Source: Deltaproteobacteria bacterium
GTDB lineage: Bacteria; Desulfobacterota; Syntrophobacteria; Syntrophobacterales; Syntrophobacteraceae
NCBI GenBank assembly: GCA_021813685.1
Contig: JAKAJS010000011.1
Coordinates: 1 to 36,548 of the forward strand
Reading direction: 5' to 3'
Length of the DNA: 36,548 nt
This document shows positions 1-36,548 of this stretch, piece by piece. The position numbers were made by a program, and so were the translations under genes. Below the pieces are notes generated by a model. The model saw only the letters and a program-made list of their open reading frames with translations, was not told where the DNA came from and did no database searches. Every line of letters starts with the position of its first letter. The stretch's first letter is position 1.

Positions 1-209
1 TCATCGACTACATAGTCGATGATAATCACGGCAAAGTCGGGCTGCCCGGTTATGGGACAAACCGTTGTGAATTCCGGGGCGCTCAGCCGGACCACGTAAT
101 CGGTGCCCGGGTTTGCGTTTGCAAATGTCTCCAGGACCGCCTCCTGAGGAGACCCGGCGGTTTCGACCTTTTTTCCCAACTGGGTGAGTTCATTTATTGC
201 TGCAGCCAT
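1..209 (-). CDS. queF: NADPH-dependent 7-cyano-7-deazaguanine reductase QueF (N-terminal part, cut by window edge)
   Basis: Reading leftward from ATG at 209-207 gives 69 codons running off the window. The frame contains [14 protein letters not shown] at about residues 45-58, the QueF signature with the catalytic cysteine that forms a thioimide with preQ0. QueF reduces the preQ0 nitrile to preQ1 with NADPH in queuosine tRNA modification, in the cytoplasm. It lies 17 bp downstream of queC on the same strand, so the two probably share a transcript; QueC makes the QueF substrate. The N-terminus before the motif is short, as in the monomodular (Bacillus-type) form. The rest of the active site is outside the window, so integrity cannot be judged. 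Confidence 0.9.
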
Positions 210-226
210 TTCTAAATCCGTTTCCG

Positions 227-925
227 TCACGGCGCATAGTGCGTCGGGTCTGGTATACCGGCTTCCGCAAAGCCTTTCCTTCGTAAAACGCAACTGTCGC
301 ATCTGCCGCACGCCCTGTCAACCGGGTCGGGGTCGTAGCAGGAATGGGTCATCGAAAAATCGACCCCGAGTTCCACACCCTTCCGTACGATCTGCGCCTT
401 GGTCATGTGGAGGAGCGGCGTGTGGATGCGCATGCGCAGGCGGCCTTCGACACATTCCCTGAGGGCGAGGTTGGCCATCTTTTCGAAGGATTCTATGTAT
501 TCCGGCCGGCAGTCGGGATAGCCCGAATAATCCAGGGCATTTACTCCAATGAAGATATCCGCCGCGTGAAGCGTTTCGGCCCAGGCGAGGGCAAGGGAGA
601 GAAACACCGTGTTTCTCGCCGGCACATAGGTGACAGGTATTTGCGTCTGCATCACCTCGGGGGGTACGTCTTTTGGCACCTCGATTTCGGAGGTGAGCGC
701 AGAGCCGCCGATCACGCCCAGGGGCACCTCCAGGACGAGGTGCGTCTTCACGCCGAGCGCTTCTGCGACCTTTCGGGCGGCTTTCAACTCCGCCCGGTGC
801 CGCTGCCCGTAGCTGAAGCTCAGCGCGAAGACCTCGAAGCCCTCCCGTTTTGCGATCGCAAGGCAGGTGGTCGAATCCAACCCGCCGGATACCAGCACGA
901 CCGCTTTCCTATTTTCTGCTGTCAT
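227..925 (-). CDS. queC: 7-cyano-7-deazaguanine synthase QueC
   Basis: ATP-dependent enzyme converting 7-carboxy-7-deazaguanine to preQ0 in queuosine biosynthesis. The 232-residue product has the PP-loop SGGLDST at residues 13-19 and a C-terminal zinc site with Cys196, Cys206, Cys209 and Cys212 (CGRCDSC). Length is normal for the family. Two starts are possible: GTG at 940, whose GTGA overlaps the stop of the upstream gene, and ATG at 925. ATG 925 is preferred because GAGGA lies 8-12 bases before it and the protein then begins close to the PP-loop as in known QueC. The overlap suggests translational coupling to the upstream nuclease-like gene; queF follows 17 bp downstream. Confidence 0.93.
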
Positions 926-936
926 AAAGGAGGTCC

Positions 937-2697
937 TCACTCAAAGAGAAACATGTAAAAATCGGCCACGTCGATCAAGGCGAAAATCCTGTCCTTTACC
1001 GCGGAAATGATGCCTTCGTCCCCGGTTACGAGCAGGACCTTCCCGTCTTTCCTCGGACCTATCTTTTCTATCAGGGCCTCATCGGCCGAGCTTTTGGTTT
1101 TGTCAGTGTAAATGATTTGCAGGTTGGCCGCAACGCTTCGCGACTCCTCGACCCCGTCGAAGATCAGAAAGACCCTGGAAAAATATCGGCTCTTGGCCGA
1201 AACGGCTTCGATAAACCGCTCGCGGAATTTTGTGAAGTCCCCGCGAGAAAAATGTCCGTTTTCCCCGTGCGCCCGGAGAAGCACGTTGTAGCCGTCGATA
1301 AAGAGATCATATCGCCTGCTCTGCTCGGACTCGATGAAATCCTCCAGGTTCCTGGCTCTTTTTTCGCGTACAAGGTCTTCCCTTTTGGGCGGGTACTGGA
1401 AATAGAGCCGCTCGAGAACCTGTCGCCTCTTGTGCCGCACGGCTTCCTCGACGCGGGATGGGTCTGCAAGAAGGCCGAGTTCTACGAGCGTTCCGGCCGT
1501 CTTCACCATTTCATTCAGTTTGGGCAAATTTGCCGGAACCGGGTCGAGCAGGTTGATCCGGGCGACTATTTCCCCTGCCCCGGCATGTTCGGCCGCAACG
1601 ATTTTCCCGATTCCCGGCAGCTTCAGAATCCGGCTTTTTTCTGCCAAAAGCGCCTCTTTTACCTTCTCCACTTCCTTGTGCACAACCAGGGAGCCGGCGT
1701 ATACGGCCTCTATCCGGTTGAGCGAAAGATCGATTTCCAGCAGCTTTTCGCGAATATCGGACAAGACGCCGTATTCTTCATCGGCCCTCTTTTGCAGCTC
1801 CAACGCCCGTCTGGTCCTTTGCAGAAGCGATTCGAGCCGTTCGGATTCCTTTCGCGCACCGGCCGTATCGAGTGCCTGGTAGCGCTCGAACCACTCCTTT
1901 CGTTTCCGGCTCACCGCGCCGCTCAGTTTTTTTTCAAACTCCGCCTCGCATTCATTCATCTTTTTCTTGAGTTCTTCGTTTTCGGCTCTCAGGTCGCCAA
2001 GCTGCCCGGTCGTGCGGACGAGTTCCGACTGGAGTTTTTTGAGCTTTTTTTCGAGCTTTCTAGAAACCGCCCCCGAACCTGGAGCGCTCTCGTCCTCTTC
2101 GAGATCCTCACCGGTTTCCAGGTCGAAGGCAAATCCGCCTCCTGCCTTGCTTTCCAAAAATTTTTCGGACATCTCGGGGTGATTTTCGATAAACTCCCCC
2201 CAGACCGACAGGGTGGGCACAAGGATGTCAAAGAGTGCCGCCTCGGGGGCGCGCGACCAGAACTCCCCGGTCTCGAGCGCCCGGGCAACGGGCTCCGGGT
2301 CGAGGAGACCAAGCACAAGAAGTCCTGCGCAAAGGCGTGCGGGACCAAAAAGGTCTCGCAGCTTCCACAGGTTTTCTGAAATAAAATCGCCCCGAAGCAT
2401 CGAAAGGTAGGAGACCGCCGAAGCCTGTTCCCCCCGCCACCGGGCGAGGACCTTTTGGAAAAACCCGGCATTGGTTTGCATCTCCCGGCGAAGGCGGTCC
2501 ATCACCGGAGAGCGGTGAAATAATTTCAATGACTTTCCCCGCCCGATGGAATAGCCTTCCAATACCCGTTTCCTTTCGCCGGGAAACGCGTCGAGCACAC
2601 GCTCCCAGGCCGGGGCGGGAATGTCCCGTATCATCTGGTCATAAAACGGGACCGGCAGCTTCGCTAGTAACCCTCTGTCTTTGAGGCTGAGTTCCAC
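937..2697 (-). CDS. Coiled-coil protein with C-terminal NYN/PIN-like ribonuclease domain
   Basis: The 586-residue product has three visible parts: an uncharacterised N-terminal region (about 1-200), a charged Lys/Glu-rich segment likely to form coiled coil (about 205-320), and a C-terminal domain from about residue 461. The last contains IDGYN (Asp468), IFDG (Asp514), SSADE (Asp539) and VTGDE (Asp560), the spaced acidic residues expected of the metal-dependent NYN/YacP branch of PIN-like RNases. No signal peptide or membrane segment is seen. The start is GTG at 2697 with AGAGGA about 9 bases upstream. It overlaps the queC GTG start by GTGA, so it probably heads a nuclease-queC-queF operon. 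A role in RNA cleavage is inferred from the domain; the substrate and the reason for its link to queuosine genes are unknown. Confidence 0.75.
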
Positions 2698-2729
2698 GTA
2701 AAAAAATCCTCTATCCGGAAAGCGCGCCC

Positions 2730-3050
2730 ATGAACGAAACCTCCATCGTCTTTGTTACCGCGGGAAGCGAAGAGGAGGCCGCAAAGATCGGCCAAACCCT
2801 CGTCGAAGAGCGCCTTGCCGCCTGCGCAAACCTGGTCCCGGGCATCCGTTCGATTTACCGCTGGAAGGGCAAGATCTGCGATGAACGCGAATTTCTTATC
2901 ATCATAAAGACCAGAACGTCAAAGTTTGAAGCGCTCCAAAAGCGGGTAAGGGAACTGCACAGCTATGAAGTTCCCGAAATAGTGTCGTTTCCCATCTCCC
3001 GGGGGCTTCCGCAATATCTCGCCTGGGTGCTGGAGGAAACGGAAGCGTGA
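2730..3050 (+). CDS. cutA: Divalent-cation tolerance protein CutA
   Basis: The 106-residue product matches CutA in length and layout: an N-terminal strand IVFVTAG, then the conserved ERLAACANLVPGIRSIYRWKG segment (about residues 27-47, given here as two overlapping motifs ERLAACANLV and SIYRWKG), EEREFL-like CDEREFLIIIKT, and SYEVPEIVSFPI near the C-terminus. CutA proteins form very stable trimers related to PII signalling proteins; the tie to copper tolerance comes from E. coli and the true role is unsettled. The gene diverges from the NYN-domain gene with only 32 bp between starts, so its promoter must lie within or overlap the 5' end of that gene. The start ATG has only a weak GGAAAG ribosome binding site. 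Confidence 0.92.
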   Translation: MNETSIVFVTAGSEEEAAKIGQTLVEERLAACANLVPGIRSIYRWKGKICDEREFLIIIKTRTSKFEALQKRVRELHSYEVPEIVSFPISRGLPQYLAWVLEETEA

Positions 3051-3055
3051 AAGCG

Positions 3056-3088
3056 GGAGGCGGGGAGCAAAAGCGGCGATTCGCCTCC
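3056..3088 (+). terminator. Possible terminator hairpin after cutA
   Basis: GGAGGCG (3056-3062) pairs with CGCCTCC (3082-3088) around a 19-base loop, beginning six bases after the cutA stop. It is followed by a T-rich but interrupted stretch (3092-3104). The region 3051-3181 separates two convergent genes, so a terminator is expected; the loop is long and the T-run poor. Confidence 0.3.
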
Positions 3089-3181
3089 TCGGGTCTTTTC
3101 GTTTCAGGACGCACTACTTTGCCCTTTCTTTAACAATAATAACCCGATTTCCCCGGTCGGCATACGCATGCCAAAACCCGA

Positions 3182-4030
3182 TCAACCACAGTCCAAAATC
3201 GCAGCCCCTGCAATGATAAGCAGCACGGCGAAAAGAGCACGCCTGCCGGGGCGTTCCTGCAGGAAAATCCAGGCAAAGAGAACGCCAAACAGCATGGCAG
3301 TTTCGCGGAGTGCGGCGACCGCGCCTATGGGCGCAAACGTCATTGCCCACAGGGCCAGCGCGTAGGAAGCGATCGAGCACAATCCACCACCCACGCCGCG
3401 CCGCATGAGAGACAGGGGCGCGTCCCCGGTAAAAATTTCCCCAATCCGGCCGCGCACGAGAATTAACGCCGCCGGGATCGCAGGGAGCACGAAGGTCCAG
3501 AGAGCATACGCCAGTGGGGAATGGGACAGGCGAGTCCCGATCCCGTCATTTACCGTGTACAGGGCGATTATTATCGCGTTCATAAGCGCAAACGCCAGGG
3601 CTTTCCCTTCGCTTCCACCACCCTGCCGGCGGGCTTGCAAGCATACCCCCCCTGAAACCAGCAGAAGCCCGGCCCAGCCGGAAACTCCGAGATGTTCTCC
3701 AAATCCAAGGGCAGCGATCGCGGCGGTCAAAGCGGGCGCCGTCCCGCGCATCACCGGGTAGGTGAGACTGACCGCTCCGAACGAGTATGCCTCGGCCACC
3801 AGATTGAAATAGAGGACATGTAGAAGGGCGGTGATCGCCAGATGCGGCCATGCGGCCCTTGCAGGCGGAGGCAGAAAGGGCAGGATGAGCGCGCCTGTCA
3901 GAGCTGCGGCAAGAGCCAGGAGAGCCGTTGATGCGCGCCGGTTTGCGCCTCCTCGAATACCGACGTTCCACGCCGCATGGAGTGCGGCGCCGCCGAGAAC
4001 AGCCAAAGTCGCAACCGGTGGAATGATCAT
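3182..4030 (-). CDS. DMT/EamA-type membrane transporter linked to phosphonate use
   Basis: The 282-residue product is almost wholly hydrophobic and fits the ten-helix EamA/drug-metabolite transporter layout with two repeated halves (break near residues 135-145, where RRQGGGSEGK forms a polar loop). It is transcribed away from the AEP transport/degradation operon that starts 272 bp to its right. A branch of this superfamily is known as a phosphonate-utilisation-associated membrane protein (TIGR03340) because it recurs beside phosphonate catabolic operons; the context fits that branch, but membership was not tested. It could export an amine or intermediate, or be a second phosphonate permease; both are speculation. 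The start is the only in-frame ATG near the N-terminus; its ribosome binding site is weak. Confidence 0.75.
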   Translation of the reverse strand: MIIPPVATLAVLGGAALHAAWNVGIRGGANRRASTALLALAAALTGALILPFLPPPARAAWPHLAITALLHVLYFNLVAEAYSFGAVSLTYPVMRGTAPALTAAIAALGFGEHLGVSGWAGLLLVSGGVCLQARRQGGGSEGKALAFALMNAIIIALYTVNDGIGTRLSHSPLAYALWTFVLPAIPAALILVRGRIGEIFTGDAPLSLMRRGVGGGLCSIASYALALWAMTFAPIGAVAALRETAMLFGVLFAWIFLQERPGRRALFAVLLIIAGAAILDCG

Positions 4031-4147
4031 CGATTTCTCACTAACTCGTTAACAGCGCTGGTTTAGGATTCGGGCAGCATTATTCTCCTTTTCGGAACAC
4101 ACTCCAAGCGAAAAACCGGCCGTCCATTCCCCTGACAACAAATCGGT

Positions 4148-4171
4148 CGTCATTTTTTCACAGAAATGACG
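4148..4171. promoter_or_regulatory. 24-bp perfect inverted repeat in the divergent phosphonate control region
   Basis: CGTCATTT (4148-4155) and AAATGACG (4164-4171) form a perfect 8-bp inverted repeat with an 8-base spacer, in the 272-bp gap between the DMT gene and phnS. Symmetry and position suit an operator for a dimeric regulator. No convincing sigma70 or sigma54 promoter could be placed nearby, and no regulator gene is adjacent. The rest of 4031-4302 shows nothing else recognisable apart from the phnS ribosome binding site (GGAGGA, about 4288). Confidence 0.35.
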
Positions 4172-4302
4172 CCTGACTGTAAATCGAGCGTAACGCGGCT
4201 ACAGGATACTGATTCTGTCAAAAAACGGGGCTCGCCTCACCGGAAAGGCCGGTCGAGGCACGGGAACCGATCCCCACTTCTTCTTTCGGAGGAAAGAGCA
4301 CC

Positions 4303-5328
4303 ATGAAGTCGCTTTTGCGTTTCGTCGCACTGGTTGCGATCCTGCTATTCAGTTCCTCGGCGTTTGCCGCGAAGGTTGTCACCATCTACTCCGCCGATGG
4401 ACTCCACGACGGAAAGCCCAACTGGTACGCCGCGGTTTTTAAAGAATTCACCCAAAAAACCGGCATACAGGTGCAGTACATCGAGGGAGGTTCCGGTGTG
4501 GTCGTAAACCGCGTCCTCGCCGAACGGCAGAACCCGCAGGCGGACGTACTGGTGACGCTTCCGCCCTTCATGCAGAAGGCTGCCGCAGAAGGAGCGCTAC
4601 AGGCATACGCGCCGCCTGCGGCCAGGCGGATTCCGGCCGGCCTCAAGGACCCGGAAGGTCTTTGGTACGCCATGGTGAACAATTATCTGTGCATGATCTA
4701 CAACAAGAAAGTTCTTTCTGCCCCCCCGAAAAGTTATGAGGCCCTGCTTGCCACGAACTTCAAGCAACGGGTGCAATATTCGACTCCAGGCCAGGCAGGC
4801 GACGGCACAGGAGTCATGCTCCAGGCCTTTCACGCCTTCGGCGGCCGGGACGCCGGTTTTACCTATCTCAAAAAACTCCAGGTCAACAATGTCGGGCCCT
4901 CCTCTTCCACGGGACGCCTGGCGGCCCTGGTCAACAAGGGAGAAATCTGGGTGGCCAACGGGGACGTGCAAATGAGCCTGGCGCAGACCCGTTCCTATCC
5001 CAATATGGCCATCTTCTTTCCCACGGCGCCCGATGGGAAGCGCTACACCTTCGCTCTGCCATACGATGTAGCCATGGTCAAAAATGCTCCCCACCCTGCG
5101 GCCGCCCGGGAACTGATCGATTTTCTGCTGAGCAAATGGGCGCAAGACCGTGTTTCCTCCCTGGCCCTGGGGTTTCCGGTGCGAAACGACGTCCATCCCA
5201 CGGATGCGGGCTTTAAGGCATTGCAGAACGTCATGCAGGGAGTCACGGTCTGGACTCCCGACTGGACAGACACTCTCCAGCACCTGAGCAGCGACATTTC
5301 CCGCTGGCAGCAGGTGACAGGGAACTGA
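4303..5328 (+). CDS. phnS: 2-Aminoethylphosphonate ABC transporter, periplasmic binding protein PhnS
   Basis: The 341-residue product begins with a clear Sec signal peptide (basic MKSLLR, hydrophobic core, Ala-x-Ala near residue 22) and is predicted periplasmic. The mature start, YSADGLHDGKPNWY, and the following VQYIEGGSGVVV and NPQADVLVT segments are strongly reminiscent of Salmonella-type PhnS, a member of the family that also binds iron and spermidine-like ligands. It would capture AEP, and perhaps hydroxy-AEP, for the PhnTUV membrane complex. GGAGGA lies about 9 bases before the ATG. It is the first gene of the operon, with phnT two bases downstream. The cytosolic genes that follow support an aminophosphonate ligand rather than iron. 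Confidence 0.9.
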   Translation: MKSLLRFVALVAILLFSSSAFAAKVVTIYSADGLHDGKPNWYAAVFKEFTQKTGIQVQYIEGGSGVVVNRVLAERQNPQADVLVTLPPFMQKAAAEGALQAYAPPAARRIPAGLKDPEGLWYAMVNNYLCMIYNKKVLSAPPKSYEALLATNFKQRVQYSTPGQAGDGTGVMLQAFHAFGGRDAGFTYLKKLQVNNVGPSSSTGRLAALVNKGEIWVANGDVQMSLAQTRSYPNMAIFFPTAPDGKRYTFALPYDVAMVKNAPHPAAARELIDFLLSKWAQDRVSSLALGFPVRNDVHPTDAGFKALQNVMQGVTVWTPDWTDTLQHLSSDISRWQQVTGN

Positions 5329-5330
5329 TC

Positions 5331-6515
5331 ATGCTTGCTCAAACCATGGAGTTGCCCCCGGCGCTCGATTTTCTTAGCGGAGTGGAAGCCGGGGTCGGCA
5401 TCGAGAGGCAGCAGCCGGTGCTCCCCCGCACTCCCCACATTCGATTCGAAGGGGTCAATGTTTTTTACGGCAAGAGCCCCGCGGTCGTTGATCTGGACCT
5501 TACGCTTCAGACGGGAGAGGCGCTGGCTCTCCTGGGCCCTTCGGGTTCGGGCAAGACGACGATCCTGCGGGCACTGGCGGGATTCACCAGGCTTCGAAGC
5601 GGCCGAATAAGCATCCACGGAAGCGACATTTCGACACTGCCTCCGCAGAAACGGGGGTTTGGGATTGTTGTGCAAAATTATGCGCTTTTTCCGCACATGA
5701 CCGTTGCCGAAAATGTCGCTTTCGGCCTGCGAGCGCGTCGCGTAGCCGCAGGCCGGATGCGCTCGCTCGTGGCCGAATATCTCGCCTTCGTGGGAATGAG
5801 CGGCTATGCAAAGCGTTACCCGCAGGAACTCTCGGGCGGCCAGCAGCAGCGGATCGCTCTCGCGCGCGCGCTGGCCATCCGGCCCGACGTGCTGCTTATG
5901 GACGAGCCGCTCTCGGCTCTGGACGCGCCTCTACGCCGGGAGATGCTTGGCGAACTCATCCGATTGCACCATGAACTGCCGGAGTTGACCATCCTTTTCG
6001 TCACTCACGACCAGGCCGAAGCCCTGGCGCTGGCCGATCGGGTAGGTCTCCTGCGCGACGGCAGGCTGCAGGCGCTCGATACGCCCCAAAATCTCTACGA
6101 TCGCCCGCCCAACCGTTTTGCCGCCGAATTTTTGGGGCAGACGAACCTGCTCGAGGTGGAGGTGAGCGGTCCGGCCGATGGGGAGGGCATGATACCGGTG
6201 CGGCTCGGCGGCCAGGTGCTCTTCTTCCAACCGCCGCTCGGCTGGGCCGCCCGACAGAAAGACTACTGGCTGTGCCTTCGGCCGCATCAACTGAGTTTTG
6301 GCCGGGAGCAGCAGACCACCGGGCAAGTTAACGCGCTCGAAGGATTTGTAACCGCCGGGGAATGGAAAGGGTCTCACTACAGGGTCTCGATGCGGGTCGA
6401 GGGGCAATCGCTGCACATGGAGGTGAACGCCGCCACACGACCTCCCGCCCCGGGAAGCCGCGCACCGCTCTATTTCGCCGCCTCCGCCGCCTGGCTGCTG
6501 CCCAGGGAGGAGTGA
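5331..6515 (+). CDS. phnT: 2-Aminoethylphosphonate ABC transporter, ATP-binding protein PhnT
   Basis: This 394-residue ABC ATPase has Walker A GPSGSGKTT (residues 69-77), the signature LSGGQQQR (167-174), Walker B LLMDEP (188-193) and the H-loop histidine in VTHDQ (226), all intact. A C-terminal TOBE-like region of about 150 residues follows, as in CUT1/Fbp-type importers. It powers AEP uptake with PhnU and PhnV at the inner membrane. About 35 residues precede the usual ABC start (HIRFEGVNVFYG), so either the family has an N-terminal extension here or translation starts later; no better in-frame start was found. The ATG lies two bases after the phnS stop, and the TGA overlaps the phnU start. 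Confidence 0.9.
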   Translation: MLAQTMELPPALDFLSGVEAGVGIERQQPVLPRTPHIRFEGVNVFYGKSPAVVDLDLTLQTGEALALLGPSGSGKTTILRALAGFTRLRSGRISIHGSDISTLPPQKRGFGIVVQNYALFPHMTVAENVAFGLRARRVAAGRMRSLVAEYLAFVGMSGYAKRYPQELSGGQQQRIALARALAIRPDVLLMDEPLSALDAPLRREMLGELIRLHHELPELTILFVTHDQAEALALADRVGLLRDGRLQALDTPQNLYDRPPNRFAAEFLGQTNLLEVEVSGPADGEGMIPVRLGGQVLFFQPPLGWAARQKDYWLCLRPHQLSFGREQQTTGQVNALEGFVTAGEWKGSHYRVSMRVEGQSLHMEVNAATRPPAPGSRAPLYFAASAAWLLPREE

Positions 6516-7354
6516 TGTCTCGATTTCCGCTTCTCCAGCGCTTCGCCTGGGCCGCGCCGCCCGTGACGGTGCTGGGGGGAATTTTCCTGTATCCCCTCCT
6601 CGAACTGGTGTGTCGCTCCTTTGGCGGCGGTGGAACGAATTATCTCAAGGTGCTCCATACACAAATTTTCATGGCCGCCCTGGGGCATACCCTCGAAATC
6701 GGTGTTCTTTCGACCCTGGGGTGCCTGGCTCTGGGCAGTGTACTGGCGGCGCTGATTGCCTTCGTTCCCTTTCCGGGCGCAGGTGCGCTAAGCCGCCTGA
6801 TCGATGTGTTTCTGGCCTACCCGTCCTTTCTCGTAGCCCTTTCGCTCACCTTCCTCTATGGGGCCGCCGGGGTCGTCAATACATCCCTCATGCAACTGTT
6901 TCACACCCAGCAGCCACCGCTCGATTTTCTCTACACGACCGCAGGCGTAGTCCTGGCCGAAACTACCTTTTATACCCCTTTTGTCATGCGCCCGCTTCTG
7001 GCCGCCTTCAGCATGATCGAACGCGCGCAGATCGAAGTGGCGCTATGTCTCGGAGCAAATCCTCGCCAGGTGCTCCGGGAGATCATCTTCCCTGCTGCGT
7101 TTCCCGCCCTGCTGGCCGGAAGCAGCCTCTGTCTCATGCTGACGATCAATGAGTTCGGAATCATCTTCTATCTGGGCGCCAAAGGCGTGATCACCCTTCC
7201 CATGCTGATCTTCGGCAAGGCCATCCAGGAATTCCAGTATGCGCAGGCAAGCGTCATTGCAGTCGTAAGCATCGTGCTATCCCTCGCCCTGTACGGTATC
7301 TATATCGCATCCTGCAACCGACTGAGTCGCAATAGCCATGATCCTCTACTCTAA
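6515..7354 (+). CDS. phnU: 2-Aminoethylphosphonate ABC transporter, permease PhnU
   Basis: The 279-residue integral membrane protein carries a BPD-type permease domain with about six helices and an EAA-like loop (EVALCLGANPRQVLREIIFP, about residues 171-190) that docks on the ATPase. The frame is open further upstream, but the ATG at 6515 is chosen: it follows GGGAGGAG by five bases and overlaps the phnT stop as TGATG, giving coupled translation. The upstream extension would be polar and out of character. It pairs with PhnV as the heterodimeric AEP channel. The TNYLKVLHTQIF segment after helix 1 is the expected periplasmic loop. Confidence 0.88.
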   Translation: MSRFPLLQRFAWAAPPVTVLGGIFLYPLLELVCRSFGGGGTNYLKVLHTQIFMAALGHTLEIGVLSTLGCLALGSVLAALIAFVPFPGAGALSRLIDVFLAYPSFLVALSLTFLYGAAGVVNTSLMQLFHTQQPPLDFLYTTAGVVLAETTFYTPFVMRPLLAAFSMIERAQIEVALCLGANPRQVLREIIFPAAFPALLAGSSLCLMLTINEFGIIFYLGAKGVITLPMLIFGKAIQEFQYAQASVIAVVSIVLSLALYGIYIASCNRLSRNSHDPLL

Positions 7355-8147
7355 GAGCGCCCGCTGGACGGCATGGACGTTTTTTGCCCTGCTCGCGGCA
7401 ACCTTTTTCGGCCTGCCGCTGCTTATGCTGCTGCTCGCAGCCGTAGCCAGGCAGTGGAACGGGGCGCTGGTGAGTCAGTTTGGAATCGACCACCTGGTTG
7501 AGGCCGTGCAGGGCGCGCGGGGAAAGGCTCTTGTGACCAGCCTTCTCACCGCCTCCATCTCCGGCCTGGGCTCCCTGGTGCTGGGTACCTGGGGCGCGCT
7601 GGCGGCTCGAAACGCAGGGGCGGGACTGAGACGATTTCTCGACGCCATTTACATTCTTCCGCTCACCCTGCCGACTGTCACCGTGGGACTGGCCCTGCTC
7701 GTCACCTTCAGCCGTGCACCCTTTTTTCTCAATGGAACGCCCTGCCTGGTGATCATGGCGCACATCATCCTGGTCACCGCCTATGCCTACAACTGCATCC
7801 GTGCCGGGCTGGAACGACTGGAACCGACATACGAGCAGGTGGCCGCAAGCCTTGGCGGGAGCCGCGCCACCATCCTTCGCCGGGTGACCCTGCCGCTGCT
7901 CAAACCATACCTGGCCGCGGCCGCCAGCCTCAGCTTCGCGTTTTCCATGGGGGAACTGGGAGCGACGATCATGGTCTATCCTCCCGGGTGGGTCACGGCC
8001 CCCGTGGACATTTACGCCCTCACCGACCGGGGCGCGATCTTTACCGGCGCCGCCTTGAGCGTGCTACTGCTGGGGGCGGCCGTATCCGCCCTGTTGCTCT
8101 TCAATCGGCTCGGACGTAACGGACCCGGCCAGGGGAAAAACTACTGA
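7338..8147 (+). CDS. phnV: 2-Aminoethylphosphonate ABC transporter, permease PhnV
   Basis: This second permease has 269 residues, about six membrane segments and an EAA-type loop (YEQVAASLGGSRATILRRVT, about residues 168-187). The start overlaps the end of phnU by 17 bases, typical of tightly coupled subunits. The FSMGELGATIMVYPPGW stretch near residue 200 is characteristic of the ferric/AEP-type permease group. It completes a full four-component importer with phnS, phnT and phnU; no component appears broken. phnX begins 17 bases downstream with its own ribosome binding site. Confidence 0.88.
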   Translation: MILYSKSARWTAWTFFALLAATFFGLPLLMLLLAAVARQWNGALVSQFGIDHLVEAVQGARGKALVTSLLTASISGLGSLVLGTWGALAARNAGAGLRRFLDAIYILPLTLPTVTVGLALLVTFSRAPFFLNGTPCLVIMAHIILVTAYAYNCIRAGLERLEPTYEQVAASLGGSRATILRRVTLPLLKPYLAAAASLSFAFSMGELGATIMVYPPGWVTAPVDIYALTDRGAIFTGAALSVLLLGAAVSALLLFNRLGRNGPGQGKNY

Positions 8148-8164
8148 AAAGAGGAGAAGTTCCA

Positions 8165-9016
8165 ATGGATGTTTTCCTGCGCAAACGTGTCTACACGGGT
8201 CCGGTCAGGGCGGTGATACTGGACTGGGCCGGCACGGCGATCGATTACGGCTGCATGGGGCCGGTGGCACCCTTTCTCGAAGTTTTTAAAAACCACGGGG
8301 TGCCCGTAACCGCGGCCGAAGCCCGGGCGCCCATGGGGCTCGCCAAAAAGGACCACATCCGCGCCATGTGCCGGGCGCAATCGGTAGCGAAAAAATGGCG
8401 CGAGGTGCACGGCGTTCTGCCCGGGGAGCTTGAAGTGGATGCTCTTTACCGGGAAGTCGAGCCCCTGATCGTTACCGCCGCCGCCAAACACTGCGATCTC
8501 ATCCCGGGTCTCCTCGACACCATGGGGGCCATGCGGCGGAGAGGCGTAAAAATCGGGACGACCACCGGCTATACCCGTCCCATCATGGAGGTCGTCGTTC
8601 CGGCAGTACGGGAAAAGGGGTTTGAACCGGATTGCGTGGTCTGTTCCTCGGACGTGCCGGCCGGCCGGCCCTTTCCCTGGATGTGCTACCGGAATGCCCT
8701 GGAGCTCGAAGTCTACCCTCTTAGCGCCATGGTGAAGATCGGCGACACCGTGAGCGATATCGAGGAGGGTTTAAACGCCGGGATGTGGACCATAGGAGTG
8801 GCCATGACGGGCAATGAACTGGGAATGCCCGAAGAGGAAGCGCTCGGGCTTGGTCCCGCAGAACTGAGCGCAAGACTTGCGGGAATCCGGGGCAGACTTC
8901 TTGCGGCCGGGGCCCATTTCGTCGTGAACGGCATCGGCGACTGCGCTCCTCTTATCGATAAAATTGAAACACTTTTACGAGACGGCCTCACCCCGTCGAC
9001 GTTCGAGGAATCATGA
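8165..9016 (+). CDS. phnX: Phosphonoacetaldehyde hydrolase (phosphonatase) PhnX
   Basis: HAD-superfamily enzyme that cleaves the C-P bond of phosphonoacetaldehyde to acetaldehyde and phosphate in the cytoplasm. The 283-residue product has the nucleophile motif VILDWAGT with Asp20, and the cap-domain motif PMGLAKKDHIR in which Lys61 aligns with the Schiff-base lysine of Bacillus PhnX. Motif III-type residues appear in MVKIGDTVSDIEEG (about 195-208), with the acidic residues needed for magnesium. The start ATG has AGAGGAG about 9 bases upstream. The stop overlaps the next gene as ATGA. It is the shared final step for both neighbouring PLP enzymes. Confidence 0.95.
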   Translation: MDVFLRKRVYTGPVRAVILDWAGTAIDYGCMGPVAPFLEVFKNHGVPVTAAEARAPMGLAKKDHIRAMCRAQSVAKKWREVHGVLPGELEVDALYREVEPLIVTAAAKHCDLIPGLLDTMGAMRRRGVKIGTTTGYTRPIMEVVVPAVREKGFEPDCVVCSSDVPAGRPFPWMCYRNALELEVYPLSAMVKIGDTVSDIEEGLNAGMWTIGVAMTGNELGMPEEEALGLGPAELSARLAGIRGRLLAAGAHFVVNGIGDCAPLIDKIETLLRDGLTPSTFEES

Positions 9017-10407
9017 CAGCGTTTAAAGCGGATTCGATTCCGGCATGGCAGGCGAGCGAAGGCGACAGCAACGGTTCTTCGCATCGCAACAGGTGGAAAG
9101 AGGAGCATCTCGATTCGGAAACTCTGCGGTGGCTCGAAGAAGATGGCCGCTACTTTCTCCACCAGTCTCTTTCGACCCCCTGTCTCGACGTCCTCGCGGG
9201 ATGCGGCGGCGCTACGCTCGAAAACCTGCAGGGCCGCTCCTATCTCGATTTTCACGGCAACAGCGTCCACCAGGTGGGGTTTGGAAATCCCCGTGTGGTA
9301 CAGGCCGTAAAGGATCAACTGGATCGGCTCTCCTTCAGCCCTCGCCGTTTTACCAACCTCCCGGCCATCGAGCTTGCCGGAAAGCTTGCGGCGATCGCCC
9401 CCGGCAATTTGAACAAACTGCTGTTTGCACCGGCAGGGACACTGGCCGTGGGCATGGCTCTAAAGCTTGCCAGGGTCTACACCGGACGCTTCAAAACCAT
9501 TTCCATGTGGGACTCCTTCCACGGGGCTTCCCTGGATGCGATCTCGGTGGGGGGAGAGGCGCTCTTTCGAAGGGGAATCGGGCCGCTTTTGCCGGGCGCC
9601 GAGCACGTACCCCCGGCCGAGCCCTACAGGTGCCTGTGGAACGAAGATGGCGATTGTGAGGCCTGCGGACTTCGCTGCGCCCGCTATATCGAATATGTGC
9701 TGGAAAAGGAGGGCGATGTGGCGGCGGTGATTGCCGAGCCGGTCCGCTGCACCACCGTCTCCATTCCGCCCCCCGGCTACTGGCGCTCCGTGCGTGAAGC
9801 GTGCGACCGCCACGGGACGCTTTTGATTTTTGACGAGACGGCGGTCTGCCTGGGACGAACGGGCCGCATGTTCGCCTGTGAACAATTTGGTGTGACGCCC
9901 GATATCCTCGTCCTGGGCAAAGGCCTGGGCGGCGGGATATTGCCTCTTGCCGCGGTAGTCGCCCGGGAAGACCTCGATGTGGGCGCCGATATGGCCCTTG
10001 GCCACTACACGCATGAAAAAAATCCGGTTGCCTGCGCTACGGGTCTAGCCGCCATCGAGGTCCTCGAAAAAGATCGCCTGGTGGAGAGAGCCTCGACGCT
10101 CGGCGCCCAAACCCTGCGGGAACTGTTGCGCTTGCAGGCCGAGTTCAGCCTGATCGGGGACGTGCGCGGACTGGGAATGCTTTTTTGCCTGGAACTGGTG
10201 CGGGATCAAACAAGCAAAATTCCGGCAGCCGATGAAGCGGAACGAATCATGTACCATTGCCTCTCGGAAGGCTTGAGTTTCAAGGTTTCCCAAGGCAATT
10301 GCATCACCTTGACCCCGCCTCTTTCCATCACTTCAGAGGAAATGGAAAGGGCGCTTTCCATTCTCCGCCGAAGCCTGGCAAAAGTGGGTGAGTCGGTGAA
10401 TGGGTGA
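9013..10407 (+). CDS. pbfA: Class III PLP enzyme, probable (R)-1-hydroxy-2-aminoethylphosphonate ammonia-lyase PbfA
   Basis: The 464-residue product has the class III aminotransferase fold: PLP-binding SMWDSFHGASLDAIS (about 164-178), Asp274 in LIFDETA, and Schiff-base Lys303 in LGKGLGGG. The combination of DFHGNSVHQVGF (79-90), SPRRFTN (109-115) and the SFHGASLDAIS signature, plus its place between phnX and phnW, resembles PbfA, a PLP lyase that converts (R)-1-hydroxy-AEP to phosphonoacetaldehyde and ammonia. That would let the cell use the hydroxylated compound, which PhnW does not accept. A Cys-rich insert (Cys207, 215, 218, 222) is visible, role unknown. The start ATGA overlaps the phnX stop. 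The alternative is a second AEP transaminase; sequence and context favour PbfA. Confidence 0.78.
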   Translation: MTAFKADSIPAWQASEGDSNGSSHRNRWKEEHLDSETLRWLEEDGRYFLHQSLSTPCLDVLAGCGGATLENLQGRSYLDFHGNSVHQVGFGNPRVVQAVKDQLDRLSFSPRRFTNLPAIELAGKLAAIAPGNLNKLLFAPAGTLAVGMALKLARVYTGRFKTISMWDSFHGASLDAISVGGEALFRRGIGPLLPGAEHVPPAEPYRCLWNEDGDCEACGLRCARYIEYVLEKEGDVAAVIAEPVRCTTVSIPPPGYWRSVREACDRHGTLLIFDETAVCLGRTGRMFACEQFGVTPDILVLGKGLGGGILPLAAVVAREDLDVGADMALGHYTHEKNPVACATGLAAIEVLEKDRLVERASTLGAQTLRELLRLQAEFSLIGDVRGLGMLFCLELVRDQTSKIPAADEAERIMYHCLSEGLSFKVSQGNCITLTPPLSITSEEMERALSILRRSLAKVGESVNG

Positions 10408-10422
10408 ATAGGAGAAGCTTAC

Positions 10423-11532
10423 ATGGACATTAAGGACATTCCGGAAAACCCCTATATTCTGCTGACCCCCGGACCCCTTTCCACCACTCGAACAGTTCGC
10501 GGCGCGATGCTTCGGGACTGGTGCACCTGGGATGCGGATTATAACGGCATCATTCAGGATATCCGGCGGCGGCTGGTGGCGCTTGCCACTGCTTCGCCCC
10601 GGTACACCTCCGTTCTGATGCAGGGCAGCGGCACCTTTTGTGTGGAATCGGTCATCGGTTCGGTGCTGCCGGAAAAGGGCAAGCTGCTGGTGCTCGTAAA
10701 CGGCGTTTACGGCGCCCGCATAGCGCAGATCGCCGAGCGGCTCAAAATACCGGTGAGCATCATAGACAGCGGCGAGACCCGCCCCTGCGACCCTCAGTCA
10801 CTGGAAGAAGCGCTTCGGGCCGATGCATCCGTCACCCATGTCGCAGTAGTCCACTGCGAAACGACCACCGGGATGTTCAACCCCGTGCTGCCGATCGGCC
10901 GGGTCGCCAAGCAGTTCGGAAAGACCTTCATCGTCGATGCCATGAGCAGCTTTGGCGGGATTCCGCTGGATATGGCCGAAATGCGCGCCGATTTTTTGAT
11001 CAGCAGCGCCAACAAGTGCCTCCAGGGGGTCCCGGGATTCGGCTTTGTCATTGCGGAGCGAACACAACTGGAAAAGACCGCCGGGTGGGCCAGGTCTCTC
11101 AGCCTGGATCTCTTCGATCAGTGGCAGACAATGGAACTTCACGGCGGCAAGTGGCGATTTACTTCCCCGACCCACGTGGTGAGGGCTTTTGCTCAGGCAC
11201 TCGATGAACTGGACGCGGAAGGCGGAATCGAAAAAAGGTACAACCGCTATCGAAACAACCACAAAACCCTGGTAGACGGTATGCAGGAGCTGGGGTTCGA
11301 AAGCCTGCTGCCCGAAAGCTGCCGCTCGCCGATCATTACCGCCTTTCGAAGCCCCCAGCACCCGGCCTATGATTTCAAAAAGTTCTATGCCGCCCTGAAA
11401 TCGCGCGGCTTCGTCATTTATCCGGGGAAAGTCACTACAGTCGATACCTTTCGCATCGGAAACATCGGAGACGTTTTCGCCGGGGACATACTGCGTCTTT
11501 TGGAGGCGGTGAAGGAATCGATGTTCTGGTGA
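10423..11532 (+). CDS. phnW: 2-Aminoethylphosphonate--pyruvate transaminase PhnW
   Basis: Class V PLP aminotransferase that transfers the amino group of AEP to pyruvate, giving phosphonoacetaldehyde and alanine. The 369-residue product has the family N-terminus [10 protein letters not shown] (13-22), [11 protein letters not shown] (31-41), Asp172 in [10 protein letters not shown], and the Schiff-base Lys198 in SSANKCLQG. All are intact and the length is normal. AGGAGAAG lies about 6 bases before the ATG. It is the last gene of the phosphonate operon, 15 bases after pbfA, and is followed by a hairpin and a long gene-free stretch. Confidence 0.95.
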
Positions 11533-11597
11533 GAACTGCAGGGAGCGCCCTCATCGTTTCGCCCCACGTCAGACCCAAACTACTGTTGATATACAGC

Positions 11598-11629
11598 AAA
11601 TCCCCCTTTACCAAATGGGGATTTTCTTA
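11598..11629 (+). terminator. Probable terminator of the phosphonate operon
   Basis: AAATCCCC (11598-11605) and GGGGATTT (11617-11624) form a perfect 8-bp stem with an 11-base loop, 65 bases after the phnW stop, followed by TTCTTAAG. The T-run is short, so efficiency is uncertain. A second hairpin of C and G runs lies at 11665-11688. Confidence 0.4.
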
Positions 11630-12158
11630 AGAAATCAGCTGGATACTCCCAAGAAATCTCCCCGCCCCCCTTTGAGAACAGGGGGGGGTTAGGTAATCTC
11701 ACATTCCCCCATTTTGCCTACCATCCCAGAATTAAAAAATTCCATTGGCATAGTTTTCGACCTAAATTGCCCCCACTACTAGGCACACTTCCTGTCGAGA
11801 CTTGCGAAGACGTTTCAATCTACCCTTTCGACCACTTCACCATTGAATCAAAAAGTGAAGCACAAATCATGCCGAAAATTTACCTCTACATGAACCTTGT
11901 TAGTTCAACGGCGGAAATTTTCCGTTTCTGAATAGCCAAAAGGGCTCGCCTCGGAATCAAAGTCTGATAAACTCAAGCTAAAAAAGACTGAAACCGCACG
12001 GTTCATAACTCCGCGTGGCTGCACGCTCCCAAAAGGTCAATCCGGACGTCTGAGGGGCCGAAGGAAAGCGGAAACAAGGCTAAGGTTGTTTCTTCGGAGT
12101 CGAACCTTTGAAAATAGCCTGAAAGCCCTTATTTTACTTTGACCGGGTTAAAAAGATT

Positions 12159-12187
12159 TTGACTGGTGAGTTTTCACTTTGTAAACT
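12159..12187 (+). promoter_or_regulatory. Sigma70-like promoter for the orphan membrane-protein gene
   Basis: TTGACT (12159-12164), a 17-base spacer and TAAACT (12182-12187) lie 54 bases before the ATG at 12242. The match is five of six at -35 and four of six at -10. It gives the orphan gene its own transcription start, independent of the phosphonate operon. Confidence 0.45.
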
Positions 12188-12241
12188 GAAGAAGCAAGGA
12201 GATAAACTACGTCGATCTATACATCCATTTTGGAGGAACCT

Positions 12242-12781
12242 ATGCTAATAAGTGATAGAATAAATGTTGCCCTTGCCGAGTTCAGCGCGTTAAGAGATGA
12301 AATAAATATGAAGCTACGGATGGCGTATGAGATATACACTATCTATTTTACTGGGCTAGGAATATTCTATGGATATATAATAGGCAAAACGGAAGGCTAT
12401 CTAATTATTGGAGTACCAATATTTTCATTAGCTCTCTTCTTTAGACTTCATTATGACCAACTTATGATACGAACGATAGGTGACTATATTAATACACACA
12501 TTTCAACTATACTTTCCATAAATCCAGGCCCGTTTGTTATGCAATGGGAACAGTTTAACAAAAACCATCATCCTGCCCCTTATTATAAATATTCAATATT
12601 CGTAACATTTGTTTTATTATCTGCCGTTCCAGCCATTGGATATAGTACCTATACCATAATATTTTATTATCTATTTGCGTCTAATAGCACACTGCCAATT
12701 TGTGTTCACTGGGTTTCCATTCTAGTAAATCTGACTATCGGCTCTTTTATTTGCTACAGAATATTTAAGGACACGTTTTGA
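12242..12781 (+). CDS. Orphan four-helix membrane protein, function unknown
   Basis: The 179-residue product has four likely membrane segments, at about 31-48, 53-69, 118-146 and 153-173, with a polar loop of about 45 residues between the second and third. The N-terminal ALAEFSALRDEINMKLRM helix resembles a family of small uncharacterised membrane proteins scattered in bacteria, but no function is known to me. TTG at 12230 is also in frame; ATG 12242 is preferred because GGAGG (12232-12236) precedes it by five bases. Codon choice (many ATA, AAT, TTA) and base composition differ sharply from the GC-rich neighbours, which suggests horizontal acquisition. It faces hisD convergently 109 bp away and has no functional partner next to it. 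Confidence 0.7.
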   Translation: MLISDRINVALAEFSALRDEINMKLRMAYEIYTIYFTGLGIFYGYIIGKTEGYLIIGVPIFSLALFFRLHYDQLMIRTIGDYINTHISTILSINPGPFVMQWEQFNKNHHPAPYYKYSIFVTFVLLSAVPAIGYSTYTIIFYYLFASNSTLPICVHWVSILVNLTIGSFICYRIFKDTF

Positions 12782-12890
12782 GAATCACTTAAAATTGCCG
12801 TGACAGTCATCTATATCTCACATATAAATTGCCGGCCCGCTTCCCCTGTCTATTACCTCTGCCTTTACAGGGACAACCTAGAACCTCATG

Positions 12891-14201
12891 TCAGTCCCCC
12901 TCCCCCAACCGAATGCGCACCGACTGCGCGTGGGCGGTGAGCCCTTCGAGTTCGGCAAGCCGTATGATGGAGCGCGCATCTCGCTGGAAGGCGGTGCGCG
13001 AATAGGCGATCACGCTGGTTTTTTTTAGGAAATCGTCTACTCCGAGCGCGGAGGCGAATCGGGCGGTGCCTGCTGTCGGGAGCACGTGGTTCGGGCCGGC
13101 GAAATAATCGCCGACAGGCTCCGGGGTATGTTCGCCGATAAAGACCGCTCCGGCGTTTTCTACTTTTCCCAGCCAGGAAAAAGGCTCTTCGAGGTGCAGT
13201 TCGAGATGTTCGGGGGCTATGCGGTTGGCAAGCTCGAAGGCCGCATCCAGTTCGCGAACCACGAAAACAGCCCCGTAGCTCTCGATCGAGGCCGACGCCG
13301 TCTCGGCCCTGGGAAGGGCGGCGAGCTGCCTCGACACCTCCGAGGCGATATCGCCCGCGAGGTTTTCTTCGGTGGTGATGCACACCGAACTAGCCATGGC
13401 ATCGTGCTCGGCCTGACTCAGCAGATCGGCGGCAATATAGTCGGCCCGGGCGCTCGAGTCGGCAAGCACCAGGATTTCACTGGGCCCGGCGATCATGTCG
13501 ATACCCACCTCGCCGGCAAGAAGCTTTTTGGCGAGCGCTACGAAGATATTTCCGGGACCGGCGATCACATCGACCGAGCGGATCGACTCGGTGCCGCAGG
13601 CAAGGGCAGCAATCCCCCATGCGCTACCGGCCCTGTAGATCCGGCCGACTCCCACCTCGCGCGCTGCGGCGAGAAGAAAGGGATTGATGCTTCCGTCTTT
13701 TCTGGGAGGCGTTATGAGCGCTATGTCCTGCACGCCGGCAAGACGAGCGGGTATGACGTTCATGAGCACCGAGGAGATGAGGGGCGTTTCCCCTCCCCGG
13801 CCGCCCGGGGTATAGACTCCCGCAGCCCGAACCGGCCTCACGATCTGGCCGAGAAACGTGCCGTCGGGGTCGGTCGAAAAATGCGAGTAGCGCAACTGCC
13901 GTTTGTGGAATTCTTCAATATTGCGGATGGCCGCCCGGATAATGGACAAAAAATCCGAATCCACCTCGCGGCATGCGGCCGCCGTTTCTTCCTCGGAGAC
14001 CCTGAGGCGCCCCTCTTCCAGCTCGGGGGCGTCGAACCGGCGCACGTACCGCAGCACCGCGGCGTCGCCTTCCGCCTTTACCGCCCGAATTATTTCGAGC
14101 ACCTTCGCTTCGAGTTCCGGGTCGGCCCCGGGCCTGCGTTGCGCGATCTCCGCAATCTTTTGCTCCGCCCTCTCAGAGGGATATCTTATGATGTCGATCA
14201 T
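12891..14201 (-). CDS. hisD: Histidinol dehydrogenase
   Basis: Catalyses the last two steps of histidine synthesis, NAD-dependent oxidation of histidinol to histidine, in the cytoplasm. The 436-residue product keeps the zinc ligands expected from the E. coli enzyme: Gln263 and His266 in SQAEHD, Asp365 in VGDY, and His424 near the C-terminus. The catalytic Glu331-His332 pair is in APEHLE. The AGPSEILVLAD signature is at about 238-248. The ATG overlaps the rlpA stop as ATGA, so translation is probably coupled. No other his gene except hisS (a tRNA ligase, upstream in the same run) is in the window. Confidence 0.96.
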   Translation of the reverse strand: MIDIIRYPSERAEQKIAEIAQRRPGADPELEAKVLEIIRAVKAEGDAAVLRYVRRFDAPELEEGRLRVSEEETAAACREVDSDFLSIIRAAIRNIEEFHKRQLRYSHFSTDPDGTFLGQIVRPVRAAGVYTPGGRGGETPLISSVLMNVIPARLAGVQDIALITPPRKDGSINPFLLAAAREVGVGRIYRAGSAWGIAALACGTESIRSVDVIAGPGNIFVALAKKLLAGEVGIDMIAGPSEILVLADSSARADYIAADLLSQAEHDAMASSVCITTEENLAGDIASEVSRQLAALPRAETASASIESYGAVFVVRELDAAFELANRIAPEHLELHLEEPFSWLGKVENAGAVFIGEHTPEPVGDYFAGPNHVLPTAGTARFASALGVDDFLKKTSVIAYSRTAFQRDARSIIRLAELEGLTAHAQSVRIRLGEGD

Positions 14202-15145
14202 TTGTTTTGTCCGTCAACGGCTATTACGAAGGCGCCCGGAAAACCGCCGGCCCTGTACCGTTGGGCCTGCTCCTTCGCAACGACCAGATCCTTGTATGCA
14301 CCCACCTGCACCCTGTACCAATAACCCGGTTTATCCGGAATATAACCCGGAATGACTCGGCATTCCTGCCTGCTCATCTTCTGCTGCAAACGGTACGCAT
14401 TGTTCTCGTTTTGGAAGGCGCCGATCTGCACGGCGAATTGGCCGTACCGGAACGAAGGCACCGGAGCAGGCTTCCAGTAGGTGGAATTGCCCACGACCTG
14501 CGGGGTCGCCCCCTGGACGGCCTGCACTTCCACTCTCGCCAGTCCTTTCCCGTAGCACCCCAGAGTCTGGGCGCACCGGGCCGAAAGATCTATGATCCTG
14601 CCGGCCACAAACGGCCCGCGGTCCGTGATCTTGGCCACGACCGTTCTGCCGTTTTCCAGGTTCGTCACTTTGACGTAGGTCCCGAGAGGAAGCGTTTTGT
14701 GCGCCGCCGTATACGCCCACATATTGTAGATCTGGCCGCACGCCGTCGGCTTGCCGTTGAAACCGGGGCCGTACCAGCTCGCCAGACCCTCCTGCTCGAA
14801 CCCCCTGGCGCTGGAAAGAGGATAATACCAGATGCCGTTCACTTCATAAGGTCTTTGAGAACTGAGGCCGTGGTAAGCACCCGGAGCAGGCGGGGCATAG
14901 TTATGGGTCGCGCACGCCGCCAGCACAAAAGAAAGGCAGACGAGGGCCAGAAGCCGGAGGGGCCGAAGCGAGAAGCGGGAAGCGGGAAGCGCAAAAGCGG
15001 AAGCGGGAAGCGAGAAGCGGGAAGCGGGAAGAAGAGCAGATCTTTCCGCCTTTACGCGGGAAACGGGAAGCGGGAAGGAGAACTTCCTGCACCGAGGTTT
15101 GGTTCGTTTTGCAACCGCCTTTAAGGCGGGATCAAGCCCTATCAA
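14198..15145 (-). CDS. rlpA: RlpA-like lipoprotein: double-psi beta-barrel plus SPOR domain, repeat-altered N-terminus
   Basis: RlpA is an outer-membrane lipoprotein; in Pseudomonas it is a lytic transglycosylase acting on denuded septal glycan. Here a hydrophobic stretch ends in a lipobox with Cys78 (FVLAAC), then comes a barrel domain with ASWYGPGFNGK, His149 (AAHKTLPLGT) and Asp175 (ITDRGPF), which match the catalytic residues, and a C-terminal SPOR domain (about 234-312) for septal targeting. The odd part is the first 60 residues: they are encoded by degenerate GGAAGCG heptamers and read LPASRFSLPAS repeatedly. No ATG or GTG exists before the lipobox; the only usable start seen is TTG at 15145, inside the neighbouring gene. 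The original signal-peptide start was probably replaced by repeat DNA. Confidence 0.85.
   Translation of the reverse strand: MIGLDPALKAVAKRTKPRCRKFSFPLPVSRVKAERSALLPASRFSLPASAFALPASRFSLRPLRLLALVCLSFVLAACATHNYAPPAPGAYHGLSSQRPYEVNGIWYYPLSSARGFEQEGLASWYGPGFNGKPTACGQIYNMWAYTAAHKTLPLGTYVKVTNLENGRTVVAKITDRGPFVAGRIIDLSARCAQTLGCYGKGLARVEVQAVQGATPQVVGNSTYWKPAPVPSFRYGQFAVQIGAFQNENNAYRLQQKMSRQECRVIPGYIPDKPGYWYRVQVGAYKDLVVAKEQAQRYRAGGFPGAFVIAVDGQNK
14964..15079. repeat. Left array of degenerate GGAAGCG heptamers (plus-strand orientation)
   Basis: The plus strand reads as many imperfect copies of GGAAGCG, with AGAAGCG as the main variant, interrupted near 15034-15055. It contains one half (15000-15033) of a perfect 34-bp inverted repeat whose partner is at 15593-15626. 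The array lies within the 5' coding end of rlpA and encodes the LPASRFSLPAS-like peptide there. Confidence 0.85.
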
Positions 15146-15518
15146 TGTGCCTACCCGCTTTCGACTGTCGAATTTGTCTGATATATGCAGCCAATTGACG
15201 ATTTATCACATCCAGCTCTTCGTGCAGGTCGCCCGTATCTCCATACCCCAAGTCCTGAGCAAGGATGCAGTAGTATCTGCATTCCTCAAGAGAACCCTCC
15301 GCCACATTGAGAAACCTTGCCTTATCGGCGGTCGTATATTTCCGAAAGCCTTCAGCAATGTTTGCAGGGATGGAAACTGCAGCCCGGCGCCACTGGCTGG
15401 TAAGCCCGAAGCGCTCGTGGTCGGGGAAAGTCCCGGTCAGCCGATATACTTTCAATACCCAGGCGTGGGAATTTTTCCATACTTCCAGTTCGGTGAATGA
15501 TCTTGCAGCGGTTCGCAT
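15132..15518 (-). CDS. Four-helix-bundle protein (S23/IVP family)
   Basis: The 128-residue product matches the small four-helix-bundle family first seen in intervening sequences of 23S rRNA: SFTELEVWK at the N-terminus, SQWRRAAVSIPANIAEG (about 43-59), ARFLNVAEGSLEE, and LGYGDTGDL. The family includes Avd, the accessory protein of diversity-generating retroelements, but its general role is unknown; nucleic-acid binding is likely. ATG 15518 is preferred over the in-frame TTG at 15545 because family members begin just before SFxxLEVWK. The gene lies between two inverted heptamer arrays and overlaps the apparent TTG start of rlpA by 14 bases. No 23S rRNA or reverse transcriptase is nearby. Confidence 0.88.
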   Translation of the reverse strand: MRTAARSFTELEVWKNSHAWVLKVYRLTGTFPDHERFGLTSQWRRAAVSIPANIAEGFRKYTTADKARFLNVAEGSLEECRYYCILAQDLGYGDTGDLHEELDVINRQLAAYIRQIRQSKAGRHIDRA

Positions 15519-15561
15519 CAGCCCCCCAACTTCGGCGCCACGCAAGAGAGACCAGCCTTTC

Positions 15562-15668
15562 TTCCTGCTTCCCGCTTCTGCGGTTTAAGTTTTTCTTCCC
15601 GCTTCCCGCTTCTCGCTTCCCGCTTCGGTTCCTATCCTTCCCGCTTCCCGCTTCCCGCTTCTTGCTTC
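15562..15668. repeat. Right array of degenerate heptamers (CGCTTCC on the plus strand, inverted to the left array)
   Basis: The plus strand carries repeated CTTCCCG/CTTCTCG units, the reverse complement of the left array. Positions 15593-15626 are the perfect partner of 15000-15033. The array fills the gap between the four-helix-bundle gene and the 3' end of the Re-citrate-synthase-like gene, stopping about 10 bases before that gene's stop codon. Confidence 0.85.
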
Positions 15669-15677
15669 CGCCCTCTC

Positions 15678-17513
15678 TCAGCTGCCGGCTTCGCCCTTCT
15701 TTTCCATCTTGGCAAGATCTTCGAACCGGATGTCTATGCCGAGAATTCCCGCGATCTCGTCCCCGTCATCGCGTATCGGCGCTGAAACCGTTATGCACAA
15801 GGCCCCCGTGTAGCGCGAGGTGTAAAAGTCGGTCACATGCACCTTGCCGTCTTTCATCGGTTCGATGAACCACGGGCGGTCGGAGAGGTCCTCGCCGACG
15901 CGGGCGTCGCGGTACTTGGACTTATCTGCTATGTGCGTAATATTATGGGTTATTTTACGTCCCTGCGCATCGGTGACGTAAATATACTGTATAAAGGGGT
16001 TGAGTTCCAGAAGAGTTTGGAGCAGCGGTTCCTGGCGCTCAGGATCGAGGCTTCTCATCATCTCGGATTCGACCACCTCCTCCACCAGGTGAGCGGCAAG
16101 CAGATAGGCGCGCTGCTTGAGCATGTCGAACTCGGAGATGAAATACTCGGGCAAATACCTTCTGGCCCAGCGTTCCAGCTCTTCGCTGGAGATCGAAGTA
16201 TTTCTCCCCTTTTCGTACTCGTTCATCACCTGTTTGAAAATCTTCATGAGGCCCGGATGCCTCTTGTCCAGGCGGCGTTCTCCCTCGAGTTTCAGACGAT
16301 GGTTCACCCAGTAGGCAACGCCCGCAATGCCCGACTTGTCGGTTATCGTGATGCTGACCGGTCTTTTGAGCAATAGTTTCGTATCGAAGATGTTGTAGAT
16401 TTCCTCGTTCTTTACGAGCCCGTCGGCGTGAATGCCTGCGCTTGTGGCATTGAAATCCTCGCCGGCAAACGGGTAATTGGCCGGAACCGTATAGCCCAGT
16501 TCGGCCTGGAAATATTCGACAATGTCGGTAACGGCGGTGGTGTCCACTCCGTTGGGGGTGCCTTTGAGGCCGATGTACTCGAAGATGAGCCCTTCGACGG
16601 GCGCATTGCCCGTGCGCTCGCCAAAGCCCAGAAGAGTCCCGTTTGCCCCGGCACAGCCGTAGAGCCAGGCAGTGGCGGCATTTACCAGCACCTTGTGGAA
16701 ATCGTTGTGGCCGTGCCACTCGAGCAGCCGCCCTGGGACACCGGCGTCTTCTATAAAGGCCCGCACAAGATTGGGAACGCTTCTCGGCAATGCGGCCCCC
16801 GGATACGGGATGCCGAATCCGAGCGTATCGCAGAGCCGAATCTTTATGTCTATGCCGCTTTCTTCCCGCAACCGCATCAGTTCGATGGCAAACGGGATGC
16901 AGAAGCCGTAGATGTCTGCGCGGGTAATGTCTTCGAGGTGGCACCTCGGGGCGATCCCCTTATCCAGGGCGGTGCGCACGATTTTGAGGTACTTTTCGAG
17001 GGCTGCCTTCCGGTTCGACTGCAGTTTCAGAAAAATATGATAATCGGAGGCCGAAGTGAGGATGCCGGTTTCTTTCAAACCGAGTTTTACCACTAGGTCC
17101 AGGTCTTCTTCGACGGCCCGGATCCACCCGGTTATCTGCGGATACTCGTATCCTTTGGAAAGACACGCATCCAGCGCCTCCCGGTCTTTATCGGTGTAGA
17201 GGAAAAACTCCGACTGGCGAATGACTCCGTTGGGCCCCGAGAGGCGGTGCATCAAGTCGAAAATCGACGCGATCTGGGCCACGGTATAGGGAGGCCGGGC
17301 CTGCTGGCCGTCTCGAAAGGTCGTATCGGTGATGAAAAATTCCTCTGCGGGGTCTATGGCCCGGAGCTTGTGGTCGAAATCGATTTTGGGCACCTCGGAG
17401 TAGGGGAAAATATCCCGCATCAGGTTGGGATCATCGAGGTCTTCGACCCTGCAGCGCTGAAGATCCGTATTCACATGGTCCAGCACCCGTTTCCCGGGGT
17501 TCCAACGAGCCAT
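15678..17513 (-). CDS. DRE-TIM metallolyase, probable Re-citrate synthase, with C-terminal Cache/PDC-like domain
   Basis: Residues 1-410 form a DRE-TIM acyl-CoA condensing enzyme: catalytic TDTTFRDGQQARPPYT (62-77), metal-binding HGHND (267-271), ERTGN (299-303) and AGIHADG (359-365). The wording of these motifs resembles clostridial Re-citrate synthase more than 2-isopropylmalate or homocitrate synthase, so condensation of acetyl-CoA with oxaloacetate is likely; homocitrate synthesis remains possible. Residues about 500-605 look like a PDC/Cache sensor fold (NPFIQYIYVTDAQGR, DRPWFIEPMKDG, SAPIRDD, GILGIDI). No membrane segment or signal peptide is present, so the sensor-like part is cytoplasmic and may sense a carboxylate. 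The ATG is 16 bases after the aspS stop, with AGGAAAGG upstream. Confidence 0.75.
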   Translation of the reverse strand: MARWNPGKRVLDHVNTDLQRCRVEDLDDPNLMRDIFPYSEVPKIDFDHKLRAIDPAEEFFITDTTFRDGQQARPPYTVAQIASIFDLMHRLSGPNGVIRQSEFFLYTDKDREALDACLSKGYEYPQITGWIRAVEEDLDLVVKLGLKETGILTSASDYHIFLKLQSNRKAALEKYLKIVRTALDKGIAPRCHLEDITRADIYGFCIPFAIELMRLREESGIDIKIRLCDTLGFGIPYPGAALPRSVPNLVRAFIEDAGVPGRLLEWHGHNDFHKVLVNAATAWLYGCAGANGTLLGFGERTGNAPVEGLIFEYIGLKGTPNGVDTTAVTDIVEYFQAELGYTVPANYPFAGEDFNATSAGIHADGLVKNEEIYNIFDTKLLLKRPVSITITDKSGIAGVAYWVNHRLKLEGERRLDKRHPGLMKIFKQVMNEYEKGRNTSISSEELERWARRYLPEYFISEFDMLKQRAYLLAAHLVEEVVESEMMRSLDPERQEPLLQTLLELNPFIQYIYVTDAQGRKITHNITHIADKSKYRDARVGEDLSDRPWFIEPMKDGKVHVTDFYTSRYTGALCITVSAPIRDDGDEIAGILGIDIRFEDLAKMEKKGEAGS

Positions 17514-17529
17514 AGAGCCCTTTCCTTTC

Positions 17530-19380
17530 CTACTTCTTCCGGTCGCATTCGACCTTGAGGCAAAGCTCCAGAAGCTGATTGACGCCGGCCTCCGAGGGAG
17601 CGTTGGTCATGAGGCAGGTCGCCTTTTGGGTTTTTGGAAATGCGATCACGTCGCGTATCGAACTGGAGCCGCAAAGGAGCATCACCAGCCGGTCGATCCC
17701 GAAGGCGATCCCTCCGTGCGGTGGAGCCCCGTACTGGAGCGCTTCGAGAAGGAAGCCGAATTTTTCCTGCGCCTCCTCGCCCGAAATCCCGAGGGCGCGG
17801 AAAACCCGCTCCTGCACCTCCTGCTGGTGGATACGAATGGAACCGCCGCCGATCTCGATGCCGTTCAGCACCAAATCGTAGGCCCTGCTCCTGACCTTCT
17901 CCGGCTGGGTCTCGAGAAGAGACATATCCGATTCAACCGGCGAGGTAAAGGGGTGATGGACCGAGGTATAGCGCTTTTCGTTACTGTCCCATTCGAGCAG
18001 CGGGAAATCGGTAACCCAGGTGAAATGGAACGCGTCCGGGTCGATCAGCCCCAACTGTTTCCCGATGCGCCCCCGGAGGTTCCCGAGCGAGTCGTTTACC
18101 ACCTTGCGCTGATCGGCCACAAAAAGGATCACATCCCCGACTTCTATTCCGAGCCGCTCGGTCAGCCCCTGCTGCACTTCCGGGGAAAGAAATTTGGTGA
18201 TCGGCGACTGCCAGCCATCGGGCTGAATCTTTATCCAGGCCATCCCGCGGGCGCCGAAAATTTTTACGAATTCGATCAGCTCGTCGAGTTCTTTTCTCGA
18301 CAGGTCCTTCCCGCCCGGAACGCGAAGCGCCTTGACAATCCCGCCTCGTTCGATCGCCTCCCGGAAGACCCGGAACTCGGAGGCGGCGACCACATCGGTT
18401 ACCTCGGTCAGAAGAAGTTCGAAGCGGGTATCGGGCCGGTCGGTACCGTAGCGATCCATGGCTTCCGCGTATGTCATGCGGGGAAAAGGCGTCTTGGGGG
18501 TATGCCCCTTTAACTCCGAAAATACCCGGCTGATCCAGCCTTCGATCATGCCGTAGATGTCTTCCTCGCGGATAAAGGACATCTCGAGATCGAGCTGGGT
18601 GAATTCGGGCTGCCGATCGGCGCGCAGGTCTTCGTCACGGAAGCACTTTACGATCTGGAAATAGCGCTCGAAGCCCGCGACCATGAGAATCTGCTTAAAG
18701 AGCTGGGGCGACTGGGGCAAGGCGTAGAATTTGCCGGAGTTGACCCGGCTGGGAACAAGGTAGTCCCGGGCGCCTTCGGGCGTACTGCGCGTAAGCACCG
18801 GGGTTTCGACCTCGATAAAGCCCAGGTCGCTGAAATAGGCACGGGTCATCTGCGCGGCTTTGTGCCTGAGAAACAGATTCTTAAACAACTTGGGACGTCG
18901 AAGATCGATAAACCGGTACTTGAGGCGTATGTTTTCGCTCGCCTCGAGGTCCTCTTCCACCTGGAAGGGAGGCGTTTTGGAGCTGTTGAGTATTCGCAGC
19001 TCCGCCACCGCGACTTCGATCTCCCCGGTCGGCAGCTTCGGGTTGGTCATGCCCTCCGGTCGAAGACGCACGGTTCCCCTGACCGCTATCACGAACTCGC
19101 TCCGCAGCGCCCCTGCACGCTCATGGCCCGCCTTGCCGATATTGGGATCGAAGACGACCTGGGTGATTCCCTCCCGGTCCCGCAAGTCCACAAATATCAG
19201 GCCGCCGTGATCGCGTCTCCTCTGGACCCAGCCCATCAAGACGACCTCCCGGCCGACATCAGCCGGCCTCAACCGCTCGCAGGAAACCGTCTTTTGCCAT
19301 TCACCAAGCTGGTCCAGAGAGACCGGCCCTTCCTGAAGATTTGCAACTTCCTCGCCAACCCGGGGTTCGAAAACATCCAC
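17530..19380 (-). CDS. aspS: Aspartate--tRNA ligase (bacterial type)
   Basis: Class IIb synthetase charging tRNA-Asp. The 616-residue product has the N-terminal OB-fold anticodon domain ([19 protein letters not shown]), motif 2 ([20 protein letters not shown]), the bacterial GAD insertion (about 300-420) and motif 3 ([13 protein letters not shown]). The first 40 residues extend beyond the usual bacterial start; ATG 19380 is the only plausible start seen. It is downstream of hisS on the same strand, a common pairing in bacteria. No asnS or gatCAB is visible, so whether it also charges tRNA-Asn cannot be told. Confidence 0.96.
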
Positions 19381-19443
19381 GATATCTTCTCCGTTTCACG
19401 GAACCGAATTCCCGTTCCGCACCGAACGATTCTGCCGCTGCGA

Positions 19444-20709
19444 TTACTGTTCCGAATCGGTCGCGAGCAGCGTTTCCACAATATTTTCCAAAGGAAGAAT
19501 CCTTTGGGTCTTAGTCAGCATATCACGCAACTGGACCTCACGTCTTGCCAGTTCGTCCTCCCCGAGGATGAGAACATACCGTGCCCCGGATTTATCGGCG
19601 CGGCGCATCTGGCTTTTGAGGCTTCGGCCCTCGTAGTCGAGTTCGGTTTCGATGCCCTGCCCGCGCAGCTGCTGGGCAAGCAAAAAGGCGGACTCCCCGG
19701 CCTTATCGCCCAAAGAGGCGAAAAAGCAGCGCGGAGCGCGATGCGCCATTTCCTTTTCCTGCTGCAGGAGCAAAACCAGCCGCTCCATCCCCATGGCAAA
19801 CCCGAGCGCCGGAACATCGGGGCCGCCCAGGTCGCGCATGAGGCCGTCGTAGCGGCCCCCGCCGCCAATCGCGCTCTGTGAGCCAAGTTTATCGGTAATC
19901 ACCTCGAAAGTGGTCCGCACGTAATAATCGAGCCCCCGGACGATCCCCGGATTTACCGTATAGCGCGTCCCGAGCTTTTCCAGGTAATCTTTTACCGCAT
20001 CGAAGTGCGCCCGGCAATCGTCGCAGATGTGGTCGATCAGCCGGGGAGCGTCCTGGAGCAACTGCCCGCAGCCTTCCACCTTGCAGTCGAAGACGCGCAA
20101 GGGGTTGGTCTCCCGCCGACGCATGCAGTCGCCGCAAAACCCATCGCCTTTTGCAACCAGGAAATCTTTCAGAATCTGCCTGTAGATCTGCCGGCACTGC
20201 GCGCACCCAAGCGTATTGATGTTGAGAGCGACCCCTGAAATTCCGATTCGCTCGACCAAAAGGCTCAGCATGTGCATCATTTCCGCATCGATCTTCGGGC
20301 TCTCCAACCCGAAGACCTCGGCGTCGATCTGATGAAATTGCCTGTAGCGCCCCTTCTGCGGGCGTTCGTGCCGAAACATCGGGCCGATCTGGTAGAACTT
20401 GCGAAGTCCCGGGTCCGCCTGCATTCCATGCTGGATATAGGCCCGCACGATCGAAGCCGTGGCCTCCGGGCGCAGCGCCAGCCAGTCGCCGTTACGGTCC
20501 GCAAAGGCGTACATCTCCTTTTCGACGATATCGGTGCTTTCTCCGATGCCGCGAGCGAAAAGCTCGAGTTTTTCGGCAATGGGAGTTCTGATTTCGCAGT
20601 ACCCGAAGTTTTCGAGCACCTCCCGCGTGGCGCGCTCTATGCCCTGCCACCAGCCGATTTGCTCCGGCAGTATATCATTCATGCCTCGAATGGCTTGAAC
20701 TGCGTCCAT
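19444..20709 (-). CDS. hisS: Histidine--tRNA ligase
   Basis: Class IIa synthetase charging tRNA-His. The 421-residue product has the typical N-terminus AIRGMNDILP, motif 2 region (MFRHERPQKGRYRQFHQID), the HisRS signature GLDYYVRTTFEV, motif 3 (GGGGRYDGL, PALGFAMGMERL) and a C-terminal anticodon domain. ATG 20709 is preferred over an in-frame GTG at 20724 because GGGGAAAAG directly precedes the ATG and the family starts just before AIRGMND. It has its own promoter at 20751-20779 and heads the run hisS-aspS and downstream genes. Confidence 0.96.
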   Translation of the reverse strand: MDAVQAIRGMNDILPEQIGWWQGIERATREVLENFGYCEIRTPIAEKLELFARGIGESTDIVEKEMYAFADRNGDWLALRPEATASIVRAYIQHGMQADPGLRKFYQIGPMFRHERPQKGRYRQFHQIDAEVFGLESPKIDAEMMHMLSLLVERIGISGVALNINTLGCAQCRQIYRQILKDFLVAKGDGFCGDCMRRRETNPLRVFDCKVEGCGQLLQDAPRLIDHICDDCRAHFDAVKDYLEKLGTRYTVNPGIVRGLDYYVRTTFEVITDKLGSQSAIGGGGRYDGLMRDLGGPDVPALGFAMGMERLVLLLQQEKEMAHRAPRCFFASLGDKAGESAFLLAQQLRGQGIETELDYEGRSLKSQMRRADKSGARYVLILGEDELARREVQLRDMLTKTQRILPLENIVETLLATDSEQ

Positions 20710-20750
20710 CTTTTCCCCGTTCACCCTGAAGATTTGAGAACAATCTGATA

Positions 20751-20779
20751 TTTTTACGGAAGCCCCTGATAAAAGTCAA
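20751..20779 (-). promoter_or_regulatory. Sigma70-like promoter of hisS
   Basis: On the minus strand TTGACT (20779-20774), a 17-base spacer and TAAAAA (20756-20751) precede hisS, giving a leader of roughly 35 bases before ATG 20709. Matches to consensus are five of six and four of six. It lies just past the truncated GNAT gene. Confidence 0.55.
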
Positions 20780-20795
20780 GAAAAACGCGAGCCTT

Positions 20796-21095
20796 TTACG
20801 GCGGGCAAGGGCAAAGCACGCGGGCCGATTGAGATTTCGGTCCCACCCGTCCTCTTTGAGTCTTCTCAAGCGCCATAAAGCCGATCTGTCCATCGCAGTC
20901 ATCGAACAGACAATAGCAAGAAACACCTTTGGCATACTGGTTGTGGAAGGAATCCATCGTGAGGAACGCCCGATCGGTCGGCGCGTTTTGAGGCGTAAGT
21001 TCAAACTCATCGGCCACCGTTTGAAACGACTTTCTGATGACGTCCAGGGCGGCCTGGAAAGATTCGGCATCATCCATGATTGGCTCAATCCTCAT
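20796..21095 (-). pseudogene. Truncated GNAT-type acetyltransferase
   Basis: The first 80 or so residues resemble the N-terminal half of a GNAT acetyltransferase (MRIEPIMDDAESFQAALDVI, ADEFELT, SCYCLFDDCDGQIGFMALEK). The frame then runs into an unrelated 19-residue tail and stops at about 99 residues, before the acetyl-CoA-binding motif that GNATs need. No other frame continues the homology. The gene has thus lost its 3' half, probably by a deletion ending next to the hisS promoter. It begins 7 bases after a 27-codon ORF and lies downstream of the DUF2284 gene. Confidence 0.6.
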
Positions 21096-21102
21096 TTCTT
21101 TT

Positions 21103-21186
21103 TCACGGACCGATCAGCCTTTTGCTTTTCCCCTTTTTGCGGGCCCGGATGCTCTGTTCGATTTTCAAAACATCCAAATCAGACAT
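21103..21186 (-). CDS. 27-residue basic small ORF with strong ribosome binding site
   Basis: ATG at 21186 is preceded by AAGGAGGCAAA, the best ribosome binding site in this part of the window. It encodes 27 residues starting MSDLDVLKIEQS and ending in a lysine/arginine-rich tail (RARKKGKSKRLIGP). The stop is 7 bases before the start of the truncated GNAT gene, in a different frame. It may be a real small basic protein, or a leader peptide once coupled to the GNAT gene. No family was recognised. Confidence 0.4.
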   Translation of the reverse strand: MSDLDVLKIEQSIRARKKGKSKRLIGP

Positions 21187-21241
21187 TTTGCCTCCTTTTT
21201 TACCCGAAATCCGCGCGACCATGCGCCAGGCCAGTCGAACC

Positions 21242-21784
21242 CTATTCCACCAAGAGGAAAGCGTACCGGTTCATGGTCTGCGAATAGTCCGGCAATACAT
21301 CGATGGGAAAGCCGTACTGTCTGACTGTTGCGTATACGTCGATACCCAGTGCTTCCGCTGTAGGGCGGGCTGTCCGGGGATTTACGCATTGTTTCCTGTC
21401 TTTGTTGCACTCCCTGCACAGGAGGCAATTGTCGATAGGCAACACGAAGACCTTATGATATCCGGAGAGAAAAACCTCTCTTTCCATCTCGGAGAGCTTC
21501 TTGTGGATTTTTCTGGACCACGCCTCGCGATCTTCAGGCTTGTCCACATGTTTCGCCATATGGAAAATAACGCCTTCGCCGTATTCCTGAACGAAAGCCC
21601 TGCATTGGGCAACGGAGGGAACGTTATCGGGCGGGCAGCAACCATTTTTCCCGTATTCCGGACAGCCAAACATGCATTTAAACCGAACCCATTGCCCCAC
21701 AATGATCTCCCCGGGGCAGATCCACCTAAAATCTTCCAAGCCGTACTTTAGAAAGATTGATTCCAATAGTTTTTGATCTGCCAT
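21242..21784 (-). CDS. DUF2284 protein, predicted metal-binding
   Basis: The 180-residue soluble product has two cysteine clusters: CMFGCPEYGKNGCCPP (about residues 37-52) and CLLCRECNKDRKQC (about 120-133). The first is the hallmark of DUF2284, a family of predicted metal- or iron-sulfur-binding proteins common in anaerobes and of unknown function. GGGGAG lies about 8 bases before the ATG. It diverges from the response regulator gene 506 bp away. Downstream on the same strand are the 27-codon ORF and the truncated GNAT gene. Confidence 0.85.
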   Translation of the reverse strand: MADQKLLESIFLKYGLEDFRWICPGEIIVGQWVRFKCMFGCPEYGKNGCCPPDNVPSVAQCRAFVQEYGEGVIFHMAKHVDKPEDREAWSRKIHKKLSEMEREVFLSGYHKVFVLPIDNCLLCRECNKDRKQCVNPRTARPTAEALGIDVYATVRQYGFPIDVLPDYSQTMNRYAFLLVE

Positions 21785-22290
21785 GTGCCGGCTCCCCGCC
21801 CTCTGATTTCTCTTTACGCCACAGGTCGACCTCGAAAGCCCGGCCTCACTATGGGATTGGTCGGTTCGGACATTTCCGCACTCAGCCCGAAGGCACTTTG
21901 AGCGCAGCTTATGCTCCCCTGATAAACGGCAGCAACATGTATATCAAAATGGCCACGATGCGCAACTGCCAGCCGTTGGCTGGTATCGCTATATGCCCGG
22001 AAGATGCCGGCATCCGGGAACGGAATGAACCAAAGGATAAATGGAAGGTTTTGACCAAGCCGTCAAGCTGCACAAATACTGCCGGAGATGTGAGTTGGCC
22101 TGTCCGGAGGGAAGGACAAACCCGTAGTTTGTATCTTCACCAGAAAACCCACCAACTTTCGGTGATTCGGGATCCGGCAGCTTTTTGCCCAAAGCCCGCC
22201 GGACTGACGCGCACCGGCGGACAACGCTCAAATTGCAAAGAAATTCAGACTGATTATCTTCTATTAGCTTATTACTCAAAGGAAGCAGGC
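21785..22290. other. Divergent intergenic region with hairpins
   Basis: About 500 bases separate the divergent DUF2284 and response regulator genes. The frame of the response regulator stays open through most of it, but the translation looks like noise. Two close hairpins occur: CCAGCC/GGCTGG with a 3-base loop (21969-21983) and CCCGG/CCGGG (21996-22018) around a 10-bp palindrome ATGCCGGCAT. A 28-codon ORF at 22041-22127 encodes a peptide with CRRCELAC; it may be chance. A weak promoter-like pair, TTGCAA (22233-22238) and TATCTT (22255-22260), lies 30 bases before the response regulator start. Confidence 0.35.
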
Positions 22291-23001
22291 ATGGGAAAAA
22301 TGTTCAAGGTACTGGTGATAGAAGATGATGAGGATGACTTCTTAATTCTAAGGGATATGCTCTCCGAAACCGGCTCTGCGAAGTTCCTGCTTCATTGGGT
22401 GGCGACCTACGATTCGGGCTTGCAGGAGATTTGCGGCTCAAATTACGACGTCTGTCTTCTGGACTATCACCTGGGTGCGAAAAACGGCCTCGAACTCTTA
22501 CAGGACGCAAGCTTGCGGGGGTGTGAAATACCCGTCATATTTCTCACGGCACAGGACGGGTACGACATTGACGTGCAAGCCATGGGGGCGGGCGCCTCGG
22601 ACTACCTGGTCAAGGGACACATCACCGCGGACCTCCTTGAGCGCTCCATCCGCTATTCCATCGTGCAAAAGCGCGCCGATCTGGAGTTGCGAAAATATCG
22701 GGACCATCTGGAACAGCTCGTCGAAGAGCGCACCCGGGAACTCGAAACGGCGAACAATCGGCAGGAAAAGCTAATAGGGGAACTCCAGGAGGCGCTTTCC
22801 GGAATCAAGACGCTGCGAGGTCTTCTACCCATTTGCGCATGGTGCAAGAAGGTACGCGACGACCAGGGCTATTGGCAGCAAATTGAGGCATACGTTCGAG
22901 ATCATTCCGAAGCCGATTTCAGCCACAGCATTTGTCCGGTATGCGCCAAAAAGGAACGGGAGACGATCAGGCGATTGACCATGCGGGAGGGACAGGCGTG
23001 A
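22291..23001 (+). CDS. Response regulator: receiver, coiled coil and Cys-rich C-terminal motif
   Basis: The 236-residue product begins with a receiver domain (1-125) with acidic EDDEDD at 11-16, phospho-acceptor Asp58 in LLDYHLG, Thr86 in FLTAQ and Lys108 in LVKGH. A coiled coil (about 128-172) links it to a C-terminal segment with LLPICAWCKKVRDDQGYW (178-195) and SICPVCAKK (213-221), placing Cys182, 185, 215 and 218 as a likely zinc site. I have seen this tail on sensors and regulators of deltaproteobacteria; it has no assigned role. ATG 22291 is chosen because the receiver starts right after it and GGAAG precedes it. There is no DNA-binding domain, and no kinase gene nearby. Confidence 0.85.
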   Translation: MGKMFKVLVIEDDEDDFLILRDMLSETGSAKFLLHWVATYDSGLQEICGSNYDVCLLDYHLGAKNGLELLQDASLRGCEIPVIFLTAQDGYDIDVQAMGAGASDYLVKGHITADLLERSIRYSIVQKRADLELRKYRDHLEQLVEERTRELETANNRQEKLIGELQEALSGIKTLRGLLPICAWCKKVRDDQGYWQQIEAYVRDHSEADFSHSICPVCAKKERETIRRLTMREGQA

Positions 23002-23023
23002 AATTTTTTATTCCCGACTCCCG

Positions 23024-23779
23024 TTAATTGTTTCCCGCTCCACTTATCACCAGAGCCTGTGTCTTTTCTTTCCGGTTGAACTGCTCGGCAAAAGCAATGG
23101 CAGCTTTGCGGGTAGGGAATGCGCCCAAGAGTATGCGACTCCATTTCGAGGCGCCGAATTCGAGCGTCTCGACGAGAGGCGAGTAGCCGTCTGCTTTGAG
23201 TTTTTTGACCAGAGGCCGTGCATCGCGCTCCTTTAAGGAGGCTACGAGCAGCGTGTAGCGGCCGGAACCGGGAGTCGCGGCCATGGGAGGCTTGACAGGC
23301 GGCGGGGCGGCGGCGGGTTGCTCCACCGGGGGCTCTTTTCCCGTGACAACAGATTTGTCCTCTTTTGCGGGAGTAGCCGGAGAAACCGCAGCGGATACCT
23401 TTCCTGCCTGCGAGGGCGTACCGAGGGGAGAGAGGTTCTGACTGGTCAAATCCTGGTAGTAATTGAGGGAATCGACCATTTTTTTCTGGTTTTTCCAGGT
23501 CGCAGCAGCATCGGGCACAGCCGCCCCCGTCCGGCGATCCAGCCCCAGAAACCTCAGGAATCTTCCTTTTACGGAAAAATCGTCGGACCGCACCACGGGA
23601 ATGCCCCTGCCGACGAATATTCCGAGCGTGAACATGAAGCAAAGCGACACCATCAGGCTCAACACATAGACGACCACCCTGCTTCTGCTCAGGTGAAAAT
23701 GAACACCCTTCCCGTCCCGAATGGATCGAGACTCTTCATCCCGCTCATTATTTACGACCACAAGCTTCGGACGAATCAT
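23024..23779 (-). CDS. Inner-membrane protein with C-terminal SPOR domain
   Basis: The 251-residue product has a short cytoplasmic N-terminus, one membrane segment (about residues 33-57), a Pro/Ala-rich periplasmic linker (about 120-170) and a C-terminal SPOR domain (YTLLVASLKERDAR onward, about 176-250). SPOR domains bind denuded peptidoglycan at the division septum, so a cell-division or wall role is likely, as for FtsN-like or DedD-like proteins. It is the last gene of the minus-strand run from hflK, 168 bp after argS, and ends 22 bp from the convergent response regulator. Confidence 0.85.
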   Translation of the reverse strand: MIRPKLVVVNNERDEESRSIRDGKGVHFHLSRSRVVVYVLSLMVSLCFMFTLGIFVGRGIPVVRSDDFSVKGRFLRFLGLDRRTGAAVPDAAATWKNQKKMVDSLNYYQDLTSQNLSPLGTPSQAGKVSAAVSPATPAKEDKSVVTGKEPPVEQPAAAPPPVKPPMAATPGSGRYTLLVASLKERDARPLVKKLKADGYSPLVETLEFGASKWSRILLGAFPTRKAAIAFAEQFNRKEKTQALVISGAGNN

Positions 23780-23799
23780 TTATCCCATCCCGGCGGCGT

Positions 23800-23945
23800 G
23801 CCGCCGCTGCCGAGTTGCCCGCCTGCTTCGCGGGCGGGCGGCAATTCGTTATAATGGTATAAGCCTGCTCGTTGTAATGGCCCCGCCACCGCCGCAGGCA
23901 GTGGCGCTCCCGGCCTGGCGACCCGTCAGCGGCGACCCGCCGCCC
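23800..23945. repeat. GC-rich hairpin region between argS and the SPOR gene
   Basis: The gap contains GCCCGCC/GGCGGGC (23817-23823 with 23833-23839, 9-base loop) and CGCCAC/GTGGCG (23884-23889 with 23901-23906), plus short GGCGGC-type palindromes. It looks like a REP-like palindromic element within an operon. No T-run follows on the minus strand, so it is not a typical terminator; it may stabilise or separate the argS and SPOR messages. Confidence 0.4.
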
Positions 23946-23947
23946 GC

Positions 23948-25621
23948 CTACATTTTTTCGGGGGCCGTTACGCCCAGAAGCGACAGGGCGTTTGCTATGA
24001 CTTCTTTTATCGCCAGGGCCAGGCAGAGCCGCGCCCTGGTGAGTTCGACATCCTCGCCCAGGATGCGGTTATCATGGTAGTAGCCGTGGAAAAGCGACAC
24101 CAGCTGGTGGAGATAGTAGGGAATGTAGTGCGGTTGGAGCGAGCGCACGCACTCGGCTACCACCTCGGGATACTCTGCCAGCAGTTTCATTATTTCAAAT
24201 TCTTCCCGAACCTGCAAGAGGTGCAGGGTTTCATCGGCCGCCCGGCGCCAGTCGAATTCCAGACCGCGTTCGCGAGCCACCTCGAAAATGCTGCAAAGGC
24301 GTGCGTGCGCATACTGGACGTAGAAAACCGGGTTGTCGTTACTGCGGGATTTGGCCACTTCGAGATCGAAGTCGAGCGGGCTATCCGTGCGGCGGGTGAG
24401 AAAAAGAAAGCGTGTGGCGTCTTTTCCCACCTCGTCGACGACCTCGCGCAAGGTAACAAACTCTCCTCCGCGCGTGCTCATGGCAACAGGCTGGCCGCCC
24501 CGCAAAAGGTTTACCAGCTGCACCAGGACGATCCGCAGCGCATCCCTGCTTCCCCCCATCGCCTGGACACCGGCGAGCATTCTTTCGATGTAGCCGTGGT
24601 GGTCGGCGCCCCACACGTCGATGACGGTCTGGAAGCCTCGTTCGAATTTATTGCGGTGGTAGGCCAGGTCTGCGGCAAAATAGGTGCTCGCACCGTTTGC
24701 CCGCACCACGACCCGGTCCTTCTCGTCGCCGAAGGCGGTGCTTTTAAACCAGACCGCCCCTTCTTTTTCGTAGATAAATCCACTCTCCCGCAGGGAGTCG
24801 ATACTCTTTTGAATCAGCCCCCCGTCGTGGAGTTCGCGCTCGCTGAACCATTTGTCGAACCGAACGCCGAATTGATCGAGATCTTCCCGGATTCCCTCGA
24901 AGATGCGCCTGGAGGCATACTCGGTAAAAACGGGGAGCGCCTCTTCCAAAGAGGAGGCGCGAAAGGCTTCGCCCCGCTCGGAGATAAACTCCCGGGCGAG
25001 CTCGCGCATGTACTCCCCCCGATAGTGGTTATCGGGAAATTCGATTTTTTCGCCAAGCTCCTGCCGGTAACGGTAATAGAGGCTTCGCCCCAGGGTCTCC
25101 ATCTGGTTTCCGGCATCATTTATGTAATACTCGCGCTGGACCCGGCAGCCGCGGGCTTCGAGCAGATTGGCCAGCACATCGCCTATGGCCGCTCCCCTGC
25201 CATGGCCGATGTGGAGGGGTCCGGTAGGGTTTGCGCTCACAAACTCGACCTGAACGGCCGACCCCTCTCCGGCTTCGAGCCTGCCAAACTTACGCGGCTC
25301 CTCCAGAACCTGACGCAGAGTGCCATACCAGGCGGAAGGGCTGATGAAAAAATTGATAAATCCCGGCCCCGCTATCTCGACCTTATCGAGCAGGCCGCCG
25401 GAATCGTCGAGGTTTGCGATGATCTCGGAGGCGATCTGTCTGGGGTTTTGCTTCAGCCGCTTGGCAAGAGCAAATGCAAAATTCGAAGCATAATCCCCGT
25501 GCCCCGGGTTCCTGGGAATGTCGAGTTCTATATTCAGCTCGGCCTCCACATCCCGGTAGCCGGCAACGGAGCCCGCAGACCGGGCTATCATGGACTTGAG
25601 GCGCTCGCGAACGGTAGTCAT
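23948..25621 (-). CDS. argS: Arginine--tRNA ligase
   Basis: Class I synthetase charging tRNA-Arg. The 557-residue product has the ArgRS N-terminal add-on domain, HIGH at residues 137-140 (ANPTGPLHIGHGR), the second signature in VAMSTRGGEF in place of KMSKS, and the C-terminal DALR anticodon domain (YAHARLCSIF, then ending in ALSLLGVTAPEKM). ATG 25621 is preferred over the in-frame TTG at 25648 that overlaps the upstream stop, because ArgRS proteins start near TTVRERLKSMI. It is 23 bp downstream of the single-domain response regulator and co-oriented with it. Confidence 0.96.
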   Translation of the reverse strand: MTTVRERLKSMIARSAGSVAGYRDVEAELNIELDIPRNPGHGDYASNFAFALAKRLKQNPRQIASEIIANLDDSGGLLDKVEIAGPGFINFFISPSAWYGTLRQVLEEPRKFGRLEAGEGSAVQVEFVSANPTGPLHIGHGRGAAIGDVLANLLEARGCRVQREYYINDAGNQMETLGRSLYYRYRQELGEKIEFPDNHYRGEYMRELAREFISERGEAFRASSLEEALPVFTEYASRRIFEGIREDLDQFGVRFDKWFSERELHDGGLIQKSIDSLRESGFIYEKEGAVWFKSTAFGDEKDRVVVRANGASTYFAADLAYHRNKFERGFQTVIDVWGADHHGYIERMLAGVQAMGGSRDALRIVLVQLVNLLRGGQPVAMSTRGGEFVTLREVVDEVGKDATRFLFLTRRTDSPLDFDLEVAKSRSNDNPVFYVQYAHARLCSIFEVARERGLEFDWRRAADETLHLLQVREEFEIMKLLAEYPEVVAECVRSLQPHYIPYYLHQLVSLFHGYYHDNRILGEDVELTRARLCLALAIKEVIANALSLLGVTAPEKM

Positions 25622-25644
25622 TTTCTGTAGATTTTCCACTGGGA

Positions 25645-26010
25645 TCAATCCGGAAGCCTGGTTTCCAGAGCCATGGCGATTTTCTTCTTCAGCTCGGTCA
25701 AGTCAAAACTTTTCACGACGTAAAAATCGGCGGCAATCGACTTCATGTCCTCTTTGAAGGTATCGTAGGCAGTCGAGAGTATCACCGGCAGGTCATAGAA
25801 CTGGTTTCGGATATCCTGAAGCAGGTCCAGACCGTTGTAGTCGACCATTTTTATGTCCAAAACGACCAGATCCGGCTTTTCTTCCTCGATTTTTTCGAGA
25901 AGTTTGTAACCGCTTTCCGCCGTGATGACCTCATAGCCGGCTTCCTTCAGTTCTTCCGAATACAGGAGCCTGATATGTTCCTCATCATCGACAACAAGGA
26001 TTTTCGGCAT
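25645..26010 (-). CDS. Single-domain response regulator (receiver only)
   Basis: The 121-residue product is a lone CheY/Spo0F-like receiver: acidic Asp8-Asp9-Glu10, phospho-acceptor Asp52 in VLDIKM, Thr80 in LSTAYD and Lys100 in VVKSFD. There is no output domain, so it must act by protein contact or as a phosphorelay step. It lies 3 bp after the glycosyltransferase gene and 23 bp before argS, all on one strand, so co-transcription is likely. No histidine kinase is in the window; its partner is unknown. Confidence 0.92.
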   Translation of the reverse strand: MPKILVVDDEEHIRLLYSEELKEAGYEVITAESGYKLLEKIEEEKPDLVVLDIKMVDYNGLDLLQDIRNQFYDLPVILSTAYDTFKEDMKSIAADFYVVKSFDLTELKKKIAMALETRLPD

Positions 26011-26013
26011 TGC

Positions 26014-27243
26014 TCAGCCCCTTTCTCCCTTTGTCCACGTCTTTATAAGATAAGATTTATTTTCCTCAAACATCATGCACTCGTTTTCAATGTACTCCTC
26101 GGCCTGCTGCAGCGACATTCTCCAAATCTTTTTGACGTAGGAGACGACCTTACCGACATAGAGGGGGTGCAGGCCTTCGACCAGATCCTTTCTGTCCTGC
26201 TCCGACATGCCGCGATAGGCGACCGCTGAGTCGAAAAGGATAGTCATCCAGGTCTGCGTCGGCAAGGAAAAATGCTGGAGGCCGATCGACCTGATTTCCT
26301 GGAGCTTTCGGGCCACGATGGGGCCGTAGACATGCTCCCAGAGCCTGTAGTATTTGTCGAAGCCCTCCATGAACACCTGATGGAGTCCTTCGGGGTTGAC
26401 GTCTACCGGAAGAGGGGTGTCGACCTCCTGAAGGTCTGTGCCAAAAAGGGCGGTGGGTTTGCTCCATTTGACCAGAGGCCAGTAACTGTCATAGACCTCC
26501 ATGAGGTCGAAAATAGTTCCCACCGTTTCAGCAAACATCTGCGGCAGGTGCGTGTAGCGGCCCTTGAGCCGGTGCAGTTTGGGCGCACCCATGACGGCCT
26601 GAACGATCGGGAGCCGGGAGGCCAGCGCCATGTTGGCCATCCAGATGTCGATCCCCGAGTTGGCGACGGTATCGCTCCAGAAAGGCGCGTCCAGATAGAG
26701 GTCGAGCAGCTTGGGGCTGAATCCATAGTCGCCCGCGTTGGACTGCCGCACACGCCGGCCATAGAGGCATCGAAAGAGAGGATAAACTATCGAGTTCGAC
26801 AAAAAGGTTTCATACTTGTGACGTTCGTAGAGCGGGCAAACAAACCCGGCGCCCTTGAGGACCGGTGCCACGAGATTTCTCACCCACACGGGGGAAATGT
26901 TTCGGATATCGGCTTCCAGGACCATCAAGGCCTTGGGGTTGAGCTGGCGGGCCTTTTCAAAGAAATTGCGAATGTTTCTTCCCTTGCCCGATTCCCCTGG
27001 TTGTGTGGAAAGATAGAGTTTGGCCGCCGTGCCCGGCGCGGAGAAAAAAGCCTCCCGCGTGCCGTCGGAGGAATGGTTGTCGCAATTTATGATGGCGCAA
27101 CTCATCCCCGGGAAATGCTCGCTCAGGCCCTTATCCACCCGAGCGGCAGCCCCGGCTATGTTTCCCGCCTCATTCACCGAAGGGATGCCCACGATGATAT
27201 CGGCCTGGGTAATTTGCCCTGGATTTTCTTCATAAAAGGCCAT
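26014..27243 (-). CDS. GT-A glycosyltransferase, related to family 2 / mannosylglycerate-synthase-like enzymes
   Basis: The 409-residue soluble protein begins with a GT-A nucleotide-sugar fold: IIVGIPSVNEAGNI (16-29), CDNHSSDGT, a GESGKGRNIRNFF loop and the metal-binding acidic motif LEADIRNI (near residue 110). NSGIDIWMANMAL follows, reminiscent of the SDWGIDT acceptor-site segment of Rhodothermus mannosylglycerate synthase, as does the overall order of motifs. The sugar acceptor could be glycerate or phosphoglycerate (compatible solutes); this is inference. No membrane segments are seen. It sits 3 bp after hflC and 3 bp before the receiver gene. Confidence 0.7.
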   Translation of the reverse strand: MAFYEENPGQITQADIIVGIPSVNEAGNIAGAAARVDKGLSEHFPGMSCAIINCDNHSSDGTREAFFSAPGTAAKLYLSTQPGESGKGRNIRNFFEKARQLNPKALMVLEADIRNISPVWVRNLVAPVLKGAGFVCPLYERHKYETFLSNSIVYPLFRCLYGRRVRQSNAGDYGFSPKLLDLYLDAPFWSDTVANSGIDIWMANMALASRLPIVQAVMGAPKLHRLKGRYTHLPQMFAETVGTIFDLMEVYDSYWPLVKWSKPTALFGTDLQEVDTPLPVDVNPEGLHQVFMEGFDKYYRLWEHVYGPIVARKLQEIRSIGLQHFSLPTQTWMTILFDSAVAYRGMSEQDRKDLVEGLHPLYVGKVVSYVKKIWRMSLQQAEEYIENECMMFEENKSYLIKTWTKGERG

Positions 27244-27246
27244 GGC

Positions 27247-28281
27247 TTACCTCGCACTCAGCTTTTTGGCGTCAGGCGTCTCTCCTGCGCCCTTCAGAGC
27301 TTTTACAGGCGGCGCCCCTGCGCCCTTCAGGTATTTGAAAACATCCGAGTCGGTACTGAGCAAAAACGAGCTGTTTTTCTTGAAATCGCCGTAAAGATTC
27401 AACGTCTTGTACAGAGAGAAAAACTCGGGGTCTTTGCCGTAGGCGGCCGCATAGATGCTGGTCACCTGCGCGTCGGCTTTCCCGCGGATTTCCTGCGATT
27501 GCTTGTAGGCCTTGGATCTGAGCTTGGCCAACTCCAGGTCCATCTGGCCCAGGATCGCGGCCTTTTCCCCGTTTCCCTCGGACCGATACTGGGCGGCAAT
27601 CCGTTTTCTCTCGGAAATCATCCGCTGGTAGACCGAATTGCGCACCGACTGGACGTAGTTGATGCGCGTAATACGGATGTCGACCAGTTTCATCCCGAAT
27701 TCGGAGATGAGTTTGGAGGCGTCCGCCACCATGTCGCGGGTGATTATCTCGCGTCCTTTCTTGAGCTGATAGTTGTCGGAGGTGCTCGCATATCCGGGGC
27801 CGGACACCAGGGGCTCGGGAACCCCCGACTGCAGGAACTGCTCTTTGGCCTTCTCCCAGCCCTTGCTCCTGACCAGCTCCACCAGGTCGTTATCCGAAAC
27901 ATTATCGCGCACAACCGAGTCGATTATTCCATCCAAACGACTCTGCGCCGTCTGGAAATTTCCCACCCGCTCCATGAAAAGCAGCGGGTTGGCTATTTTC
28001 CAGCGGGCCGTCGTATCCACCCAGATATATTTTTTGTCCCGGGTGGCGATCTGGTCCGGACGTCCGTCCCAAGCCAGAATGCGTTTGTCGAAATAGTTGG
28101 CCGTCTGAATGAAGGGGAGTTTGACATGAAGGCCGGCCCGGGTAATCGGCTTGCCGATGGGGCGGCCGAACTGGGTGATCACCACCTGCTCGGTTTGAGT
28201 CACCACGTATAAAGAAGACCAGGCAACGGCTGCCAGAACGATTACTGCCGGTACAGCCATTTTGACCCAGCGTGGAATCAT
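27247..28281 (-). CDS. hflC: HflC, modulator of FtsH protease
   Basis: The 344-residue product has an N-terminal membrane anchor (about 8-27) followed by a SPFH/band-7 domain: VVTQTEQVVITQFGRPIG, KLPFIQ and RILAWDGRPDQI. A helical region follows, including SERKRIAAQYRSEGNGEK, which is typical of HflC. With HflK it forms a large periplasm-facing cage around FtsH and limits its proteolysis. GTG at 28311 overlaps the hflK stop, but ATG 28281 is preferred: GGAAAGGA lies about 8 bases before it and HflC proteins start just before the anchor. The C-terminal tail after about residue 310 is rich in Lys/Ala/Gly and has a short repeat (LKGAGAPPVKALKGAGE). Confidence 0.93.
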   Translation of the reverse strand: MIPRWVKMAVPAVIVLAAVAWSSLYVVTQTEQVVITQFGRPIGKPITRAGLHVKLPFIQTANYFDKRILAWDGRPDQIATRDKKYIWVDTTARWKIANPLLFMERVGNFQTAQSRLDGIIDSVVRDNVSDNDLVELVRSKGWEKAKEQFLQSGVPEPLVSGPGYASTSDNYQLKKGREIITRDMVADASKLISEFGMKLVDIRITRINYVQSVRNSVYQRMISERKRIAAQYRSEGNGEKAAILGQMDLELAKLRSKAYKQSQEIRGKADAQVTSIYAAAYGKDPEFFSLYKTLNLYGDFKKNSSFLLSTDSDVFKYLKGAGAPPVKALKGAGETPDAKKLSAR

Positions 28282-28310
28282 GCTATTTTCCTTTCCATAT
28301 CCTGCCGGCA

Positions 28311-29387
28311 CTACTTACCGGCCGAAAGATCGGCCGCTTTGCCGTTCTTTGCCCCGAGATGTCCCAGGTCGAGCAGCGGCAGAATGCCTTTCTCCGAACT
28401 GTCGACAACGTAGAGATGACCGGCTCTACCCATTATATTCCCGAACGAGTCGAGATACATCCTGCTGCGGGTAATGTCGGGGGCCTTTTGATACTGGGCA
28501 AGAATATCGAGGAAACGCTGCGCCTTGCCTTCCGCCTTGTTCACCCGCTCGGCCGCATAGGCTTGTGCCCTGGCGACCGTCTGTTTGGCCTGGCCGACGG
28601 CTTCGGGAATTTTTTCGTTGTAGGTTTGCTCGGCCTCGTTAATGGTTCGCGCCTTGTCCTGCTTGGCTTCGTTGACCTCGTTGAAAGCCGGCTGGACAGG
28701 CTTCGGGGGATTTACGTCCTGGAGCTTCACGGCCACGATCTGCAGCCCGGTCCCATAGGTGTCCATGATGTGCTGGATTTCCTTCTGACACTCGATGGCT
28801 ATGGCCGCCCTGCCCGTAGTCAATACATCGTCGGCATAATGATCTCCAACGATCTGGCGCATCACAGCCTGGGAGATATCGTCGAGGGTAGCCGTCACCC
28901 CTTTGACGTCAAACATATATTTCACCGGGTTTCGTATCATGTACTGGACCGTCCAGTGAACGTTCACGACGTCGAGGTCTCCGCTAAGCATCATCGATTC
29001 GCTTTCATACCCCGCTGTCGTAAACTCCGAGCGTACGCCCGGCCGGGTGGTGCGATATCCGTATTCGCGCTGGAGCACCTTGCCGGTCACTACCTTGGTC
29101 ACCGTATCGACTCCGAAAGGGATCATGAAATGAAGGCCTGCGCCCGCGGTGCCGATGTATTTGCCGAATCGTTGAATTACAGCGGTTTGCTGGGGTTGGA
29201 CCGTGTAGTAGGAATTGAAAAAGATAAAAAGAACAAGGGCCGCCCCGACGATCGTGGCGAGCCAGCGAAGAGAAGGACCGGGCGCTTGCTTGAAACGCCC
29301 GGCAAGCCACCTCAGGACCTCTTCGAAATCCTGCGGCGGACCGCCCGTCTGAGGCGCCCTTCTTTCGGGCGGCCTTTCCCAATCCAT
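28311..29387 (-). CDS. hflK: HflK, modulator of FtsH protease
   Basis: The 358-residue product has the Pro/Gly-rich N-terminus typical of HflK (DWERPPERRAPQTGG), one membrane helix (about 44-62) and the SPFH domain: YTVQPQQTAVIQRFGKY, GLHFMIPFGVDTV, and a long helical segment with NEAEQTYNEKIPEA and KAEGKAQRF. ATG 29387 is preferred over TTG 29411 because GGGGGAGGA stands 5-13 bases before it. It heads the run hflK-hflC-glycosyltransferase-receiver-argS-SPOR, with a promoter at 29498-29526. It acts with HflC at the inner membrane. Confidence 0.93.
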   Translation of the reverse strand: MDWERPPERRAPQTGGPPQDFEEVLRWLAGRFKQAPGPSLRWLATIVGAALVLFIFFNSYYTVQPQQTAVIQRFGKYIGTAGAGLHFMIPFGVDTVTKVVTGKVLQREYGYRTTRPGVRSEFTTAGYESESMMLSGDLDVVNVHWTVQYMIRNPVKYMFDVKGVTATLDDISQAVMRQIVGDHYADDVLTTGRAAIAIECQKEIQHIMDTYGTGLQIVAVKLQDVNPPKPVQPAFNEVNEAKQDKARTINEAEQTYNEKIPEAVGQAKQTVARAQAYAAERVNKAEGKAQRFLDILAQYQKAPDITRSRMYLDSFGNIMGRAGHLYVVDSSEKGILPLLDLGHLGAKNGKAADLSAGK

Positions 29388-29768
29388 AAAAATCCTCCCC
29401 CGCGGAAGCAAGACTGCCTTCGCGGTAAATGTCCGCCGAGGGCTTCGAAACCGCCCCCGCCTGAAAATAAGCCTTTCGTTTTACGCACAATCCGGGAACT
29501 CTAAATTGGATACCCGACAAAGTCAAGAATTCACCGGACAAAGCCTTGAGTGGCTTTTCCGGTAAAAGCTTCGCCCCGTGCCGCAGGAATCGCTCATTTG
29601 GGGGAATCAATTATTTTTAATGCGCGTAAAGTGTGGTATTAAAAGTTTAAAACAGTATCCATTCGGAAACCACGAAACGCGTCGGGTGATTCGAAACCGG
29701 GTCCCCTTCCCTTATGGGGGTATAGGTATTTGCCCGCGGCGTATACAGAAATGGGAGAGAAGAAGCGA
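29388..29768. other. Divergent promoter region between hflK and folC
   Basis: These 381 bases separate the divergent hflK and folC genes. A clear hflK promoter lies at 29498-29526. For folC, no good promoter was found, though an AT-rich patch at 29610-29660 is the likeliest site. No coding frame or RNA gene was recognised. Confidence 0.4.
29498..29526 (-). promoter_or_regulatory. Sigma70-like promoter of hflK
   Basis: Minus-strand TTGACT (29526-29521), a 17-base spacer and TAGAGT (29503-29498) give a leader of about 100 bases before hflK. Matches to consensus are five of six and four of six. It would drive the whole six-gene run down to the SPOR gene. Confidence 0.5.
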
Positions 29769-31046
29769 GTGTCGGATTTCCAGCGATCTCTCGATTACCT
29801 TTACGGTCTGCAGAAGTTTGGCATAAAGTTCGGTTTGAACTGTACGGAAAATCTTCTCGCACGGGTTGGCGACCCGCACCGCAAACTCCGTTTCCTGCAT
29901 ATCGCCGGGACAAACGGCAAGGGTTCGACTGCGGCAATTCTCTCTCGCATCCTCGTAGAACACGGCGTTCGGGTCGGCCTGTATACCTCTCCGCACCTCG
30001 TGCGCTTCACCGAACGCTTCCGCATAGACGAGCAGGAAGTCTCGGCCGAGAGGATCCTTCAGGTTTTCGAAAAAATCCGCGCAACCCTGGATGAGAGTCA
30101 GCCGCCGACCTTTTTCGAGATGGTGACCGCGATGGCTTTTCTGTACTTCGCGGAGGAAGAAGTCGATCTGGCGATCATTGAAACGGGCATGGGAGGCCGG
30201 CTCGATGCGACAAACGTGATCACCCCCGAAGTCTGCGTCATCACCAATGTCGGCTTTGACCACCAGGAGTATCTGGGCGCAACGCTCTCTTCGATCGCCC
30301 GGGAAAAAGCGGGGATCATCAAAAAGGGGGTGCCGGTGGTGAGCGGCGTGTCGCAACCCGCGGCTCAGGGCATATTTAAGACCGCATGCATGGAAAAGTC
30401 CGCCCCGCTCTACCGCTTCAAGTCCGACTTTCGGGTGAGGCGAAACGCCAAAGGATCGTTTCAATACAGGGGGCTCGATTTCGAGCTGCCTTCGCTGTCG
30501 GTAAATCTCAAGGGGTCCCACCAGGTGGGAAACGCCGCCCTGGCGCTTGCCGCCCTCGAGGTGCTCGAGCGAAAACATCTGGTATTGCTTCGCCCGCACC
30601 TCATCCGCAACGCCATGCAGGAGGTCCGGTGGCCGGCTCGCCTGGAGATCCTGGGGAATACTCCGACCATCCTGCTCGATGGGGCACACAATCCCCAGGG
30701 TGCGGAGTCGCTTCGAGACGCTCTTCGGGAGACATTCTCCTACAAAAAACTTCACCTGGTAATCGGCATCATGGCCGATAAAGACATTTTGGGAATCCTG
30801 CGGCGCCTGCTCCCTTTGGCTGAGACGGCAATATTCACCAAACCCGTCTACGCACGGGCCGCAAATCCCGAAGAAATACGCAAGATGGCAAGGCCTTACA
30901 TACAGAGATGCTACGTCATTTCCGATCCGGCTTCCGCCATTGAGGAGGCAAAACATCTCGCAGGCCCGGAGGATCTCATCTGCATCACCGGCTCACTCTA
31001 TTTTGCCGGGGAGGTTAAACAGCTTTTCGGGGAGCCCGCCTTGTGA
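29769..31046 (+). CDS. folC: Folylpolyglutamate synthase / dihydrofolate synthase
   Basis: Mur-ligase-family enzyme that adds glutamate to dihydropteroate and to folates. The product of 425 residues has DYLYGLQKFGIKFGL at the N-terminus, the P-loop GTNGKGST (47-54), SPHLVRFTERFRI, ETGMGGRLDATNVI (about 141-154), the substrate-Mg region, and the C-terminal Mur domain with LLDGAHNPQGAESL. Two starts compete: ATG 29751 lacks a ribosome binding site, while GTG 29769 has GGGAGAG nine bases upstream and fits the family start. The stop overlaps the lptD GTG start, an unusual but tight pairing. Confidence 0.93.
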   Translation: MSDFQRSLDYLYGLQKFGIKFGLNCTENLLARVGDPHRKLRFLHIAGTNGKGSTAAILSRILVEHGVRVGLYTSPHLVRFTERFRIDEQEVSAERILQVFEKIRATLDESQPPTFFEMVTAMAFLYFAEEEVDLAIIETGMGGRLDATNVITPEVCVITNVGFDHQEYLGATLSSIAREKAGIIKKGVPVVSGVSQPAAQGIFKTACMEKSAPLYRFKSDFRVRRNAKGSFQYRGLDFELPSLSVNLKGSHQVGNAALALAALEVLERKHLVLLRPHLIRNAMQEVRWPARLEILGNTPTILLDGAHNPQGAESLRDALRETFSYKKLHLVIGIMADKDILGILRRLLPLAETAIFTKPVYARAANPEEIRKMARPYIQRCYVISDPASAIEEAKHLAGPEDLICITGSLYFAGEVKQLFGEPAL

Positions 31047-33358
31047 GCAAAGTCTTTGGAAAGCAACTTTTGTGGAGCCTGGGGCTTTTTTTGTGCGCAC
31101 TCGCCCCGGGAATGTGGCTGTGTGGTCAGACCCTGGCCGCCCAACCGCCCTCGCCGCTTGCCGCAACCGCGGCCGTCGGTCGAGCGAAAATTCCCTGGAC
31201 AATCCACGCGGACAAGCTGGTCTATAACGAAGCCAAGCACACGTATGAAGCCGAAGGGCACGTACGGCTCACCGCTACCGACAGGTCGATAGAAGCCGAC
31301 CGCGCCTCGGTGAACAACCTGTCGCGCCAAGCCGATCTGCACGGCAACGTCACGATCCGCTACGGCAGAAACTGGCTCAAAGGCAGGCACATCGTCTGGA
31401 ACCTCGACACCGAAACCGGAACGATGAACCAGGGCATCATCTATTTTGCGGCCAACAATTTCTTCGTTCAGGGCGCCTCGATAGCCAAAACAGGCCCCAC
31501 CCGGTTTGAACTCGGGCAGGGCTTCATAACCAGCTGCAATCCCGCCGATCCCGCCTGGAAAGTCCAGTTCAAAAAGATGCAGGTGAACGTAGGGGGAACC
31601 GCCTACACTTCGGGCGCATCCTTTTGGGCCAAAGACTACCCTCTCGCCTATTGGCCGCTGGTGGAAATGCCCATCGAAACGCAGCGCCAGTCGGGTTTTT
31701 TGCTGCCCTTCGCCGGGGACTCCACCTTGAACGGTTTCCATTTTGAAATCCCTTACTACTGGGCCATACGTCCGGATATGGACGCTACTTTCTACGCCCA
31801 GTACTTTCAGAATCGCGGCTTCATGGGCGGCCTGGAATACCGGGTGAATAACCAGCAACTGGGCCAGGGGGTCTGGATGTTCGACTACCTGCAGGACCAG
31901 GCGAGCAAATCGTTTCTGGCCGAGCAGGGATATCCCTTTCAGACCTACGATAAGTATTGGGTGCGAGGCAAACAAAACTTCACTCTGCCCTGGGACATAG
32001 AGGGAAAAATCGACCTCGACTATGTGAGCGACCGCAATTTCCTCCAGGAATTCGCAAGCGGATCGAGCTCATTTTATAACTCCAACCGTGAATTTCTCGA
32101 TTATTTCAACCGGGGTCTTTTGTACGACCAGACCTCCCTGGTACGCGAATCCGACCTGTACCTGGAAAAAAGGGGTGACTCGGCCCTGCTCAGCATGGAC
32201 CTGCGATACTGGGAAAACCTGGAGAACACGATAAACAACGAAACGATCCAGAAGCTGCCCTCCTTTTACTATACCGTAATTCCAAGCTCTGTCGCCGGCA
32301 CGCCCTTGTATTACTCCCTGGACAGTTCGGCATTGAACTACTGGAGACAGGAGGGCGACAACGAGCAGCGGCTCGATTTGTATCCGCAGCTCTTTTCCCC
32401 GCTGCACTGGGGCAACTACCTCGACATCGAGCCTTCCGTAGGGATGCGAACCGACGCCTATTCGATCCAGTGGGATGAACCCACCGCGGCCGGCGACTAC
32501 GCGGTCCGCGAAGAACCCGATGTCGCCGTCAAAATGAGTTCACGCCTCAACAGGGTATACCCCGTCAACTTCTGGGGCTTTACCGCGGTTCAACACGCGA
32601 TCGAACCCGAAATCTCCTACGAGTATGCGACCCAGACCCTCAGCAGTCAAATCCCCCAGCTTGACCGACTGGACCTGGACCAGTCCAGAAACGGCATCCG
32701 CTACGGGTTTACCACCTTTCTTACCGGTAAGCAGATCGCTCCCGGCGCCTCCGGGACCCCCGCGGTCACCTATGCGGAGATTGCCCGGCTGCGCGTTTTT
32801 CAGTTTTTCAATATCGAACCGCCCTCCCAACCCGATCCGCTTTTCGATACGGACACCCTGATGCCCGAAGGCTTTTCCCCCCTGGGGGTGAGGCTCGACC
32901 TCATGCCCATTCGCAACTGGTCTCTTTCCTACGATCTGGACTGGAGCGTCCGGTCGGGCGCGGGCGTGCAGGCCCAGGACCTTTCGGCTTCCTACACCGG
33001 AAGCCCGGGAAATATCTACCGAGTCGACTACGAACAGATTCCCAATCTCAATGTCAACGAAATTACCCTCGCAACTTATTTCAAAGTCTACGATCACATC
33101 TACCTCAACACCTACCACGATTACTCCTTTCAAAACGCTTTGTGGTTTACCCAGGGCTACGGGATCCGGTATGTGCAGGGGTGCTGGGGGCTCGGCCTGG
33201 GGTACGAACAGGTGGGATCCGACAACCGGTTTCTTTTCACGGTGGACCTCATGGGGATCGGCAGTGTGGGCAACCAGGCAACCTTTTTCGGAAAGCCCCG
33301 GTTCGGGGAGTCCTTTCCCGGCTATCAGCACCCGGAAACCTGGGTGCTTACGCGATAG
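31043..33358 (+). CDS. lptD: LPS-assembly outer-membrane protein LptD
   Basis: LptD inserts lipopolysaccharide into the outer leaflet with LptE. The 771-residue product has a signal peptide (hydrophobic residues 8-27, cleavage near 33), an N-terminal OstA/jellyroll domain (about 52-160, IHADKLVYNEAKHTYEAEGHV) continuing the LptA/C bridge, then a beta-barrel rich in alternating aromatic strands (PVNFWGFTAVQHAIEPEISY and a C-terminal VGNQATFFGKPRFG). Two cysteines only (28 and a mid-protein one near 167) precede the barrel, with one more near the C-terminus (GCWGLGLGYE). The start is GTG, overlapping the folC stop as GTGA. Confidence 0.92.
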   Translation: MSKVFGKQLLWSLGLFLCALAPGMWLCGQTLAAQPPSPLAATAAVGRAKIPWTIHADKLVYNEAKHTYEAEGHVRLTATDRSIEADRASVNNLSRQADLHGNVTIRYGRNWLKGRHIVWNLDTETGTMNQGIIYFAANNFFVQGASIAKTGPTRFELGQGFITSCNPADPAWKVQFKKMQVNVGGTAYTSGASFWAKDYPLAYWPLVEMPIETQRQSGFLLPFAGDSTLNGFHFEIPYYWAIRPDMDATFYAQYFQNRGFMGGLEYRVNNQQLGQGVWMFDYLQDQASKSFLAEQGYPFQTYDKYWVRGKQNFTLPWDIEGKIDLDYVSDRNFLQEFASGSSSFYNSNREFLDYFNRGLLYDQTSLVRESDLYLEKRGDSALLSMDLRYWENLENTINNETIQKLPSFYYTVIPSSVAGTPLYYSLDSSALNYWRQEGDNEQRLDLYPQLFSPLHWGNYLDIEPSVGMRTDAYSIQWDEPTAAGDYAVREEPDVAVKMSSRLNRVYPVNFWGFTAVQHAIEPEISYEYATQTLSSQIPQLDRLDLDQSRNGIRYGFTTFLTGKQIAPGASGTPAVTYAEIARLRVFQFFNIEPPSQPDPLFDTDTLMPEGFSPLGVRLDLMPIRNWSLSYDLDWSVRSGAGVQAQDLSASYTGSPGNIYRVDYEQIPNLNVNEITLATYFKVYDHIYLNTYHDYSFQNALWFTQGYGIRYVQGCWGLGLGYEQVGSDNRFLFTVDLMGIGSVGNQATFFGKPRFGESFPGYQHPETWVLTR

Positions 33359-33545
33359 CCCGTTTTGGCCAATCCTCAAGCGCCCGGACCGGCTGGTTTA
33401 GAAAAATCCGGCCGAGTCCGCAAAAAGATTTATAGTGAAGAGGCAACACAGCGAGTGCAAAATCGATGCGTTGCCCCTGCATTCCGCCTCCGGAGGCGAG
33501 TTGAAATACTTTTCGCCGCTCTGCCGGGCGAGAAAGGAAAACCGG

Positions 33546-33989
33546 ATGGAATGGCGCGAGGTGGTCGAACACCCCGGTCTGCAAGATCTGCCTTTCAAGA
33601 TCGAGACCAATGCGGAAGGCTATGTCATCATGACCCCGGAAAGGGGGAAACATGGAATATACCAAAGCCTGATTGTCAGAGCGCTCGGCAGGCTGGCCAG
33701 GGAAGGCCGGATTTCTACCGAATGCCCGATCCAAACCTCCGAGGGGACCAGGGTCGCCGATGTCGCATGGGGAAGCTCCGCGTTTTTCAGGAAAAATATG
33801 GAGGACGACAATCCACACCCCGAATCCCCCGAACTGGCGGTTGAAGTGAAATCGCCTTCCAACAGTGAGACGGCGATGAAACGGAAGGCTGCTGACGGCA
33901 ATATTCGTTTTTTCCATCCCCGAGGAGAATTGGGAAGAAGCACACTTTTCAGGACATTTCCTCCACGGGTGGAAATCGATCTTGGGTAA
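33546..33989 (+). CDS. Uma2-family (PD-(D/E)XK-like) protein with internal deletion
   Basis: The 147-residue product resembles Uma2 (DUF820) restriction-endonuclease-like proteins: GYVIMTPERGKHG (about 25-37), TRVADVAWGS and the core PELAVEVKSPS. After MKRKAADGN it jumps directly to IRFFHPRGELGRS. Compared with the neighbouring second copy, about 16 residues are missing here (the stretch equivalent to LYFEKGAKEIRFCDKKG). The deletion keeps the frame but removes part of the fold after the ExK motif, so the protein is probably inactive. ATG 33546 is chosen (AAAGGAAAA upstream); the frame is open from 33435 but that part looks noncoding. Uma2 genes often occur in scattered multicopy families. 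Confidence 0.6.
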   Translation: MEWREVVEHPGLQDLPFKIETNAEGYVIMTPERGKHGIYQSLIVRALGRLAREGRISTECPIQTSEGTRVADVAWGSSAFFRKNMEDDNPHPESPELAVEVKSPSNSETAMKRKAADGNIRFFHPRGELGRSTLFRTFPPRVEIDLG

Positions 33990-34270
33990 ACCGCGGGCAC
34001 CCCGGATTTTTTCCGGCGAAACACAGGGGACCTGCCCGCTCTGCCCGAATGCCCTGAAATCGTCGTAGAGATCAAATCCCCCTCCGACACGGTCGAAGAG
34101 ATGGGAAAAAAGAAGAAGCTATATTTCGAAAAAGGTGCTAAAGAAATACGGTTTTGCGATAAGAAAGGCGATATGCACTTTTCGGATCTCAGGCCAGGCT
34201 GCGGCGCAGCGGGTTGTTCTCGGAATTTCCGGAGCATATCGACCTCGATATGCTCTTAAGAGGGCAGGAT
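33990..34270 (+). pseudogene. Second Uma2-family copy, 5'-truncated and frameshifted
   Basis: In the same frame right after the first copy's TAA, the translation reads TPDFFRRNTGDLPALPECPEIVVEIKSPS (given in parts: TPDFFRRNTG, PECPEIVVEIKSPS), then KKKKLYFEKGAKEIRFCDKKGDMHF, i.e. KLYFEKGAKEIRFC. This is the C-terminal half of a Uma2 protein without a start. Near 34195 the homology shifts frame (LFSEFPEHIDLDML in another frame), so it is broken at both ends. It seems to be the remnant of a tandem duplicate. The rest of 34271-34384 holds the rplM promoter. Confidence 0.7.
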
Positions 34271-34318
34271 GGGCAACGAGGCCGAAAAGAAGCGCGCAGC
34301 AGATCGGCCATTTTTCAT

Positions 34319-34347
34319 TTGACAAGATTGCCCGCCACAGGTACTAT
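34319..34347 (+). promoter_or_regulatory. Sigma70-like promoter of rplM-rpsI
   Basis: A consensus TTGACA (34319-34324), a 17-base spacer and TACTAT (34342-34347) lie 37 bases before the rplM ATG. This is the best -35 match in the window and suits a strongly expressed ribosomal protein operon. It follows the Uma2 remnants, so rplM does not depend on upstream transcription. Confidence 0.6.
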
Positions 34348-34384
34348 CCAGCTCTTAAGCTAATTTTCCCATCGGAGTACGACG

Positions 34385-34828
34385 ATGAAAACAGAAAGCG
34401 CCAAGTTCGAACCCCAAAAGCGCAAATGGATAGTGGTGGATGCCGAAAACCAGGCATTGGGCCGGCTGGCAAGTCAAATCGCTGTCCGCATTCGAGGCAA
34501 GCACCTGCCGACCTTTACACCACACGTGGACCTGGGCGACTTCGTCGTCGTGGTAAACGCCGACAAGGTCAAGCTCACCGGGGGCAAGTGGGATAAAAAG
34601 ACCTACTACCGCTATTCCGGCTACATGGGCGGGATGAAGGAAACCAGTGCCCGCAAGCTCAACCAGGAGCATCCCGAGCGGATGTTGCGGTTGGCCGTGT
34701 GGGGGATGCTGCCCAAAAACCGTCTGGGCCGTAAGCTCATCAAGAAGCTCAAGGTCTACACCGGTCCGGAACATCCTCACGAGGCACAGCAGCCCGAGGT
34801 TTTCAAGTGCATCGAGAAATACAGCTAG
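34385..34828 (+). CDS. rplM: 50S ribosomal protein L13
   Basis: The 147-residue product is a normal-length L13 with the family motifs [16 protein letters not shown] (15-30), [19 protein letters not shown] (36-54), [14 protein letters not shown] and [14 protein letters not shown], and ends in [16 protein letters not shown]. It binds 23S rRNA early in large-subunit assembly. GGAG is about 8 bases before the ATG. It is followed 12 bases later by rpsI, the near-universal bacterial pairing. Confidence 0.98.
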
Positions 34829-34840
34829 GAGCTTTTTACA

Positions 34841-35233
34841 ATGCCTGAACAACGGTTTTATGCCACGGGAAAACGGAAGACCTCGATCGCGCGGGTATGG
34901 CTTCAGCCCGGAACGGGCCGGATTGTCATAAACAACAAGCCTGCCGAAGAGTACATGGACAGAGAGACGAGCAAGATGGTGATCGCGCAGCCGCTGTCGC
35001 TCACCGGTACGCTTGGCCGGCTCGATATCTCGGTCAATGTGCTGGGCGGCGGGATCTCCGGCCAGGCCGGTGCGATTCGCCACGGAATATCCAAGGCGCT
35101 GCTCGAACTCAATCCCGAGTACAGGGAAGTGTTGAAGCGGGCAGGCTTTCTGACACGCGATTCGCGAGTCAAGGAACGCAAGAAGTATGGCCGCAGAAGC
35201 GCCAGGGCGCGGTTCCAGTATTCGAAGCGTTAA
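34841..35233 (+). CDS. rpsI: 30S ribosomal protein S9
   Basis: The 130-residue product has the S9 start [17 protein letters not shown] (4-20), the [19 protein letters not shown] core (67-85) and the conserved basic C-terminal tail [20 protein letters not shown], whose last Lys-Arg reaches the P-site tRNA. TAGGAG precedes the ATG. It ends the ribosomal operon; hairpins follow before argC. Confidence 0.98.
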
Positions 35234-35245
35234 AAAATACAGTGG

Positions 35246-35300
35246 TCAGTGAACAGTGAACGGAGGGCAGCAAAGACGCTTTCCGCACGCTGTTCACTGA
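35246..35300. repeat. 11-bp inverted repeat after rpsI
   Basis: TCAGTGAACAG (35246-35256) and CTGTTCACTGA (35290-35300) are perfect reverse complements 33 bases apart. The left arm is directly followed by a partial second copy (TGAACGG). It could form a stem upstream of the terminator-like hairpin. Confidence 0.6.
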
Positions 35301-35321
35301 TCGCTCAGAACTGTCCACCAA

Positions 35322-35359
35322 CAGGGCGCTGCATTTGCGTGCACGCGCCCTGACTTTTT
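35322..35359 (+). terminator. Intrinsic terminator or attenuator between rpsI and argC
   Basis: CAGGGCGC (35322-35329) pairs with GCGCCCTG (35345-35352); TGCA/TGCA extends the stem across a single bulged base. The stem is followed by ACTTTTT. It is the best intrinsic-terminator shape in the window. The argC ATG lies only 12 bases after the T-run, leaving no room for a promoter, so argC must be read through it or the hairpin acts as an attenuator. Confidence 0.7.
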
Positions 35360-35370
35360 AGGAAGGCCTC

Positions 35371-36405
35371 ATGATAAGGGTTGCCGTTGCCGGGGCCTCC
35401 GGCTACACAGGCTTCGAGTTGCTGCGCATCCTGAGCGCTCATCCGGCCGTGAGCGTCTCCACCATTACCTCGCGACAGCAAAAAGGCGTGCGGCTGGACG
35501 ACTTCTATCCCGCGCTGCGGCGCCACTACGACCTGGTGTTCGAAGACACCGACCCGGAAAAGCTCGCTTCCTCGGCCGAGCTGGTCTTTACGGCCATGCC
35601 TCATCAGGCGTCGATGGAGATCATTCCGGAGCTGCTCGCCCGCGGGGTCAAGGTCGTGGATTTGAGCGCCGATTACCGGTTAAAAGATGCGGAGGTCTAC
35701 CGGGAGTGGTACTCCGCACACAAGACCCCGGAGCTTCTGGGCGAGGCCGTCTACGGCCTGCCGGAACTCTACCGCGAAAAAATCCGCACCGCCCGCCTCG
35801 TCGCCAATCCGGGCTGCTACCCGACGAGCGTGATCCTGGCCACAGCGCCGCTTCTCTCCCACGGCTTGATCGAGCCGGACACGATCATCGCCGATTCCAA
35901 ATCGGGGGTTTCGGGAGCCGGAAGAGGCGCCTCCGTGGCCTTGCTCTATAGCGAGGTAAATGACGGATTTAAGGCGTATAAGGTGGCCGAACACCGCCAC
36001 ACGCCCGAAATCGAGCAGGAACTGAGCCTTCTCGCCCGAAAGCCCGTAACGATCAGCTTTACCCCGCACCTTGTTCCCATGTCTCGGGGGATCCTCAGCA
36101 CGGTTTACTCCAGTGTGAGGCCGGGGGTTTCGAAAGAAGAGATCGACCGGGCCTTTCGAGATTTCTACCGGGAAGAGCATTTCGTAAGACTTTGCGCAGA
36201 GAATCTTCCCGTCACCCTCCAGGTGCGGGGAAGCAATTTCTGCGATCTGGGCTGGAAGTTCGACCCCCGCACGGGCCGGTGCATCGTGGTCTCGGTCATC
36301 GACAATCTCACCCGGGGGGCCTCGGGGCAAGCGGTGTGCAATATGAACCTCATGAGCGGCCTGCCCGAAGAGAGCGGACTACAAGGGGCCCCATGGCAGC
36401 CCTAG
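35371..36405 (+). CDS. argC: N-acetyl-gamma-glutamyl-phosphate reductase
   Basis: NADPH-dependent enzyme of arginine synthesis that reduces N-acetylglutamyl phosphate to the semialdehyde. The 344-residue product has the nucleotide-binding GASGYTG (8-14), the active-site Cys149 in [20 protein letters not shown] (178-188), and the EHRHTPEI segment (207-214) with the catalytic histidine. It is the longer type 1 ArgC. AGGAAGG is about 6 bases before the ATG. Its 3' end overlaps the truA start by 13 bases. A terminator-like hairpin stands right before it. No other arginine gene is in the window. Confidence 0.96.
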
Positions 36406-36548
36406 ACGGCGGGGGAACCGCCGGCCAGGATGACCGGGATCTGAGGCCGGGGCGCACCTTCAAGCTTATAGTAGAATATGACGGCTGCGGCTATCATGGG
36501 TGGCAGCGTCAGGCCGGGTCGCTCTCCATCCAGGAAGTCATCGAGTCG
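36393..36548 (+). CDS. truA: tRNA pseudouridine(38-40) synthase TruA (N-terminal part, cut by window edge)
   Basis: The 52 codons available read [18 protein letters not shown] (about residues 24-41), the conserved N-terminal TruA motif, followed by SIQEVIE. The catalytic aspartate lies beyond the window. ATG 36393, preceded by GGGG, overlaps the end of argC by 13 bases; it gives about 21 extra residues before the usual TruA start, but no later start codon is in frame here. TruA modifies U38-40 in the anticodon arm of many tRNAs. Confidence 0.88.

What the first reader, a model, noticed from the sequence alone, without database searches (positions are those of the whole stretch)
14964..15668. 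Four-helix-bundle gene bracketed by inverted arrays of a GGAAGCG heptamer: possible mobile cassette
On the plus strand the left array (14964-15079) is built of GGAAGCG/AGAAGCG units and the right array (15562-15668) of their reverse complement. They contain a perfect 34-bp inverted repeat (15000-15033 with 15593-15626). Between them lies a single S23/IVP-family four-helix-bundle gene. A transcript of this unit would fold into a long stem with the gene in the loop, much like the S23-encoding intervening sequences of 23S rRNA, but here it stands in an ordinary operon between a citrate-synthase-like gene and rlpA. This could be a non-rRNA IVS-like mobile element, or a cassette whose small protein binds the repeat stem. 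I know of no described element of this kind.
Basis: partly seen in the sequence, partly recalled or inferred. Interest (0 to 1): 0.8.

Follow-up and report, generated by a model that had tools for sequence, protein, structure and literature searches.

The report
Mobile gene flanked by heptamer arrays
A small gene, known before mainly as a passenger inside bacterial ribosomal RNA genes, turns out to be carried across bacteria and at least one archaeon by a compact, apparently mobile DNA element whose two ends are mirror-image arrays of 7- or 8-letter repeats that differ from copy to copy and that can scatter through a genome without the gene.

Summary
The gene is PF05635/TIGR02436 (23S-rRNA IVP, four-helix bundle). 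Across more than 200 IVP loci in bacteria and one archaeon, most are flanked by inverted tandem arrays of period 7, sometimes 8. The unit differs between loci but matches between the two arms: 93 two-sided loci give similarity 0.84 versus 0.53 in mismatched pairs. Inverted repeats score >=28 at 74% of IVP loci and at 0 of 453 control sites. Similar IVPs carry similar units at unrelated sites. In orthologues whose unit has changed, both arms changed together. Empty sites lack any array: Pseudomonas cysD-cysN is empty in 23 of 30 genomes and holds a ~500-nt element in 7. The window's GGAAGCG unit is abundant as gene-less arrays only in two genomes that carry IVPs of this unit type (207 and 158 hits; 0-7 in nine other genus members). 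Likewise GGGAATC, the unexplained heptamer of Xanthomonas, flanks XCC0516-type IVPs. Best reading: an IVS-like mobile element with gene-less derivatives; 23S rRNA IVSs are a special case. How it moves, and whether IVP binds the repeats, is untested.

The parts
15132..15545 (-). IVP/S23-family four-helix-bundle gene (137 aa from TTG at 15545; 128 aa from the likelier ATG at 15518)
   Evidence: PF05635 1.6e-33, TIGR02436 2.4e-33; PDB relative 2gsc, five chains
15561..15669 (-). upstream (5') heptamer array, GGAAGCG on the coding strand, starting within a few bases of the stop codon of the upstream gene
   Evidence: TRF period 7, inverted-repeat arm, distance to stop codon
14964..15079 (-). downstream (3') heptamer array, reverse complement of the upstream one
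   Evidence: TRF period 7, inverted-repeat arm
15000..15033 (.). arm of the perfect 34-nt inverted repeat, pairing with 15593-15626
   Evidence: sequence; inside the 69-nt, 88% pair
15593..15626 (.). other arm of the perfect 34-nt inverted repeat
   Evidence: sequence
15678..17513 (-). upstream neighbour: HMGL-like synthase with C-terminal Cache/PDC domain; marks one border of the insertion site
   Evidence: found in all 11 genus genomes
14198..15145 (-). downstream neighbour rlpA (lytic transglycosylase family, SPOR domain); its longest ORF runs through the downstream array

Best explanation
The window holds an intact member of a widespread class of small mobile elements, here called IVP elements. 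Each is about 0.45-0.8 kb: one gene for an S23/IVP four-helix-bundle protein between two inverted arrays of a 7-nt (sometimes 8-nt) unit that is specific to the element's lineage. Elements sit in intergenic gaps, typically starting at the stop codon of the preceding gene. Transcribed by read-through, the RNA forms a long hairpin with the gene in the loop, as in the IVSs of 23S rRNA, which belong to the same class. The cassette moves with its arrays, and gene-less derivatives (inverted array pairs with a short spacer, or solo arrays) spread and persist in the same genome, as REPINs do beside a RAYT gene. The arms are kept complementary by exchange between them and/or by selection for pairing. 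SHOWN by sequence comparison: the arrays, their pairing, lineage specificity, concerted change, presence/absence at sites, gene-less copies, co-occurrence with cognate IVPs. INFERRED: mobility as the cause; that the pentameric IVP recognises its repeat RNA or DNA and promotes spread in cis and trans; RNase III processing. UNKNOWN: the enzyme that joins the element into DNA.
For: Generality: 58 of 75 IVP loci in the phylum and 58 of 78 loci from many phyla exceed 95% of mismatched flank pairs; autocorrelation peaks at lags 7/14/21 in both flanks but not in the gene; 46% versus 0% two-sided periodicity against controls; units agree between arms 0.84 versus 0.53, identical 35/93 versus 0.2%. Lineage specificity: unit similarity 0.83 at >=70% protein identity, 0.52 at <50%. 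Cassette: related IVPs share gene and arrays but not flanks, e.g. L094/L097, L072/L066, L031 versus L052 and L085. Concerted change of both arms at orthologous sites; some ordered copying of unit variants between arms. Empty sites without any array: Pseudomonas cysD-cysN; gene-less GGAAGCG element in the window's genome, absent from G001, G009, G010 and G003, with a different unit in G007. Window site: intact in G000, decayed in G007, remnants in G001 and G010, no IVP in the others. Dispersal follows the cognate IVP. Purifying selection on IVP, dN/dS 0.04-0.12. Coxiella's IVS has GACAGAT heptamers just upstream of the S23 ORF and a 28-bp terminal stem cleaved by RNase III (PMC4990558).
Against: No integration or excision enzyme is visible in the element and no target-site duplication was seen at the Pseudomonas site, so transposition is inferred. 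Several genomes hold many arrays but no XCC0516-type IVP (G572, G563, G613). About a fifth of IVP loci show no clear array on either side. There is no orientation bias beyond ordinary operon structure (81% versus 75%), which a strictly RNA-level insertion might predict. Coxiella S23p seems not to be translated (PMC4990558). The Pseudomonas copies may be vertically inherited, and loss rather than gain is possible at some sites. Most genomes are draft MAGs in which arrays break contigs.
Confidence: 0.75

Rival explanations
1. Landing pads: heptamer arrays arise by slippage, and IVP genes insert into or between pre-existing arrays.
For: Arrays without the gene outnumber arrays with it in G000.
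Against: Empty sites show no array at all (23 of 30 Pseudomonas; gap of L142). A pre-existing direct array would give direct, not inverted, arms. The unit tracks the protein lineage at unrelated sites.
Confidence: 0.07
2. By-product: the IVP gene moves or is inherited by other means, its flanks began as short inverted repeats, and the arrays are neutral slippage products kept complementary by inter-arm template switching, with no role for the protein.
For: Array length differs by whole units between related plasmid loci (L235 versus L243, 14 nt) and between Coxiella strains (PMC4990558). Some ordered copying between arms.
Against: Does not explain the fixed period of 7/8 across phyla, the consistent G-rich upstream strand (138 of 153), or the dispersal of cognate arrays with cognate IVPs.
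Confidence: 0.15
3. RNA-level element (a sub-case of the best explanation that names the mechanism): the hairpin RNA bound by pentameric IVP is reverse-transcribed and reinserted by a host reverse transcriptase in trans, IVP playing an Avd-like role.
For: IVP is homologous to Avd, the essential accessory factor of diversity-generating retroelements (PMC10053308). The transcript folds into a very long stem.
Against: No RT among the tested neighbours. No orientation bias.
Confidence: 0.2
4. Host-beneficial gene: IVP is a domesticated regulator and the arrays are its mRNA-binding sites, spread by selection rather than selfishly.
For: Purifying selection (dN/dS 0.04-0.12). IVP genes found inside cas operons.
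Against: Presence/absence in a minority of close relatives, decayed copies, many unrelated host genes, 111 distinct units in 130 loci.
Confidence: 0.1

Closest known systems
IVS of 23S rRNA encoding S23/IVP (Coxiella, Leptospira)
   Same: Same protein family; terminal inverted repeats forming a long stem with the ORF in the loop; Coxiella's IVS has tandem GACAGAT heptamers just upstream of the ORF, varying in copy number between strains (PMC4990558).
   Different: Not in rRNA; sits between protein-coding genes; long arrays on both sides; gene-less copies dispersed in the genome.
RAYT transposase and REPIN repeats
   Same: One gene copy with inverted flanking repeats plus many gene-less, paired copies whose sequence follows the gene's lineage (from general knowledge of RAYTs).
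   Different: Protein is a four-helix bundle, not a Y1 tyrosine transposase; repeats are tandem 7- or 8-mers, not palindromic REPs.
GGGAATC heptamer repeats of Xanthomonas and heptamer STRRs of cyanobacteria
   Same: Intergenic period-7 arrays, 70 convergent pairs in X. campestris, near the end of the preceding ORF (PMC4692102). Here the same unit flanks XCC0516-type IVPs.
   Different: Described as G-quadruplex or simple sequence repeats; not linked to an IVP gene in the papers found.
TAACTGA heptamer repeats of Beggiatoaceae, cyanobacteria and Bacteroidetes
   Same: Intergenic heptamer direct repeats with patchy distribution across distant lineages (PMC4679880).
   Different: Mostly short direct repeats upstream of start codons; no IVP gene mentioned; not tested here.
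Avd of diversity-generating retroelements
   Same: Homologous pentameric four-helix-bundle fold.
   Different: No RT found beside the window gene; TR/VR not searched.
MITEs / classical IS elements
   Same: Gene-less derivatives with inverted termini.
   Different: Termini are tandem arrays particular to each lineage; no transposase; no clear target-site duplication.

Membership tests
rRNA IVS (S23-encoding) | encodes a PF05635/S23 protein | tested here: met
rRNA IVS (S23-encoding) | complementary ends forming a long stem | tested here: met
rRNA IVS (S23-encoding) | located inside an rRNA gene | tested here: not met
   lies between HMGL-like gene and rlpA; no Rfam match in 14900-15760
rRNA IVS (S23-encoding) | excised by RNase III without religation | not testable with these tools
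   needs RNA end mapping or in vitro digestion
RAYT/REPIN | Y1 HUH (IS200-like) transposase | tested here: not met
   protein is PF05635 only
RAYT/REPIN | dispersed gene-less paired repeats matching those beside the gene | tested here: met
Diversity-generating retroelement (Avd) | reverse transcriptase nearby | tested here: not met
   no RT among the five flanking genes tested
Diversity-generating retroelement (Avd) | template and variable repeats (TR/VR) | not tested
   no search made
Insertion sequence / MITE | transposase gene | tested here: not met
   the only gene between the arrays is PF05635
Insertion sequence / MITE | target-site duplication | tested here: inconclusive
   filled versus empty cysD-cysN junctions show none by eye; spacers too diverged to be sure
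Intergenic heptamer SSR (GGGAATC type) | period-7 tandem arrays dispersed in the genome | tested here: met

The most novel reading that the evidence does not exclude
A new class of prokaryotic mobile element: a pentameric four-helix-bundle protein recognises a 7/8-nt repeat array of its own lineage and mobilises both its own cassette and gene-less arrays in trans. 23S rRNA IVSs and many of the unexplained heptameric simple repeats of bacteria (cyanobacterial STRRs, GGGAATC of Xanthomonas) are its products.
Probability: 0.45. Interest if true: 0.93.

Novelty: new variant of a known kind. Interest (0 to 1): 0.85.

Why it matters
It joins two old puzzles: what S23/IVP genes, known since 1993 from fragmented 23S rRNA, are for, and why heptameric simple repeats are over-represented in many bacterial genomes. 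It predicts, for any heptamer-rich genome, a cognate IVP gene now or in the recent past, and gives a concrete protein-repeat pair to test. It also suggests why IVP genes keep turning up as apparent partners of CRISPR-cas and DGR loci: they insert in many operons. The arrays break draft assemblies (several contigs of this genome end inside one), so the class has probably been under-seen.

Tried and rejected
(1) Stop codons in all three frames as the reason for period 7/8: not enriched on the coding strand (55 of 119 units versus 49.5 +/- 4.5 shuffled); the window's unit has none. (2) Orientation bias indicating RNA-level insertion: 81% same-strand upstream neighbour versus 75% in control gene pairs, not convincing. 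(3) A conserved core with variable positions inside the unit, as for a ring protein such as TRAP: only a weak signal (789 variable columns versus 807 +/- 9); not claimed. (4) Rfam: no match in 14900-15760. (5) First genome-contig query failed because the alignment was too diverse, repeated with A2. (7) Paper searches found no description of the link between IVP genes and heptamer arrays; the library holds open-licence papers only.

Full report
WHAT IS THERE. The arrays, their inversion and the 34-nt perfect repeat are as described. The gene between them is a clear PF05635/TIGR02436 member, related to XCC0516 of Xanthomonas campestris, whose crystal structure 2gsc holds five chains (the assembly of five four-helix bundles is named in the title of Lin et al. 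2006, cited in PMC3936711). The window is contig C29 of a 5.06-Mb, 285-contig genome. Folded as RNA, the element gives a long stem with the gene in the loop, z = -8.5 against shuffles.

THE PATTERN IS GENERAL. Other IVP genes of the same genome do not carry GGAAGCG, but two of them carry arrays of other heptamers: TCAGTGA/CACTGCT in L032, AATTAAG/ATTCTTA in L033. I therefore compared upstream with downstream flanks for IVP loci found by profile search in 60 related genomes. Median local-alignment score of the upstream flank against the reverse complement of the downstream flank was 39, against 17 for mismatched pairs; 58 of 75 exceeded 95% of the mismatched pairs. For loci from many phyla (Proteobacteria, Bacteroidota, Verrucomicrobia, Firmicutes, Planctomycetes, Acidobacteria, Chloroflexi, CPR, one Methanophagales archaeon) the figures were 37, 17 and 58 of 78. 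Autocorrelation of both flanks peaks at lags 7, 14 and 21 and weakly at 8; the gene itself has none. Strong periods agree between sides: 51 loci (7,7), 12 (8,8), three mixed 7/8. Against 453 control positions in the same loci, two-sided periodicity was 46% versus 0%, and an inverted repeat scoring >=28 was 74% versus 0%. Later sets from Pseudoalteromonas, Gammaproteobacteria, cyanobacterial and Riemerella plasmids (downstream arm often short) and the family of G547 look the same.

THE UNIT IS A LINEAGE MARK. 111 distinct units occurred in 130 loci. Where both arms have an array (93 loci), the unit of one arm matches the reverse complement of the other at 0.84 versus 0.53 in mismatched pairs; identical in 35 of 93 versus 0.2%. 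On the coding strand the upstream arm is G-rich in 138 of 153 loci. Unit similarity between loci follows IVP protein identity: 0.83 at >=70% identity, falling to the background of 0.52 below 50%.

IT BEHAVES AS A CASSETTE. Many IVP pairs at >=70% identity share only the gene and arrays, with unrelated flanks: L094/L097 are 94% identical over -63..415 and unrelated outside; L072/L066 and L031 versus L052 or L085 behave alike. At orthologous sites where the unit has changed, both arms show the new unit: L082 GTGAATG versus L075 GTGACTC; L033 AATTAAG versus L090 AATTAGG; L062 GTAGCGG versus L077 GGGAGCG. In 16 of 80 loci, the window's among them, the order of unit variants is mirrored between arms beyond shuffles, which suggests copying between arms. 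Array length changes by whole units: two related plasmid loci differ by exactly 14 nt (L235/L243).

FILLED AND EMPTY SITES. Pseudomonas cysD-cysN: 23 of 30 genomes have only 13-18 nt in the measured gap between the two genes; 7 carry an insert (gap 459-503 nt) that begins at the cysD stop codon with AAGCTTC-type heptamers and ends a few bases before the cysN ATG with their reverse complement. The IVP there evolves under purifying selection (dN/dS 0.04-0.12; some dS values saturated). At the window's own site, HMGL-like gene to rlpA, 10 of 11 genus genomes keep the two genes together on one contig; the IVP is intact in G000, broken and duplicated in G007, reduced to short remnants in G001 and G010, and absent from the rest, where G003 has a gene-less pair of inverted GTGAGCA-type arrays. 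A gene-less GGAAGCG element of G000 (L142) is missing from the orthologous gap in G001, G009, G010 and G003, while G007 has an octamer array (TGAATGGG) exactly there, the unit type of an IVP resident in G007 (L081). Among 78 loci with a co-directional upstream gene the array starts at the stop codon (median -1 nt, 56% within 14 nt); purifying selection against insertion in genes would by itself favour this.

GENE-LESS COPIES FOLLOW THE GENE. In G000 the double unit GGAAGCGGGAAGCG occurs 207 times, in its relative G007, which holds IVPs of the same unit type, 158 times; in the nine other genus members 0-7 times; in G036 all four hits lie at its own IVP. Several arrays in G000 form gene-less inverted pairs with a short spacer (L141, L142, L144), others are solo. 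The same was seen independently in the family of G547, probably Xanthomonadaceae (inference: IVPs 58-68% identical to XCC0516). XCC0516-like IVPs there are flanked by inverted GGGAATC/GGGATTC arrays, and the dispersed double unit is present in 10 of 12 genomes with such an IVP against 19 of 66 others (Fisher p = 6e-4; counts p = 2e-5; not corrected for relatedness). GGGAATC is the repeat reported at 186 places in X. campestris, 70 times as convergent pairs, on average 28 nt from the preceding ORF, without an explanation (PMC4692102). Genomes with arrays but no such IVP exist (G572, G563, G613), expected if the gene is lost more readily than the arrays, but also a point against a strict rule.

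HOW IT PROBABLY WORKS. Shown: a compact cassette with lineage-specific inverted arrays, present or absent at sites, with gene-less relatives. Inferred: it is mobile; the IVP recognises its repeat, as RNA stem or as DNA, and promotes spread in cis and trans; read-through transcripts are cut in the stem by RNase III as for the Coxiella IVS (PMC4990558). Unknown: the joining enzyme. Avd homology (PMC10053308) makes an RNA intermediate with a borrowed reverse transcriptase possible, but the lack of orientation bias gives it no support.

KNOWN OR NEW. The closest relative is the S23-encoding IVS of 23S rRNA; Coxiella's has GACAGAT heptamers immediately upstream of the ORF. The window's element fails the defining rRNA location, so it is not an rRNA IVS, but it is built like one, and the rRNA form looks like a special case of the wider class. 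I found no paper that links IVP genes to heptamer arrays; the search covered open-licence papers only.

Noticed in passing
window 15678-17513 (-): HMGL-like (homocitrate/2-isopropylmalate synthase family) enzyme fused to a C-terminal Cache/PDC sensor domain, conserved over its length in most of the genus. An enzyme with a ligand-sensing domain of chemoreceptors is unusual.
   Followed up: no
window 14198-15145 (-): The longest rlpA ORF starts at a TTG inside the 3' end of the IVP gene and reads through the downstream array in frame into the lipoprotein signal sequence; rlpA may have lost its own start codon to the element.
   Followed up: partly
L238 (Picosynechococcus plasmid) and L240 (Pseudanabaena plasmid): IVP elements sit inside CRISPR-cas operons (between cas10 and a cmr3-type gene; between cas6 and cas4), which may explain reports of IVP as a CRISPR-linked gene.
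   Followed up: partly
genome G058: One genome of the phylum has 14 or more mostly broken IVP matches with internal stops, as after a burst of copies that decayed.
   Followed up: no
L112 and L113 (G008, G004), HMGL-rlpA gap: Gene-less inverted repeats of the ACCGCAGAGAACGCGGAGA type fill the same gap; this sequence type seems common in bacterial genomes (from memory) and may belong to the same class with period 8/9.
   Followed up: no
L036, L086, L208, L165: A few IVP loci carry arrays of the same unit in direct rather than inverted orientation.
   Followed up: no
Pseudoalteromonas G061, G168, G171: Several IVP copies lie within 10-30 kb of each other, suggesting a preferred variable region.
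   Followed up: no
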